64,000 nt of DNA from Stieleria magnilauensis (GTDB lineage: Bacteria; Planctomycetota; Planctomycetia; Pirellulales; Pirellulaceae), in the NCBI GenBank assembly GCA_007753675.1, contig CP036432.1:2330394-2394393 (forward strand). The letters are read 5' to 3'. The position numbers were made by a program, and so were the translations under genes. The first letter of the stretch is position 1. Each line of letters opens with the position of its first letter. Shown in pieces: positions 1 to 64,000 of the stretch. Below the pieces are notes generated by a model. That model was not told where the DNA came from. It made no database searches and worked only from the letters and a program-made list of their open reading frames with translations.

Positions 1-2
1 GC

Positions 3-455
3 CAAGACCCGTCGTTCTACGTCCAAAACGCCTGCGTCACCGATCCCTCGTTGGCTCCGGCTGGTCACAGCACGTTGTACGTGTTGGTCCCGGTGACGCA
101 TCAGACCGGATCGATCGACTGGGAAGCCGAAGCGCCGGCGTTCCGAGAATTGACGCTCGATCGAATGGCCGCGATCGGTTTAGGGGATCTTCGCAGCCGG
201 ATTCGGACAGAGCATACGATCACGCCACAAAACTGGAACCAAGACTACGCGATCCACAAAGGCGCGACGTTTAACTTGGCGCACAATCTGGGCCAAATGC
301 TGCACAACCGACCGCGAAACCGATTCGAAGACTTGGGCAGCGTTTACCTGGTCGGCGGAGGCACGCATCCGGGCAGCGGCCTGCCGGTGATCTACGAATC
401 CAGCCGCATCACCACCGGGCTGGTTCTCAAAGACTTCAACCGCAAAGGCGTTTAA
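3..455 (+). CDS. CrtI-type phytoene desaturase family protein, C-terminal part
   Basis: This is the C-terminal 150 residues of a FAD-dependent carotenoid desaturase/isomerase-type flavoprotein; the N-terminus and its dinucleotide-binding Rossmann motif lie before the window. The visible reading frame starts at base 3 and contains the family hallmarks DPSFYVQNACVTDPS near the beginning, APAGHSTLYVLVPV, and the C-terminal FAD-contacting motif YLVGGGTHPGSGLP followed by a SSRIT helix. In the family these enzymes introduce double bases into phytoene or related polyenes during carotenoid synthesis, which fits pigmented planctomycetes. The exact substrate (CrtI, CrtN or CrtD type) cannot be decided from this fragment. 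The gene ends in TAA 48 bp before an insertion sequence and converges on the minus-strand pseudopilin locus. Confidence 0.82.
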   Translation, partial: QDPSFYVQNACVTDPSLAPAGHSTLYVLVPVTHQTGSIDWEAEAPAFRELTLDRMAAIGLGDLRSRIRTEHTITPQNWNQDYAIHKGATFNLAHNLGQMLHNRPRNRFEDLGSVYLVGGGTHPGSGLPVIYESSRITTGLVLKDFNRKGV

Positions 456-485
456 CCGGAAATGGCACAAGAACGGAGTTCGCAA

Positions 486-503
486 TCTCAGCGGGACGCG
501 TCA
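486..503. repeat. Left half of a dispersed repeat split by the IS
   Basis: The bases just left of the insertion sequence end in GCGGGACGCGTCA (491-503). The same string continues without interruption into GCGACCGG in the copy at 48721-48741. Here the continuation is found only after the IS, from 2283. The GTCA at 500-503 is the left target duplication. Confidence 0.75.
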
Positions 504-2278
504 CGGCCTGTTGATTTTCTGCTCACGATTGCGATTTTGAGCGTGTCCCCCCCTGCCCCCCGTTCCCTCAAGACACAGCGTCCCCCCGGTTATTATTCGA
601 GGGTCGGCTGGCTGGAGGAAACGGGCGGGATGAAAAAAACGATCGTTTAACGTCGCTGTGGCGGATCTGGGCCGCTGGCCTGGAGCGATAGCAATCGTTC
701 GAGGTTGAACGCGCTGACCAACCACAGCCACTCGTTTCGCACACGCTGCAGACCACGGCTGAAGAATTGCCTCGCCCCGTACTTGGCCTTGATCACTGCG
801 AAGGGGCGTTCGCCGGGAGAACGACGACGAGCGTACTTGGCTTGTGATTCGGATGTCTTCATCTTCTCAGCATGATTGCGACGCTTCGATTCATGCTCGC
901 CGTGACTGACCCCACGAGTCTTGGACTTCGCGCCAAGACATCGAGACGCAAGCGGGCAACCTTGACACGACTCCGTAGAGCTCTGGTAACGGTAAAAGAT
1001 TCGACGACGACCGTTCTCCATTTGGCTCGTTTGGTGCTGATAGGCAAGTTTCTCGCCGGCAGGACACCAATAGCAGTTCTCGTCAGTGTCGTAGATAAAT
1101 GCGTTCTTGTTGAATCGCTTTATCTTCTTGCCGTCGCGCTTCGTCGTCGAGGTGGGCAGGCGATCCCAGTCCGCTTCGGGCACAGGCTGACGCGGGTCTT
1201 GGCGGTCTGCCGGGTTGTCTTTGCAGCCCAGCTTGATCGGAGAATAAAAGTCGATCCCCAGCTCTTCGCAACGGGCGAGATTCTCGCCAGTGCTCATCAT
1301 GCCGTCGGCCAACAATTCACCAGGAACCTTGTCCAGGCCGAACGATTCTTTCACGTCCTGGACCGCCGAAATCATGTGCTTGTCTTCATCGGTATGAGGA
1401 ATCACATCGGCGGAGACAGCCAGGCCGCTGTCGATATCAACGGCCAGGTGCGGGGTGTAATTCGGGGCAAAGCCTCCATCTTTGTTCGGGGTGAGACGAG
1501 ATTCTGGGTCGACGATCGGCAGTCGCTTAGGTTCCTTGTCTAGCTTTTCCAGTTCTGCGATCGCCGCGTCGACCTTTCCCTGACGCTGCTGCACCTCGGC
1601 CAATTCTTCGCTCAACTGAAGTCCATTGTGGTTTCCCAGGCGTTCGCTTTCGCTAGCGTCAGCCTGAGCCGCTTGTTCCTCTAGCTCGACAAATCGTTGT
1701 TGAAGCTCGTCCTTCGCTTGGCGAAGTTCTTCCGGCGAACGTGAGCCGGAACGGCGATTGTTCGCTCTGATTCGTGTGCCATCAAAACCGAGGGACTCCA
1801 GCGGCAAATGCCCGAGTTCGCGAGCGACCAAGCCGACTTGGACGAACAGGCTCTTAAGTGCTGCAGAGTTCTTCTGCCGGAATTTGCAAATGGTGGTGTG
1901 GTCGATATGAAGACCTTCGACAAGCCAACGAAAATCATTTCGAACCCACAAAGCCTCTTCGACAGCCCGCGAAGATAAAATGCGATTCATGATTCCGTAC
2001 AGCACGGCACCTGCAATCACGCGGGGATGAAGCGGCGGTTGTCCCTTGGTGAGATCGTAAGCGGCCTCCCAATCGGTCCAGTCGAGGCGTCGCAGAATGT
2101 CATCGAGCAATCGGACTCGATGGTCTTGCGGGATCACCTCATCGAGTTTTTCAGGAAATAGAACCAGCTGGTCTCGACCCAGCGGTGGTGTAGCAAAACC
2201 TGCCATGAAAAAAAGCCTCCGTGCCCCCCATCATAGCGCCAAATCCCACAACTGAAACCGCAGAAAATCAACAGGCCG
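504..2278 (-). mobile_element. Complete IS1182-like insertion sequence, 1775 bp
   Basis: The element is bounded by a perfect 19-bp inverted repeat: CGGCCTGTTGATTTTCTGC at 504-522 and its reverse complement at 2260-2278. It is flanked on both sides by GTCA (500-503 and 2279-2282), a 4-bp target duplication. Removing the element and one GTCA restores the repeat seen intact at 48721-48741, so the ends are fixed independently by the empty-site sequence. A single intact transposase gene fills most of the element. Intact ends, an intact duplication and an uninterrupted transposase suggest a fairly recent insertion. It sits in the convergent spacer between the carotenoid desaturase gene and the pseudopilin locus, so it breaks no gene. 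Confidence 0.9.
647..2206 (-). CDS. IS1182-family transposase
   Basis: A 519-residue DDE transposase that would cut and join the IS ends. The N-terminal part (about residues 15-130) matches the DUF772-type transposase N-terminal domain, with the segment YGIMNRILSSRAVEEA and the DHTTICKFRQ helix. The first catalytic Asp is probably in LGFDGTRIRANN (about 145), the second in ELLADGMMS (about 300), and the Glu in SPGERPFAVIKAKYG (about 470). A cysteine-rich segment (YWCPAGEKL, then CQGCPLASRC, about 380-430) resembles the zinc-binding insertion of IS1182 and related groups. The start is ATG with a strong GGAGG Shine-Dalgarno sequence nine bases upstream. No frameshift or internal stop is seen. 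The family call rests on overall pattern; the catalytic residue assignment is inferred by position. Confidence 0.88.
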   Translation of the reverse strand: MAGFATPPLGRDQLVLFPEKLDEVIPQDHRVRLLDDILRRLDWTDWEAAYDLTKGQPPLHPRVIAGAVLYGIMNRILSSRAVEEALWVRNDFRWLVEGLHIDHTTICKFRQKNSAALKSLFVQVGLVARELGHLPLESLGFDGTRIRANNRRSGSRSPEELRQAKDELQQRFVELEEQAAQADASESERLGNHNGLQLSEELAEVQQRQGKVDAAIAELEKLDKEPKRLPIVDPESRLTPNKDGGFAPNYTPHLAVDIDSGLAVSADVIPHTDEDKHMISAVQDVKESFGLDKVPGELLADGMMSTGENLARCEELGIDFYSPIKLGCKDNPADRQDPRQPVPEADWDRLPTSTTKRDGKKIKRFNKNAFIYDTDENCYWCPAGEKLAYQHQTSQMENGRRRIFYRYQSSTESCQGCPLASRCLGAKSKTRGVSHGEHESKRRNHAEKMKTSESQAKYARRRSPGERPFAVIKAKYGARQFFSRGLQRVRNEWLWLVSAFNLERLLSLQASGPDPPQRR

Positions 2279-2331
2279 GTCAGCGACCGGCGCGTGGGTT
2301 TCGCCCCGAACACGCGCCACTGGCTGACGCC
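2279..2331. repeat. Right half of the dispersed repeat split by the IS
   Basis: Starts with the right GTCA target duplication, continues GCGACCGG, and then has GCCACTGGCTGACGCCACGT at 2318-2337. The intact copy near 48.72 kb has the same order of modules (GCGACCGG, then GCCACTGGCTATCGCCACGT). Both copies lie in spacers at gene ends. Confidence 0.7.
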
Positions 2332-2371
2332 ACGTGCTGGGATATTTCCTCATCATCCCGCCTTCTCTCCA

Positions 2372-2821
2372 CTAACGATTCACAATCCAACCCAAGTCCG
2401 GCGTCAGATACCGCGGCGGATCGTCTGCCGAATCGCATTCGACAAAGCCGCCTTTGGAGATGCTCAGCGTGCCGGGCCTATCGAGCGCGTCGTGGTAGCC
2501 CGCATCGGCGGGTCCCAGGCATTCATCATCGCTGCCGACGGCGCCCGTTTCACGACGGTCATCGACGACGCCATTGAGGTTATCATCCACTTCGGCTTGA
2601 CCGGGTTGTCCGTCCTTGCCGACGGTCAGCAAGACGGCAACGTCATCGGCAAAGCAATACGGCTGAACATCATCGCCGCCTTCGGTGACCGCACGTTTGA
2701 CGTCTGCACGGTCCAGGCCCGCGGTGGGCGGAGCGAAACGGCGGGTCTGGTTGAGCATCACCAACCGCGCGGCCACACCGCCGAGCAACAGAACCACGAT
2801 CAATAGACGAATCACCATCAC
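2372..2821 (-). CDS. Small membrane-anchored protein, last gene of pseudopilin locus
   Basis: A 149-residue protein with an N-terminal hydrophobic segment (about residues 4-20, VIRLLIVVLLLGGVAARLVM) and a soluble, acidic remainder. The central segment reads DGQPGQAEVDDN, then VVDD, then TGAVGSDDE (about residues 75-105). The same spaced module occurs in the 2564-residue protein two genes upstream, and a related acidic stretch occurs in the neighbouring PilW-like protein. The gene starts six bases after the PilW-like stop codon (GTG at 2821, or ATG at 2818) behind an AGGAG, so it is very likely co-transcribed and co-translated. No prepilin Glu5 motif is present. Function unknown; by position it may be an accessory of the pseudopilus. 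Confidence 0.75.
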   Translation of the reverse strand: MMVIRLLIVVLLLGGVAARLVMLNQTRRFAPPTAGLDRADVKRAVTEGGDDVQPYCFADDVAVLLTVGKDGQPGQAEVDDNLNGVVDDRRETGAVGSDDECLGPADAGYHDALDRPGTLSISKGGFVECDSADDPPRYLTPDLGWIVNR

Positions 2822-2827
2822 GTCGAA

Positions 2828-5581
2828 TCAAAACTCCTGAATCACCGTCTGCTGCCGAATCGTCTCGGCGCTGAAATCATCCACGCGAATCGTAATCTTC
2901 AGTGCCCGAAGCGGTTGAGGAATGGGCGGCTCGATCTTAAACGGTGTGGTGCTGGTCGGTGCAATTTGTATGATTCCGGCCGACTGAGCTGCGAATTCCC
3001 CGCCACTGTTGACAGAGCTGCGCGCACTGGTCCAGCGTCGGTAGCTCAACCCCAACACACCTTGGATCTGCATGTTGGCCGATTGCGGTCCCGCAGCGGC
3101 ATTTGCCTGCGGAACGCGACGTTCGGTGTAGGTGCCGCTCACCGTCCCTGTACCAGAGAGCGGCTCACGCGTGTACGGTCCACCGTTGAATCCCTCTTGG
3201 TCAAAGTCGTCCGTGGCGTAGCTATCGGTCCAAGTGTCGTAGATCGGTTGATAAAACGACGAAATGGACTGCGAACCGCCGCGGCGGAGCAAGAACCGTC
3301 CACTATCCTGATAGGCATCGGTAAAGGGGACGAATGTCTGCGTCCCGACCGTGACCGTTGGCAACTGGATCCCGCTGAACGGGCTTTCGAACGCGTCAAT
3401 GTTTTGGAGCATCAGTGCGTTGCCGTTGACGATATCACGGTGAAAGAGGCCTCGCATGGGCCCGCCGGCGAGCCGCACATAGTTCAGATCAACGAAGTCG
3501 CCGCGATTGACAATGCCGAAGCGCGATATATTGCTTCGGCCACCGGAGGATCCATAATCGAATTCCCCCTGCGCGTTCCGCGTTCCGTTACCAATCAGGA
3601 CTTCATCGAGCCGGTGGCTATCGATCGGGACCACTTCATCATCGCTGCCGGCAATCCCCAATTCGTCGATTTCGATCACAGGCGCCCCGGCTGCGCGGGT
3701 GTCGTCCGGCGAGATCCCATCGCCGTCATCATCGCCCAGATTTCCGGGAACGCGATCGCGACCTTCCCAGATAAAGTGCGGTGCCGACGGATCAAAGATT
3801 CGAATGTCGAAACTGACCACATCGGTGGCGACAACATCCGACCCGCCTCGATTGATGATCTCCGGCCTCTCGCCGGCCTCCTGCAAACCGGCACCGGCGT
3901 CGGACATCCGATCGACCAACGCAAATTCCGGACGTAAGAACGTCGTCATTGTGAATCGCCCGTACGGATTTAAAAAGTCGATGTCCGATGTGGGAACGAT
4001 GTCCAGTCGCGGATCATCGGCTTGGGCCGGAAAGGTCGTCGGCCACGGTGGGCCTTGCACGTGTTCGCTGACCGTGGCCCCTTGTGGCGGAGTCGGCGTC
4101 GATGTGAATCGGCTGTGCAAGTAATCATGCGGAGGGCACAGCGCCAACTGCGGCATCGAAGATGACTCTAACCCGGTCGATCCAGATGTCCCACTCAAAA
4201 TCGGCTCGGGAATCCGCACGAATCCGAAACGGTTTTCCGGGCGCGTCAACTGACCGAGGTCATTCGCACGGACGACATTGGACGGCATTCCACGATAGGC
4301 AACTTGCTCGGGCGCGGCGGTCGGCGATGGTGGCGACGCAAACAGATCCGTACGGGTGGGAAATGCGGCCGACAGCGACGGCCATGTCACTGTTTCGCGG
4401 CTGATGGACAGGTCCATGACCTGCTGCATCCGCGCCAATCCGGTCAACCAAGATGGCGACGGATGATTGAACCGGTTTGCATCGGATGGATCCCACCAAA
4501 TCCCGGGCGCGTTCATCCGAGGGACGGTTGGATTAGGTGCGAGCAACGGATTGACGCCCGCGGTGTTGGGGCGATAGAAATCCAGATTGCCCTGCGCCCC
4601 GGATCCGAATGACAACGGACGAATGTAAATCTCACCCGCGGCATCGCGTGTCAGAAACGGGATCGTCGGAATGGTGTCGGGGACGAAGGGGGTCGCCGGG
4701 TTGAACGCGATGATGTTCAGCCCATTGTAACCGGCGCGGGCGGCCATCGTCGCGTTGCTGACGAACATCTCTTCGATCGTCATGTTTAAGTCCGGTCGAA
4801 TCAGCAAAACACGTCGATGCAAATCCAAACGATCGGGCAAAAGGTCTCCGTTTGCATCGCGAAATCGCGGTGCCGTCGTGGTCGGTGTCGTTGAGGCGCT
4901 CAGCAGATTGGGTTGGTCATAACGCAAGGTGCCATCACCGCTGCGCGTGTAGCGTGGCGATGCCCAGTAGGCGATTTCGGCGTACTCGGAATAAAACGGC
5001 ACCAACCGAGTGGCGTCGATGTGGTTGATCCGCGAAATCTCATCGGGGGTGAGTTGCCCGCTCGCAAACCGTTGCGCCCAAAGAATCCCTTGAGGGATGA
5101 ACCCGACAAACGGGCTGTCCTTTTCCGCGCGTGCGGTGAAGGCCAAGTAATCATCGATATCGCCATAGCGCGTGTCCGGAAAGAAGCCGGTGTTGCGTGG
5201 GGTAGGCGTTTGGGTGCTGCCGAGCACTGTGGTCGATGAAGTAAACGGTCCCTCGTGATAGACCAGATAGCCTTCCGAACCACTTGCACTGGCTGGCGGT
5301 TTCATCTGACACGTCGCCCGCGACAACTCGTCTCTCATCCGCAGTGCGACGTCACGCAATTTGCTACTCAGTTCCAGCTGTGACTGACGCTCGGTGATAC
5401 GACTGCCCAGCAACTTATAGGCACGGGTCAATCCGAGCATCAACAACAACGCAGCGGTCAGCGCGATCAGCACTTCCAGGATGGTGAATCCGGGGGGCTG
5501 AAAGGGTGCCGGAAAAAATTTGTCGTTGCGTCTCATTGCATTGGTTTGTCGCGTCATGGATTTCGCTTCGATTCTGGTCAC
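2828..5581 (-). CDS. Very large PilW/GspJ-like prepilin, 917 residues
   Basis: The N-terminus carries a class III prepilin signal: a positively charged leader, then PPG, the cut site, FTILEVLIALTAALLLMLGL, with Phe1 and the invariant Glu5. A helix continues through ITERQSQLELSSKLRDVALR, as in GspJ/PilW. The rest is far longer than a usual minor pseudopilin (about 200 residues) and is rich in Asn, Pro and Thr. An acidic segment NLGDDDGDGISPDD (near residue 625) resembles calcium-binding Asp loops. The GTG start at 5581 has AGGAG seven bases upstream and lies four bases after the preceding gene's stop, so it is preferred over the ATG at 5557. Role (inferred): minor pseudopilin at the tip complex with the giant GspK-like protein. 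Confidence 0.82.
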   Translation of the reverse strand: MTRIEAKSMTRQTNAMRRNDKFFPAPFQPPGFTILEVLIALTAALLLMLGLTRAYKLLGSRITERQSQLELSSKLRDVALRMRDELSRATCQMKPPASASGSEGYLVYHEGPFTSSTTVLGSTQTPTPRNTGFFPDTRYGDIDDYLAFTARAEKDSPFVGFIPQGILWAQRFASGQLTPDEISRINHIDATRLVPFYSEYAEIAYWASPRYTRSGDGTLRYDQPNLLSASTTPTTTAPRFRDANGDLLPDRLDLHRRVLLIRPDLNMTIEEMFVSNATMAARAGYNGLNIIAFNPATPFVPDTIPTIPFLTRDAAGEIYIRPLSFGSGAQGNLDFYRPNTAGVNPLLAPNPTVPRMNAPGIWWDPSDANRFNHPSPSWLTGLARMQQVMDLSISRETVTWPSLSAAFPTRTDLFASPPSPTAAPEQVAYRGMPSNVVRANDLGQLTRPENRFGFVRIPEPILSGTSGSTGLESSSMPQLALCPPHDYLHSRFTSTPTPPQGATVSEHVQGPPWPTTFPAQADDPRLDIVPTSDIDFLNPYGRFTMTTFLRPEFALVDRMSDAGAGLQEAGERPEIINRGGSDVVATDVVSFDIRIFDPSAPHFIWEGRDRVPGNLGDDDGDGISPDDTRAAGAPVIEIDELGIAGSDDEVVPIDSHRLDEVLIGNGTRNAQGEFDYGSSGGRSNISRFGIVNRGDFVDLNYVRLAGGPMRGLFHRDIVNGNALMLQNIDAFESPFSGIQLPTVTVGTQTFVPFTDAYQDSGRFLLRRGGSQSISSFYQPIYDTWTDSYATDDFDQEGFNGGPYTREPLSGTGTVSGTYTERRVPQANAAAGPQSANMQIQGVLGLSYRRWTSARSSVNSGGEFAAQSAGIIQIAPTSTTPFKIEPPIPQPLRALKITIRVDDFSAETIRQQTVIQEF

Positions 5582-5585
5582 ACCA

Positions 5586-8500
5586 TCACTCCTGAACTTC
5601 CGAGTAGATCACGGTGTTGCGTGCATTGAGTGTCTTGCCGCGGAGGAACCCGACGGGGATCGAACGGTCGACCATGAAGGTTGCCTTGGACCGGACAGGT
5701 TCACCAGTCGCGTCGACGTACTCTTGGCCGACGGCGCCGGTGATCGGATCGACGACGAAGTAGCTGGTCGTCATGCGGATCAGGAACACGTTGCTGTGAT
5801 TGGTGGTCAGGTTGGCCAATCGAGCGGCGTTTTCGAATCGGAACTTGCTATCGCGGTTCAAGTGGCGGAAATTCGAATGAAGTTCCGCTTGCGGACGTTC
5901 GAACAGCCCCGAATTGAGCATCGAGATCTTATGTCGATTCACTGCGACAGAGGTGTTATACGTGTCCGCCGGCAAATCGGTCCGCACCTGTGTCGCCGGT
6001 AACGTCGTATCGTTCGTCGGTTGACCGCCATCATTAATTGCATCCGCTGTCGGATCATATTCAACCACCAATGCAAAACTTGCATCACCGCCGGTCGCAC
6101 TGGGACTATTGACGCTGACCGAGTACGTCGTCGGATCCGTCGTCGTATCGTTGTGCTGATCACGAACAGCCAAAGGAATCAGACGTTCGTCGAAATCAGG
6201 GTGCGGTCGCAAAAGCCCCATATCGTGCGTCCTACGTACTGAACCGATATCAGTCCCACCCGTCCAGGTTTCGTCCGCACGCATGAAACGCTGGACGCTT
6301 CCCAACGAACTCGAACGTGCGGCACCGAAAACGCCTGCAAACCGGGTCGGATAACGCCAATCCAACTCGGGATTCAAAAGGTTGGCTGCCCCGCGAAGAG
6401 TATGTGGATATCCTCGACGACTCTCAATAAACGCTTTAAACGACCGACCGAAGGGCGAATCCACCGTTCGTTCGTACGCGTTATTCTCGCCCATCACAGA
6501 CGGCGCTCCATAGTTGATTTGAAACTGTGGAACCGCTGAAGTATCGAAGTAAGAATCAAGTTCATATTGCGTCGAAAACCCATATGCCAAGGACCGATAG
6601 ACCGAGCCGTTACCAAACAACCGGGAGTTTCGGAATTCGGGCGTAAACCCATCGTTGTCGGCGGTCAGATTGGTCGGATTCGCACGCAGAAGGTTGACCA
6701 CGGGGGCCGTTGAGGCAGGTGTATCGGGCAGCTCCAACGCATCAAGGAATCGATCCCGAGTCTCGGCTGCCAAGACAGCGGGCGGAGCCGACGGGTCGGT
6801 GCCTTGGAATCCGGGGCCCTTGCGAATGTAATCCGGCGTCGTGTTCAAATTGATTTTGCCGGGAGTACGGTGCTTGCCGACATAGTTGTACGGCGGCTGC
6901 AATGTGGTCACGACGCGGTTAAACAATTGTGCCCGTTGTTGGTAGTTCACCGTCTGGCCGGACAGCAATGAATCGGTTCGGTGCACCACCTTGATCGGAT
7001 CAAACCAACGCTGGCTGTCAAACCAAACCGGTCCGATATCGATGTAGTCGAAGATCTGTTCAAATCCGGCTCGATCACCAGTGAATTGACCAACGTTGTC
7101 TAGATAGTCTGGGTCCTGCGCATCTTCGGTGTTCCCCAGCGGCAGGCGATTGGTATAGGTACCGCTCACATCCTGCTGAATATCCGCGCCGCGGAATTTT
7201 GAATAACCGCTTTCAAAACCGAGCAGGTGCCCAAACGGCGTTGTTCTCTCACGCCATTCTTGCGTTCCGCTATCGACGTCGAGCAAAGTTCCGGGCGTAA
7301 ACGTTGCGAGCAAGGACGTGCGTGAAACTGCGGGCACATTGATCAATTCCATCGGTGATTGAAAATCACGATTCAACCACGGCAAAGAAAGCATCGCGAC
7401 ATCCTGCGGCATTCCCACATTGGCAGTCGCGTTGTTTCCGCTGGTGGCTTGTGGCTGGCCAAATCGGATCGGAAATCCATATTCCCGATTGACATAACCC
7501 AATGTCTGCTTGAATTGCTGGCGCGGAGCCGCCGGGTTGACATCATCATCAAATGTCAAATTGGGACTATAACGCGTTTCAATACCATCATCATTGCCCA
7601 TGCCAGATCCATCGATACTCTCCCTGTCTTGGTCATACCAAGTGGATCCGATTTCAAATTCCCAATAGGCCCGCGGCGCAGCGGGTGGTCCACCGAGCAC
7701 ACGCGTTTGGCTTCGTCTGAGAACATTAAACGTCGCACTGAATGGTGAACGGTGTACCCCCGTTACTCGATCGAACGTTGCTGCAATGCCTGTACCGGCA
7801 CTTCCATTGGGAATCAGAGCGGTAAATGGCCGATCTTTTCCGACAGCAGGGATTTTGCGACGCGAATCCATCTTTACCGGGGGAGTGAATTCCATTCCCA
7901 TGTCGTCGTAAAACGATCTGGCTTGATCGGCAAAGTAGTTGTCATTCGTGGGGTCGCCGTCCCCGTCTCGATCCACCGGGGTCCGTACGTCTTCTTCACC
8001 GTTGTAAGTTGTAAGATCGACCGGAATAAAGTCTTCTGTCAGATAGGGGTTGTCGACAGGATGGAAGGGGCGTGTCGGATCCGCCAGCCGCTGCAGAAAG
8101 ATCGTCCTAGCGTCTTGATGGGTTCCAACGGCACTCCAAGTGACAAGGACCTCGTTGGAAGCGGGCCCAACGGTGTAACTGTTGTCGTTAAGCGGACGTC
8201 CGGCTTCGTGATCGAACGGAACATCAGGGTGCAGCCCGGTTAAACTCTCATAGTCGCGATATCCATCGGCGAGAGGATAATTGTCCGCATTCATCGTCAA
8301 AATGCGTTGCGTCGGTGCCGGATAGTAGTTCGGCCCCGGCAGAGGAGCACTTATATTGAACCCCATGTCGACGCGGTTTTCTGGCGCAAAACGCGGGTCA
8401 CCGAAGTAGGTGCTCCAGGATGCACTCACCGGATCCACGGCCATCGGATCGACCTGATGCGGATAAAGCGATTCACAGATGAACGGCCGAACGCGCCGAA

Positions 8501-11500
8501 TGTGATAGTTCGCATGGTCTTCAAAGTATCGCGGAGTGTTTGAATTTGCCCCCGCGACCAGTGGTCCGAGGTCGCGATAATTCAACCTAAAATCGATTGT
8601 CGCTCCCTGAAGAGCAAACTCGAATCGTTGTTCGACAGGGCTATAAAGATAATTCGGAGTGGTACTGGAATTGGAATTCCGCGTCTGGCCAAGGACCGTT
8701 GAAACGCGTGGCGCGACGATTCCATATTCACCCGGTCCCAATACGGCCGGTGCAATTGTTGGGTTGGGATTGCCCGGGATTTGAATCTGTTGCGGGTTGT
8801 AATAAACGTTTGAAACGTTCATCCCACTCCGCAAAGCACTCGTCGGATTCATCACATCCAACGTCGCACTCGGAGTGACATTCGAGAAAAGCACGAAACG
8901 CTCAAGAAATACGTCAAAGTCTCGAGTTCCAGCACCGGCAGTTGAGTAATCCGGGTTGGCTAAGCGAACACGCTCAGTCCCGGCAACTAACGGAAACGGC
9001 GGGGTCGCGATCTCTACGCTGTGGCGGATGCCTTCATTCCAGTCGTCACGCGCGTCATTGACACTGGGCGCGGTCGGCGGCGCCGCCATCGGATCGTAGT
9101 CATTCATCTGATTCCCGTCATACTCCAAATGACTCGTCTCTTCGATCCTTCCGTCATTGGAAGCCAAATCATGGAGCCTGTTTGCATCAAACAGCCAACG
9201 GGTGCTTTTATTTGCATCTCCTCCTGTCGGTGCGCCGACCGCAAGTCTCCAAACGGGTGAAATATTGCTTCCAGACCCGACGACTCGTCCTAATTCCAAC
9301 TCACCCACCGCGTTATAGAATTCACGCGGAAACGACTCCTGCCCGACGACGGCGTTCCCATCATCTGGCGATCGTAGCGAGTGAAGTTCGACAAAGGCGC
9401 TGGCCAACGGAATCCGAAACTGATCCATGTCACTGTCTGGATCCGGAGCGTTAGCGGGGTCATTGTCTACGTCATCTTTTAACTCGCCATCTGCATCAAC
9501 GAGGTTTAGATTCGTTTCCAGATTTCGTTTCAATCTCTTATCGTGAAACGCGATTGCTTCGGTCAGTTCCACCTCCGGACGTTCCATTCCCCATACCACG
9601 TTGACGGCGGCTATTTCCGGATTGAATCCGTCAAACGGATTGAGATCAAAGCGAAGCCGCGTTCGGGCAACGTTTGTGTCACGGAAGTCCACCACGTTGA
9701 CCGCCCATTGTGCTAGACGGTTTGCTACGTAATGGTTTCGATTATTGATTTCCGCGGCCGTCGGGTTGTTGGTGTTTCCGCCAAACGCACCACCGGGATA
9801 CGGAAAATGTCTCACCAACTCGATGCCGTTGGGGTGCGTGATGGGATCATGAATCAGCGTGAACATCAACACGTACAAATGACGCGCAAGAAGCTCTTCA
9901 CCGGTCGGCGCCTTCAACATGGTTGTCAACGGTGCGGTTGCAGAGTCGTTGTCGTGATCAACACTAAACATGGTCCCCACGTCGTTGGTCGTATCCAGGA
10001 TTCCGTCACCGTTGAGGTCATACCCATCGAAATCCGGGACCATCGGAGTACCCGGGGCGGTCGTCGAATGCACCGGCATGTAATGCGTCGGCGCATACTT
10101 CGCATTCGCCGTGGCTTGTTGCGGATACGAACCGGCGATCACCGGGAAGGCCCGTTCGTTGCTGCGGACATTGTTCGGTTGTGGACCGCCCGTGGAGACC
10201 ACGCGATTTTGGCCTTCTCGCGATTCATCAACGACGATATCTGGGTCAACAGGATTGAACGCGGCTCCAGGATTGGTCGGCGTCCGCCCATCGGTGAACA
10301 ACTGCGTGGAGATGCTGTTTTCGCCGTTGCCAAGAGCCCGGTTGACGTTCAGCTTGGACCCTTTGCGCAGTTCAACCGCAAGCATCCGATCCAAGTGGAC
10401 TTGTTGTTCGAGGTAAGGAACCGACGCGATCCGCAGCTTTTCGGCAAGCAATCGTCCCAAGCTGGGAGCGCCAGGAACCTCGGGTGAATCGACACTTCGG
10501 CTTTCGACCGTGATCAGGTTACGAAGTGCCGCATTTCGTCGAACCGCATCCCCAAGCAGTTCCGACAATCGTCCGCCGATGCGACCATTTTGAAGCAGGT
10601 CAATGTATTCGGTCGGAGTATAGGGAGTGTCGTCGCCAAGCGGAGAGGTGACTCCCAATTCATAGACGTGGTTCGCCTTGTCATCGATGTCCTGTTCCGA
10701 GTTCGGGATCACGCCGGGCGGAACGACACCCAATGTGAATTGCTGATTGCCGCGGTGATCCTTACGAGTCGTGGACACGCCCATCAAGTCCATTGGGCGT
10801 CCCCAATAGCTGTATGACCCGTGGAGTAACGGGTCCGTCGGGTTTACCGGCAACGGAGTCGGGAATGGGATCTTTGAAAGCGCGCTGGATAACCGGAGCG
10901 GATTTTGTGCGTCGCCGGCGGCGGGTAGCTTGTGTTCGTTCAGCCCAGGGTAGGGCGCCAGATAGTCGTAAATCTGACCACCATTCCGCACGTTCAACAG
11001 GTTTCCATAACGCGAACGCAAGAGACCGATATTCGTTGCGTTATTGCGAAACGACAGTCGTGTTCCAACCTGGCTGGTCGGCAGCGGGCCGATGAATCCA
11101 CCAGGAACCGAATCGGAACTGAAAAGATGCGAAAAGTCGACTTCGCCAGGGCCAACGCCACCACCAAACCCGAACGATCCGAGCATCTGTTGCACCGAAA
11201 AGTATTCGGTTTCGTTGAAATAGCGGCGATCGGAGCGGCCTCCACTAGTGGGACGCTCAACAAATCGGTTTTTCACCAATTGAGACAAGTTGCCCGCGAA
11301 ATTCAGGTTCAACTTGCCGTCCATGTCTTCGATCAAGGGAGCGACCAGCGGACGGATCAATGTCCCATCGGGCGCCTGGATGTCCGGCAGCCCCATGTCG
11401 GTCCAAACACTATCGGGCAAACCGTCGCCGTCGTTGTCGACATCCCACGGCCCATTGACCAACCAAGTCGCAAGTGCCCTCAAATCCTGAGCCGTCTGGT

Positions 11501-13280
11501 TGAAGTTGGCCATGTTCGACAAGTCGACACTCAAGTCCAACGTTTGACTCATCACGGGGACGGGATTGGATCCGGAGAATCCGGGGGCGCCATCGTAGGA
11601 CACCCCGTCTCCGTCCAGGTCCCCATAATTGTCGCGGGCACCGCCGGTCAAAAACTGGTGCGAAATGTTCAACGGCCGGGTCGTTGCCCGGCGAATGCGG
11701 CGAATCAATGCGGCTAGGCGCAAATGATCGTTGGTCGGCGACGTCAAGTTTGGGCTCGCCACGATCGTCGCGAAATTTCGCTGGTTTGCAGGGTTGGACC
11801 GATCGATTCCGTTGGCAATGTCTTCCTCGATCCAGATCGGTGCGTTCATCAAGTAGTTGATCACCGAGGGACGATGGAACGACGGGATCACGTTCTGGCC
11901 AAGCTGCCGATGCAATTCTGTTTCGTTAAACGTCCCGGGATAGACGGGCACGAAGGTCGGCGACGTCGTGTCGACGCGACGATGGTCGCTCGGTTGATAG
12001 GCCAGGAACCAGTTTTCCAACCCCGCCGCATCCCACTGCTCATCCGGTTCAGGGAACCGCCCCGTGGAGGCAAAGTTGCCGGGCCGAATCGTGCCGCCCA
12101 TCAACGCGGCGTTCTGCTGCAATTCCATGTCGGCGAAGGGATCAACGACAACGCCGTCGCGGCCGATCCCCGTCAATCCGCTCGGGTTCAGGCCGCGGCC
12201 ATTGAACGGAACTCCGTTCATCGTGAATCCGTAACCGATGTCATCGCTGTACGGCGCGCCGAACTCGCCGGCATCATCAATCACATTGTCGCCGTTGTCG
12301 TCAACGCCGGCCCGTCCGGGCTGGCCATCGGGTCCTGGGCTGTAGAGCAAGGCATTTGGAAATCGATCCGCGACGTCGTACAGCGGTTGCTGGGTGCCTT
12401 GAAACTCGATTTCCTCACTCGGCATCTCCGACAAGTCGATCACAAAGCAACCGGCCAGCAAGTACTCTTCGGCAACGTAGTTGTTCGGGTTGTTGTACGG
12501 TGCGTTGGTGTTGTCAGTCGGATCGGGCCGAACCACATCATCCAGCGTTCGTCCGACGGGCAGCGGCGGCGCGGGCAGATTGTTCTGTCGCGCCACTTCG
12601 GGTTCGCCGTTTTGACGACCAAAGGAACGGATCACCCGAAACGTCACACCCGCTAGCGGCCCTTCGTCAAACGTCACCAATCGGCCGGCAAACACGTCGT
12701 CCAGATCGGGACGTTGTTCGATGTGGTAACGATAGGTGTTGACCGGGCTCAAACTGGCATATCCCGGCGAACGATCGATCGCCGGGTTACTCAGTTCACC
12801 TTCGTCGTACCAGGAAACCAAGTTGGTCGGGAACTTGAACAGCGTCGTCTCGGGGGTCCCGTTGATGTTTCCGCTGCCGTCACGCGGTATCGGCAACAGC
12901 AACGTGCCAGCGACTTTATCTCGCAACGCTGGTTGGTTGTACAGCGTGATCGGCAAGTTATTGCGGTTAACATTGCCGCGCAGGTGGCCGACTCGCATCT
13001 GCACGCCGTCGTTGCCGTACATGTCCTCCAGCAAACTATGCCCGAACGCCGCCGATCGCGGATTGTTGGTGCCGACGACCAATTGCAACAGCGCCGATTC
13101 GATCGGTTCGTCCACCGGAATCGCGGTCCGTTGCCGTTCCTTGTTGGAGTACGCGGTGCGTGCCATTTGGGAGCTGAACACGACAAAGCTGATCACAAGG
13201 ACCGTGAACAGGGACAACATCCCCAGCACGATCAAGAGGACAACACCGTGGCGATCTTGTTTGGAAACTTTTGGTATCAT
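5586..13280 (-). CDS. Giant GspK/PilX-like pseudopilin, 2564 residues
   Basis: A short leader (MIPKVSKQDRHG) is followed by one long hydrophobic segment, VVLLIVLGMLSLFTVLVISF (about residues 13-32), without Glu5, as in GspK and PilX proteins. Three copies of a GspK-like Lys-[Leu/Ile]-Asn-[Leu/Val]-Asn motif are seen: DGKLNLNFAGN (about 653), GSKLNVNRALGNG (about 973) and PGKINLNTTPD (about 2139). GspK proteins of about 300-350 residues have such motifs around their helical insert, so this reads as a hugely expanded member. Asp-rich loops are scattered through it (DGDGVSYDG, DVDNDGDGLPDSVW, DLNGDGILDTTND, DRDGDGDPTNDN). I chose the ATG at 13280; an upstream in-frame TTG (13319) would add 13 residues ahead of the leader. 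The stop is four bases before the PilW-like gene. Function beyond pseudopilus tip assembly is unknown. Confidence 0.82.
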   Translation of the reverse strand: MIPKVSKQDRHGVVLLIVLGMLSLFTVLVISFVVFSSQMARTAYSNKERQRTAIPVDEPIESALLQLVVGTNNPRSAAFGHSLLEDMYGNDGVQMRVGHLRGNVNRNNLPITLYNQPALRDKVAGTLLLPIPRDGSGNINGTPETTLFKFPTNLVSWYDEGELSNPAIDRSPGYASLSPVNTYRYHIEQRPDLDDVFAGRLVTFDEGPLAGVTFRVIRSFGRQNGEPEVARQNNLPAPPLPVGRTLDDVVRPDPTDNTNAPYNNPNNYVAEEYLLAGCFVIDLSEMPSEEIEFQGTQQPLYDVADRFPNALLYSPGPDGQPGRAGVDDNGDNVIDDAGEFGAPYSDDIGYGFTMNGVPFNGRGLNPSGLTGIGRDGVVVDPFADMELQQNAALMGGTIRPGNFASTGRFPEPDEQWDAAGLENWFLAYQPSDHRRVDTTSPTFVPVYPGTFNETELHRQLGQNVIPSFHRPSVINYLMNAPIWIEEDIANGIDRSNPANQRNFATIVASPNLTSPTNDHLRLAALIRRIRRATTRPLNISHQFLTGGARDNYGDLDGDGVSYDGAPGFSGSNPVPVMSQTLDLSVDLSNMANFNQTAQDLRALATWLVNGPWDVDNDGDGLPDSVWTDMGLPDIQAPDGTLIRPLVAPLIEDMDGKLNLNFAGNLSQLVKNRFVERPTSGGRSDRRYFNETEYFSVQQMLGSFGFGGGVGPGEVDFSHLFSSDSVPGGFIGPLPTSQVGTRLSFRNNATNIGLLRSRYGNLLNVRNGGQIYDYLAPYPGLNEHKLPAAGDAQNPLRLSSALSKIPFPTPLPVNPTDPLLHGSYSYWGRPMDLMGVSTTRKDHRGNQQFTLGVVPPGVIPNSEQDIDDKANHVYELGVTSPLGDDTPYTPTEYIDLLQNGRIGGRLSELLGDAVRRNAALRNLITVESRSVDSPEVPGAPSLGRLLAEKLRIASVPYLEQQVHLDRMLAVELRKGSKLNVNRALGNGENSISTQLFTDGRTPTNPGAAFNPVDPDIVVDESREGQNRVVSTGGPQPNNVRSNERAFPVIAGSYPQQATANAKYAPTHYMPVHSTTAPGTPMVPDFDGYDLNGDGILDTTNDVGTMFSVDHDNDSATAPLTTMLKAPTGEELLARHLYVLMFTLIHDPITHPNGIELVRHFPYPGGAFGGNTNNPTAAEINNRNHYVANRLAQWAVNVVDFRDTNVARTRLRFDLNPFDGFNPEIAAVNVVWGMERPEVELTEAIAFHDKRLKRNLETNLNLVDADGELKDDVDNDPANAPDPDSDMDQFRIPLASAFVELHSLRSPDDGNAVVGQESFPREFYNAVGELELGRVVGSGSNISPVWRLAVGAPTGGDANKSTRWLFDANRLHDLASNDGRIEETSHLEYDGNQMNDYDPMAAPPTAPSVNDARDDWNEGIRHSVEIATPPFPLVAGTERVRLANPDYSTAGAGTRDFDVFLERFVLFSNVTPSATLDVMNPTSALRSGMNVSNVYYNPQQIQIPGNPNPTIAPAVLGPGEYGIVAPRVSTVLGQTRNSNSSTTPNYLYSPVEQRFEFALQGATIDFRLNYRDLGPLVAGANSNTPRYFEDHANYHIRRVRPFICESLYPHQVDPMAVDPVSASWSTYFGDPRFAPENRVDMGFNISAPLPGPNYYPAPTQRILTMNADNYPLADGYRDYESLTGLHPDVPFDHEAGRPLNDNSYTVGPASNEVLVTWSAVGTHQDARTIFLQRLADPTRPFHPVDNPYLTEDFIPVDLTTYNGEEDVRTPVDRDGDGDPTNDNYFADQARSFYDDMGMEFTPPVKMDSRRKIPAVGKDRPFTALIPNGSAGTGIAATFDRVTGVHRSPFSATFNVLRRSQTRVLGGPPAAPRAYWEFEIGSTWYDQDRESIDGSGMGNDDGIETRYSPNLTFDDDVNPAAPRQQFKQTLGYVNREYGFPIRFGQPQATSGNNATANVGMPQDVAMLSLPWLNRDFQSPMELINVPAVSRTSLLATFTPGTLLDVDSGTQEWRERTTPFGHLLGFESGYSKFRGADIQQDVSGTYTNRLPLGNTEDAQDPDYLDNVGQFTGDRAGFEQIFDYIDIGPVWFDSQRWFDPIKVVHRTDSLLSGQTVNYQQRAQLFNRVVTTLQPPYNYVGKHRTPGKINLNTTPDYIRKGPGFQGTDPSAPPAVLAAETRDRFLDALELPDTPASTAPVVNLLRANPTNLTADNDGFTPEFRNSRLFGNGSVYRSLAYGFSTQYELDSYFDTSAVPQFQINYGAPSVMGENNAYERTVDSPFGRSFKAFIESRRGYPHTLRGAANLLNPELDWRYPTRFAGVFGAARSSSLGSVQRFMRADETWTGGTDIGSVRRTHDMGLLRPHPDFDERLIPLAVRDQHNDTTTDPTTYSVSVNSPSATGGDASFALVVEYDPTADAINDGGQPTNDTTLPATQVRTDLPADTYNTSVAVNRHKISMLNSGLFERPQAELHSNFRHLNRDSKFRFENAARLANLTTNHSNVFLIRMTTSYFVVDPITGAVGQEYVDATGEPVRSKATFMVDRSIPVGFLRGKTLNARNTVIYSEVQE

Positions 13281-13424
13281 GTTTGGTCTTGCGATTCGGT
13301 GATTTTCAGAAAAGGCCAAATCGCTTGGCTCGATGAGAAACAGGGGGAGCGCTTCGCCTTGTCATAAGATGGCAGCGCGATCAATTCGCACCGACGGCGT
13401 CTGTGCCGACGGTCTTCTCTAACA

Positions 13425-15086
13425 CTAAAACTGAAACGGGAATTGTTTGACGCTGATCACGTCAGGCATCACGACCACAATGGTTCCCAGGTCCGGATGT
13501 CCGGTAGCCGCTGTGTAGCTGTATTCGGTTGTCGCTCCCGGCGGCACGACTTCATTCCTGCGATACGGCGGACCGTAGTGGCCGTTCCCATTGATCGCCG
13601 GTTGAATTTGGCTGGGATGAAACACCCAATCGGGGCCGCGCACGGCAACTTGTGTGTCATAGACCGGACGTAGGGGGACCGAACTGTCCAGCGTCGGTCC
13701 TGCCGTCACGGAGGTGATTTGGAACCAAGCAAAGTGCAACGGGCCCGTGGGCTCGTTATCGAAGACCGAGGATCGCGCCGTCGGCGTCAATTTGTTTAAA
13801 CGTCGACTAATTGTCGGAGGGACGACAGTCGGGGCACTTGAATCAGGAATGGAATATGGATCGCGGCGATACTCCTGCCGTATCAAGCAAATCCAACCGC
13901 CTTCCTTCACGTCCGGGTAGGTCGCGCCAGAAGTTCGAAAGATGAATTCTCCTCCTCCGCCTCCACGAATCACGTTCGCCGCATAGGTAACATATCCCAT
14001 CACTTCACCGGGAAAGGTCAGCTGGTTGTCCGGAGGATTCTGTGAGCCGGGAACCGCCCAAGAGTACGGTCGCAGTTGATGTTTCAAGTCGTCGCCACTC
14101 GGCAGAATCTCGCCTCCGGGAACGGTCACCAAGCGACGGTCCTTCATCGTGACCACTGCGGCGTCGTATGAATTGCTTCCCCTGGCCGACTGGCTCATCA
14201 TCACCATCGATGAGTATCGCCCGGTGACCGTCGACTTGGTCAACGATCGCATGTCATTGGTGCTGCGTTGGACAAACAACCCGGCACCGAGCGTTGAGTC
14301 CGACGCGGTGACGATCGACAGGTCATCGCCCGAGGTCGAGAAGAAACGCGACGCCGCAAGCGCCGGGGTGTCGTTTTGTGCGATCGCCGGCAATGAGAGT
14401 CTGACAAACCGGGGCGTATTCCAACGAACTGTGCGGGCAGGAATGTTGGCACCTGCTCCCGGTTGTGATCGATTGGTGTATGCCGGCCACGTCCACGTTT
14501 CCGCGTGCGACTCGGCGATCGCATTTGCGGGGGAAATCGCCGGAACGTACTGCGGGTCATAACAAGGAAACAACGTGCGGTCGTATCCGTTGGCGTCGGC
14601 GGACGATCCGTTGAATCGCAACGTATTGGCCGAGGAAAGAAACCAAGGATCGATGCAAAACGCTCGTGGCAATTGATCCAACGACACACTGGTGAATCGA
14701 TCGAGCGTCCCGGGCAGTGCGGCGCCGTTGGAGTAAAAGCCTTTGTCTTCCAGCACGACGGTCGGATAAGGAGGTGATGTCGTGTAGAAAAAGTTCTGCG
14801 TCGTGTGCGCGTTTTCCGCTTGCGTCAAGTACGAAATGTTTTGATTCAGCTTGGCCAGATCGGTCGCGATTCGATTGTTGACTTCTTCAACCGCGCGATC
14901 GTCCTGCAGCGCCATCGCGGCATTGTTCGTCGCGACCGGCAGGATGAACGCGACGCCCATCAATCCGATCGTCAACACGCCGATCGCGAACAGAACTTCC
15001 ATGATCGACAGACCGCGGCGACGAGGTGAATGTCGCCGTGACGTCATTGGATCGGTAGGGATTGGAGTCGTCTTCGGCATAATCAT
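13425..15086 (-). CDS. PilV/GspI-like prepilin, 553 residues
   Basis: Prepilin-type protein: leader ending HSPRRRG, the cut site, then LSIMEVLFAIGVLTIGLMGV with Glu5 and a long hydrophobic helix (mature residues 1-22). The soluble part is about 500 residues, much longer than a typical GspI. The start ATG at 15086 overlaps the stop of the preceding gene in an ATGA arrangement, which decides the start against a frame that stays open a further 240 bases upstream. The following giant gene begins about 144 bases downstream. Inferred role: minor pseudopilin of the locus. Confidence 0.82.
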   Translation of the reverse strand: MIMPKTTPIPTDPMTSRRHSPRRRGLSIMEVLFAIGVLTIGLMGVAFILPVATNNAAMALQDDRAVEEVNNRIATDLAKLNQNISYLTQAENAHTTQNFFYTTSPPYPTVVLEDKGFYSNGAALPGTLDRFTSVSLDQLPRAFCIDPWFLSSANTLRFNGSSADANGYDRTLFPCYDPQYVPAISPANAIAESHAETWTWPAYTNRSQPGAGANIPARTVRWNTPRFVRLSLPAIAQNDTPALAASRFFSTSGDDLSIVTASDSTLGAGLFVQRSTNDMRSLTKSTVTGRYSSMVMMSQSARGSNSYDAAVVTMKDRRLVTVPGGEILPSGDDLKHQLRPYSWAVPGSQNPPDNQLTFPGEVMGYVTYAANVIRGGGGGEFIFRTSGATYPDVKEGGWICLIRQEYRRDPYSIPDSSAPTVVPPTISRRLNKLTPTARSSVFDNEPTGPLHFAWFQITSVTAGPTLDSSVPLRPVYDTQVAVRGPDWVFHPSQIQPAINGNGHYGPPYRRNEVVPPGATTEYSYTAATGHPDLGTIVVVMPDVISVKQFPFQF

Positions 15087-16534
15087 TGAGTGGTACCGGC
15101 AGTGGTGAGTCGGCGAGATTGGTGCAGGCGTTCTCGAATCACGTTCCGCGCCGACTGGCTTCCGTTGGCCGTGGAGAATCCGTAGTACGAATAGAACTTC
15201 GCCTGCGGCGGTTGACCGGCAACGGTGTCCAAAGAGATCGCGCCGCTGAGTGGATGGATGCTGATCCAAGCACAATCCGAATTGGCAAAGTTGGGAACCT
15301 TCTTCGACGTCAGTGCACTCGGCCACGGCGGCAAGCTTTCCAGCGGCGGATCATCGGTGTTGACCTGTGGATCCGTCCCCGGGACCGCGTACGGATAGCG
15401 AGCCCCGTCATCGATGTTGTCCAAAATGCCGTCAACGAACCCAACGTTGAACGCGACGGTCGTGGACGGATCGAGTCGTTCAACGTAAAAGCCCGGGATC
15501 GTCTGGGGCGCAGAGATGGACGGATCGCGGCGGCTGGAAAACACGCCGTCCAGCCGACCGTCCGGCGCGAACATCACCACCACGTCTTGCAACAAGGAAT
15601 CGGGATCCAACGCCGGAATCACATTGGCCGGATCGGTGTCCACGATGTTCTGTGCGTTGAACAGCAAAGGTTCCGAACCGGTTCCGGAGATCGACAGGTC
15701 GACAACCGTTTTGCCGATCATCGTTACCGGTGACAATGGTGCACGAATCGGGTTGGTTTGAAATTTGAAACTGTAACCTTGGCCCAATTCCAAACGCGCC
15801 GGGAACTGCGACGTTGCGATGGCGTTGGTGTAAACGCCTGGATTCGAATTGCGTTCGGGGGCAATCGATCGGTGGTTAAAAATGATCAGCGAACCGGGCA
15901 CGGCGGGTGTGATCCCCAACGTCGATGCCTGGGCGGCAGTGATCGTGCGTGACCGCGCCAAATCGAGTTCGAAATCGTAGTCCGACCCGCCGATCGCGAA
16001 CCGTGTGCCGTCACCGATCAAGCGCCTCGCGGGGGCCGAACCGTTCACGGCGGCGTAGAGCACCCCGGCGGATTCCAGCGGAACGAAGAATTTTGCGATG
16101 ACCGAGTTGGGAAGGGTTTGGTTGGCCGGCGGGGCCGGATTGGGAGCCCAAGCGGTACTCAGATAGGGATAGGCCTGCGCGTTCTGAGAGTCACCACGAT
16201 ATTCGATCGGCGATTGGACGTAGTAGATCCGAGTGGCGTAATTGGCGCCAAAGAAATTTAGGCCGCTGGCGGCTCCGTCGCCGATCCGACGTTGGCGACG
16301 TTCAATCACCAACCCGAACGGACGTCCCGTACGGATGGCTTGGCCACGGGCGTTGATGAATGCGCCTTTGACCAGCGACGCACTCCGCGACAACGTATTT
16401 TGCCGCATGCTGTCTTTGAGCGTCGGCAATGCGATCGCGGTCAGCGCCGAAGCGATCGTCAACGCGACGAGCAACTCGATCAGCGTGAACGCTTTCGGAA
16501 ACAGCGTCTTGCGATTTGTGATCATCGAAATCAT
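15083..16534 (-). CDS. GspH/FimT-like prepilin, 483 residues
   Basis: N-terminal MISMITNRKTLFPKA, then FTLIELLVALTIASALTAIA, a textbook type IV prepilin helix with Glu5. Residue -1 is Ala rather than the usual Gly. Residues just after the helix (LKDSMRQNTLSRSASLVKG, then GQAIRTGRPFGLVIERR) resemble GspH/FimT, in which the segment after the helix leads into a small beta domain. The start codon follows the preceding gene's TAA directly (TAAATG), and the stop overlaps the next ATG, so the three genes are translationally coupled. The C-terminal half has no recognisable domain. Confidence 0.82.
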   Translation of the reverse strand: MISMITNRKTLFPKAFTLIELLVALTIASALTAIALPTLKDSMRQNTLSRSASLVKGAFINARGQAIRTGRPFGLVIERRQRRIGDGAASGLNFFGANYATRIYYVQSPIEYRGDSQNAQAYPYLSTAWAPNPAPPANQTLPNSVIAKFFVPLESAGVLYAAVNGSAPARRLIGDGTRFAIGGSDYDFELDLARSRTITAAQASTLGITPAVPGSLIIFNHRSIAPERNSNPGVYTNAIATSQFPARLELGQGYSFKFQTNPIRAPLSPVTMIGKTVVDLSISGTGSEPLLFNAQNIVDTDPANVIPALDPDSLLQDVVVMFAPDGRLDGVFSSRRDPSISAPQTIPGFYVERLDPSTTVAFNVGFVDGILDNIDDGARYPYAVPGTDPQVNTDDPPLESLPPWPSALTSKKVPNFANSDCAWISIHPLSGAISLDTVAGQPPQAKFYSYYGFSTANGSQSARNVIRERLHQSRRLTTAGTTQ

Positions 16535-18016
16535 TTAGAAGCCTGCGTCCAGAGATGAGATATTGTCGGCGGCCGCGTCGCGGAAATCGCCGTCCGGATC
16601 GGGCTGAATCACCGCTCCATAACCGCCGCCTTCTTTGGTCAGCACCGTGCCGGCCGCGGACATGTAGTACGGCCCCGCATTGGCGAATGGCACGGAGGAC
16701 ACGTTGAAATAGGGATCGGGAAACCGGAACCCGGGCAACCCCGGGTATATCGGGCCGATGCTGCCGGGCGTCAAGCCGACGACCGATGAGCTGTAATAAG
16801 AATTGACGCCGAACTCCACCGTCCCGTCGTTGTCCTCGTCCGCATACGAACGCTTCAATCCAAATGTCTTGTCCCTCCCGGAACTGATCACCGCGGGCGG
16901 CAAATAGATCGGGTGAAACGGCGACTCGGTCGTGTAGGGAGACGGGTTGGGATGGGTTCGCGTGTCGAATCGGAAATCCACCAACAACAGGTCCAACGCA
17001 TCGGGCTCGGAGGGATATTGCTCGATCTCCGTCGCGCCGGTCGGATCGTAGTTCGCGATCGCTGGTGAACGAAAACCGACCGGATTGCGGACGAACACAT
17101 AGGGTTGGTCCCAGGCGTCTAGAATCTCTGGGACGCCGTCACCATCGGTGTCCTTGATCCGCGACGTAGGGATCTGGTCGATCGCTTTTTTCCCGAACAA
17201 CTCGGTCGTCGCCAGAATCAAAAACAAACACTCCGACGATTCGTGCTGACGCGTCCACGAGATCGGTGTCGCGGACGCAGGGCCCGTGTAGGGCACGTTC
17301 ACGTTGTGCCGCAACAGATTGTCAAAATCAGTGTTGCTTGCCGCCAACGCGATCGCATCCACCTCCGGATCGGTCGCGGGGCTGCCAGCCCAATGAAAGT
17401 CAATGGTCTCGGCCGAGTACAACCCCAGCAACGTCCGCATTTGATTCCACTGCGCCGGCGGCTTCAGTTGCGCGGCGTTAGGATACCAGTTGGTCGTTCG
17501 AGCCGCTGCTGAAGTCGCAGCGACCGCACGTGTCCTGTATTGCAACGTCGCCGGCGGATACAACAGATCACGTTGACATTCTGGCATTACCATTCTCAGC
17601 ATGTCGCGACGCGCCAGCAGGATCAAGCGCGCTTGTTCGTCCGCCATGATCTTCTGGTACTCCGACGTTGTCGGCTGCGGACTACCGGGGTTTGTCAATA
17701 CGGTTCCGTCCAAGGCCGTTGTCCCCAACACACCCGCCCGGACCAATTGCGGAATGGTTCGTCCGTAGGCCAGATTCATCTTCGACAATGAGACATCACT
17801 CAGTCGCGTTTGAAGCAACTGTCCGATCGTCACAACGTCCGCCTGAGTGCGTTTGATCCGCGCGTCTGTCTGGGCCGAGGCAAGGGCATAGGTCAGCATG
17901 CCCCCCAGTGAAACCATGACGGTCATCACAACCAACAGCTCGACGAGCGTGAACGCTCGCGACTTGCCACGTCGTGAGCGTGCGATGAGTCTGTCGTGTG
18001 ATTTTCGGTGGTGCAT
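16535..18016 (-). CDS. GspG/PilE-like prepilin, 493 residues
   Basis: Leader rich in Arg/Lys ending RGKSRA, then FTLVELLVVMTVMVSLGGML with Glu5; the -1 residue is Ala. The amphipathic extension (AQTDARIKRTQADVVTIGQLL) is as in pseudopilins. The rest contains a DTDGDGVPEILDAWDQPYVF segment (about residue 310), typical of planctomycete GspG-like proteins, with an Asp loop followed by a strand. Translation is placed at the ATG MHHRKSHDR because a longer frame adds ten residues ahead of an already complete leader. It lies 81 bases after the other GspG-like gene. Confidence 0.8.
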   Translation of the reverse strand: MHHRKSHDRLIARSRRGKSRAFTLVELLVVMTVMVSLGGMLTYALASAQTDARIKRTQADVVTIGQLLQTRLSDVSLSKMNLAYGRTIPQLVRAGVLGTTALDGTVLTNPGSPQPTTSEYQKIMADEQARLILLARRDMLRMVMPECQRDLLYPPATLQYRTRAVAATSAAARTTNWYPNAAQLKPPAQWNQMRTLLGLYSAETIDFHWAGSPATDPEVDAIALAASNTDFDNLLRHNVNVPYTGPASATPISWTRQHESSECLFLILATTELFGKKAIDQIPTSRIKDTDGDGVPEILDAWDQPYVFVRNPVGFRSPAIANYDPTGATEIEQYPSEPDALDLLLVDFRFDTRTHPNPSPYTTESPFHPIYLPPAVISSGRDKTFGLKRSYADEDNDGTVEFGVNSYYSSSVVGLTPGSIGPIYPGLPGFRFPDPYFNVSSVPFANAGPYYMSAAGTVLTKEGGGYGAVIQPDPDGDFRDAAADNISSLDAGF

Positions 18017-18097
18017 GGGTTCTAAGCCAGATTGGGACGATTGCATTGACGGACCACAAATGATCGATATCGGAGTACAGAATCAAGCAGTTTGTCG

Positions 18098-19333
18098 TCA
18101 ATCCAATGCGTCATAAAATGTGCCTTGGTCGAGAAAGTTGGCCAAGTTGTCACGGAAGGGATTCTGGGAGGCTTTCAGTGAAGGTGTGGGCAACCCGGTC
18201 ACATCAAATTTCTGAACCGCTGATACCTGCAACCCCCCCGAACCGAGCGGTCCAGTCGGCGTATTCGCAGTCGGATCGAGGACAATCATGCCGCCGTTGA
18301 CTTGAAAATACGCCGGATTTGCATTAGTAGGATCCTCACCGTCCGAATCAGCAACGTCGCTATACAATCCATCCAGCCCAGGAGATAACACCTGGTACGT
18401 TTGTGGGTTCATGAATTGCCAGCCTTGTGAAGCCGCAAAGCGAGAACCATAGGGTGGGTTCGTCGGTGGGTTGTTGGACGTCGTTGAATAGACCGGACGA
18501 ATGGAATCCCATTCGCCTTCGACCAAGCGGGCGTAGCCGTTGAATTGATCGCCGCTTCCGGTGGTGACGAACGAGTTGTATGTCCGGGCATCGAAGTACA
18601 CGGTCGGCGCGCCGCCGTCACGCAAAACGTAACTCGGAAACACGTCTGCGTTTCCGGTTGAGTATATAGACTCGTCGTTGCTCATGTTGCGGTTGGTAAA
18701 GGACCGAGCACCGAGCGAGGCGTTGTAGTTGACGATCGATAGTCGATCGGGCGCAAAGTTAACTTCCGGCGCATTGCGGGTCGGGTTGTATTCGTAGTAC
18801 TGCGGATCATCGGGCGCCGGATTCGCAGTGTTGGGTATCGTGACCAACGGACCGCCTGGGCCGGTGAAGGGGTATTGCGGATCGGCGCTGAATCCCCCCA
18901 GCGACCACACCAATACCTCCGATCGGTCCATCGCCGTCGGATCCCAAGCGATCGATTGCGGATTCGGAGTCATCTGGGGTGGGTTGCTCGTGTTGTCGTT
19001 GTCGATCCGAACGTCACACAGTCGATACAGGAGATCCAACTCGCTCTGCGCGATGTCGGGGAAGATTTTTAGGTAGTGACGTTTGACGATGTTCCAATTG
19101 GAAAAGTCCGGCGGGTAGTCACCGTACTTGGTGTAGTACGAATCGATGCCGCCTTCGATGTTGGACATCTCCGCACGCATTGCTTTCATGCGAACCGTTT
19201 TCATCACCACGCCGACGGCCGGGATGGTCAGGCCGGCGATGGCGGCGATGATGGTGATCACCACCAGTAATTCGACGAGCGTGAATCCGCTTCGATGCGT
19301 TTCGCTTCGTTGGTTGTTCATTCGTTTGATCAT
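18098..19333 (-). CDS. GspG-like prepilin, 411 residues
   Basis: Leader MIKRMNNQRSETHRSG, then FTLVELLVVITIIAAIAGLT, the best-matching prepilin signal in the locus, with Gly at -1 and Glu5. The segment MSNIEGGIDSYYTKYGDYPP shortly after the helix is the GspG-type pattern (helix, then Tyr-x-Gly-x-Tyr-Pro). This may be the major pseudopilin, though at 411 residues it is far longer than the usual 140-150. The start at 19333 was chosen because the frame upstream lacks any signal-like character and overlaps a spacer. The gene sits 165 bases downstream of the pilC-like gene. Confidence 0.82.
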   Translation of the reverse strand: MIKRMNNQRSETHRSGFTLVELLVVITIIAAIAGLTIPAVGVVMKTVRMKAMRAEMSNIEGGIDSYYTKYGDYPPDFSNWNIVKRHYLKIFPDIAQSELDLLYRLCDVRIDNDNTSNPPQMTPNPQSIAWDPTAMDRSEVLVWSLGGFSADPQYPFTGPGGPLVTIPNTANPAPDDPQYYEYNPTRNAPEVNFAPDRLSIVNYNASLGARSFTNRNMSNDESIYSTGNADVFPSYVLRDGGAPTVYFDARTYNSFVTTGSGDQFNGYARLVEGEWDSIRPVYSTTSNNPPTNPPYGSRFAASQGWQFMNPQTYQVLSPGLDGLYSDVADSDGEDPTNANPAYFQVNGGMIVLDPTANTPTGPLGSGGLQVSAVQKFDVTGLPTPSLKASQNPFRDNLANFLDQGTFYDALD

Positions 19334-19498
19334 CGTTCGGTTCCGCTCGATGGATGGCGCAGCCTGCTGGCCGCTGGTCGTTAGGTGATGACTCGCTCGC
19401 TTGCACGGCGAGTCGCTGCGATTGGGCGGGCCGCGAAGCCCGTCAAAATGGTTTCGTTTGACAGGCTCCAAGCCTGCCAAACTTGGTTTGATTAGTTG

Positions 19499-20938
19499 TC
19501 AACTGGACAGGCTGGTGATCAAACTGATCAACGGCATGAACAAGCTGATCACAATGAAGCCGACCGTGACCCCCAGGAACACGATCATCAACGGCTCGAT
19601 CAACGCCGTCAGGCCGTCGGTCATCGTCCGAACCTCTTCGTCATATTGGTCGGCGACCTTGTACAACATCGTGTCCAACTCGCCCGTCTCCTCGCCGACG
19701 TCGACCATGTTGACGACCAGGTCGTTGACGACGCGGGTTTTGATTTTGAGTGCGTAAAACAGACCGGCTCCGACCGCCCCGCCGCCGATCGCGTAAGCCG
19801 CGATGAAGGTCAACGTCTGGACCATCACGCCGTCGTCCAATTTCGTCCCACGACTGGTGATCGCGACCGACAACAGCAACAAGCCCGGGAACGCGCCGAA
19901 GACTGCGAAGAAGAACACCGCCATCGGGTGAAATCCCAGCCGGCTCTCCTCTCGCAGCGGTTTACTGATCACTTCCCCTTCACGCACCGCCTCGTTGACT
20001 TTCGTGAACAGTTTCTCGAACACCGCGTTGCCGGCCGTCTCCCGCGTGATCGCCAACGCCTCCAAAATCGGCACACCGCTACTGACCAGTGTCCCCAGGG
20101 TCCGCGTCGTCCGGGCCAAAATGTTCTTTTCCAACAAGCCGCCGAAGATCGGGATCTTGATGATGAACATGTCAAACCCGGTCCGCCCGTGACGGAACTT
20201 GCGCATCAATTTGATGAACAACAGGAACATGATCGGCATCACGATCAACAGCCACCAATAGCTGGCCATGTAGTTACTCATCGCGATCAGCAACAGCGTC
20301 GGCGCGGGCAGCTTCAATTCGAACTCTTCGAACATCTCTTCAAACGTCGGAACGATGAAGATCATGATCCCGGTCAGAATCAAGATCGCGACGATCGCCA
20401 CGACGATCGGATAGATCAACGCGCCCTTGACCTTTCGTTTGAGCGATTCGGCGCGTTCGAGGAACTCCGCCAACCGCTGCAAAATGGTTTCCAACGCACC
20501 ACCGGCCTCACCGGCCTTGATCATGTTGACGTACAGCCGGCTGAAGATCTTGGGCGACTTGGACATCGCTTCGCTGAGCGTCGCCCCGCCTTCGATTTCA
20601 TCGCAAACGTCCATCAGTGCGAACTTCAACTTGCCCGGCTTCTGGTTGTTCTCCAAAATCTTCAGCGAGCGCAGAATCGGCAGCCCGGCGTCTTGCAGAA
20701 TCGAGAGCTGACGGGTGAAGGCGCAGATGTGCTTGGTCTTGGCACCGCCGATCGCAAAGCCGCGTTTGCCCTTCTTCTTGGCACCACCGGCGGCCGCCTG
20801 TTTCTTGACGGAGATCTTCGTGACGAAGTACCCCATCTGGCGAATAGTGGTTTGCGCCTCCTCTTCGCTCGCGGCATCGATCTCATCCCGGATCTCTTGT
20901 CCGGCCGCGTCCATTGCTTCGAATTGATAGGTAGGCAT
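19499..20938 (-). CDS. PilC/GspF-type inner-membrane platform protein
   Basis: A 479-residue polytopic protein with two T2SSF domains. Domain 1 has the CAFTRQLSILQDAGLPILRS and MIKAGEAGGALETILQRLAE signatures. A hydrophobic hairpin (IYPIVVAIVAILILTGIMIF and neighbours) follows. Domain 2 has LGTLVSSGVPILEALAITRE and NMVDVGEETGELDTMLYKV. The last membrane segment is MIVFLGVTVGFIVISLFMPL. It links the cytoplasmic ATPases to pseudopilin extrusion. Unusual: in domain 2 about 65 residues (about 338-404), with two extra hydrophobic segments (FFFAVFGAFPGLLLLSVAI and LTFIAAYAIGGGAVGAGLFY), lie between the ESRL helix and the VGEETG motif, where the family normally has only a few. The start MPTYQFEAMD is typical of the family, so the upstream in-frame extension was rejected. 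Confidence 0.93.
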   Translation of the reverse strand: MPTYQFEAMDAAGQEIRDEIDAASEEEAQTTIRQMGYFVTKISVKKQAAAGGAKKKGKRGFAIGGAKTKHICAFTRQLSILQDAGLPILRSLKILENNQKPGKLKFALMDVCDEIEGGATLSEAMSKSPKIFSRLYVNMIKAGEAGGALETILQRLAEFLERAESLKRKVKGALIYPIVVAIVAILILTGIMIFIVPTFEEMFEEFELKLPAPTLLLIAMSNYMASYWWLLIVMPIMFLLFIKLMRKFRHGRTGFDMFIIKIPIFGGLLEKNILARTTRTLGTLVSSGVPILEALAITRETAGNAVFEKLFTKVNEAVREGEVISKPLREESRLGFHPMAVFFFAVFGAFPGLLLLSVAITSRGTKLDDGVMVQTLTFIAAYAIGGGAVGAGLFYALKIKTRVVNDLVVNMVDVGEETGELDTMLYKVADQYDEEVRTMTDGLTALIEPLMIVFLGVTVGFIVISLFMPLISLITSLSS

Positions 20939-21084
20939 TCTCGGTAGCCCTCGGCGGTAAGCCGGCTCCTGCCCAACGCGTACTGCGTTGCGGCACGGCA
21001 CCGGCCGTCTCTTTAAAAGTGATGCTTAAAAATGTGTGTTCAAATCGGCGTGCCCGTCGCCCCTGCGGCGGCACGCCACTGGGC

Positions 21085-22797
21085 TTATTCCGAAACCGTC
21101 TCGCGGACGACTTCGTCCAACGTCGTGATCCCGTCATAGGCCATCGCCATCCCCGCGTCGCGGAGCGTCGTCATGCCGTCCTTGGCCGCTTCTTCACGCA
21201 ATTCATCGGTCGAGGCATTGCCCATGACCATCTCGCGAATCTTGTCGTTCAAGATCATTAATTCGAACAACGCAATCCGGCCCTTGTAGCCGGTGTTGTT
21301 GCACTGATCGCATCCCGTGCCGCGGAAGAACTTTCTGCCGCCGACGTCTTCGGGCTTGAGCCCCAGTTGGAACAGCAGCTCGACGTTGGCCTTGGTTTCT
21401 TCACGACATTTCTGGCAGATCCGGCGAACCAGCCGCTGGGCCAAAATCGCTTCGACGGTCGCACAGGTCATGAACGCCGGGATCCCCATGTCCTTCAACC
21501 GGGTCACCGTCGCCGGGGCGCTGTTGGTGTGCAGGGTGCTGAACACCAGGTGGCCGGTCAACGCGGCCTGGATCGCGATTTCCGCCGTCTCCAAGTCACG
21601 GATCTCGCCGACCAGGATGATGTCGGGGTCCTGCCGCAGAATCGCCCGCAAACAGCTGGCGAAGGTGACGCCGGCGTCGTGGTCGATCGGGATTTGGATG
21701 ATGCCGTCGATGTCGTACTCGACCGGGTCTTCGGTCGTGATCAATTTGTCCTTGATGTCGTTCATTTCCGACAACGTCGAATACAACGTCGTCGTCTTTC
21801 CGCTACCGGTCGGCCCGGTCACCAGGATGATGCCGTTGGGACGATCGATCGCGTGACGAAATTTCTTCATCATCGCCTCGTCCATCCCGACGTTGTCCAG
21901 CGACAGGTTCACGACCGAGCGGTCCAGCACCCGCATGACGACGCTTTCGCCGAAGATCGTCGGCAACACGCTGACGCGAAGGTCGACCGGGTGACCGCCG
22001 ACCATCAACTCGATCCGACCGTCTTGCGGCAACCGTCGCTCGGCGATGTCCAAATTGGCCATCACCTTGATGCGTGTCGTGATCGCGAACGCCAAGTGCC
22101 GCGGCGGCGGAACCATTTCGTACAACACGCCTTCGGCTTTGATACGGATCCGAAACTCGTCTTCGAACGGCTCCAAGTGAATGTCGCTGGCGTGGTCCTT
22201 GATCGCCAACAGCAACACCATGTTCAACAGCTTTCGCACCGGCGCCGAATCGGCCAACGCCTCGGCGTCGGTGATGTTGAATTTCTCACTCTCCAGCGCC
22301 GACACCGCCGCCTTCAATTCCTCGTCTTCGGCCAGCTCGGCGACCAGCTTTTCGACGCTCTCGGCTTCGCTGTCATAGTAGCGTCCGATCGTCGTGTTGA
22401 TGTCGCGTTCGGTCGCCACTAGCACTTCGATGTCGTAACCGAGAAACGTCCGCAATTCGTCCTGGACGCTCAAGTTCTGTGGGTCGCACGTCGCGACGGT
22501 CAACTGGTTGCCTTCGAATCGAATCGGCACCACGCGGTAAAGCTGGGCCATCGTTTCGGTCAACTTCTCCACTAGCTCCGGCTCCAGCTGAATCTCTTCC
22601 AGCGAGATCGTCTGCATCGACATCTGCTCGGCCAAGCCCTGGACCAGCTGATCTTCGGTGATCAACTGCATGTCCTCGGCGACTTTTCCGAACAGCGCAC
22701 CGGGCTGCTGCTCCTGTTCCTCCAACACAATGTCGCGTTGTTCGTCGGTCAGGAAACCAAGGTCGACCAGGATCTGTCCAATGCGACGCTGTGCCAT
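21085..22797 (-). CDS. PilB/GspE-type assembly ATPase (copy 1)
   Basis: A 570-residue hexameric assembly ATPase. The N-terminal MshEN/T2SSE_N-like domain (RIGQILVDLGFLTDEQRDIV) is followed by the motor domain. Walker A is GPTGSGKTTTLYST (about 325), the Asp-box TTEDPVEYDIDGIIQI follows, Walker B is VGEIRDLETAEIAI (about 395) and the His-box is TGHLVFSTLHTNSAP. A tetracysteine zinc knuckle (CQKCREETKA near 459, CDQCNNTGYKGR near 497) is the diagnostic feature separating PilB/GspE from PilT. It powers pseudopilus extension. It is the nearer of the two PilB-like genes to pilC, 146 bases upstream of it, and is the best candidate for the ATPase partnered with that platform protein. Confidence 0.94.
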   Translation of the reverse strand: MAQRRIGQILVDLGFLTDEQRDIVLEEQEQQPGALFGKVAEDMQLITEDQLVQGLAEQMSMQTISLEEIQLEPELVEKLTETMAQLYRVVPIRFEGNQLTVATCDPQNLSVQDELRTFLGYDIEVLVATERDINTTIGRYYDSEAESVEKLVAELAEDEELKAAVSALESEKFNITDAEALADSAPVRKLLNMVLLLAIKDHASDIHLEPFEDEFRIRIKAEGVLYEMVPPPRHLAFAITTRIKVMANLDIAERRLPQDGRIELMVGGHPVDLRVSVLPTIFGESVVMRVLDRSVVNLSLDNVGMDEAMMKKFRHAIDRPNGIILVTGPTGSGKTTTLYSTLSEMNDIKDKLITTEDPVEYDIDGIIQIPIDHDAGVTFASCLRAILRQDPDIILVGEIRDLETAEIAIQAALTGHLVFSTLHTNSAPATVTRLKDMGIPAFMTCATVEAILAQRLVRRICQKCREETKANVELLFQLGLKPEDVGGRKFFRGTGCDQCNNTGYKGRIALFELMILNDKIREMVMGNASTDELREEAAKDGMTTLRDAGMAMAYDGITTLDEVVRETVSE

Positions 22798-22901
22798 GGG
22801 TGTAATGCTTGAAAAGGAGGATTCGAGATTTTGGTAGTGTCGGCGGAGACCGGCTTGGGTGCTGCAGTCCGCCGCTGGTTCATGTCGTCGCAGTGGTCAC
22901 G

Positions 22902-24011
22902 CTAGTCTTCGTCACCGATCGGGACCGGCGAATCGTCCAACCCGCGACGGGCCTGGACGATGCGTTTGGCCAAGTCATCGGGACGATGCGCCTTGGCCAG
23001 CGCGTCTTCGACGGTCACCAATTCGTTCTTCCAGTGGAGGAACAAGGCATCATCCATCAACTGCATCCCGAACTTGGCACCGGTCTGCATCGCACTGCTG
23101 ATCCGGAACGTTTTGTTCTCGCGGATCAGGTTGGAAACCCCCGGGGTGACCACCAACACTTCATAAGCCGCACAACGCCCGCCGCCGATCTTGGGCAACA
23201 GCGTCTGGGCGACCACGCCGATCAGCGTACTGGCCAACTGGGTCCGAATCTGGTCCTGCAGGTTTCCCGGGAAGGCGTCGATGATCCGGTTGACGGTGCC
23301 CTGGGCACTGTTGGTGTGCAGCGTGCCGAACACCACGTGACCGGTTTCGGCCGCACTGATCGCCGCTTCGATCGTCTCCAAGTCACGCAGCTCGCCGACC
23401 AGAATCACGTCGGGGTCCTGCCGCAACGCCCGGCGAATCGCTTCGGAGAAACTCGGCACGTCCACCCCGACTTCACGCTGGTTGATCGTGCTCATCTTGT
23501 GGTCGTGATAAAACTCGATCGGGTCCTCGATCGTGATGATGTGGTGGTCGACCGTCTCGTTGAGCAGGTTGATCAAACTGGCCAACGTCGTCGACTTTCC
23601 CGAACCCGTCGGGCCGGTCACCAAAAACAGCCCCCGCGGCCGGTGCGTCAATTTGACGACAGCTTCGGGCAATCCCAGCTGCTCCGGCGTGAGCTTGTCA
23701 TTGGGAATCTGACGCAGCACCATCGAGATGAAACCGCGCTGCTTGAAGACCGAAACCCGGAAGCGGGCCATCTCGCCAAACGCGAACCCGAAGTCGGTGC
23801 TGCCCGATTCCTGCAATTCACGCTGGCAACGCTCCGGCGTGATCGACTTCATCAACGCGACCGCGTCCTCGCCTTCGAGCGTCTTGGTTTCCAGCTTCCG
23901 CATCCGACCGTGCAAACGAAACACCGGGGGCTGACCGACGACAATGTGAATGTCGCTGACGCCCTGTTTGATTGCTGCATGGAGCAGTTTGTCGATCAGC
24001 ACGGTTGCCAT
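22902..24011 (-). CDS. pilT: PilT-type retraction ATPase
   Basis: A 369-residue ATPase without the MshEN domain or the tetracysteine knuckle. Walker A GPTGSGKSTTLASL lies near residue 132. The PilT signature AIRRALRQDPDVILVGE, followed by LRDLET, lies at about 187-210, and His-box GHVVFGTLHTNSAQGT follows. The N-terminal LLHAAIKQGVSDIHIVVGQP is also PilT-typical. In type IV pili it depolymerises the pilus. Its presence argues that this locus builds a retractable pilus-like fibre, not a plain type II secretion system, which lacks PilT. GAGG lies nine bases before the ATG. Confidence 0.94.
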   Translation of the reverse strand: MATVLIDKLLHAAIKQGVSDIHIVVGQPPVFRLHGRMRKLETKTLEGEDAVALMKSITPERCQRELQESGSTDFGFAFGEMARFRVSVFKQRGFISMVLRQIPNDKLTPEQLGLPEAVVKLTHRPRGLFLVTGPTGSGKSTTLASLINLLNETVDHHIITIEDPIEFYHDHKMSTINQREVGVDVPSFSEAIRRALRQDPDVILVGELRDLETIEAAISAAETGHVVFGTLHTNSAQGTVNRIIDAFPGNLQDQIRTQLASTLIGVVAQTLLPKIGGGRCAAYEVLVVTPGVSNLIRENKTFRISSAMQTGAKFGMQLMDDALFLHWKNELVTVEDALAKAHRPDDLAKRIVQARRGLDDSPVPIGDED

Positions 24012-24418
24012 CGATGGTTTACCTCAAGTGCGAGAAGAATCATTTTTCTCTAGGGGTTGCGGCCGGGGCGGGTCAGCGGAACCGTCCGCTGATCCGCTCC
24101 GGCCACTCCAGGGGAACGATTGTGATGGCGAGAAGTAGAACAAGTTTTCCCCGAAGTGCAGGCATTATGTCCGCCCCACGCGAAAACTTCAAAAAACTTC
24201 GCCATCGACGCGAAACTTTTCGCCAAGGCCCCCCCGGAAGAACCGAACGGGTGGATTGGCGACCGCTGTCGATTCACAGCGGAACCGTCCTGCTCCCAGC
24301 CGACGTTTGTCACGATGTCGCGGACAAGGCTGGGAGAGGAAACAGCGGCCGAATTGCCAGCATTCCAAAACCGCTCGGCGGAGCGGATGGTTTGCCCAAA
24401 TCGACCGATCGGAAGGGC
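24012..24418. other. Spacer between pilT and the upstream PilB-like gene
   Basis: No supported gene. It holds a perfect 8-bp stem with a 4-nt loop (TCAGCGGA-ACCG-TCCGCTGA, 24072-24091) about 60 bases upstream of pilT, and a short palindrome GCGAAA-CT-TTTCGC at 24210-24223. The 407-base gap is the largest in the pseudopilin locus, so pilT and the genes after it may have their own promoter or be separated by partial termination. No convincing -35/-10 pair was found. Confidence 0.4.
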
Positions 24419-26179
24419 TTAGAGCGAATCCAAATCGGCGACCAAGTGGCTCAGCGCGAGCGGCTCCTGCTCGGTCTGCTTGGCCACCCGATAGACCTCT
24501 TCAAAGGTCGTGATCCCGCGGATCACCTTCAGCATCCCATCGGCGTAAAGTGTTGACATACCGCTATTTATCGCTTCGATGCGGAGCTCCTTGGTGTCTG
24601 CCCCGCGGAACATCATCTCACGCAGCTTTCCGTTGACGACCATCAGCTCGTAGATGCCGATTCGGCCGCGGTACCCGGTCCGTCCACAGTAGGGACAGCC
24701 CTTTCCCCGAGAGAACTCCCCTTGGGCGACCATTTCCGGCGGCAGCATGGAGTCGGCGATGACCGCTTCGGTGGGCTGGTAGCGGACCTTGCAGCGCGGG
24801 CAAATCGTCCGCACCAGCCGCTGGGCCAAGATCGCGATGACCGAACTGGCCACCATGTAGCTGGGTACACCAATGTCCACCATTCGGCTAATAGAACTGG
24901 GCGCATCGTTCGTATGCAGAGTACTAAAAACCAGGTGTCCAGTCAGTGAAGCCTGGATTCCCATCGATGCGGTCTCGTGGTCACGCATTTCTCCAACCAG
25001 GATGATGTTGGGTGCCTGCCGCAGCATGGAGCGGATGATGCGGGCGAAATCGAGCCCGATCGAGTGCCGGACTTCGACCTGGTTGATCCCCGGCAAGTAG
25101 TACTCCACCGGGTCCTCCGCCGTGATCACCTTGCGGTCGGGTCGGTTGAGCGCGTTGAGTGCCGCGTACAGCGTCGTCGTCTTTCCCGACCCCGTCGGGC
25201 CGGTCACCAGGATGATCCCGTTGGGCCGCCGGATCAGCGAGTTGAAGGTCCGGTAGTCGCGCTGGTTGAGCCCCAGCTGCCGCACGCCGACTTTGATGTT
25301 GTCCTTGTCCAACAGCCGCATCACGCAGGATTGGCCGTGGTTGGTGGGGATGATGCTGACCCGCAAATCGAGTTGCTTGTCCCCCACCGTGATTTTGATC
25401 CGCCCGTCGGTCGGCCGCCGTTTTTCCGAAATGTCGATCTTGGACAGAATCTTGATCCGGGCGATCAGGGCGGACAGCATCCGCCGCGGGGCGCTTTCCC
25501 GTTCGACACAAACGCCGTCAATTCGATAACGGATCCGCACCCGCTCTTCGAACGGTTCGACGTGGATGTCGCTGGCCCGCAACTGGACGGCTTCCTGGAT
25601 CATCAGGTTGACCAGCTTGATCACCGGCGCGCTGCTGTCATCGGCATCGTCGGCGGCGTCGGCGGAGTCGCCCGATTCGGTTTCGGTGAAGTCGATCGCC
25701 GTGTCGGTGAACTCCTGCAACATCGAGTCAGCCGATTCCCCTTCGACCTGCCCGTAGTACTGGTTGATCGCCCCCTGAATCGCCTCTTTGGGGGCCAACG
25801 CGGTTTCGATCTTGCGGTTCAGGATGAACCGCAGCTTTTCGATCGTTTCCAGATCGAAGGGGTCGGCGATCAAAATCCGCAGCGCGCCGTCTTCGACGCT
25901 GTAGGGCAGCACCATGTTTTCCCGGGCGACCGATTCGGGAACGAGTTCGATCACGTCTTCGGGGATGCGTGCTTCCCGCAGGTCGACGAAGGGGATTTTG
26001 TGGAACTTGGCCATTGCCCGGGCGACTTCCTCGGGCGTGGCATATTCCATCTGGACCAGAATGTCGCCGACATCGGTCGAGGTGTCTCGGGAGACCTGTT
26101 CCGCTTCGGAGAGCTGGTCCAAGCTGATGATGCCTTGGCGAAGCAGCAGATCGGTGAATTCTTGAATAGCTTGGCCCAT
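24419..26179 (-). CDS. PilB/GspE-type assembly ATPase (copy 2)
   Basis: A 586-residue paralogue of the ATPase at 21.1-22.8 kb. The N-terminal MshEN-like region (LLRQGIISLDQLSEAEQVSR) is followed by an acidic linker (SGDSADAADDADDSSAP). The motor domain has Walker A GPTGSGKTTTLYAALN (about 325), ITAEDPVEYYLPGI, Walker B VGEMRDHETASMGI (about 393) and His-box GHLVFSTLHTNDAPS. The zinc knuckle is CPRCKVRYQP (about 456) plus CPYCGRTGYRGR (about 493). The start MGQAIQEFTD was chosen because the upstream frame has no domain character. It is the first gene of the minus-strand locus. Two complete PilB-like ATPases suggest two extension states or two fibres sharing one platform protein. Confidence 0.93.
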   Translation of the reverse strand: MGQAIQEFTDLLLRQGIISLDQLSEAEQVSRDTSTDVGDILVQMEYATPEEVARAMAKFHKIPFVDLREARIPEDVIELVPESVARENMVLPYSVEDGALRILIADPFDLETIEKLRFILNRKIETALAPKEAIQGAINQYYGQVEGESADSMLQEFTDTAIDFTETESGDSADAADDADDSSAPVIKLVNLMIQEAVQLRASDIHVEPFEERVRIRYRIDGVCVERESAPRRMLSALIARIKILSKIDISEKRRPTDGRIKITVGDKQLDLRVSIIPTNHGQSCVMRLLDKDNIKVGVRQLGLNQRDYRTFNSLIRRPNGIILVTGPTGSGKTTTLYAALNALNRPDRKVITAEDPVEYYLPGINQVEVRHSIGLDFARIIRSMLRQAPNIILVGEMRDHETASMGIQASLTGHLVFSTLHTNDAPSSISRMVDIGVPSYMVASSVIAILAQRLVRTICPRCKVRYQPTEAVIADSMLPPEMVAQGEFSRGKGCPYCGRTGYRGRIGIYELMVVNGKLREMMFRGADTKELRIEAINSGMSTLYADGMLKVIRGITTFEEVYRVAKQTEQEPLALSHLVADLDSL

Positions 26180-26391
26180 GGTTTCGCCTTCGTTAGCGCT
26201 TTTGGGGGATCGTTGAACGTTGGAAAAGGGTGCCGACGGATGAATCCTCTTCATCCGGTCCTGTCCGCACCTGACACAGGATACCATCCCACGCCCGAAA
26301 CCGGTCACCGACAGACCAAAGAACTGTCGTCATTTCGCCCAAACGGTTCGTTTCACGCGGGGTGAACCCCGTGCGATTGTGGACGACTCGC

Positions 26392-26866
26392 GTTAAGGCG
26401 CTACCCGTTTCGCTGCGGAGCAGCGAAACGAGGCGGCTAAAGCCTGCACACCAGCGCACGTTGGTGTCCAGCCTTCAGGCGCATCCCCCACGCGCTGCGA
26501 AGCAGCAAGACGGGCGGCTGAAGCCTGCACACCAGCAACCGTTGGTGTCCAGCCTTCAGGCGCATCCCCCACGCGCTGCGAAGCAGCAAGATGGGCGGCT
26601 GAAGCCTGCACACCAGCGCACGTTGGTGTCCAGCCTTCAGGCGCATCCCCTCGCTGCGGAGCAGCGAAATGAGGCGGCTAAAGCCTGCACACCAGCAACC
26701 GTTGGTGTCCAGCCTTCAGGCGCATCCCCACGCGCTGCGAAGCAGCAAGACGGGCGGCTGAAGCCTGCACACCAGCAACCGTTGGTGTCCAGCCTTCAGG
26801 CGCATCCCCTCGCTGCGGAGCAGCGAAATGAGGCGGCTGAAGCCTGCACACCAGCAACCGTTGGCC
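26392..26866. repeat. Six tandem copies of a roughly 80-bp palindromic repeat
   Basis: The word AAGCCTGCACACCAGC recurs at 26440, 26521, 26602, 26681, 26761 and 26840 (spacings 81, 81, 79, 80, 79). Each unit pairs CTGAAGCCTGCACACCAG with a nearby GTTGGTGTCCAGCCTTCAG, giving an imperfect hairpin. Between units there are two alternating short palindromes (CGCTGCGGAGCAGCG or GCTGCGAAGCAGC). There is no spacer diversity, so it is not CRISPR. The array fills the divergent spacer between the PilB-like gene and the UvrA-like gene and stays open in the UvrA frame, which can mislead start prediction. The rest of this spacer (26180-26391) shows nothing recognisable. Confidence 0.9.
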
Positions 26867-26949
26867 TTCCGCCGGTCGTCAACGGCGGCCGATGCGCTAC
26901 ACTTCTCACTCAGCACTCGCTTCACCTCAACCACGCCCCCACTGCGCCC

Positions 26950-29900
26950 TTGTCCTCCCCATCTGCCCCCTCTCGCTCTTCCGCGGCCGCCCATTTGATT
27001 TCCGTCCGGGGCTGCCGGGTTCACAACCTTCGCGACGTCGATCTGGATCTGCCTCGGGGCAAACTGATCGCGTTTTGCGGGCTGTCCGGCAGCGGTAAAA
27101 CTTCGCTGGCCCTCGACACGCTGTATGCCGAAGGCCAACGCTGCTACATCGAAAGCTTTTCGGCCTACACGCGGCAATTCCTGCAGCGACTCGACAAACC
27201 GGACTGCGATTCGATCACCGGCATCCCGCCGGCGGTCGCGGTGACCCGGGCGGGCGGCTCGAAAACCAATCGCAGTACCGTGGGGACGGCGACGGAGATC
27301 GCCGACCACTTGCGGTTGCTGTTCGCCAAGTGCGCCACGCTGTACTGCACCGACTGCGGCCGCGAGGTCTCGGCAGATGATCCCACCACGATCGCCGAAG
27401 AACTGGCCGCATCACCCCAGCGCGCGATGATCGGGTTCCAAGTCTGGTTGCCCAATCGCAAATCCGGCGGCGAGATCCTGCTGGGGCTGCAACGGGCCGG
27501 GTACCTGCGTTTGATCGTCCGTGGCCAAACGTTTCATTTGTCCGATTCCGATCGAGCCGCATTGGCCAAGAAGATCGGGCGTGGGGGCGCGGAATGCATC
27601 GTGGTCGTCGACCGGGTTTCAGCCGACACCGAACTGTCGCGTTTGACCGAATCGCTAGAAACCTCGATGGGCGAAGGACACGGCCGGGCGGTCGTGCTGA
27701 TCGAAGCGCAGGCGACAGCGATCGCCGAAGCCGACACCGAACCACCGTCCGCGCAACGCGTCGGCGAATCGAATCTTCGCTTCGTTCCCCCGAACCACGA
27801 TCTCTCGGCCGCTGATCCGAGCGCTGGTGTTAGTACAGACGGCAAAACGCCGACGGGCCGCATCACCGAGATCGATGGCCGCCCTTGGATGCAGCGGGTG
27901 ATCAGCGATCAACGGCGCTGTGATCAGTGCGACCTGGATTACCCCGATCCCGTCCCCAGGCTGTTTAATTTCAACAACCCGCTGGGCGCCTGCGAAAAAT
28001 GCGAAGGCTTCGGCGATCTGGTCGACGTGGACATGGACCTGGTCGTGCCGGACCCGTCGCTTTCGATCGCCGAGGGTGCGATCGCGCCCTGGAACACGCC
28101 CTCCTATGAACATGAGCTGGAGGAATTGCTGGCGCTGGCCGAGGACTACGACCTGCCGACCGACGTGCCATTCAGCAAGCTCAAGAAGAAGCACTTGAAG
28201 TTGATTCAGCGCGGGGTGCCCGAGCGAAACTTTGGCGGACTCGATGGCTTCTTCGCCTGGCTGGATCGCAAGAAATACAAGATGCACATCCGCATCTTTG
28301 CCGCCCGCTATCGCAGCTATCGAACCTGCGACGCCTGTGACGGTCGTCGCTACAACGCAGCGGCACTGGCCTACAAGATCGCCGACCGGACGATCGCGGA
28401 CCTGCTGGAAATGTCGGGTTCGGCCGCTGCGGACTTCTTTCATCACGCGCCGCTGGGTGAGCGGCAGCGCGAGATCGCCGCCGAGCCGCTGCGACAAATC
28501 TGCGACCGGATCGGATACCTGCAATCGGTCGGGCTGGGCTACCTGCAACTCGATCGCCCCCTGCGAACACTCTCCGGCGGCGAAACGCAACGGGTCGCGT
28601 TGACCGCGGCCCTGGGCGGCAACCTGGTCAACATGCTGTACGTACTGGACGAGCCGACCGCGGGGCTGCACCCCAAAGACGTCCGCCGGCTGGCCGATTC
28701 GATCGCATCCTTGCGGGATCGCGGCAACACCGTGATCGTCGTCGAGCACAACGAAACGATGATCGAAACCGCCGATCGCGTCGTCGAGATCGGTCCCGGT
28801 GCGGGCAGCGACGGCGGTCGGATCGTGTTTGAAGGCACGCCCAAGCAGATGCTGCGCCACCGTGACTCGCTGACCGGGCAATTCCTCTCCGGACGACGCG
28901 GCGCGACTCTGCGGCACCACGATCCGCGGTCGCCGCGTGGTCGGATCACGCTGCGAGGGGCGCGCGGCCACAACCTGCAAGACCTGACCGTGGATTTTCC
29001 TTTGGGCGTGTTGTGCGTCGTGACCGGCGTTTCCGGCAGTGGCAAAAGCTCGCTCGTCCAGGACACGCTGTTCGAAGCAATCCGCCACGAGAAACTTCGC
29101 CAAGCCGCCAAACCGCTGCCCTATCAATCGATCACCGGACTGGGCCAGATCCAGGACTGTGTGTCGGTCGATCAATCCCCGATCAGTCGCTCTCCACGCA
29201 GTTGCCCGGTGACCTACCTGAAGGCGTTTGATCCGATCCGCAAGGTGTTTGCCGACAGCGTCGAGGCGCGGGCGCGCGGATTGACTCCCAGCCACTTCAC
29301 GTTCAACAGCGACAAGGGACGGTGCCCGGAATGCGAAGGCGCCGGGGTGCTGGAAATCGACATGCAATTCCTGGCCGACGTTTCGATGCAGTGCCCGGAA
29401 TGTCGCGGCACGCGATTCCGCGATGACATTTTGAAGGTCCGATATCGCGACCGCTCGATTGCCGATGTGCTGGCGATGAGCGCCCGCGAAGCCTACGCGT
29501 TTTTCCGAGGCGCCGACAAGGTTCAGGCGCGGCTGAAACGGATGATCGATGTCGGGCTGGGCTATCTGTCGCTCGGCCAATCCGCCACCACGCTGTCCAG
29601 CGGCGAAGGCCAGCGGTTGAAATTGGCCGCGTTCTTGGCGTCGGCAAAACGCAAACGCACCCTGTTCGTGATGGACGAACCGACCACCGGTTTGCACTTT
29701 GACGATCTGATCCGCTTGGTCGATTGCTTCGACGCCCTGATCGCCGACGGACACTCGCTGTTGGTCGTCGAACACAACCCGCTGCTGATGCTCTCAGCCG
29801 ACCACCTGATCGATCTCGGCCCCGGCGCCGGAGACGCCGGAGGCCGAATCGTCGCCGAAGGCACACCGGCGGAAGTCGCAGCGTGCCAGGAAAGCGAGAC

Positions 29901-29952
29901 AGGGAAAGTGCTGGCGATGGAGATGGAGCGCGGAGGGATGGCAGAAAGATGA
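26950..29952 (+). CDS. Divergent UvrA-like ABC ATPase
   Basis: About 1000 residues with the full UvrA layout: first ATPase half with Walker A GLSGSGKTSLALDT (about 44) and signature LSGGETQRVALTAALG (about 540), then Walker B VLDEPTAGLHP; second half with Walker A GVSGSGKSSLVQDT (about 693) and Walker B VMDEPTTGLHFDD (about 905). Zinc-type Cys pairs are present (CDQCDLDY and CEKCEGFG, about 324-355; CPECEGAG and CQCPECRG-like pairs, about 792-822). UvrA recognises DNA damage with UvrB. Unusual: the second signature reads LSSGEGQR instead of LSGGEAQR, and the sequence diverges enough to suggest a UvrA paralogue with another role (self-resistance or repair). No ATG is available in frame near the start: the frame runs back through the repeat array to a GTG at 26362. 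The TTG at 26950 is my choice and is uncertain. Confidence 0.85.
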   Translation: MSSPSAPSRSSAAAHLISVRGCRVHNLRDVDLDLPRGKLIAFCGLSGSGKTSLALDTLYAEGQRCYIESFSAYTRQFLQRLDKPDCDSITGIPPAVAVTRAGGSKTNRSTVGTATEIADHLRLLFAKCATLYCTDCGREVSADDPTTIAEELAASPQRAMIGFQVWLPNRKSGGEILLGLQRAGYLRLIVRGQTFHLSDSDRAALAKKIGRGGAECIVVVDRVSADTELSRLTESLETSMGEGHGRAVVLIEAQATAIAEADTEPPSAQRVGESNLRFVPPNHDLSAADPSAGVSTDGKTPTGRITEIDGRPWMQRVISDQRRCDQCDLDYPDPVPRLFNFNNPLGACEKCEGFGDLVDVDMDLVVPDPSLSIAEGAIAPWNTPSYEHELEELLALAEDYDLPTDVPFSKLKKKHLKLIQRGVPERNFGGLDGFFAWLDRKKYKMHIRIFAARYRSYRTCDACDGRRYNAAALAYKIADRTIADLLEMSGSAAADFFHHAPLGERQREIAAEPLRQICDRIGYLQSVGLGYLQLDRPLRTLSGGETQRVALTAALGGNLVNMLYVLDEPTAGLHPKDVRRLADSIASLRDRGNTVIVVEHNETMIETADRVVEIGPGAGSDGGRIVFEGTPKQMLRHRDSLTGQFLSGRRGATLRHHDPRSPRGRITLRGARGHNLQDLTVDFPLGVLCVVTGVSGSGKSSLVQDTLFEAIRHEKLRQAAKPLPYQSITGLGQIQDCVSVDQSPISRSPRSCPVTYLKAFDPIRKVFADSVEARARGLTPSHFTFNSDKGRCPECEGAGVLEIDMQFLADVSMQCPECRGTRFRDDILKVRYRDRSIADVLAMSAREAYAFFRGADKVQARLKRMIDVGLGYLSLGQSATTLSSGEGQRLKLAAFLASAKRKRTLFVMDEPTTGLHFDDLIRLVDCFDALIADGHSLLVVEHNPLLMLSADHLIDLGPGAGDAGGRIVAEGTPAEVAACQESETGKVLAMEMERGGMAER

Positions 29953-29983
29953 GGGGCAGGAAGATGGAGAGCAGTGGAGAGGG

Positions 29984-30014
29984 AGACAAGAAAATGGATG
30001 ACAAGAAAATGTTG
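29984..30014. repeat. Left 31-bp inverted repeat of the GxxExxY cassette
   Basis: Contains GACAAGAAAATG twice, 15 bases apart, and matches the reverse complement of 30561-30591 at 30 of 31 positions. It lies just after a purine-rich stretch that follows the UvrA-like stop codon. Confidence 0.85.
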
Positions 30015-30023
30015 CCGGTCCGC

Positions 30024-30561
30024 TCAGCACCGTCGGATCGTTCGGAATGTCACGGTGTCACTGGCGATGTTGAGCCACTGTACGACAGGAATCTCCACGT
30101 AACGAAGAAATCGGAGGATGTTTTTCAGGTAGGATTGTTTTTGTTTGTTGATTGCAGTGACTTTTACGATGGAGCCTTATGGTCTCCGGACGTAAGTTCA
30201 CAAGTTTGCCACGCTGGAGTTCACAGAGCATGAGGTAATTCAGCAATTGTGCTCGGTGCCTTGAATGGAGGCGTTCAACCGCTTTCCACTCGAAGACAGC
30301 CACCGCGTCAAAGACAGTGTCGATAAAATACTCATGACGAAACCTGTCTTGTCTAATGACGATTGGCACTTCTACTTGCGTCTGTTGGAAACTCTCACAA
30401 ATCTTCGTCTGATAGATCTTTTCTCGGAAGAACGGTCCCATGGTCTTCCGAACTGAAAACACACGCCCCATCACCCTGTAGCAGACGTCCGCAAAAACCT
30501 GCTCCTCGACCGCGCGGACTTCGCCCAGGACCTCAACCGGCATCACTCCAAACGTCCACAC
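30024..30561 (-). pseudogene. GxxExxY-family protein gene, frameshifted near its 3' end
   Basis: The 5' portion encodes a GxxExxY (PD-(D/E)XK_3-like) protein: MGPFFREKIYQ (the family's G/F-x-x-E-x-x-Y region), RHEYFIDTVFDAV, the nuclease-like FEWKAVERLHSRHRAQLLNY and LQRGKLVNLRPET. After this, near 30176-30182, the first frame loses family character and runs on to a stop at 30058. A shifted frame stays open and reads GSIVKVTAINKQ, then FLRYVEIPVVQWLNIASDTV and TFRTIRRC, ending at 30024. I interpret this as one single-base indel in a once-intact gene. GTG at 30561 or ATG at 30543 could start it; GGAG precedes the ATG closely. The biochemical role of the family is not established; the residues suggest a nuclease fold. 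Confidence 0.7.
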
Positions 30562-30591
30562 AACATTTTCTTGTCACCCATTTTCTTGTCT
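30561..30591. repeat. Right 31-bp inverted repeat of the GxxExxY cassette
   Basis: Reverse complement of 29984-30014 with one mismatch. Its inner edge touches the GTG start of the GxxExxY gene and its outer edge lies nine bases beyond the rbsC stop codon. Confidence 0.85.
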
Positions 30592-30599
30592 ACTTTTCT

Positions 30600-31556
30600 T
30601 CACCCCGACCTCCTGCCCCAGCGGACTCGGAGGGCGTCGAGGAGAACGGCGGCGATGATGACGGCACCGGTGATCAGCTGTTTGATCGCGTCTTCGACGC
30701 CCAACTGCGCCAGGCCGGATTGCAGCACGGCGATGATCAGGACGCCGATAAAGGACGCGACCACGCTGCCGCGTCCGCCCATCAAACTGGTGCCGCCGAT
30801 CACACAGGCCGCGATCGCCGAAAGCTCTAACCCGATCGCCGCGTTGGGATCCGCACTGGACAATCGGCTGGTTTGCGACAGTGACGCCAGACCACACAGC
30901 AGCCCCAAAATCATGAAGGCGGCGATGGTGATCGGTGCCGTCCGAATCCCGCTCATCCGAACCGCTTCTTCGTTGGTCCCGATGGCAACGCAATAACGCC
31001 CGAAGACGGTTTTCGTCAGTAGGAACTGCCCCGCAATCACCGTCATCACCGCGACGAGAAAAGCCGGTGAGAGCGGCACCCACTGCAACGGTTCCCCGAA
31101 CGCTTCGACGCGGCTGCCGATGTACATCGTCTGTGAATCCGTGATCACCTTCGTCCCGCCGCGTGCCATTTCCAACATGCCCAGGCTGACGATGAACGAT
31201 GGGATCGAAAACCAAACCGAGACAAACCCGTTGAACAATCCACACAAGCCCGTGACCAGCAAACACACCGAAAACGCCGCCGGCAAACTCCACTCGTGTC
31301 GCACCATCAACACCCCGATCACCGCCGACCCGAGCGCGATCAATGATCCGACCGACAAGTCGATTCCGGCGACGATCAAGACCAACGTCATCCCGACCGA
31401 CACGAAGATCAGGTCCGGATTGGAGTTGGCAATCGTGACCAGCGTCTGGGTCTGAAAGAAGTTCTTTGAACTGAGCGAAAACACCGCGATCAACAGCACC
31501 AACACTCCCAAGAGTCCGGCGTACTGCAAAAACGATTGAGTCAACTTTTGTTTCAT
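30600..31556 (-). CDS. rbsC: Ribose-type ABC transporter permease
   Basis: A 318-residue polytopic permease of the BPD_transp_2 family. It has hydrophobic segments throughout and the RbsC-typical LIVAGIDLSVGSLIALGSAV near residue 80 and AIGLELSAIAACVIGGTSLM near residue 240. It forms the sugar channel with the RbsA ATPase. The start ATG at 31556 overlaps the rbsA stop as ATGA, which rules out the 25-residue upstream extension. It is the last gene of the operon and is followed after nine bases by an inverted repeat of the GxxExxY cassette. Confidence 0.92.
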   Translation of the reverse strand: MKQKLTQSFLQYAGLLGVLVLLIAVFSLSSKNFFQTQTLVTIANSNPDLIFVSVGMTLVLIVAGIDLSVGSLIALGSAVIGVLMVRHEWSLPAAFSVCLLVTGLCGLFNGFVSVWFSIPSFIVSLGMLEMARGGTKVITDSQTMYIGSRVEAFGEPLQWVPLSPAFLVAVMTVIAGQFLLTKTVFGRYCVAIGTNEEAVRMSGIRTAPITIAAFMILGLLCGLASLSQTSRLSSADPNAAIGLELSAIAACVIGGTSLMGGRGSVVASFIGVLIIAVLQSGLAQLGVEDAIKQLITGAVIIAAVLLDALRVRWGRRSG

Positions 31557-33133
31557 GTTCCAGTCAAACGTTGAGATTCTTTGGTTCGATGCCCGGCAAA
31601 ACTCGCCTGCAAGATGGCATCTTCGGTCCACAACGACCGCTCGCGGGTCTCCACCAGCCGCCCGGCCGACATCACGGCGATCCGATCACAGGTCTCCATC
31701 AGCTCGTCCAAGTCACTGCTGACGATCACGATCCCCTTGCCGGCCGACGCCAGTTCGTCAAACAGTTCATAAATCCTTCGCCGGGCACCGACATCGATCC
31801 CCCGCGTCGGTTCATCAAACAGAAACACGTCGGCGTCGCGGGTCAGCCATTTTGCGATCGCGACTTTTTGTTGATTGCCGCCACTGAGCGTTCCGACACT
31901 CTGTTCAATCCCGGTGCAACGCGTTTCCATCGCGCGACACATTTGCCCGGCGACCGTCGCTTCACGTGCCGGCCTGATCAAACCGAACCGTGAAAACCGT
32001 TTGATCATCGCACTCAGCGACGTGTTGCAGCGAATCGACTGCTGCAGCAACAAACCGTTCTGCTTGCGGTCTTCGGTCACCATCGCCAAGCCTGCCGCGA
32101 CCGCTTGCGACGGATGCCCAAAACGCGTGGGAGCTTTTCCCGCGACGCAAACCTGTCCAGATTCCGCTCGATCGGCGCCGAAGATCGCGCGCAGCAATTC
32201 GGTCCGCCCCGATCCGACCAAACCCGCAATGCCAAACGTTTCCCCGCCGCGGACCTGAAAGGAGACGTCGCGAACCATGCCACAGCACAGGGCTTCCACA
32301 GTCAACACGGTCGAATCGTTACGCCGATCTGATTCGTCCGCCGAGACCGCCGACGTCGTAGCGCGTTGACGGGTTTCGGCATCAGGCTGTTCATCGGACC
32401 GTTCATCGGCGACCTCGCCACTCATCCGCTGGACCATCTGGTCGGTGCTCATCGATTCGGCGGTTTCGGTGCCGACGTGACGTCCGTCTCGCAGCACGGT
32501 GACGCGGTCGGCGATCTGTTTGACTTCGTCCAGACGGTGCGAGATGTAGATCATGCCGACGCCGCGATCACGCAGCTGACTGAGCTGGTCGAACAACAGC
32601 TGCGTCTCGCTGCCACTGAGCGCCGCGGTGGGTTCGTCCAAAATCAGGATCTTGCACTCGCGTGCCAGCGCCGCGGCGATCTCCACCATCTGTCGATGTC
32701 CGACGCCGAGCTGGCTGACCAACGCGTAGGTGTCCACGTCGTCCAATTGCAACCGGTCCAGTGCGGCGCGTGCCTGGCGATGCAGCGTGCGACTTGAAAC
32801 GATCCCGGCGAACGAAGGAAGCCGATTGAGCAGCAGGTTTTCGGCGACGTTGAGCGTGGGAATCAGGTTCAATTCCTGTTGAATGATCTGCACGCCGGTC
32901 GATTCGGCAGCCTGTTTGTGATGCGGTGCATACACGTCACCTTCGATCCGCATGCCGCCGGCGGTCACCTCGGTCAGCCCGGCGATCATCTTGCACAGCG
33001 TTGACTTTCCGGCACCATTGGCCCCGAGCAGCGCGTGAATCTCGCCGCTGCGCAAATCGAAGTCGACGTCACGCAACACCGTCACGTTGCCGTAACGTTT
33101 CGTCATCCCGGCTGCATCCAACAAGACGCTCAC
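31553..33133 (-). CDS. rbsA: Ribose-type ABC transporter ATPase, tandem domains
   Basis: A 526-residue ATPase with two fused nucleotide-binding domains. The first has Walker A GANGAGKSTLCKMI (about 36), a degenerate signature QLGVGHRQMVEIAAALAREC and Walker B ILILDEPTAAL. The second has GLVGSGRTELLRAIFG, the signature LSGGNQQKVAIAKWLTRDAD and FLFDEPTRGIDVG. The second P-loop is of the degenerate GSGR type normal for RbsA/MglA. An acidic, charged linker (ERSDEQPDAETRQ and onward, about residues 240-275) between the domains is longer than usual. Start and stop both overlap neighbours by ATGA, so stoichiometric translation with rbsB and rbsC is expected. Confidence 0.93.
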   Translation of the reverse strand: MSVLLDAAGMTKRYGNVTVLRDVDFDLRSGEIHALLGANGAGKSTLCKMIAGLTEVTAGGMRIEGDVYAPHHKQAAESTGVQIIQQELNLIPTLNVAENLLLNRLPSFAGIVSSRTLHRQARAALDRLQLDDVDTYALVSQLGVGHRQMVEIAAALARECKILILDEPTAALSGSETQLLFDQLSQLRDRGVGMIYISHRLDEVKQIADRVTVLRDGRHVGTETAESMSTDQMVQRMSGEVADERSDEQPDAETRQRATTSAVSADESDRRNDSTVLTVEALCCGMVRDVSFQVRGGETFGIAGLVGSGRTELLRAIFGADRAESGQVCVAGKAPTRFGHPSQAVAAGLAMVTEDRKQNGLLLQQSIRCNTSLSAMIKRFSRFGLIRPAREATVAGQMCRAMETRCTGIEQSVGTLSGGNQQKVAIAKWLTRDADVFLFDEPTRGIDVGARRRIYELFDELASAGKGIVIVSSDLDELMETCDRIAVMSAGRLVETRERSLWTEDAILQASFAGHRTKESQRLTGT

Positions 33134-34092
33134 AGTGATTCTGCCGTCACCAGGTCGACGGGCGTTTCGACGTCACTCGGCTGATCGGTTTCGCCGTTGA
33201 CCAATTGCAGCGCCGTTTCGATCCCGAACACGGCCAGCTTGTCACCGTATTGATCGGCCGTCGCCAAAATCTTTCCATCACGAATGGCCTGTTGGACGGC
33301 GGAGATGTTGTCGAATCCGACGACCAGCACCTCGCCCGTCTTGCCGGCGGACTTGACCGCGGCGATCGCGCCGAGTGCCATCGAATCGTTGGCCGCCAAG
33401 ATGGCTTTGATGTCCGGATGTTCGCTCAAGATCGACGCCGCGATGGAATTCGCTTTGGCCATCTCCCATTCGGCACTTTGGCTGGAAACGATTTCGACGC
33501 CGGCGGCTTTCATGGAAGCTTCGAAACCCGCCAGTCGCTGCTGAGCGTTGAACGACGTCCGAATGCCTTCCAGGATCGCCACCTTGTCGCCGGCGGCCAA
33601 CTTGCCGGCCAGGTAGTCACCGACCTGCTTCGCCCCGGCTTTGTTATCGGGACCGACAAACGGAATCGTCACGCCTTCGCTGGCCAGCACTTCGGCGTCC
33701 AACTGGTTATCGATGTTGATCACGACGACGCCCTTGTTGATCGCTTTTCGCAGTGACGGGACCAACGCCTTGGAATCGGCCGGGGCGATCACGATCGCGT
33801 CGGCACCGGCGGCAACCATTTCATCCACCAACGCCACTTGCCGGCTCAGGTCTCGTTCGTCTTTGATGCCGTTGACGATCAATTCATACTCATCGGCATG
33901 CTGACTTTGGTGCGTCTTGGCGCCTTCGGCCATCGTCGAAAAAAACTCGTTGGCCAAAGACTTCATGATCAATGCGACTTTGGGACGCTCGTTTGTGTCC
34001 GCCGAATTGGACTGGGCAGTCGACGTGTCGGATTTCGACGAACATCCTGCCACCGCGACGGCGAACAGGATCGGAAGCAAGAAGTGACGCAT
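33130..34092 (-). CDS. rbsB: Ribose-type periplasmic sugar-binding lipoprotein
   Basis: A 320-residue substrate-binding protein of the Peripla_BP_4 family. The start MRHFLLPILFAVAVAGCSSK gives a lipoprotein signal with lipobox AVAGC, so it is probably anchored to the membrane. Family segments include RPKVALIMKSLANEFFSTMA, ADAIVIAPADSKALVPSLRK, VVVINIDNQLDAEVL, ILAANDSMALGAIAAVKSAG and VVGFDNISAVQQAI, all typical of ribose-binding proteins. Choosing this ATG discards a 67-residue upstream stretch lacking signal character. It starts 40 bases after rbsK ends and its stop overlaps the rbsA start. Confidence 0.92.
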   Translation of the reverse strand: MRHFLLPILFAVAVAGCSSKSDTSTAQSNSADTNERPKVALIMKSLANEFFSTMAEGAKTHQSQHADEYELIVNGIKDERDLSRQVALVDEMVAAGADAIVIAPADSKALVPSLRKAINKGVVVINIDNQLDAEVLASEGVTIPFVGPDNKAGAKQVGDYLAGKLAAGDKVAILEGIRTSFNAQQRLAGFEASMKAAGVEIVSSQSAEWEMAKANSIAASILSEHPDIKAILAANDSMALGAIAAVKSAGKTGEVLVVGFDNISAVQQAIRDGKILATADQYGDKLAVFGIETALQLVNGETDQPSDVETPVDLVTAESL

Positions 34093-34132
34093 GGGAAACT
34101 CGTTGGCGGGAAAGGAAACGGGGAAGAAAACA

Positions 34133-35077
34133 CTACGAAGACAGCGAATCGATTTGTTGATGGGTCGGCAAACTCGGCTGCGCTCCGGCGCGGGAGGCGG
34201 CCAGGGCACCGGCCAGATTGGCCCACTGGATGGCTTGGCGAAGCGACCCGGTTTGCGCCCAACGGACAGCCACGGCGCCGGCAAACGCGTCACCGGCGGC
34301 GGTCGTGTCGACGGCGTCCACCTTGATCGACTTGATCAGTTCAGCGGTCTGCCCGTCGTACAGCATGGTCCCCCGCGCGCCCAACGTGATCGCGACCGCC
34401 GCCGGCCCCTTGGCGTGCAAACGTTTGGCAATCTCGGCCGCGTCGTCGATCGTTTCCAGACGGCCGCCGACGATCGCGGTGGCTTCGGATTCGTTCGGGC
34501 AGATCAGATCGACGTCGAACAGTGCCTCGGCAAGCGTTGCCGCCGGAGCGGGATCCAGAATCACTTTGGCCCCCGCCCGCTTGGCCGCTTGAATGCCCGC
34601 CAACACCGTCGGCTGAGGCGTTTCCAATTGGACCATCAACACGTCACAATCGGCGAGGATGGATTCGCTACGGTGGATGTCTTCGGCCGACAGCCGCGCG
34701 TTGGCTCCGGGGATCACGATGATCGCGTTCTCGCCGCTGTTTTCGACACTGACGATCGCGAGTCCACTTTCACACCCTTGTGCGGTCAAGACGGCACTGC
34801 AATCGATCGATTCCTGCAGCAGGTTGTTGAGCAATTTTTGCCCGAACCCGTCGTCGCCGACACGCCCGATCATTTGCACCGCACCACCGCAGCGCGCCGC
34901 CGCGACGGCTTGATTGGCACCCTTTCCTCCGGGGACTTCGGTCATCGATCGAGCCGCAACGGTCTCGCCGGGCTTGGGTAACCGATCGCATCGAATCACC
35001 AGATCCATGTTGATGGATCCCAACACCGCAATCTTCGGTTTGGAACGTTCGTGGGGACTTGTAACGGGGGAAGACAT
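34133..35077 (-). CDS. rbsK: Ribokinase
   Basis: A 314-residue PfkB-family sugar kinase. The N-terminal KIAVLGSINMDLVIRCDRLP and the glycine-rich VPGGKGANQAVAAARCG motif are PfkB signature 1. Signature 2 is DTTAAGDAFAGAVAV with the catalytic base Asp in the AAGDAF element. LDPAPAATL and CPNESEA are further ribokinase-typical segments. It phosphorylates imported ribose to ribose 5-phosphate in the cytoplasm. The start MSSPVTSPHERSKP was chosen; upstream in-frame residues overlap the spacer after the regulator. It is the first structural gene of the operon, so the transport substrate is most likely ribose. Confidence 0.92.
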   Translation of the reverse strand: MSSPVTSPHERSKPKIAVLGSINMDLVIRCDRLPKPGETVAARSMTEVPGGKGANQAVAAARCGGAVQMIGRVGDDGFGQKLLNNLLQESIDCSAVLTAQGCESGLAIVSVENSGENAIIVIPGANARLSAEDIHRSESILADCDVLMVQLETPQPTVLAGIQAAKRAGAKVILDPAPAATLAEALFDVDLICPNESEATAIVGGRLETIDDAAEIAKRLHAKGPAAVAITLGARGTMLYDGQTAELIKSIKVDAVDTTAAGDAFAGAVAVRWAQTGSLRQAIQWANLAGALAASRAGAQPSLPTHQQIDSLSS

Positions 35078-35170
35078 GGAATGATCAGCCGGCCGGCAGG
35101 ATGTTGAAATCGAAAAACAATTCAAAGGGAACGAACGTGGAGCGGTTCGCGAAGGTGGTGCATGGTCGCG
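35078..35170 (-). promoter_or_regulatory. Spacer between the LacI-family gene and rbsK, possible operator
   Basis: The 93-base gap holds an AT-rich stretch with a TTGAA/TTCAA inverted pair (35104-35108 and 35121-35125) and a GCCGGCCGGC palindrome (35088-35097) just ahead of rbsK. LacI-family operators are palindromes of this size class, but neither is a strong match to a known consensus. Confidence 0.25.
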
Positions 35171-36331
35171 TTAGTGACGTGGGGCAGCAACGGACGACCG
35201 CTGCAAGAGCGTGGTGGGGACCTTCCACAGCGACGAGGCAGATTGCAGCTCCGAAGGAGTGCTCAGTGGGGGCAGCTCTTGACCGCTCGATTCAGCGCTG
35301 GAATCAGCGCTGGAATCAGCGCTCGGATTCACGTTCAATCGCTTCAACAAGACTGCGGTGGCCAATCGACCCAGTCGGGGAATGTCTTGAACCGAAACGG
35401 TCAGCGGGGTTTTCATCAGTTCGGCAAAGGGATGGTCATCGAAGGCGACGATGGACATGTCGCGCGGGATCGCGATTCCGCGTTCGGCCAGCGCGCCGAT
35501 CGCACCGATCGCCGCCGGCGTGCACATCGCAAAGATCGCGGTCATCTCGGGATGTCGATCCAACAATTCGAGCGTCGCGTCGTAGCCGGATTGCTCGGTG
35601 AACGCGTTTCCCGCCAGATACGATGGATCGAGTTTAAATCCCGCGTGCTGGGCTGCATCGTTCAAGCCTTGCAGACGGGTCTTGGCGGGCAAACTGTCAC
35701 GAACGCCCGACAGGACACCGATCTTGCGATGGCCCTGCTCGATCAACACCTCCGCCACCGCTCGCGCCGCGGTCCGATTGTCCGACGTCACACTCGGCAA
35801 TTCAATTCCGTCAAACACACGGTCGGCGACCACGACCGGCAATCCCGACCGATCGAGTGTGACCAGATGATCCGGAACCACCCCGACCGGGCACACCAAC
35901 AAGGCTTCGACCTGTTTGGCACGCAACTGTTCGACCAATCGCTGTTCGATCTGCGTCTCTTCGCGGCTGTCGCCAAGCAAGACCGAGAACCCATACGCTT
36001 CGACGCCCAATGAAACTTCGCGGGCGATGGAGGCAAAAAACGGGTTGGAGATATCCGGAACGATCACCCCGATCAAGCCGCTTCGTTTGAGCCGGAGCGA
36101 GCGGGCGACCTGACTGGCTTGGAACCCCAGGTCCGCGGCGACCTTGCGAACCGCTTTCTCCGTCGTGGGGCTGATGCGATACTTGCGGGCTTGGCCATTG
36201 AGCGCGCGCGAGGCGGTTGAAACACTGACACCGGCGCGGTCGGCGACGTTTTTGAGCGTCACGGGATGGCCCAGCGTCGCAGAACCGGGACCCTGCGGCG
36301 TGTCGGGTGTGCGATGATTCGGTGGTTTCAT
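35171..36331 (-). CDS. LacI-family transcriptional regulator
   Basis: A 386-residue repressor-type regulator. The LacI helix-turn-helix VTLKNVADRAGVSVSTASRALNG lies near residues 24-46 as two runs (VTLKNVADRAGVS and VSTASRALNG), followed by the hinge AVRKVAADLGFQASQVARSL. A periplasmic-binding-like effector domain follows (LIGVIVPDISNPFFASIARE, VVVADRVFDGIELPSVTSDN, SIVAFDDHPFAELM). It precedes rbsK on the same strand, so it very likely controls the rbs genes and itself. The C-terminus has a short Ser-rich repeat (NPSADSSADSSAESSG), apparently slipped in-frame duplications of a 12-base unit (about 35285-35330). Confidence 0.9.
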   Translation of the reverse strand: MKPPNHRTPDTPQGPGSATLGHPVTLKNVADRAGVSVSTASRALNGQARKYRISPTTEKAVRKVAADLGFQASQVARSLRLKRSGLIGVIVPDISNPFFASIAREVSLGVEAYGFSVLLGDSREETQIEQRLVEQLRAKQVEALLVCPVGVVPDHLVTLDRSGLPVVVADRVFDGIELPSVTSDNRTAARAVAEVLIEQGHRKIGVLSGVRDSLPAKTRLQGLNDAAQHAGFKLDPSYLAGNAFTEQSGYDATLELLDRHPEMTAIFAMCTPAAIGAIGALAERGIAIPRDMSIVAFDDHPFAELMKTPLTVSVQDIPRLGRLATAVLLKRLNVNPSADSSADSSAESSGQELPPLSTPSELQSASSLWKVPTTLLQRSSVAAPRH

Positions 36332-36640
36332 GACTCAACCCCAAGGTGCAATCTTGACAGAGCACTCCAGCACTTTCACTGGGCTAACCATCGACAACAA
36401 TCCCCACCGATAGCAGCGCGAACCCGACATAAAACGTGGCGGCAGCACGAAAGCCGTTTCGGCGGTCTGGTTGTGACTTCGACGCGTGGAGGCCGCTTGC
36501 ACAATCGTTTGTGCTCTGTGCTGGTCAGTCTACCTGCCTGTGCGGTATCGTTGCAACCGGCCGACGCCGACCGCTTGGTCGTCGGCGTCTCGCCGTATGT
36601 TCCACTGAAGCCCTCACTCACACGAGAGTCCCACATCACC
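36332..36640. other. Divergent spacer between LacI-family gene and hisA
   Basis: No supported gene. It must hold the promoters for the minus-strand rbs operon and for hisA. A 9-bp hairpin GACGCCGAC/GTCGGCGTC (36563-36589) lies about 50 bases before hisA. A TTGACA occurs near 36355 on the plus strand, but no -10 box follows at the right distance. Confidence 0.35.
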
Positions 36641-37369
36641 ATGGAAATCTGGCCCGCAATCGATCTGCGTCATGGAAAACCGGTCCGTTTGCGGCAAGGC
36701 GACTATGACCGAAAAACAGTCTTCGGCGACGACCCGGTGGAGTTTGCCGTCCAGTGGCAGCAAGCCGGGGCGAAACGATTGCACCTGGTGGATTTGGATG
36801 CCGCCCGGGGCGACGACCCGACGGCCAATCGCGACGCGGTCGCGAGGATCGTTGCCGCGACCGGACTGCCCTGCCAGATGGGAGGCGGTGTGCGCGATCA
36901 AGCTGCGATCGAAGCTTTGCTCGACTTGGGTCTGGCACGTCTGGTGGTCGGATCGGCCGCGCTGAAGCAACCCGAATGGTTTGCCTCGATGTGCGATGCG
37001 TTCCCCGGCAAATTGGCGGCGGGCATCGACGCGCGGGACGGCATGGTAGCGACCGACGGATGGCTGGAAACCAGCTCCACGCCGGCGATCGAACTGGCCC
37101 AAGACCTGCGAGAGCGAACGGCCAACATCGCAGCGATCATTTACACCGACATCGCCCGCGACGGAATGATGAGCGGCCCGAACTTTGACGGACTGCGTGA
37201 CATGGCGGAAGCGACGGATATCCCCTTGGTTGCCAGCGGAGGCGTGACGACCTACGACGACGTTCGGAAGTTGGTCGAAATGAACATGCCGGCGGCAATC
37301 GTGGGGCGATCGATCTATGATGGAGTGATGCAACTGGAACAAGTCATTCAGATCGCCGGAGACACCTGA
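36641..37369 (+). CDS. hisA: HisA, ProFAR isomerase
   Basis: A 242-residue (beta/alpha)8 isomerase of histidine biosynthesis (1-(5-phosphoribosyl)-5-[(5-phosphoribosylamino)methylideneamino]imidazole-4-carboxamide isomerase). N-terminal MEIWPAIDLRHGKPVRLRQG carries the catalytic Asp8 in AIDL. The half-barrel phosphate sites are QMGGGVRDQAAIEALLDLG and VASGGVTTYDDVRKL, and TDIARDGMMSGPN supplies the second catalytic Asp. It is of normal family length from the ATG at 36641. No other his gene is nearby. It ends one base before the ATG of the hydrolase frame, so the two may once have been translationally coupled. Confidence 0.95.
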   Translation: MEIWPAIDLRHGKPVRLRQGDYDRKTVFGDDPVEFAVQWQQAGAKRLHLVDLDAARGDDPTANRDAVARIVAATGLPCQMGGGVRDQAAIEALLDLGLARLVVGSAALKQPEWFASMCDAFPGKLAAGIDARDGMVATDGWLETSSTPAIELAQDLRERTANIAAIIYTDIARDGMMSGPNFDGLRDMAEATDIPLVASGGVTTYDDVRKLVEMNMPAAIVGRSIYDGVMQLEQVIQIAGDT

Positions 37370-37392
37370 GATGCGGGCCATTCCCTGGGCAC

Positions 37393-37644
37393 ACGACCAC
37401 ACAACGCGCCCGGACGCTGGCGCGAACCGGCTGATATCAAATGCACATCAGCCGTCTGGCGCGAGCCTACGGGCCTACAACCACACAACGCGCCCGGACG
37501 CTGGCGCGAACCGGCTGATATCAATTGCACATCAGCCGTCTGGCGCGAGCCTACGGGCCTACAACCACACAACGCGCCCGGACGCTGGCGCGAACCGGCT
37601 GATGGCAAAGGATCATCAGCCGTCTGGCGCGAGCCTACGGGCCT
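37393..37644. repeat. Three tandem 84-bp repeats at the 5' end of the hydrolase gene
   Basis: CACACAACGCGCCCGGACGC recurs at 37398, 37482 and 37566, an exact 84-base period (28 codons). Each unit contains the inverted pair CGGCTGAT/ATCAGCCG around a short variable centre. The unit length is a multiple of three, so the hydrolase frame stays open through all copies. The third copy contains an ATG (37602) where the other two read ATA. Confidence 0.9.
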
Positions 37645-39671
37645 TCGCCTGCACCTTCGCGTTCGCGCTTTCGGCTGCGTGGGCCGCCAACGGCATCGCC
37701 CAATCGACGACTCCACAGCCTGTTTTCAAACCCTTGCCGCCGCCGGGCATCCAGATCGATCCACCACGGCGCACGGCGCTCGAACAACGCGTCGAATCGA
37801 TCCGTCAGCAACTCAGCCGAACGGTCGCCGAATCGACCGATGCGTCTCAATGGCAAAGCGACGTCGACGTGTTGATCCGAGCGGTGCAGCTGGCACTGGA
37901 GCAAAACTTGTTTTTCAAGAACAGCGAAGTCGATGCGGCGGAACGGTTGCTCGACGAAGCCGCGCGGCGGATCACCGCAGCGGCCGCGGGGACACGTGGC
38001 TTGGAACTGCTGGGATTTAATCCCGACGCCAACGACCATCCCCAGCCCTTGGTCGCCGGCTTTGTTTCCCGCATCGATGATTCGGTTCAGCCCTATGGCC
38101 TTGTTGTTCCGGCGGGGTTCACGATCGCCCAGGCCGAAACGCCGATGCGGATGGATGTCTGGCTGCACGGCCGCGGCGACACCAAAACGGAGATTCCGTT
38201 TCTGACCGAGCGGATGACCAAAGCCGGGCAATACACGCCCGAGGCCACGTTTGTTCTGCATCCGTTCGGCCGCCACTGCAACGCGTTCAAGTTTGCCGGC
38301 GAGACCGATGTTTATGAAGCGATCGATGACATCCAATCACGCGTTGCCATCGATCCGAATCGCGTTTCGATCCGCGGGTTTTCGATGGGCGGGGCGGGTT
38401 GCTGGCACTTGGCCGTCCACGATCCCTTTCGCTGGTTGGCGGCCAATCCCGGCGCCGGATTCGTCGACACACTCCGCTACCAGGGCTGGACACAATCGAC
38501 GCCGTTCCCTCTCACCGCGACCACAGAAAAACTGCTGCGTTGGTATGACGTCTTGCCGTGGACCCAGAACTTGAAGGGCACTCGGACGATCGCCTACAGC
38601 GGTGAAGTCGACAAACAGAAGATGGCGGCCGACCGGGTCGCGGCCCGCGCCGAGGAACTGGGATTTCAGTTCCCCTACGTGATCGGGGCGGGGATGGGGC
38701 ACAAGATCGACGATCCCTCGAAACAGCAGATCGACGCCCAGATCGCCAAGTGGGCCGCCGAAGCCGACCAGGGTCCGGAGACGGAAATTGATTTCGTCAC
38801 CTACACGCTCCGCTACAGCCAAGCGGGCTGGCTACGCGTCGCCGGGATGCAGGAACACTGGACGGCCGCGGCGGTCAGCGCCCGGCTGGACCGCGAGAAT
38901 GAGAGCCTTCGCATCGAGACCGATGGGGTGACCCATTTGGAGATCGATTTTTCCGACACCGGTTGGCCGGGCCGTCGCGGCGCGGTGGACATGGAAATCG
39001 ACGGCCAACGATACTCGGTGGACGACACCGGCAACCTGCGTGGATTCCAGTGCACATTAGCGAAAGACGCATCGGGCGAGTGGACATCGACGCGTGATGA
39101 TGAGATGACGCTACGTAAACGCCCCGGATTGCAGGGGCCGATTGACGATGCGTTTTGCGACCGGTTTGTGATCGTCATGCCCAGTCGCCCGGCACGCCAT
39201 GGCCAAGTGCAACGCTGGATCGATCGCGAGGCGGAGTATTTCAAGCAGCGTTGGTCGCGACTGATGCGCGGCGACGTGCGAGTCGTGCTGGACCGCGACC
39301 TGACCGACGACCACCTCGAAACCTGCCACCTGATCTGCTTCGGCGACTTCAGCAGCAATCGGTTTCTGTTCAACATCGCCGACCGGCTTCCGATCCAGTG
39401 GACGCGTGAGACGCTGCATGTGGGCGACCAGAGTTTTGATCCGGTGCATCATGCCCCCGTGTTTTGCTATCCCAATCCGCTTAACCCGCGGCGCTACATC
39501 GTCGTCAACAGCGGCATGACGTTTCGCGAGTTTTCCAACGTCAGCAATTCCCGTCAAATCGCGATGCTGCCCGACTGGGCCGTCTTGGACGTGGAGTCCG
39601 ATGACGATTCGATCTACGCCGGCGAGATCATGGGCCAAGGGTTCTTCGACGAAACGTGGGGCCTGAAGTAG
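37602..39671 (+). CDS. Secreted alpha/beta hydrolase (prolyl oligopeptidase/esterase type)
   Basis: From the ATG at 37602 the protein has 689 residues and begins with a plausible signal peptide: RAFACTFAFALSAAWAANGIA, with cleavage near AWA or GIA. The hydrolase core has the oxyanion/strand region RMDVWLHGRGDTKTE, and the nucleophile elbow GFSMGGAGCWHL with its Ser near residue 260. A candidate acid/His region follows (YVIGAGMGHKIDDPSKQ, with His in GMGHKI). The C-terminal 250 residues have no recognised domain. Starting at 37602 means the last 84-bp repeat supplies the N-terminus. The alternative ATG at 37371, one base after hisA, would add 77 residues of repeat translation and bury the signal peptide. 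Substrate unknown; extracytoplasmic location is inferred. Confidence 0.8.
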   Translation: MAKDHQPSGASLRAFACTFAFALSAAWAANGIAQSTTPQPVFKPLPPPGIQIDPPRRTALEQRVESIRQQLSRTVAESTDASQWQSDVDVLIRAVQLALEQNLFFKNSEVDAAERLLDEAARRITAAAAGTRGLELLGFNPDANDHPQPLVAGFVSRIDDSVQPYGLVVPAGFTIAQAETPMRMDVWLHGRGDTKTEIPFLTERMTKAGQYTPEATFVLHPFGRHCNAFKFAGETDVYEAIDDIQSRVAIDPNRVSIRGFSMGGAGCWHLAVHDPFRWLAANPGAGFVDTLRYQGWTQSTPFPLTATTEKLLRWYDVLPWTQNLKGTRTIAYSGEVDKQKMAADRVAARAEELGFQFPYVIGAGMGHKIDDPSKQQIDAQIAKWAAEADQGPETEIDFVTYTLRYSQAGWLRVAGMQEHWTAAAVSARLDRENESLRIETDGVTHLEIDFSDTGWPGRRGAVDMEIDGQRYSVDDTGNLRGFQCTLAKDASGEWTSTRDDEMTLRKRPGLQGPIDDAFCDRFVIVMPSRPARHGQVQRWIDREAEYFKQRWSRLMRGDVRVVLDRDLTDDHLETCHLICFGDFSSNRFLFNIADRLPIQWTRETLHVGDQSFDPVHHAPVFCYPNPLNPRRYIVVNSGMTFREFSNVSNSRQIAMLPDWAVLDVESDDDSIYAGEIMGQGFFDETWGLK

Positions 39672-39739
39672 GTCACGCTGTGCGTGACGATGTAGGTCAC
39701 GCTGTGCGTGACGATGTAGGTCACGCTGTGCGTGACGAT
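39668..39739. repeat. Three tandem 24-bp repeats at the hydrolase stop codon
   Basis: The unit contains the palindrome GTCACG-CTGTG-CGTGAC and recurs at 39668, 39692 and 39716 with no differences. The first unit supplies the hydrolase stop codon (TAG at 39669-39671). Each unit can fold as a 6-bp hairpin, so the array may act as a transcript 3' end. Confidence 0.9.
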
Positions 39740-39792
39740 GGACACGATCGGCATGCACAGTATGCCCTACGCACCGATCGTGACGGCATGCC

Positions 39793-40506
39793 CTACGGGT
39801 TGGATTTCGTCTCCGCGTCCTCGGCGGCTTCGAACTCGCCGTCGTCTTCATACTCCTCTTCGTCGCCGTCGTATTCTTCTTCCGCTTCGGCGGCTTGTTG
39901 GAGGGCGATGCGCTCTTTGTCGCGCTCGAGAAAATCACCGGTGACCTGCTCTTCGGTCAACTGGGCTTCGGCGAACTTCATCAGTTGGCCCATCGGTTCG
40001 CGTTCGTATTTAAAATCGTCCATCACGAACTTCTTTTTCTTTCCGTCGACTTCGTAATGGATTTTCGCGATCCCTTTGGCATCCCACTTTCGTTTATCGA
40101 TCTTGGTGATCGCGTCGATGGGCACCTCCTGGCCCTTGCTGTTACGAATCACGGTTTCATCGCCTTCGACCCAGGTTCCTTGGCCGGACATGAACATCAT
40201 CAGCGCGGGGATTCCGAACAGCATGCAGAGGATCAGCTGCATGAATTGAGTGCTGATGTCGTGACGAATGTCACTGGCGGTTTTGGACGGTGTGATCGTG
40301 GGCCAACCATTTTCAGCGGCGAGTTCTTTCCAGGCTTCGCGACGGCCCTCTTCCGGCAGCCCCTCGTAGGCTTCGGCGATCGTCAGATTCCTTGGATACT
40401 TGATCAATCCGTCGTACAAGCACCATCCGGCAAACGCGGTACAACCGAGAAAGACGTACAGGAATTTGCGGAAGAAGGGCTGGTGAACTTGCGCACGAAT
40501 CATCAA
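39793..40506 (-). CDS. Two-helix membrane protein with acidic tail
   Basis: A 237-residue protein with two hydrophobic segments (KFLYVFLGCTAFAGWCLYDG, about 14-33, and FMQLILCMLFGIPALMMFMS, about 88-107), then a beta-rich soluble part (VPIDAITKIDKRKWDAKGIA, a PH-like pattern) and a strongly acidic tail (EEEYDGDEEEYEDDGEFEAA). I do not recognise a named family. The arrangement resembles conserved planctomycete membrane proteins with a small intracellular sensing or structural domain. It converges on the hydrolase gene. Start ATG/ATG at 40506 or 40503. Confidence 0.75.
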   Translation of the reverse strand: MMIRAQVHQPFFRKFLYVFLGCTAFAGWCLYDGLIKYPRNLTIAEAYEGLPEEGRREAWKELAAENGWPTITPSKTASDIRHDISTQFMQLILCMLFGIPALMMFMSGQGTWVEGDETVIRNSKGQEVPIDAITKIDKRKWDAKGIAKIHYEVDGKKKKFVMDDFKYEREPMGQLMKFAEAQLTEEQVTGDFLERDKERIALQQAAEAEEEYDGDEEEYEDDGEFEAAEDAETKSNP

Positions 40507-40622
40507 TTCAGTACCGGAGAGCGTGAAGCAGGCGAGACAGATCCATTATGATTGAGAATGCTCGATCGAACAGCTCAATCTGACGCGATCGGCGGATCAA
40601 ACCACCACAAAAGAGACTTCGA

Positions 40623-41039
40623 ATGCCGGATACACCGCTTTTCAAACAACTCGATCATATCGCCATCGTGGTGCGAGACACCGATGAGGCGCTGGCGTTT
40701 TATCGCGACACGCTGGGGTTGCCCGTCGTGTTGAGCGAAGTGATCCCCAGCGGCAACGTACGCCTGACGCATCTGGACATGGGCAACGTGCACTTGCAAT
40801 TGGTCCAGCCGCTGACCGAGGACCATCCGTTGCAGACCCATCTGGCCGAACACGGCGAAGGGTTACACCATCTGTGTTTTCAAACGAACGACGTCTCCGA
40901 ATCGCTCGCGTCCTTGCCGGCGCGTGGGATGCGGGCCAAATCCGAAACGCCGCACGACGCCCCGCGTGGCCGCAAGGCCGGATTCATCGACCCGGCCACG
41001 ACCCGCGGCGTGGCGTGGGAAATGACCGGGCCGATGTGA
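40623..41039 (+). CDS. mce: Methylmalonyl-CoA epimerase-like glyoxalase-fold protein
   Basis: A 138-residue vicinal oxygen chelate protein. It has the two beta-alpha-beta-beta-beta modules and the family pattern DHIAIVVRDTDEALAFYRDT with metal ligand His, VRLTHLDMGNVHLQLVQPLT with its Gln, GLHHLCFQTNDV with the second His and IDPATTRGVAWEMTGP with the final Glu. These match methylmalonyl-CoA epimerase, which interconverts the (R) and (S) forms of methylmalonyl-CoA. Mutase genes are not in the window, so the pathway is not confirmed locally; another glyoxalase-fold role remains possible. Confidence 0.85.
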   Translation: MPDTPLFKQLDHIAIVVRDTDEALAFYRDTLGLPVVLSEVIPSGNVRLTHLDMGNVHLQLVQPLTEDHPLQTHLAEHGEGLHHLCFQTNDVSESLASLPARGMRAKSETPHDAPRGRKAGFIDPATTRGVAWEMTGPM

Positions 41040-41052
41040 TCAGCCGATGTGA

Positions 41053-42039
41053 TCAGCAGATCGATCGATAGTAGTCGACGCTTTGCTCCAAACCACTTTT
41101 CATGTCGACATCGGGCTCGAACTGCAGCCGCGTTCGGGCCTGGGTGATATCGGCCAGCGAATCCTTGATATCGCCCAACCGGGGCGGATCATGAATCGGC
41201 TCGATGTCTTGGCCGAGGATGTCGCGGAGCGTCGTCAGCAACTCCAACAGCGTCGTGCGCTGTCCCTGCCCGATATTGAAGGTGCCGCCGTTGATGCCGG
41301 GAATCGTGGCGGCCAACAGATTTGCCTTGGCGACGTCGCGGACGAACACAAAGTCGCGTGACTGCGACCCATCGCCGTAAATCACCGGGCGTTTACCGGA
41401 CAATATCATCGAGACGAAACGTGGGATCACGGCGCTGTATTCGCTCTGGGGATCCTGGCGGGGTCCGAAGACGTTGAAGTAACGCAGGATCACCGTTTCC
41501 AGCTTGGACGTTCGCGAGAACGATTGCATGTAGGCTTCGGCGGCCAGTTTGGAGGCCGCATAGGGCGACAGGGGTGCCGGCGGATCCTCTTCGCGTTTGC
41601 TGACGTAGGGAGAATCTCCGTAGGCGGCGCTGGTGCTGGCCAGCACCATGCGGCGAACCCCGGCGGCCTCCGCCGCGGCCAACAGGTTGATGGTGCTGGT
41701 CGCGCACCAGGCGTGGCACAGTGCCGGCTCGCGCATGCTGCGGGGCACGCTGGCCATCGCGGCGTGATGAAAGATGGCATCGCAGCCGGCGACCGCTTTC
41801 TCCGTCACCGCCGGATCCGCCGCGTCACCGCGAACGACTTCGACGCCGGGGTGATCGGCCACGTGGGACAGATTGGACTCATAACCGGTGCTGAAGTTGT
41901 CCAACACACGGACGGTCGCATTGTGCGAGAGCAGAGCGTCGACCAAGTGCGATCCGATAAATCCCGCCCCTCCGGTGACCAGACAGGTCCTTCCGGCGAG
42001 TGGCAAAGCGGCATCGGGAAGCGTGATGGGAGCGATCAT
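41053..42039 (-). CDS. NAD-dependent sugar-nucleotide epimerase/dehydratase
   Basis: A 328-residue extended SDR. The Rossmann motif is TCLVTGGAGFIGSHLVDALL, the catalytic Ser lies in LASTSAAYGDS, and the YxxxK pair is in SPYAASKLAAEAYM. Sugar-binding segments include YFNVFGPRQDP and IYGDGSQSRDFVFVRDV. The overall pattern is closest to UDP-N-acetylglucosamine 4-epimerase or dTDP-glucose-type enzymes. It sits divergent from the exopolysaccharide kinase gene, with a 583-base spacer, and probably supplies a nucleotide sugar for the same polysaccharide. It overlaps nothing and ends 13 bases from the mce stop. Confidence 0.88.
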   Translation of the reverse strand: MIAPITLPDAALPLAGRTCLVTGGAGFIGSHLVDALLSHNATVRVLDNFSTGYESNLSHVADHPGVEVVRGDAADPAVTEKAVAGCDAIFHHAAMASVPRSMREPALCHAWCATSTINLLAAAEAAGVRRMVLASTSAAYGDSPYVSKREEDPPAPLSPYAASKLAAEAYMQSFSRTSKLETVILRYFNVFGPRQDPQSEYSAVIPRFVSMILSGKRPVIYGDGSQSRDFVFVRDVAKANLLAATIPGINGGTFNIGQGQRTTLLELLTTLRDILGQDIEPIHDPPRLGDIKDSLADITQARTRLQFEPDVDMKSGLEQSVDYYRSIC

Positions 42040-42622
42040 GAAGAAAACTTTTTATGAGGCAGGTGTATCAGAATTGCGGCGCTCGTTGGCCGGTCGCCAG
42101 GATTGATTCCCGGGGCGACCGACGCAACCAAGTGTTGCGCGAAAATGACGCCGCGCAGGCGGAATTCAAGGAACCATCAGTATTTCATCAAGTCAGACTC
42201 AAGTGTTTACCACGATCGGGCAAGTGTCCGGAAACCGCCAACATTTTGCCGGTGAAGTCGATTCTGCCGACGGGGAAGGGTTTTTGAGCGGCCCGATTTG
42301 CGAAAGCGCTATGGACGTCAACAGATGAGGGTTAAACTACATCGGCACGGTTTCCCGGTAGGTGTTGAGTGGTGACTCCATCGACCGGCCTTCGGGAAAA
42401 CGCGTTTTCGAAAGGATTTTCGGAAGGAAAGGGCCCGGCGGTGTTGTACCCGGCGGGCCGACAGCACGCTCCCAGACGCTGTCGGTTTTCCCCCATCAGG
42501 ACCGATTCGATCAACGGATCCTTGTTTATAAGCTTCACCGCGACCAGACTGCTCGCGCCCGGCCGGCACGCTTCGGTGTCGGTACTCCCCCACGCTCTGC
42601 CGAAACAGATTCACGCCCCACG
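42040..42622. other. Divergent spacer ahead of the Wzz/BY-kinase gene
   Basis: No supported gene. The kinase frame is open from 42362, but the translated stretch before 42623 lacks domain character. A GC-rich imperfect hairpin lies near 42429-42460. A possible -10 element TATAAG (42527-42532) precedes the kinase start by about 90 bases, without a clear -35. Control elements of both the epimerase and the polysaccharide genes should lie here. Confidence 0.35.
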
Positions 42623-45238
42623 ATGATTGCAGAACAAACTTCGACTCCACCCTCCAACCGCCGCAGCCGCCAGATCGCGTCGACCGGGGCGACGCAGCCC
42701 CTGGATGTCCTCGGAGCGCTGTGGCGCTACCGCTGGGCCGTGATTTTGCCGGCCATCGTGTTCGGCGTGATCGGATTCCTGGTCTACTCGCGAACCGAAG
42801 AGACGTTTCGCAGCAGCACCCGGCTGATGGTCGAATCGAATCGGCCGCCGATTTTTGACGCCTTGACCGGCGAAGTCGTCGGCGGCGTCCCGGATATCGA
42901 AGTGTTGCAGGCCCAGTTGTTCAGCGACACCGTCGCCACAATGGCCTTCAACGATCCCGACATGGTGCCGCACCGCGAATTCTACGGCAACAGCATCGAT
43001 CGCTTCATCGTCGAGGTTCAGGAACAACTGGAACTCGAACCCGAAGTCACGGACGTCAAAACGGCGCAATCGCTGATCACGTTGCTGCACTTCGACAGCA
43101 ACAACACCGAACACTGCGAAGCGGCGATCAAGGCCTACAGCAAAGCGTTGCAAGAGTACTACAACCAGCGACACAAAACCGCCCAGGCGGATCTGGAGCG
43201 GTTGATCACCATGGCGATGACGACGCTCGGTCCCAAGTTGGCCCAATTGGAAGATCGCTACGCCGAGTTCCGTCGCGACGCCCCGCTGACCTGGGATGCC
43301 GACGGACGGGCACAAAACCCGCACCGCGAGCAACAGCAACTGCTGACGAAACGACGCTCGGCCCAATTCGAAGAACTCCGTCGCGAAGAAGAAGTGCTCA
43401 AACGGATGGAAACCGTCGCCGCACAAACCGAAGACCCGCGGATCGCGCTGAGTGTGATGAGCCAGTTGTTGGGGGTAAAAGTCAGCAGCATTGCCGACGC
43501 CCGCGAACCCGATCCGATCATCGGCGACAGCTTGCTGGCCGAAATCGACCTGGAAAAGAAACTGCTGCCGCTGATCGTCGCCAAAAACCAGAACGTCTCT
43601 CAATTCGGTCCCTCCCACCCAACCGTCAAGGCACTCGATCAAGAACTCGAAACCACGCGTGAAGAGCTGCTCCGCCTGGTTCGTGAGCAAGCCGACCGCA
43701 TCACCAAACTGCGACGCGAATGGTTCGAAGACCTGGGTGACCCGATCGAACGGGCCAAAGAAACCGTCCAAGCGGTCGTCTACTCGCACCAAGCCAAGGT
43801 CGAGATGCTCAAAGGGTTCATCAAGGAATTGGATGAGCAGATCGCAACAGAAAAAGTGCTCGCGGCGAAAATCTCCAGCGAGGAACTGCGTAACGAATCG
43901 ATGGTTCGCGAGATGGAGCAGTATCGCCAATTGATGCAACAGCTCAAAGAGAACCTGGGCAAAACGCAACTGTCCGACAACGACAGCGTGACGCAGGTGG
44001 TCGAGTTGATGAAACCCACCCCGGCGTATCTGGTCGGCCCCAGCATTTTGAAACTGGGCGGACTCGGCACGCTGGTCGGCCTGTTGCTCGGCGGCGGGCT
44101 CGCGCTGCTGTTGGAAAAGAACGCCAACACGTTCCGCGACCCCGAAGAGATCTGTTCGATGCTGGGCGTGGCGATCTTGACGCACATTCCGTTCTTCCGC
44201 GGCAAACGGCGAAAGACCAAGAAAGGAGAACTCGATCCTTACAAGACACTGTCGACCGACTTGACGGTGGTCCATCAACCGTCGTCGTCGGCTGCCGAGG
44301 CGATCCGGTCGCTGCGAACCACCGTGTTCTTTGACACCAACAACATCAAGGGCGGCAAGGTCATCCAGATCACCAGCCCGCTGCCGGGCGATGGCAAGAG
44401 CACGATCGCGTGCAACCTGGCCTGCTCGATCGCCCAAAGCGGCAAACGGGTCCTGGCAATCGATTGTGACCTGCGTCGCCCCCAGCTGACCGACAACTTC
44501 GACTGCGATGAAAAACTGGGACTGACCAACGTCCTCAACGGCGAATGCGAGCCGCTCGAAGCCGCCCATGCCACGCCGCTGCCCAAGCTGTCGATCATGC
44601 CCTGTGGTCCGATCCCGACCAACCCGGCCGAGGCGCTTTCGTTGCCGGTGATGAACGAGTTGCTCGAGTATCTCCGGGAACAATACGATTACATCATCCT
44701 GGACACGCCCCCGCTGTTGGTCGTCACCGACCCGAGCATCACCGCAAGCATGTCCGACGCGTTGATCTTGACCCTGCGGATCCGCCGCAAGAGCAAGCCG
44801 AATGCCCGCGAAGCACTCAATATCCTCAACGGCGTCGGCGCCAATGTCTTGGGCGTGGTGATCAACAATTCCGACGAAACCAGTGCGAGCGACGGTTACC
44901 GCGGATACGGTTACTACAAGTACGGACGCTACGGCGGCTACTATCGACGCAACGGCCAAACCTCCAGCACCAGCGTCGCGGTCACGTCTCAAAACACCAT
45001 TCGTCTTTCCCGCCCCGCGGGGGCGGCGATGTCTGGCAGCAGCCCGTCCGGCAAGGGACCCCAAGCGGCGAAAAACGGAAACTCGGTCTCCCGGGCCGCC
45101 GCATCCGGCCCACCACGCCCGTTTTCCGCCGGCACCTTGCTGGCCGACCCGCCGGGCTCGCGCGACGAACCGGACTCACATAGCGGCGCGGATGCTTCGT
45201 CTGGCGGATCGTCGAACAAGCCGAATTTCGATGGCTGA
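42623..45238 (+). CDS. Wzz/BY-kinase fusion for exopolysaccharide synthesis
   Basis: An 871-residue polysaccharide co-polymerase joined to a bacterial tyrosine kinase. The N-terminal Wzz domain has a first membrane segment (WAVILPAIVFGVIGFLVYS, about 40-58), then a long coiled-coil periplasmic part, and a second membrane segment (LGGLGTLVGLLLGGGLALLL, about 475-495). The cytoplasmic kinase has Walker A ITSPLPGDGKSTIACNLACS (Lys about 592), Walker A' LAIDCDLRRPQL and Walker B DYIILDTPPLLVV. A tyrosine cluster YRGYGYYKYGRYGGYY (about 759-775) is the expected autophosphorylation tail. About 100 further disordered residues (SSGKGPQAAKNGN and more) extend beyond it, which is unusual. It regulates chain length and export of exopolysaccharide. 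Confidence 0.92.
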   Translation: MIAEQTSTPPSNRRSRQIASTGATQPLDVLGALWRYRWAVILPAIVFGVIGFLVYSRTEETFRSSTRLMVESNRPPIFDALTGEVVGGVPDIEVLQAQLFSDTVATMAFNDPDMVPHREFYGNSIDRFIVEVQEQLELEPEVTDVKTAQSLITLLHFDSNNTEHCEAAIKAYSKALQEYYNQRHKTAQADLERLITMAMTTLGPKLAQLEDRYAEFRRDAPLTWDADGRAQNPHREQQQLLTKRRSAQFEELRREEEVLKRMETVAAQTEDPRIALSVMSQLLGVKVSSIADAREPDPIIGDSLLAEIDLEKKLLPLIVAKNQNVSQFGPSHPTVKALDQELETTREELLRLVREQADRITKLRREWFEDLGDPIERAKETVQAVVYSHQAKVEMLKGFIKELDEQIATEKVLAAKISSEELRNESMVREMEQYRQLMQQLKENLGKTQLSDNDSVTQVVELMKPTPAYLVGPSILKLGGLGTLVGLLLGGGLALLLEKNANTFRDPEEICSMLGVAILTHIPFFRGKRRKTKKGELDPYKTLSTDLTVVHQPSSSAAEAIRSLRTTVFFDTNNIKGGKVIQITSPLPGDGKSTIACNLACSIAQSGKRVLAIDCDLRRPQLTDNFDCDEKLGLTNVLNGECEPLEAAHATPLPKLSIMPCGPIPTNPAEALSLPVMNELLEYLREQYDYIILDTPPLLVVTDPSITASMSDALILTLRIRRKSKPNAREALNILNGVGANVLGVVINNSDETSASDGYRGYGYYKYGRYGGYYRRNGQTSSTSVAVTSQNTIRLSRPAGAAMSGSSPSGKGPQAAKNGNSVSRAAASGPPRPFSAGTLLADPPGSRDEPDSHSGADASSGGSSNKPNFDG

Positions 45239-45300
45239 CACCCGTCGCCCCATCGCCACACCACACCGACCTGAACACTCTCCAGTAGACTGATTTGCCA

Positions 45301-47160
45301 ATGTCGACCACCGACTCGACAGGCCTGTACACGTCCATGCTCGACCAGGCCGAACCGATTCAGCCCGCGACGACCAGCGATTCCCAACCCCACCCCAACT
45401 GGCGTTGGTTTTGGCTCGGCTTGTTTCTCGCCGTGGCTCCGTTGTTGGTGCCGTACTTCATCGGCATGTGGGGCAATCCGACCTATCGCTATTTTCCGTT
45501 CGCGATCGCCGCAGTGGCCTGGCTGACGTACCTCCGCTTTGACGGCTATTTCTATCCTCCGCGCGGTTGGTTCAGCTGGGCGGCGATCGGATTCGCGTTG
45601 CTGCTGACTGCCTTCGGGACGGTGGTGCAGTTCCCCTGGTTTGCGGCAGTCGCATTCGCGATCCTTTGCGCGACCATGCTGTACGCGATGCGTGGACCGG
45701 AGGATTCAACGTTGTTGGTCCTCGTGCTTCCGTTGCTGACGATCGTTCAACTGGTTCGCGCCGACACGTTGTTGGTGCTGTGGCTGCAGAACGTGACGAC
45801 GTGGATGTCGAGTGTCTTGCTGGACACGCTGGCGGTTCCACACGCGGTGACCAACAACGTGATCCAGCTTGCCGATCGCGAGCTATTTGTTGCCGAAGCC
45901 TGCAGCGGTATTCAATCCGTCTTCACGCTCAGTTTTCTCGCCTTTCTGATGATCTCGTGGCGACGGCGACGGATTTGGATGGCACCGATCTACCTGGCGA
46001 TCGCATGCCTGTTGGCCATTTTCGCCAACGTCATTCGGGTCACGGTCGTCGCCTTGGTCGCCAATTCCTTTCAGTTCGATTTAGCCGAGGGTTGGCCGCA
46101 CCAATTGCTGGGCTACGTCGCTTTGGCGATCGCCTTCGGGTTCCTACTTTCCTTCGACTATTTGATTGCCACGCTGTTGCATCGCGTCCCGGAGGAATCG
46201 GAGTTCAACCCGCTGGTGGCGGGCTGGAACTACCTGTCCCTGAATTCGGCCGACGAAGCGACCGGCGGCCGCGGCACGCAACGAAACGTCATGGATCTTC
46301 TGGCTCGCGACAAACGCAGCGGAGCGTTCCGCTGGGCCCAGGGTTTGGTCGACAACCGCATCGCGCAGATCGGTTTCGCCGCGCTGGCCGGTCTGATTTG
46401 CCTGGCATCATTGACCCAAGTCATTCGGTCTCGCAAACCAGCCAACCTGGTCCAGAGCGACAAAGCACTTGTGTTCGACCCGCCACCGGACCTGATCAAC
46501 GACTCGCTGAATGTTCTGACCGTCGTCGGGCACAAGGCGAACCGGGGTTACGAAGACCCACGCTTGGGAGCCAACTCGGACATCTGGGAATGCCAGTGGG
46601 ATGACGTCACCGTTCAGTTCGTGCTGAGCCAACCCCACCAAGGCTGGCATGAACTGTGCAACTGTTACGAGCGGCTGGACTGGATGCTGTTGGATCGCGA
46701 CATCCAATCGCCCGACCAATTCGAATCGATGGAGATCGTTGCGAAGAACCCCGACGCCCTGACATCCACGTACGTCTTGGCCCGGTTCAAACGCGGCCCG
46801 ACACAGCATGGTTACCTGATCTTTGCCGGCATCGGCAGCGACGGAACTCTGGTCGACGCACCGGACAGCTTGTCGGCGTTCACGCACCGGGTTTGGAATC
46901 GCATCGATTCAACCGGCGTTTGGGAGCAAAACGAAGTCATCATGTTCCAAATGTGGATCACATCGCCGGACAAACTCAGTCCACGCAAGTTGCAAGATCT
47001 GCAGGAGGAATTCATCGCCGCACGTGGCCGGATCGCTGACGCGATCATTGAAAACGCCGGTCGCACGCTGCCCGCCCAGGCGCTTCGAATCGATGCCCCG
47101 GCCGCTGTGTCGGCGGTGGCAAAATCAGAGCAACCGATGACGGCAAAGGAGTTGAATTAA
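45301..47160 (+). CDS. Exosortase with EpsI-like C-terminal part
   Basis: A 619-residue protein. The first half is an eight-or-so-helix membrane protein with the exosortase triad: Cys201 in AEACSGIQSVF, Arg246 in IFANVIRVTVVAL and His267 in EGWPHQLLGY. Exosortases cleave C-terminal PEP-CTERM-type sorting signals and transfer exported proteins. After the membrane part, a soluble segment (from about 360) resembles the EpsI/DUF3485 domain, with VGHKANRGYEDPR, then HQGWHELCNCYERLDW near residues 435-465. Such domains are often a separate neighbour gene, so this is an exosortase-EpsI fusion. The ATG at 45301 is preferred to the TTG at 45295. It follows the BY-kinase by 62 bases, as in exosortase/EPS loci. 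Confidence 0.9.
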   Translation: MSTTDSTGLYTSMLDQAEPIQPATTSDSQPHPNWRWFWLGLFLAVAPLLVPYFIGMWGNPTYRYFPFAIAAVAWLTYLRFDGYFYPPRGWFSWAAIGFALLLTAFGTVVQFPWFAAVAFAILCATMLYAMRGPEDSTLLVLVLPLLTIVQLVRADTLLVLWLQNVTTWMSSVLLDTLAVPHAVTNNVIQLADRELFVAEACSGIQSVFTLSFLAFLMISWRRRRIWMAPIYLAIACLLAIFANVIRVTVVALVANSFQFDLAEGWPHQLLGYVALAIAFGFLLSFDYLIATLLHRVPEESEFNPLVAGWNYLSLNSADEATGGRGTQRNVMDLLARDKRSGAFRWAQGLVDNRIAQIGFAALAGLICLASLTQVIRSRKPANLVQSDKALVFDPPPDLINDSLNVLTVVGHKANRGYEDPRLGANSDIWECQWDDVTVQFVLSQPHQGWHELCNCYERLDWMLLDRDIQSPDQFESMEIVAKNPDALTSTYVLARFKRGPTQHGYLIFAGIGSDGTLVDAPDSLSAFTHRVWNRIDSTGVWEQNEVIMFQMWITSPDKLSPRKLQDLQEEFIAARGRIADAIIENAGRTLPAQALRIDAPAAVSAVAKSEQPMTAKELN

Positions 47161-47161
47161 G

Positions 47162-48700
47162 ATGCACGCATTCAACCCACTGACGTGGTTTCGCTGGATC
47201 GGTGAGTTCATCCGCTGTTGGTTCTTGGGAATCCCCTGGCGTGACGCGCCCAAAGCGATCCCGGCGGTCATCCTGTCGATGGTTCTGTTCACGACAGCGT
47301 TCATCGCCTTTAGCGGCGGCGCGGGCTGGAGAAACCGGCTGTTGGACCGCCAATTACGGGTTTCCTTGGACCGCGAAGATTTCCCGACCGCGGAGATCGT
47401 GATTCGGCGACAGCTGGAAGCCGATCCGAAAAACGTCGACCTGATCCACCGCTTTGCGCTCGTCCGCGAAGCCCAGTCGTTTGAAGAGGAGGCCAAGGTG
47501 TTGATGCGTCAACTGCTGACGCGTCGCCATCTTCCGGCTGCCAAATGGCTGCTGGAGAACCAGATCATCGGCAAGAAACTGACCGATTTCAGCCCCGAAG
47601 AACTCGACGAAGTCGGCAGGGTTTTGCAGTTGATCACCGAGCGAGAAGACGAGAATCTCGGTGCGAAACGGATGTACGCGGAGTACCTGATCTTTGAACA
47701 ACGCCTCAGTTCCGCGATCCCCGTCGTGTTGGAACTGTCCGAAGTCGAACCGATGCGTGGACTGCAGGCGGCGGCCTTGGCGCGTCAATTGAATGAATTT
47801 GATGCCGCCGAACAGTATGCGTCCGCGGCGTTGGAACGGGTCAAAGAAATGCACAAGGACGACCCGACCAATTCCAACATTGCGATGAGTATTGCTCGCA
47901 ACCAGATCTTTTTGGAACGGCACTCCGACGCGATCCGAACGCTTAAAGGCAGCATCGACGTCGCCAAGACGCCAGAAGAGCGGCGAATGCTGACCCAAGC
48001 GCTCGGAGACGCAATCGTCGCCTATGTGACCTACATCGAAAAATCTCCGACCAACACCGTGCAGGAACGATTGCGTGTGCTCACGATGCTCGACGCTGCG
48101 GTCAAGATCGCGCCGAACAATCCGCGCGTGGTGACGATGGTCGCCGACCACGTGCTATCCAGTTTGAACGAAGACGACGAACAGATTGCAACCGTCCGAG
48201 CGGCGTTGATCTCGGGATCGCCGGCCGGGATCGCCCATTTTATCAAAGGCACGTCTGCACTGATGAAAGAGGATCTCGCGATGGCGGAGTTGCACTTGGA
48301 GAAGGCGGCCGAACAGCTGCCGCGAAGCGGTGCGATCCTGAATAATCTGGCCGTCGCGTTGGCGCTGAAAGAGGATCCCGAGTACGAAAAAGCGCTGCAG
48401 GTCGCTAACGCGGCAATCGACAACGTCCCCACCCCGACGCCGCACTTCTTCGAGACACGCGGACAGATCCTGTTTCGCATGGGGCGGTTCCGCGAAGCGA
48501 TCAGCGATCTGGAGCGTGCGTTGCCCGCCCCGGACTTGAAGCGACGATCGCATCTCATGCTCGCCGATTGCTACGACAAGGTGGGTGACGCGGACCTGGC
48601 CCAAGGCCACCGCGACGCAGCCGAACGGTTGAAGGACGCCGAACCATCCGACGGCGAAGCGCCCGAATCCAAGACCGAGGACGGTTCGCAACAAGACTAA
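47162..48700 (+). CDS. Membrane-anchored TPR protein of the exosortase locus
   Basis: A 512-residue protein with one hydrophobic segment (AIPAVILSMVLFTTAFIAFS, about 31-50), then tetratricopeptide-type helices through the rest: for example LIHRFALVREAQSFEEEAKV, AALARQLNEFDAAEQYASAA, AILNNLAVALALKEDPEYEK, TRGQILFRMGRFREAISDLE and LMLADCYDKVGDADLAQG. It ends in a polar acidic tail. The ATG is one base after the exosortase stop, so translation is coupled. TPR proteins are common partners in exosortase/EPS clusters, probably as scaffolds for polysaccharide assembly; the exact role is inferred from position. Confidence 0.85.
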   Translation: MHAFNPLTWFRWIGEFIRCWFLGIPWRDAPKAIPAVILSMVLFTTAFIAFSGGAGWRNRLLDRQLRVSLDREDFPTAEIVIRRQLEADPKNVDLIHRFALVREAQSFEEEAKVLMRQLLTRRHLPAAKWLLENQIIGKKLTDFSPEELDEVGRVLQLITEREDENLGAKRMYAEYLIFEQRLSSAIPVVLELSEVEPMRGLQAAALARQLNEFDAAEQYASAALERVKEMHKDDPTNSNIAMSIARNQIFLERHSDAIRTLKGSIDVAKTPEERRMLTQALGDAIVAYVTYIEKSPTNTVQERLRVLTMLDAAVKIAPNNPRVVTMVADHVLSSLNEDDEQIATVRAALISGSPAGIAHFIKGTSALMKEDLAMAELHLEKAAEQLPRSGAILNNLAVALALKEDPEYEKALQVANAAIDNVPTPTPHFFETRGQILFRMGRFREAISDLERALPAPDLKRRSHLMLADCYDKVGDADLAQGHRDAAERLKDAEPSDGEAPESKTEDGSQQD

Positions 48701-48717
48701 CCGGACCCGCCCGCACA

Positions 48718-48797
48718 CCAGCGGGACGCGTCAGCGACCGGCCCATGACGATCGCGCCGGCAGCATCACGTGCCACTGGCTATCGCCACGTGCTGAA
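48718..48797. repeat. Intact copy of the dispersed repeat, IS empty site
   Basis: Contains GCGGGACGC, GTCA and GCGACCGG without interruption (48721-48741), then GTGCCACTGGCTATCGCCAC downstream. This is the same module order as at 486-503 plus 2279-2337, where an IS lies after GTCA. It lies in the spacer 18 bases after the TPR gene. Confidence 0.75.
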
Positions 48798-48920
48798 CTG
48801 TCGCACCCTGGCGGGCTGCGTCAGCCGGGCGGTTCACAGAGGGCTGACATTGCCGATAAAAGAGAGCTAGGATTTAGTCAGCTCAGGCGGCGATGGCACC
48901 CCCTTTTTCGAAAGCGATTG

Positions 48921-49310
48921 ATGGCTCGATTTGGCATTGTTTCTGGACTTTTGCTGTGCATCGACACGGCGATCGCCCTGTTCGGTTCGCTGAACAAGGC
49001 TCCGATGCTGTTTATTCCCATGATGCTGGGAATTCCGATCCTGTTTTTCGGCGTCGTGGCACTCAATCCGCATCGTCGCCGCCAAGCGTTGGCGACGGCG
49101 GCGATCCTCGGTGCCTTCGGCTGCCTGATCGGTTTTGGCCAGCTGTTTCACTTTTTCTCCGTCTGGCGCAAGCAGGGCGTGGTGAACCTGCATTCGACCC
49201 AAATTGTCTCGCTGATGGTGGCGATTTGCATCGTCTTTTCGCTCAGCTACCTGTGGACGGTGGTCCAGGCCGGACGCCAGCGCGGACGGCGGTCCGCCGC
49301 CTCGCCCTGA
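48921..49310 (+). CDS. Small membrane protein with four hydrophobic segments
   Basis: A 129-residue protein made almost entirely of four hydrophobic segments (about 4-20, 28-46, 60-78 and 99-117), with a basic NPHRRRQAL loop and a basic C-terminal RQRGRRSAASP. No family recognised. The frame is open with planctomycete-like codon use. It follows the exosortase-TPR pair after a 220-base repeat-containing spacer. Start at ATG 48921. Confidence 0.65.
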   Translation: MARFGIVSGLLLCIDTAIALFGSLNKAPMLFIPMMLGIPILFFGVVALNPHRRRQALATAAILGAFGCLIGFGQLFHFFSVWRKQGVVNLHSTQIVSLMVAICIVFSLSYLWTVVQAGRQRGRRSAASP

Positions 49311-49324
49311 CCGAGTCTTCCGCT

Positions 49325-49446
49325 TCGCCGTGGTTTTCGGGTAGGCGGTAGTGGACGAGGCGACGAGTCCTCTGCAGTCGGCATCTTGGCAGAGGACTCG
49401 TCGCCTCGTCCACTACCCGAAAATCGAGCTGAGAGAGACGACTAGC
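49325..49446. repeat. Long palindromic repeat, copy 1
   Basis: The word GGTAGTGGACGAGGCGACGA (49347-49366) is followed after about 20 bases by its reverse complement GCCTCGTCCACTACC in the right arm (49402-49428), giving a near-perfect 35-40-bp stem flanked by TTTTCGGGTA and TACCCGAAAA. The repeat ends in GACGACTAG. A second copy lies at 62235-62378. Strand symmetry makes it a candidate terminator or mRNA-stability hairpin for the upstream gene. Confidence 0.88.
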
Positions 49447-49572
49447 CCCCCCCGGTCGGGACGCGTCCGCGATTGACGGATGATCGGTGACGCCGTATTC
49501 TCTCGATTCTTAGGTGAATTCAAGACATCGATTCCGCTTCCTCACAACGATCATTTAATCCACGACGATCAC

Positions 49573-49746
49573 TGTGCTAATTCAACCTGTCATTATTTGC
49601 CGCGTCCCTGGCACTGTTTGCCAGCGATGACGCGGGGGACCGATCGGCTTCGTCGCCGGCACGTTGTGCCCGCCGAGTGAGCCGTTCAAGCACAGCCTTT
49701 GGAAGAAACTTTGACCCCCGTGGCGTTCCAGCTCCGGGGGTTTTTT
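49573..49746 (+). ncRNA. Candidate structured RNA or leader ending in an intrinsic terminator
   Basis: Nested complementary segments are visible: an outer pair TGTGCT (49573-49578)/AGCACA (49689-49694); hairpin CCGCGTC (49600-49606)/GACGCGG (49629-49635), itself enclosing CTGGCA (49608-49613)/TGCCAG (49619-49624); and TCGGC (49644-49648)/GCCGA (49672-49676) enclosing GGCAC-GTT-GTGCC (49658-49670). It ends in CCCCCGTGG-CGTT-CCA...CCGGGGG followed by six T (49715-49746), 19 bases before cimA. It could be a small RNA or an attenuator leader. It is not a T-box, tmRNA, RNase P or SRP RNA as far as I can see. Short stem lengths make chance possible. Confidence 0.4.
49715..49746 (+). terminator. Intrinsic terminator hairpin just upstream of cimA
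   Basis: CCCCCG (49715-49720) pairs with CGGGGG (49735-49740), an inner TGG/CCA pair extends the stem, and TTTTTT follows directly. The T-run ends 18 bases ahead of the cimA ATG, so it would stop transcription entering the cimA-valS genes unless it is conditionally open. Confidence 0.7.
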
Positions 49747-49764
49747 CGTAATGAAAAACGAACC

Positions 49765-51360
49765 ATGACTTCAAAACCGATCCAAATCTACGACACCACG
49801 CTGCGGGACGGATCCCAGGGCGAAGGCGTCAGTTTTTCCCTCAACGACAAACTGCAGATCGCGCTGCGATTGGCCGAAACGGGCGTCGATTTTATCGAGG
49901 GCGGCTATCCGCTGAGCAACGAAAAAGACGTCGCATTTTTCCAGGAAATCCAAGAGCACGACTTGGGCGACACCCAGGTCTGTGCGTTCGGCATGACCCG
50001 TCGTCGCGGGGTCGAAGCCGCCGAAGACCCCGGAATGAAAGCACTCGTCGCGGCCCGCACGCCGGTGATCACCGTGGTCGGAAAAACCTGGGACTACCAC
50101 GCCACCGAAGTCCTACGCGTCTCGCTGGAAGAAAACCTGGCGATGATCGGCGAAAGCGTCCAGTTTTTGGCCGGACATGCCGCGGTCATCTACGACGCCG
50201 AACACTTCTTTGACGGCTATCGCGCCAACCCCGAGTATGCCCTCCAAACGCTGCGGGCAGCCGCCAGCGGCGGAGCGACGGTGATGTCGCTGTGTGACAC
50301 CAACGGCGGTTCGCTGCCGGAGCAAATCGCCGAAATCACCAGCGCCGCGATCGACTCGCTGCGTGATTACCCGGGCGTGACCTTCGGAATTCATTGCCAC
50401 AACGACAGCGAGCTTGCCGTGGCCAATTCGCTGGCCGCCGTCGACGTCGGTGCGACCCAGGTGCAAGGGACGATCAACGGCATCGGAGAACGCTGCGGCA
50501 ATGCCGACCTGATCTCCGTGATGGCCAATTTGGCGCTGAAGAAAAAAGGCTACTCCGTGCTGGGCGGCCGCAGCCTGCAACCGCTGACCGAGTTGAGCCG
50601 GTTCGTGTACGAGACCGCCAACTTGCAGTGGCGCGGCGGGCAACCGTTCGTCGGACAGAGCGCCTTCGCCCACAAAGGCGGCATGCACGTCCACGCGATC
50701 AACAAGGCCGCCTCGACGTATGAACACATCGACCCCACGCTGGTCGGCAACGAACGGCGGATCTTGGTCAGCGAACTGTCCGGCCGCAGCAACATCGTCG
50801 CCGTGGCGAACAAGCACAGCATCGAAGACGACCGCGAAGTTCAAGACAAAATCCTGGCCGAAGTCGTGCGTCTGGAAAACCAAGGGTTTCAATTCGAGAA
50901 CGCCGGCGGCTCATTCGATTTGCTGATCAAACGCGTGCTCGGAACGTTCACCCCGCACTTCAGCCCGATTAAATACCGTGTCGTCGCCGGCGAAACCTCC
51001 GCCGACGAAAAAGACGTCTACGCCGAAGCGATCCTGAAAATTCGCGTCGGCGACCAGGACTGCTTCAACGCCGCCGAAGGACACGGCCCGGTCAACGCAC
51101 TCGACACCGCACTCCGCGAAACCCTGCTGCCGTCCTATCCCCAACTGCGTGACATGCGTTTGGTCGATTACAAAGTACGCGTGGTCGACAACGGCGCCGG
51201 CACCGCGGCCAGCACCCGCGTCAACATCGAGAGTGCCGATCACCACGAATCCTGGGGAACGATCGGCGTCAGCGACAACATCATCGAAGCAAGTTTTCAG
51301 GCGTTGATCGATTCCGTCGAATACAAATTGCACAAAGAAAACGTTACACCGGCAACATAA
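49765..51360 (+). CDS. cimA: (R)-citramalate synthase
   Basis: A 531-residue member of the isopropylmalate/citramalate synthase family. Metal- and substrate-site motifs are [18 protein letters not shown] (Arg-Asp pair), [13 protein letters not shown], and the metal-binding [20 protein letters not shown] followed by [15 protein letters not shown]. The C-terminal LeuA-dimer regulatory domain begins near residue 390 ([15 protein letters not shown]). The [11 protein letters not shown] and [10 protein letters not shown] wording favours citramalate synthase over LeuA. The enzyme condenses pyruvate with acetyl-CoA for isoleucine synthesis without threonine. The ATG at 49765 ([10 protein letters not shown]) was chosen; the frame upstream lies in the terminator region. 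valS follows after eight bases. Confidence 0.9.
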
Positions 51361-51368
51361 GCACAAAC

Positions 51369-54467
<3,099 letters not shown>

Positions 54468-54505
54468 ATCACGCCCCCGAATTTGATTCAGGCCACAGCG
54501 AGCGG

Positions 54506-54808
54506 GTGGAGTTTGTCCGCCACACGATCCGAGTCGCCATGAAGGACCCCGCGTTGTGCAAAGCGGGACACGTCACAGCCGAAGGCGTTTGTCGGGTCTT
54601 GCTGGAATTGGCCGTCGACCACTTCGCCGAATCGGGCCGCGAAGAGCTGATGGCTTGGGAGTTCGGCTCCAGCCAACAGCTCGGCGAGTTCGTCCATCAA
54701 TTGGCCGAACAGGGATCGATCGAATTGGCCCCAGCCGATCAGCTGGAACACTTCCACGGCTGGTACGACTTGGGGCAATCCCCCGAGACGTGGAAATTGC
54801 AGTGGTAA
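54506..54808 (+). CDS. Small conserved-looking protein of unknown function
   Basis: A 100-residue protein (MEFVRHTIRVAMKDPALC to WYDLGQSPETWKLQW) with no ATG in the proper place. The GTG at 54506 is the formal start. The frame is open further upstream across the valS stop (residues LNHAPEFDSGHSERV precede the GTG codon), and an AAGGAG lies about eight bases before an ATC near 54458, so an overlapping non-canonical start is possible. The amino acid pattern (alpha-helical, few low-complexity residues) looks like a real gene. No family recognised. Confidence 0.55.
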   Translation: MEFVRHTIRVAMKDPALCKAGHVTAEGVCRVLLELAVDHFAESGREELMAWEFGSSQQLGEFVHQLAEQGSIELAPADQLEHFHGWYDLGQSPETWKLQW

Positions 54809-55716
54809 CGAAAGCCGCTCGCGGCCGTCCGGTGGCGGCGTCGAAAGCGCGTTGACGGACCGGAGGGCTCGCGCCCAGCCGCTAAATCGACAAGGTGTCA
54901 AAGGAGCGCGGCAGCGAACCGAGTATCCCGGAGGGATGCCAGCGAGTAGCCGGAGGTCAGCGCAGCGCCACCTCCGGGAAGCACGCCTCAAAATCCCCTC
55001 GACCCCGGACGGGGTCGCAGCGAATCCATCCGCCGGCGGTGCGGCAGTCTGCGTTCGTAAAGAAGTAGATCGGGGAGCTTGTGCGCGCGGGCTGGCCGGG
55101 TCCGAGGGCTCGAACGTCATTTGCTTCGACACCCTTCGGGGTCGCGTCGGGCGGGGAACCGGATACCCGGAGGTATCGCTTCGCTCACCTCCGGCTACTG
55201 GCTTTGACCCCGTCGGGGTCATACCGCCTGCTAGCGACAGCTACAACAAACCTGCGTTGCCTACCGGACTAACCACACCGAGCACCGCCCAAAACCAGCC
55301 CCAATAGACCGCACTGGCACCACCCACTAGATAGTGTAATTTGACTCCATTGGCGGTTACCGCTACGCTAGCGCGAACCTTAGGAGGATTACGTCCGCAA
55401 TCCGGAAAGGATAATTTTTCCGGTTACGTGATTTTCTAGGGTTCATCCGGTCGATAGACTCGTTGTCGTTCAGATAGTATTCGTTTGTGCAAGCATGCGA
55501 CGAATTGTCTGGACACCACACCCACCCCCACAGCATCACGACGAAAGCATTCGGCGTTGATCGCTGTCCCCGCCTACCAAAACACTTCAGCGAGATCGGA
55601 TGCTCCGATTCTGCTTGAGACGTGAAACCAATGCGATGCGTCACCGATGCATTGGATCGGCCGCATTTCAAGCCGCTGATAGTCACCCACCCATCACTGA
55701 TTCATGGAGTCGTTCG
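54809..55716. other. Repeat-rich spacer ahead of the DUF1501 gene
   Basis: No supported gene in about 900 bases. From 54900 to 55230 there are several related degenerate palindromes: CCGGAGGT/ACCTCCGG (about 54950-54978), CGACCCC-GGAC-GGGGTCG (about 54999-55016), a CGACACCCTTCGGGGTCG variant (about 55129-55146), GGAGGT/ACCTCC (about 55171-55193) and TGACCCCGTCGGGGTCA (55204-55220). After that comes lower-GC sequence with a CCGGAAA/TTTCCGG hairpin (about 55400-55421). GGAG sits eight bases before the ATG of the DUF1501 gene at 55717. Confidence 0.55.
54928..55222. repeat. Field of degenerate dispersed palindromes
   Basis: Two modules alternate twice: a GGAGGT/ACCTCC hairpin and a GACCCC/GGGGTC hairpin. 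Copies differ by several bases. Open frames across this field on either strand are repeat translations and were not called as genes. Confidence 0.6.
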
Positions 55717-57018
55717 ATGCGTTGCGAAGGAAACCCATTTAGCCGTCGCGGATTCTTGGCCGCTGGTGCTCTCGGAGGGATCGGGCTCTCGTTGCCTGAG
55801 TTGCTGATGCGTCAGGCGATGGCCGAGCAAAAGCACTATGATTTTGTCGAAGCCAAAGCGAAGAGCGTGATCCACGTTTATTTGCCTGGTGGAATGGCCC
55901 AACAGGAATCATTCGACCCCAAACCGTACAGCCCGTTGGAATACCGCGGCGAGATGCGGACGATCAAAACGAACACGGGTGAAGTGTTCGGCGAAGCGGT
56001 GCCGCAGTTGGCCAAACGGGCCGACAAGTTCAGCGTGATCCGCTCGATGACCCACGGTGAAGCGGCCCACGAGCGGGGCACCCACAACATGTTCACCGGG
56101 TACAAGCCCAGCCCGGCGCTGCGTTACCCGTCGTTCGGCGCGGTCGTCAGCCACGAATACGGACCGCGAAACAACCTGCCTCCGTACGTGTGCATCCCGA
56201 ACGTTCCCAATGAATTCGCCGGGACCGGTTATCTGCCGAGCAGCTACGGCGGATTCGCACTCGGCTCGGATCCGGCCCAAAGCGGATTCAAAGTCCGCGA
56301 TTTGGACTTGGCCGGCGGAGTCGATGCCGACCGATTCATGCGACGTAAAGAAGCGTTGGCAGCTGTCAACAAACAATTTGTTTCGGCCACGGCGGCGGAC
56401 AACGTGGGAGCGATGAACACGTTCTACGAGCGAGCCTACAGTCTGTTGGACACCCCGGCGGCCAAAGAAGCGTTCGACATCGACAAAGAAGACGCCAAGG
56501 TTCGCGACCGCTACGGCCGTAACCAAGCCGGACAGCGGTTGCTGATGGCCCGTCGTCTGGTCGAAGCCGGCACACGGTTGGTCACGCTGACCTACGGCGG
56601 CTGGGACATGCACAGCAACATCACCAACGGCTTCAAGAGTCAAATGCCCGCGCTCGACACGGCATTGGCAGCCCTGTTCGACGACTTGACCGATCGCGGC
56701 ATGATGGACGAGACCTTGGTGATGGTCAGCAGCGAATTCGGCCGAACCCCCAAGATCAACAACGACGCCGGACGTGACCACTGGCCCAAGGTGTTCAGTG
56801 TCTTGATGGCTGGCGGCGGGATCAAGGGCGGCATGATCTACGGTGCCTCTGATTCGACCGCAGCCGAACCGGAAGACAACCCTGTCTCACCGGCCGACTT
56901 GGCCACCACGATGTACCGCTTGCTCGGCATCGTTGCGGACAAAGAATTGATGGCGCCCGGTGATCGACCGATCGAAATCGTCGACGGCGGAAAGCTGATC
57001 GAACCCTTGATGGTTTAG
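55717..57018 (+). CDS. DUF1501 family protein, Tat-exported
   Basis: A 433-residue sulfatase/alkaline-phosphatase-like fold protein. The N-terminus has a twin-arginine signal SRRGFLAAGALGGIGLSL. Family segments are VIHVYLPGGMAQQESFDPKP, IRSMTHGEAAHERGTHNMF, SFGAVVSHEYGPRNNLPPYV, TLTYGGWDMHSNITNGFKSQ and TLVMVSSEFGRTPKINNDAGRDHW. DUF1501 proteins are very numerous in planctomycetes and are usually paired with DUF1549/DUF1553 proteins; their reaction is not established. GGAG precedes the ATG. A 9-bp hairpin CGCGTGGCG/CGCCACGCG (57037-57069) follows the stop. Confidence 0.9.
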   Translation: MRCEGNPFSRRGFLAAGALGGIGLSLPELLMRQAMAEQKHYDFVEAKAKSVIHVYLPGGMAQQESFDPKPYSPLEYRGEMRTIKTNTGEVFGEAVPQLAKRADKFSVIRSMTHGEAAHERGTHNMFTGYKPSPALRYPSFGAVVSHEYGPRNNLPPYVCIPNVPNEFAGTGYLPSSYGGFALGSDPAQSGFKVRDLDLAGGVDADRFMRRKEALAAVNKQFVSATAADNVGAMNTFYERAYSLLDTPAAKEAFDIDKEDAKVRDRYGRNQAGQRLLMARRLVEAGTRLVTLTYGGWDMHSNITNGFKSQMPALDTALAALFDDLTDRGMMDETLVMVSSEFGRTPKINNDAGRDHWPKVFSVLMAGGGIKGGMIYGASDSTAAEPEDNPVSPADLATTMYRLLGIVADKELMAPGDRPIEIVDGGKLIEPLMV

Positions 57019-57161
57019 ACGAAAACACGCTTGCAGCGCGTGGCGAGAGTTTCCAGCTTGCGCCACGCGTCTGAAAGCGAACGTGACCATTGCCATTGCC
57101 ACCAAACGCTTGAAAGATCGGGCGTTCGAATCCTGCCTGTTCCACAATCGTTTACGAATCG

Positions 57162-59609
57162 ATGATGAAACAACAAACAGCTCTCCGGCCGCACGCTGCG
57201 GCATGGGTGGGCGCGTTCCTGATCGGAACGATGCTGATCCAAAACGCATCCGCGACACTCCCTGCCGTCACCAGCTTGGAACCGCGCGGCGTCGTCCGCG
57301 GTGAAGAATCGGTCGTCACCTTCAAAGGCACACGCCTGAGTGACGCCTCCGAAGTCCTCTGCGACTTGCCCGGCATCGAGATCTTAGAAGTCAAAGCGGT
57401 CAGCAACAGTGCGACGGAAGTTAAACTTCGCGCAGCTGCGGACCTGACGCCGGGCTTGTATCCGATCCGGTTGGTCACCAAGAGCGGGATTGCCAACCTT
57501 CGCCTGCTGGGCGTCGGTGCGATGCCCGTCGTTGCCGAAGTCGAACCGAACAACGATTTCGCCGCACCGCAGGTGATCGAGTTGAATTCGACGATCGACG
57601 GCGTGGTCAAACGCGAAGACATCGACCACTACCAGGTCGAGTTGAAAGCCGGCCAGACGCTGAACGTCGAAATCGAAGGCATTCGAATCGCCAACTCACT
57701 GCGCAACCAAAACATCCTCGATCCCTACATCGCGATCCTGGACGAAGGCCGATTCGAAGTCGCCTCCAGTGACGACTCCTCGCTGTTCCAACAGGACGGT
57801 TTGTGTAGCTTCACCGCTCCCGCCGACGGCAAGTATTCCATCCTGGTCCGCGATAGTTCCTTCCTGGGCAGCGATTTGGGTGGATACCGGCTTCATGTCG
57901 GCACCTACCCGCGACCGGTCGCAGTGATCCCGGCCGGCGGCCCGCCGTCGACCGTCTTGGATGCCAAGTTGATCCTGTCCGACGGCAGCGAACGGTCGGC
58001 CAAGATTCCGCTTCCCAGCGAAAACTATCCACAATGGGGCGTGACGACCGAAGACGAAAATGGAGTCACCCCGTCGCCGAACTGGATTCGCGTCAACGAG
58101 CTGCCCGTCGCGATGGAACAAGAACCCAATGATGATCGCCGATCCGCTCCCGTGGTTCCGGTTCCCGGTGCCTATTGTGGTGTGATCGAGAAACCCGAGG
58201 ACTACGATTGCTTCACCTTTGAAGCCAAAAAGGGCACCAAGTACCGCGTCGAAGTGTTTGCCCGAGACGTCCTGCGTTCACCCTTGGACGCCGTGCTGAA
58301 CGTGTTCGATCCGAAGCACGCGACGATCACGTCCAGCGACGACAGCCGCGGAAAGATTGATCCGTTTCTCGAATTTGATGCCAAGGTCGACGGCAAACAC
58401 ACCGTTCGAGTTTATGACCACCTTCGTGGCGGCGGACCGACCTACACCTATCGAATCGAAGTCAGCACGCCGACGCCGGCGGTCAACCTGTCGCTCAAGG
58501 AACTCCGTCGTGACGAGGCTCATGTCGTCGCGGTTCCGATCGGCGGAAGCGTCGGCATGGTCGTCTCGGCCGCCCGCGACCGATACAACGGCGAAGTCAA
58601 TCTGTCCTTCGAAGGACTTCCCAAAGGCGTCACGGCGACGACGTTCCCGATGCCGGCCGGACGCCCCGAGGTCCCGGTCTTGCTGACCGCGGCCCCGGAC
58701 GCCACGCACAACGCCTCGCTGTACACGATCTTTGCCAAAGGCGACGACAAGAACCCGTTGGTCGGCGGCAAGCTTTCGCAACACCACAAACTGGTGCTGG
58801 GACAAAACCGCCGCGAGATGTGGGGATACGATACCGAACGCGCCGCGATGGCCGTGACCGATGAAGTTCCCTTCACCATCGAAGTCGTGCAACCGAAGAC
58901 GCCGATCGTGCGGAGCGGCAGCAAGAACCTGAAGGTACGGATTAACAAGAAAGAAGGCTTCGACGACGCCGTCTCCATCCGCACCCTCTACAACCCGCCG
59001 GGTATCTCGATCAACAACAGTCGCTCGATCGCCAAGGGCAAAACCGAAGTCGACATTCCAATCACCGCCAACACCGGTGCCGGAATCGGAACCTGGCCGA
59101 TCATCTTCGTGGCCTCCTACAATACCAAAACGGGTCCCGCCCAAACGGCCACGCCACCGATCATGTTGGAAGTGGAAAACTCGATCTTCAAGTACACGTT
59201 CCCCAAGTCGGCCGGCGAACTGGGAACTGAAGTCAGCGTTACGATTCCAATCGAAATCCTGCGTGAATACCCTGGGGAAGCCGAGGTGGAACTGGTCGGA
59301 ATCCCGGCCGGAGTGACCAGCCCCGCCGCCACCCAGCCGGTCACCCCGGAATCGGAAAGTGTGACGTTCCCGCTGGTCATCGACGCGAAGGCGAAGGTTG
59401 GCACCCACCGGACACTCAATTGCATCGCCCGCGTCAAAGTCGGTGACGAAACGATCGTCCAGACCAACGGTTCAGGTGAGCTGCGGATCGATAAACCACT
59501 GCCGTCGAAAGTCGATGCCCCAAAACCGGCCGCTCCGAAACCGGCCGCCAAAGCACCCGCCAAGCCCAAGCCGCTCAGCCGCTTGGAACAGCTTCGGCAA
59601 AAGAAATAA
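57162..59609 (+). CDS. Secreted protein with PPC domains
   Basis: An 815-residue exported protein. The signal peptide is AAAWVGAFLIGTMLIQNASA. A TIG-like N-terminal segment (VTSLEPRGVVRGEESVVTF) is followed by two PPC (pre-peptidase C-terminal) domains opening with AEVEPNNDFAAPQVIELN (about 128) and MEQEPNDDRRSAPVVPV (about 318). Ig-like beta modules follow, and the tail is rich in Lys, Pro and Ala (APKPAAPKPAAKAPAKPKPL). PPC domains commonly bind polysaccharide or aid export. Its position between DUF1501 and DUF1549 genes is the standard planctomycete order. A good terminator follows. Confidence 0.87.
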   Translation: MMKQQTALRPHAAAWVGAFLIGTMLIQNASATLPAVTSLEPRGVVRGEESVVTFKGTRLSDASEVLCDLPGIEILEVKAVSNSATEVKLRAAADLTPGLYPIRLVTKSGIANLRLLGVGAMPVVAEVEPNNDFAAPQVIELNSTIDGVVKREDIDHYQVELKAGQTLNVEIEGIRIANSLRNQNILDPYIAILDEGRFEVASSDDSSLFQQDGLCSFTAPADGKYSILVRDSSFLGSDLGGYRLHVGTYPRPVAVIPAGGPPSTVLDAKLILSDGSERSAKIPLPSENYPQWGVTTEDENGVTPSPNWIRVNELPVAMEQEPNDDRRSAPVVPVPGAYCGVIEKPEDYDCFTFEAKKGTKYRVEVFARDVLRSPLDAVLNVFDPKHATITSSDDSRGKIDPFLEFDAKVDGKHTVRVYDHLRGGGPTYTYRIEVSTPTPAVNLSLKELRRDEAHVVAVPIGGSVGMVVSAARDRYNGEVNLSFEGLPKGVTATTFPMPAGRPEVPVLLTAAPDATHNASLYTIFAKGDDKNPLVGGKLSQHHKLVLGQNRREMWGYDTERAAMAVTDEVPFTIEVVQPKTPIVRSGSKNLKVRINKKEGFDDAVSIRTLYNPPGISINNSRSIAKGKTEVDIPITANTGAGIGTWPIIFVASYNTKTGPAQTATPPIMLEVENSIFKYTFPKSAGELGTEVSVTIPIEILREYPGEAEVELVGIPAGVTSPAATQPVTPESESVTFPLVIDAKAKVGTHRTLNCIARVKVGDETIVQTNGSGELRIDKPLPSKVDAPKPAAPKPAAKAPAKPKPLSRLEQLRQKK

Positions 59610-59622
59610 ACCAGCGACGAGG

Positions 59623-59654
59623 GCACCCGCCGCATCCGCGGGTGCTTTCGTTTT
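59623..59654 (+). terminator. Intrinsic terminator after the PPC gene
   Basis: GCACCCGC (59623-59630) and GCGGGTGC (59638-59645) form a perfect 8-bp stem with a 7-base loop, followed by TTTCGTTTT. It lies 13 bases after the stop codon. Confidence 0.75.
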
Positions 59655-59757
59655 GACACCACCACAGTTTTGGTTCCGAATGGTCCACGCCATTCGGTGA
59701 CTCACCTCGACAGAACCCCGGTTCAGATCGAGTGTCCCCCCAAACAGCGTTTTTGAC

Positions 59758-62226
59758 ATGAAGACTCGCCCCGTCGCATCCCTGTTGCTCCTCGTTGCAC
59801 TGGCAATGCCATCCCTCGGCGTGACCCCCGCCGACGAAGCAGCATCCCGCCCTTCGGACTCGCCGCGGAAGCCTGACCTGGCGGTCTACCCGCCTGAAAT
59901 CAAGCTCAACTCGGCTCGTGACTTCCAGTCCTTCGTCGCCGTGCTGCGACGTGATGACGGAATCACCGAAGACGCCAGTGATCGTGTGATCTGGAAAATC
60001 GCCGATGAATCCAAGGTCAAACGAGACGAATTCCAACTGTTGCCGTTGGCCGATGGCACGACCGAATTGATCGCGGAGTATCTCGGCACCGAAGTCCGCA
60101 TCCCCGTCACGGTCTCCAACTCACAAACCAAACCGCCGATCAGCTTCACCAAAGACGTGATGCCGGTGTTGACGCGGTCCGGATGCAACACCGGTTCGTG
60201 TCACGGAGCCGCCCGCGGGAAAGATGGATTCCGAATGAGTCTGTTCGGTTTCGATCCCGATGGCGATTACCTTCGCATCACCCGTGAAATCGGCGTTCGC
60301 CGCATCAACCTGGCGATCCCCGAAGAAAGCTTGTTCCTGAAGAAGTCGATCGGCGCGGTTCCGCATACCGGCGGCAAACTGTTCGACACCGATTCGGATT
60401 ACTACGCCACCGTGCTGGAATGGTTGTCCGATGGGGCACTTGCCGATCCGGCCGACAACAAGCCGCCGACCGTCGATTCCGTCGCGATCTATCCGCAACA
60501 AGCGGTCATCGAGGGCGAGGGTTCCACCCAGCGGTTCGTCGCTGTGGCGACCTACAGCGATGGAACCACGCGTGACGTCACGCGATTGGCCGCCTTCACG
60601 TCCAACAACTCCGGCACCGCAGCCATCGATGACACCGGCAACGTGACTGCGGGTCGACGCGGAGAAGCCTTTGTGATGGCCCGCTTTGACACACACACCG
60701 TGGGCAGCCAAGTGCTCGCCCTGCCGACCGACTTGGACTACACGCCGCCGAAAATCACCGGCAACTACATCGATCAATCGGTCGGCAAGAAGCTCCAACA
60801 GCTGCGGATCCTGCCGAGTGGTTTGTGCAGCGACGAAGAGTTCATCCGTCGCGTGACGGTCGACATCACCGGCATGCTGCCGACTGAAGAAGAGTACCGC
60901 AACTTCGTCGCCGATCCGGCCGACGACAAACGCGCTGCCCTGATCGATCGATTGCTCGAACGAAAGGAGTTCAGCGAAATCTGGGCGATGAAGTTTGCTC
61001 AGCTGTTGATGATCAAGAGCACCAACCAGGTCAGCTACAAGTCGGCCTTCTTGTATGCGAACTGGTTGACCGACAAGTTCGCCAAGAATGTCCCGATCGA
61101 TCAGATGGTGCGCGACCTGCTGACCAGCACCGGTGGAACGTTCACCTCGCCGGCGACCAACTTCTATGAGATCGAGCGTGACACCCTGAAGACCGCCGAG
61201 AACGTGGCGCAGGTGTTCATGGGGATTCGCACCCAATGTGCCCAGTGTCACAACCATCCGTTCGACCGCTGGACGATGGACGATTACTACGGGTTCGCGT
61301 CCTTCTTCTCGCAGATCGGCCGCAAGAACGCCGAGGACTATCGCGAGAAAATCGTCTACAACCGAGGCGGTGGCGAAGTCAATCACTTGGTGACGAAGAA
61401 ACCCGTCCCGCCGAAGTTCCTCGGCGGTGAAGCACCCGATACGCGTGGGAAAGATCGCCGCGCGGTGGTAGCCGAGTGGCTGACCAGCCCCGATAACCCG
61501 TTCTTCGCCAAGTCGATCGCCAACCGTGTTTGGGCCCACTACATGGGCGTCGGACTGGTGGACGAAGTCGATGACATCCGCGTCAGCAATCCGCCCAGCA
61601 ACCCCGAGTTGTTTGAACTGTTGGGCGAAAAACTGGTCGAATACGACTTTGATTTCCGTCGACTCGTGCGTGACATCTGCAACAGCCAAGCCTACCAGCG
61701 CAGCTGTGAAACGAACGAAACCAACGCCCACGACAATCGCAATTACGCCCACGCGAACATCCGTCGGATTCCCGCGGAAAGCTTGTTGGACTGCATTTGC
61801 CAAGTCACCGAGGCGCCGGACAAGTTCACCGGATTGCCGATCGGAGCACGTGCGGTGCAAATCGCCGACGGCAAAACGAGCAATTACTTCCTAACCACCT
61901 TCGGTCGCGCCCCACGCGCAACGGTGTGTGAGTGTGAAGCCTCGACCGATCCTTCGCTCTCTCAGGCACTGCACTTGCTCAATGGCAGCAGCGTCAGCAG
62001 CAAGGTCGCTCAGGGAAACAAGATCAAGCGATGGATGGAGACGGAGAAGCTGACCGAGGAACAGGTGATCGACCGGATCTATGTTCGCTGCCTGTCGCGC
62101 AGCCCTTCAGCGGCTGAGCTGGCCGATTTGAAAGCCACCGTCGATAAGGCGGAAAACAAGACGGCCGCCTTGGAAGACATCTTCTGGGCCGTGCTCAACA
62201 GCCGCGAGTTTGTATTCAACCACTAG
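59758..62226 (+). CDS. DUF1549/DUF1553 protein with cytochrome-like Cys-His sites
   Basis: An 822-residue secreted protein: signal peptide PVASLLLLVALAMPSLGVTP, a first bacterial Ig-like domain, a CX4CH site (SGCNTGSCHGAARG, Cys143/Cys148/His149), a second BIG2-like domain (VDSVAIYPQQAVIEGEG), DUF1549 (EEFIRRVTVDITGMLPTEEE and onward) with a CX2CH site (CAQCHNHPFDRWTMDD, Cys494/Cys497/His498), and DUF1553 at the C-terminus (WLTSPDNPFFAKSIANRVWA, RNYAHANIRRIPAESLLD). The CX2CH site could hold heme c or another metal. The family is a planctomycete hallmark and its substrate is unknown. It lies 149 bases after the PPC gene. Confidence 0.9.
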   Translation: MKTRPVASLLLLVALAMPSLGVTPADEAASRPSDSPRKPDLAVYPPEIKLNSARDFQSFVAVLRRDDGITEDASDRVIWKIADESKVKRDEFQLLPLADGTTELIAEYLGTEVRIPVTVSNSQTKPPISFTKDVMPVLTRSGCNTGSCHGAARGKDGFRMSLFGFDPDGDYLRITREIGVRRINLAIPEESLFLKKSIGAVPHTGGKLFDTDSDYYATVLEWLSDGALADPADNKPPTVDSVAIYPQQAVIEGEGSTQRFVAVATYSDGTTRDVTRLAAFTSNNSGTAAIDDTGNVTAGRRGEAFVMARFDTHTVGSQVLALPTDLDYTPPKITGNYIDQSVGKKLQQLRILPSGLCSDEEFIRRVTVDITGMLPTEEEYRNFVADPADDKRAALIDRLLERKEFSEIWAMKFAQLLMIKSTNQVSYKSAFLYANWLTDKFAKNVPIDQMVRDLLTSTGGTFTSPATNFYEIERDTLKTAENVAQVFMGIRTQCAQCHNHPFDRWTMDDYYGFASFFSQIGRKNAEDYREKIVYNRGGGEVNHLVTKKPVPPKFLGGEAPDTRGKDRRAVVAEWLTSPDNPFFAKSIANRVWAHYMGVGLVDEVDDIRVSNPPSNPELFELLGEKLVEYDFDFRRLVRDICNSQAYQRSCETNETNAHDNRNYAHANIRRIPAESLLDCICQVTEAPDKFTGLPIGARAVQIADGKTSNYFLTTFGRAPRATVCECEASTDPSLSQALHLLNGSSVSSKVAQGNKIKRWMETEKLTEEQVIDRIYVRCLSRSPSAAELADLKATVDKAENKTAALEDIFWAVLNSREFVFNH

Positions 62227-62234
62227 TATTCCGC

Positions 62235-62378
62235 CGCAGCTTGGTTCTCGGATAGACGGTAGTGGACGAGGCGACGAGTCCTTGCCAATCTGCCGACTAC
62301 AGAGGACTCGTCGCCTCGTCCACTACCCGAAAGTCGCCTCGTCCACTACCCGAGAATTGAGCTTCGATAGACGACTAG
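62235..62378. repeat. Long palindromic repeat, copy 2, with an internal duplication
   Basis: Same unit as at 49325-49446: TTCTCGGATA, then GGTAGTGGACGAGGCGACGA, a loop, its reverse complement, and an end in AGACGACTAG. In this copy the right arm is followed by a second TCGCCTCGTCCACTACCCGA (62311-62330 and 62334-62353), a local tandem duplication of half of the palindrome. It lies directly after the DUF1553 stop codon. Confidence 0.88.
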
Positions 62379-62565
62379 GAACTTGCGAAGGTTTTGACGA
62401 CCTTCGTGACGACAAGAACGCTGAGCCGTACCAGGATGAGTCCTGGACGACAGCGATAAATTACGCGTCGCCCCTCGGGCGACGCTGATTAAACTGGATC
62501 GAGTACCGAATTCGACGCGGGCCTAAGCCCCAGGCCCCCTCTCCCCCGCCTTACCCTCTCCCGCC
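62379..62565. other. Spacer ahead of the cytochrome c/WD40 gene
   Basis: Nothing recognisable apart from a CGTCGCCC-TCG-GGCGACG hairpin near 62467-62485 and a pyrimidine-rich run (CCCCAGGCCCCCTCTCCCCC, about 62528-62547) just before the start codon. Confidence 0.4.
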
Positions 62566-64000
62566 ATGTCTGTTCGATCTGCATTAGTTCGTTTCGCTGC
62601 GTTCTCGACCCTGTCGGCTGTATCCGTTTGCCAAGCGGCAGACGCGGCTCCGAAGAAAGTCACCTACGAAGACGACGTCAAACCGATCTTTCGACAGTAC
62701 TGCCTGAACTGTCACCAGCAGAGCGACAAAAAGGGTGGACTGGCACTGGACACGTTCGGCTCGGTCGTCGAAGGCGGCGGCAGTGGCGAAGTCGTTTTCG
62801 ACGATGGTGATGCCGAGAGCAGCCGTCTGTGGCAACTGGTCAACCACGACGACACGCCCGTGATGCCGCCCAAGCAAGACAAGCTGCCGGCAGACAAGTT
62901 GGCGATCATTCGAGCCTGGATTGAAGGCGGGATTCTGGAGAACTCCGGATCCAAAGCCAAAAAAATGAAGTCGAACGCGCTGGCCTTTGTCGCTCCCACC
63001 GGCGGCAAGCCCGACGGCCCCGTCGCGATGCCCGAAACGCTGCCGTTGGAAACCCCGGTCGTCACCTCGCGAGCCGCCGCGGTGACCGCGATCGCGGCCA
63101 GTCCCTGGGCTCCGCTGGTCGCCGTCGCCGGCCAAAACCAAATCGTGATGTATCACAGCGACACCGCGGAACTGCTGGGTATTCTGCCGTTCCCCGAAGG
63201 CGTCGCTCAGGAGCTGCGTTTCAGCGGTGATGGTTCGTACCTGATCGCCGGCGGCGGCGAACACTCCGTGCTCGGACTCGTTGCGATCTATGACGTCAAA
63301 ACCGGCGAACGTGTCGCGACCGTCGGCGACGAATTGGATATCGTGTTCGGTGCCGACGCCAACGACACCCTGTCGCGCGTCGCGATGGGCGGACCGCAAA
63401 AGATGCTGCGGATCTTTGACGTCAGCAGCGGCGAAAAACTGTTCGACATCAAGAAACACACCGATTGGATCTACGCCGTCGCCTACAGCCCCGATGGAGT
63501 GCTGCTGGCCTCCGGAGACCGCTCGGGCGGGCTGATCGTTTGGGAAGCCGAAACGGGTCGCCAGTACCTGGATCTTGCCGGTCACAAAGGCGGCATCACC
63601 TCACTCGCCTGGCGCGATGATTCCAACGTCTTGGCCAGTGCCAGTGAGGACGGGACGGTCAAGCTGTGGGACATGGTCTCCGGCAAGGCGATCAAATCGA
63701 TCAACGCCCACGGCGGCGGTGTCACGGCGGTCCGGTTCGACCACCAAGCCCAATTGGCCACCGCCGGCCGGGACAATCGGGCCAAATTGTGGGATGCAGC
63801 CGGCAAGGAACTGAAGTCGTTCAGCCATGCCGGCGAAGACATGCTGGAAGTCGCCATCACCCACGACGGAAAACGTCTGATCTATGGGGATTGGGCCGGA
63901 TCCGTGTTCAACACTCCGGTCGAAACCCCCGATGCCATGGTCCGCTTGGCAGCCAACCCCGAACCGGCCGCCAAACGGGTTGAAGCCGTCAAAACGACCC
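62566..64000 (+). CDS. Cytochrome c/WD40 fusion, 3' end beyond window
   Basis: The 478 visible residues begin with a signal peptide (SALVRFAAFSTLSAVSVCQA), followed by a planctomycete-type cytochrome domain with CX2CH heme site QYCLNCHQQS (Cys46/Cys49/His50) and a candidate Met ligand in DTPVMPPKQDKLP. From about residue 180 a WD40/beta-propeller follows (for example DWIYAVAYSPDGVLLASGD, VLASASEDGTVKLWDMVSG, QLATAGRDNRAKLWDAAG). The frame is open to the end of the window. Such proteins occur next to DUF1549/1553 proteins and probably act in extracytoplasmic electron transfer with a propeller docking surface. Confidence 0.9.
   Translation, partial: MSVRSALVRFAAFSTLSAVSVCQAADAAPKKVTYEDDVKPIFRQYCLNCHQQSDKKGGLALDTFGSVVEGGGSGEVVFDDGDAESSRLWQLVNHDDTPVMPPKQDKLPADKLAIIRAWIEGGILENSGSKAKKMKSNALAFVAPTGGKPDGPVAMPETLPLETPVVTSRAAAVTAIAASPWAPLVAVAGQNQIVMYHSDTAELLGILPFPEGVAQELRFSGDGSYLIAGGGEHSVLGLVAIYDVKTGERVATVGDELDIVFGADANDTLSRVAMGGPQKMLRIFDVSSGEKLFDIKKHTDWIYAVAYSPDGVLLASGDRSGGLIVWEAETGRQYLDLAGHKGGITSLAWRDDSNVLASASEDGTVKLWDMVSGKAIKSINAHGGGVTAVRFDHQAQLATAGRDNRAKLWDAAGKELKSFSHAGEDMLEVAITHDGKRLIYGDWAGSVFNTPVETPDAMVRLAANPEPAAKRVEAVKTT

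Follow-up and report, generated by a model that had tools for sequence, protein, structure and literature searches.

The closest described systems are the REPIN-RAYT partnerships and REPtrons, in which a nuclease-type gene stands beside its own dispersed repeat. For these HUH enzymes, the available part of PMC3116915 describes a REPIN population of doublets, hairpins, tandem clusters and decayed singlets, and more than one repeat group, each with its specific enzyme, in one genome. In the available excerpt of PMC8266576, TnpA-REP acts on folded single strands, and enzyme and repeat co-evolve. REP palindromes are tagged GTAG or CGTC, as given in the accessible portion of PMC3733652.

The window analyzed here is a stretch of 64,000 nt of the genome of Stieleria magnilauensis (contig CP036432.1, positions 2,330,394 to 2,394,393; genome G000 below). 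It contains a gene of the GxxExxY family enclosed by inverted arms. We know of no role for GxxExxY proteins. In the open-access literature no link between GxxExxY and a repeat was found, including the parts available of PMC8934634 and PMC12085832, both of which use the term. The features of the unit are as follows.

29984..30014, + strand: left arm, with twin GACAAGAAAATG words at 29985-29996 and 30000-30011, pointing inwards
30561..30591, - strand: right arm, with twin words at 30564-30575 and 30579-30590 (CATTTTCTTGTC on the + strand), pointing inwards
30058..30543, - strand: truncated long-GxxExxY gene of 161 aa counted from the conserved ATG, with the N-terminal domain that carries the catalytic residues (up to about residue 122) followed by a frameshifted tail
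30178..30179, - strand: junction of a 271-bp internal deletion relative to the intact G616 copy (L243 6198-6468 missing)
30024..30178, - strand: what remains of the C-terminal domain, out of frame and running to the old stop codon (from comparison with the G616 copy)
29953..29974, + strand: possible degenerate outer word GGGGCAGGAAGATGG, directly 3' of the uvrA-like stop, 73% complementary to 30598-30619
30598..30619, - strand: second possible outer word, also degenerate, beside the rbsC-like gene, pairing with 29953..29974

The anatomy of the arms agreed with the initial annotation. Extended to 38 nt, they were 89% complementary and 546 nt apart, and each consisted of two exact 12-bp GACAAGAAAATG words, 15 bp apart. 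The cassette lay where a uvrA-like and an rbsC-like ORF converge, between their ends (names from the initial annotation and our reading of the ORFs). As read, the GxxExxY gene was the only ORF between the arms, both here and in the G616 copy; as had been stated, no transposase was present among the ORFs of the window unit. Farther out, at about 26430-26860 of the window, the listed uvrA-like ORF opened with a repeated peptide, RLKPAHQRTLVSSLQAHPPRAAKQQDG, which probably reflects a DNA repeat preceding the real uvrA-like gene. Repeats similar to the one coding for it were seen in the fetched G148 and G616 stretches.

The family assignment was borne out by the scores of the window protein against TIGR04256 (GxxExxY; 67 bits, cut-off 35) and PF13366 (PDDEXK_3; 68.3 bits, cut-off 22). 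The initial annotation had also described a gene that exactly filled the space between the arms, with its start touching one of them. This did not hold. The window copy lacked 271 bp present in the G616 copy, with position ~30178 joining L243 6197|6469 (G616 copy as reference), and its frame departed from the family after about residue 122. The old stop (30024-30026) lay 9 nt from the left arm, with the old C-terminus in another frame. A GTG at 30561 does touch the arm, but the start conserved in the family (MPVEV...) is the ATG at 30543, which lies 17 nt inwards from the right arm. The truncated copy retained D75, E85 and K87. Over 121 codons, dN/dS between the window domain and G616 was 0.14, a pairwise value that covers both lineages, and the domain has been under purifying selection.

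The nearest relatives of the window protein were about 265 aa long and began with MP(I/V). A profile of eight relatives gave at least 71 long-gene matches at E 1e-40 or better in at least 45 of 241 family genomes, which are lower bounds with at most the 10 best candidates scored per genome. In a phylum sample of 392 genomes, two full-length matches outside the family were among the matches listed (G292 and G212).

All 39 long relatives matched TIGR04256 at E <= 0.001, and in all of them D75, E85 and K87, which we take to be the active site of a PD-(D/E)XK nuclease, were invariant. The long subfamily consisted of two GxxExxY/PD-(D/E)XK-like halves, with the active site in the first half only; the second half was a degenerate duplicate. 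The closest solved fold to the first half was Cas4 SSO0001. On the other hand, the window protein scored 13.4 bits against PF01930 (Cas4), below the cut-off of 22.7, and TIGR00372 (Cas4) was matched by one of the 39 relatives (E 7e-4). No Y1 transposase family appeared among the Pfam matches of the window protein and three long proteins.

A more distant ORF of 273 aa with two PF13366 matches was seen elsewhere in the window genome (G000:C1:5308729-5309472; L002, L006, L042). It was flanked by GAACCCACGGATGGCAGCGC repeat arrays, inverted across the gene (inverted-repeat score 68, shuffle maximum 33), and is possibly a sister system.

Words beside long genes were sought with the skeleton GRYNNNNNRAT, as twin 11-mers spaced 13-18 bp apart, in which positions 1-3 and 9-11 are fixed by the chosen pattern. 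The main set comprised 72 long genes with flanks: 70 family matches (a partial match in G537 was left out) and two from the phylum sample. One of the 72 had no upstream sequence, and two were skipped for short flanks in the tests on 70 genes.

Skeleton twin words lay within 350 bp of 53 of the 72 genes, on both sides in 30. Counting tandem arrays as several arms, 225 skeleton arms were found in the 50.4 kb beside the genes, versus 19 in 87.1 kb located 1.2-1.9 kb away (5 of 72 loci). The reversed skeleton gave no arms in the flanks of the 72 genes. An inverted 11-mer shared by the two sides, at least twice per side, was found at 44 of 72 long genes versus 9 of 72 mismatched flanks. Terminal inverted repeats were thus seen at 44 of the 72; locus C, discussed below, was arranged otherwise.

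A generic test free of the skeleton (twin 9-mers on both sides, 200 bp) was positive for 44 of 70 long genes; skeleton arms were found within the same distance at 50 of 70. The corresponding numbers for short GxxExxY genes were 4/56 and 0/56 (57 loci listed, 56 scored; L111 and L117 are absent from the list), and for neighbouring ORFs 1/56 and 6/56. Mismatched long-gene flanks were positive by the generic test in 61 of 286 cases because the words resemble each other.

A named genome collection yielded 43 further loci. L290, a C-terminal match only, was left out; the other 42 consisted of 13 duplicates and 29 new loci (three with stops were omitted from A4). The generic test was positive at 25 of the 29 and the skeleton at 16. 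The labels in the records of these loci include Opitutus, Opitutales, Verrucomicrobiaceae, Lentisphaerae, Pontiellaceae, Kuenenia and a KSB1 bin.

Among 66 genes non-redundant at 60% identity (those with enough flank after clustering 100 proteins), 59 were positive by either test, and degenerate words were visible by eye at several of the seven negatives. The 70 genes with skeleton arms had them on both sides in 42 cases and on one side in 28; ten had the form of the window, with the gene inside one inward arm pair, and 11 lay between complete hairpins. The initial annotation had proposed a search for such units in related genomes. Words and GxxExxY genes did occur together in many genomes, but the link was to the long two-domain subfamily, as the short genes had no skeleton arms.

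Around one long gene (G013:C2:542500-544750; L048, L156), hairpins and a copy of the gene start region (ATGCCGATTGA-like) were repeated in tandem every 161-162 bp. The draft contigs of L177, L184, L186, L202 and L214 ended 0-115 bp from the long GxxExxY match; assembly breaks at words present in high copy number would have this effect.

The words were specific to the gene they accompanied. The top words were, for example, GACAAGAAAAT at locus A of G616, GGCAGAATGAT at locus B of G000, GGTAGGAAGAT at locus C of G000 and GGCAAAGGAAT in G051; that of G024, GGTTATAAAT, fell outside the strict skeleton. In pairs of genes from the same genome the top word differed in 24 of 24 cases, by at least two letters in 23. 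Among 51 genes with less than 80% protein identity there were 31 distinct top words, many a single letter apart. Word and protein co-varied: the Mantel correlation between protein distance and word distance was 0.317 (n=69), versus a maximum of 0.123 in 2000 permutations.

The words were also dispersed through the genome. The GACAAGAAAATG word occurred 53 times in the 10.77-Mb window genome and its twin form, with up to three mismatches, 64 times, versus none for the reversed control in either case. All 12 pairs of twin words within 200 bp of each other faced inwards. In the fetched loci of this genome, 22 of 51 arms had an inverted partner word within 300 bp, in every case on the inner side at a distance of 13-95 bp and never on the outer side. 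No partner was found for the other 29, which include both window arms, the partners of which are 546 nt off. The window arms are thus members of a family that is dispersed through the genome and partly forms hairpins. Within 70 bp of 29 of the 51 dispersed arms there was also a GGCAGAAAAATGG-like outer word.

Heptanucleotide tandem arrays (CTGAAAC, CAGCTAA, CAAAACT, TTGAAAA and others) were often seen on the inner side of solitary arms. They were present on the inner side of 10 of 51 arms and the outer side of one, versus 11 of 2333 background windows of 120 bp (L007, L009, L012, L013, L018, L023, L034, L035, L037 and L039 in G000). At L234 ~13759-13830 (G616, ~9.2138 Mb), a different palindromic repeat, GGGATAGGCTTCCAGCCTGTC...GACAGGCTGGAAGCCTATCCC, occupied the site orthologous to an arm of G000, so that unrelated repeats stand at the same position in the two genomes.

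Three word families were counted as twin words in the genus. For G000, G148, G615, G616, G618 and G619, in that order, GACARGAAAAT gave 56, 26, 23, 78, 56 and 51, GGCARRAYGAT 186, 528, 366, 601, 201 and 373, and GGTCAAAARAT 121, 67, 113, 43, 56 and 234. Words of these families were present in all seven of the genus genomes with a long gene (at E 1e-40), namely 23-601 copies per family in the six above and five copies of one family in G620, and in none of the seven without, a contrast that may reflect a single clade difference.

Several counts spoke against a strict link between gene and word. G620, with one long gene, had no GACARGAAAAT or GGCARRAYGAT and five GGTCAAAARAT twin words. GGTCAAAARAT was abundant in G000, G148 and G618 (121, 67 and 56), where the locus C word is now GGTAGGAAGAT. 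G618 and G619 kept their 56 and 51 GACARGAAAAT twin words although the cognate gene had lost its catalytic core. In the family sample, GACARGAAAAT twin words occurred in 13 of 149 genomes, 10 of them with a long gene. The other three were G099 (8 twin words) and G101 (1), where no long gene was found, and G082, which had a fragment only. This fragment (G082:C434:17198-17709; L077) covered query residues 1-91 and lay about 200 bp from a GACAGGAAAAT twin word, as another decayed cassette.

At the uvrA|rbsC site of the window, the gene was intact in G616, full-length with one stop in G615 and full-length in G148. G618 and G619 shared a large deletion between CCGGAAG repeats; the deletion in G000 was different. 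The gene had the direction of uvrA in G615, G616, G618 and G619 but the opposite direction in G000 and G148. The site thus held the gene in both orientations and with serial deletions. The dN was 0.09 between G148 and G615, and 0.46-0.50 in comparison with G616. Since G000 is of the G616 type and G148 of the G615 type, and both run against uvrA, at least two inversions would be needed.

G127 had at this site twin-word arms of a fourth, related word with about 100 bp and no gene; its genome has no long gene, which also counts against a strict link. By eye, a few bases beside its left arm resembled the gene leader, and these arms may once have held the gene. In G614 the site lacked arms and was occupied by a different gene, deoC-like by eye. 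In G620, G617, G111, G086 and G138, neither rbsC nor arms were present in the 1.3 kb read after the uvrA-like gene. The site in G036 gave no clear arrangement.

The initial annotation had proposed mobility, had counted a fixed position in all relatives against it, and had looked to empty sites with a flanking duplication as support. The proposal survived in altered form. The cassette was exchanged, inverted and reduced, but all six genus genomes that keep the gene or a remnant have it at the same uvrA|rbsC site, so that the window unit is not freely hopping in the genus and its fixed position speaks in part against the proposal. Neither a flanking duplication nor a clean empty site was seen at six aligned polymorphic hairpin sites of G000 and G616, where the alignments were blurred and the intergenic DNA is too diverged. 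Likewise, no empty site with a duplication appeared in a 280-kb comparison of these two genomes.

Exchange of gene and words was seen at loci B and C. At locus C, the near flanks of G618 and G619 were mostly 87-100% identical per 100 bp, versus 41-73% in the eight windows of the gene. Identity dropped from the start codon to about 100 bp past the stop; an unalignable stretch also lay 0.6-1.3 kb upstream. Locus B showed the same pattern between G000 and G619; here identity fell from about 200 bp ahead of the start codon, at the position of the words.

The locus C genes fell into two types, {G000, G148, G618} and {G616, G619, G615}, with a dN of 0.36-0.40 between and 0.05-0.09 within types. The word, which lay on the downstream side only, followed the type in all six genomes, being GGTAGGAAGAT in the former three and GGTCAAAAAAT in the latter three. 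These types cut across relatedness, as G618 and G619 differed little at locus B (dS 0.11), and their uvrA-like genes were likewise similar, sharing 98 and 99% identity with that of G000. Gene and words were therefore exchanged together at fixed sites.

These results had to be weighed against the possibility that the words form a repeat family of their own that owes its spread to a different enzyme (such as a RAYT) or to recombination. The long genes would then simply lie in or beside the words, which would provide homology for exchange and inversion. The words are numerous genome-wide and occur without a long gene in G099, G101 and G127; homologous recombination between repeats would by itself suffice for inversion and exchange; and the orthologous G616 site carries a different palindromic repeat. 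We nevertheless consider this unlikely. Each long gene comes with a word of its own, and arms are missing at short GxxExxY genes and at most ORFs nearby; the word swaps with the protein type at a fixed locus; and the association recurs at independent loci in other groups.

Exchange of two deeply diverged types at one locus, between close species with similar flanks, together with variable words and a nuclease fold, would also suit a defence or competition locus, in which diversifying selection drives the swapping of cassettes, as it does for restriction-specificity alleles, and the words are recognition sequences on incoming DNA. This appears quite improbable, as the host genome itself carries dozens to hundreds of words, the window unit has no second ORF such as a methyltransferase, PADLOC families matched none of three proteins, and several species have only a decayed gene at the locus of the window cassette. 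Poorer still are the odds of an RNA-level function, in which the protein binds or trims transcribed hairpins (for autoregulation or 3'-end processing) and the dispersed copies are regulatory hairpins. Inverted arms would give RNA stems, the window copy lies between convergent ORFs and close pairs face inwards. Direct tandem words and the long head-to-tail arrays by several genes exceed the needs of a stem, however, the fold is Cas4- and restriction-endonuclease-like, and the cassettes are exchanged as DNA.

We interpreted the long GxxExxY gene and its words as a partnership of the REPIN/RAYT kind in which a Cas4-like PD-(D/E)XK pseudo-dimer takes the place of the HUH enzyme, with a probability of roughly 60%. 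The window would then hold a truncated copy of a two-part unit, a long GxxExxY protein and its own repeat, the latter an asymmetric word of 11-12 bp present at least twice in tandem, as arms or complete hairpins by the gene. The initial annotation had seen a transposon-like selfish unit with the nuclease-like protein as its passenger. A unit of gene plus words does exist, but the protein more likely serves the repeats as their enzyme than travels with them as a passenger.

The protein most likely recognizes its own twin word, probably in folded or single-stranded DNA, and a pseudo-dimer with one active site would suit an asymmetric word. Such a target, or nicking, appears more plausible because double-strand cutting at dozens to hundreds of genomic copies would presumably be lethal. 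Nicking or cutting at the words may promote the copying, inversion and exchange of word-bounded DNA, and cutting there would account for inversion, array growth, exchange and loss; the spread of the words would follow from this action. The gene-bearing cassette would spread among relatives by taking the place of the cassette that each has at that site. Hairpins with these words but no gene populate the genome, and they can probably arise from the cassette by internal deletion.

As in REPIN-RAYT systems and REPtrons, a nuclease-type gene stands beside its own dispersed repeat, one genome can have several repeat groups, each with its own gene, and repeat and protein vary together. Tandem clusters and decayed singlets are shared as well, as far as the available part of PMC3116915 describes them, and the inverted doublets that lack a gene may correspond to the REPIN hairpins. 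Unlike a RAYT, the long gene encodes a PF13366 PD-(D/E)XK-like pseudo-dimer and not an HUH Y1 transposase, and gene and repeats are exchanged at fixed loci in both orientations. Its repeat is a twin asymmetric A/G-rich word and not a GTAG- or CGTC-tagged palindrome of the kind in the accessible portion of PMC3733652.

The N-terminal domain of the long form is a full member of the GxxExxY family (TIGR04256/PF13366), to which the long form, unlike the short members tested, adds a degenerate second half and the skeleton arms. The first half shares the fold of Cas4 (SSO0001), from which the system differs in its score below the family cut-off, its degenerate second half and the lack of another gene in the window unit. 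Deleted gene-bearing forms and gene-less arm-bounded forms at the same site recall MITEs and one-gene insertion units; the window unit differs in having no transposase ORF, no target-site duplication seen, and replacement at fixed sites.

The gene-and-repeat partnership looks like a selfish kind previously undescribed in the open-access literature. More tentatively, at somewhat below even odds, a domain-duplicated Cas4-like nuclease may drive a REPIN-like hairpin population across Planctomycetes, Verrucomicrobia and relatives. Its word would have diversified into dozens of variants on one skeleton, in effect a code for protein-DNA specificity provided by nature. Together with its word the gene would travel between species as a homing-like cassette, forming a class of bacterial selfish elements independent of HUH, DDE, tyrosine and serine enzymes.

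One branch of the GxxExxY family gains here a concrete candidate substrate, and the variation of the words would be ready-made material for reading how a PD-(D/E)XK pseudo-dimer specifies DNA. If the partnership is true, the gene-plus-dispersed-hairpin lifestyle of RAYT and REPIN arose again on an unrelated enzyme.
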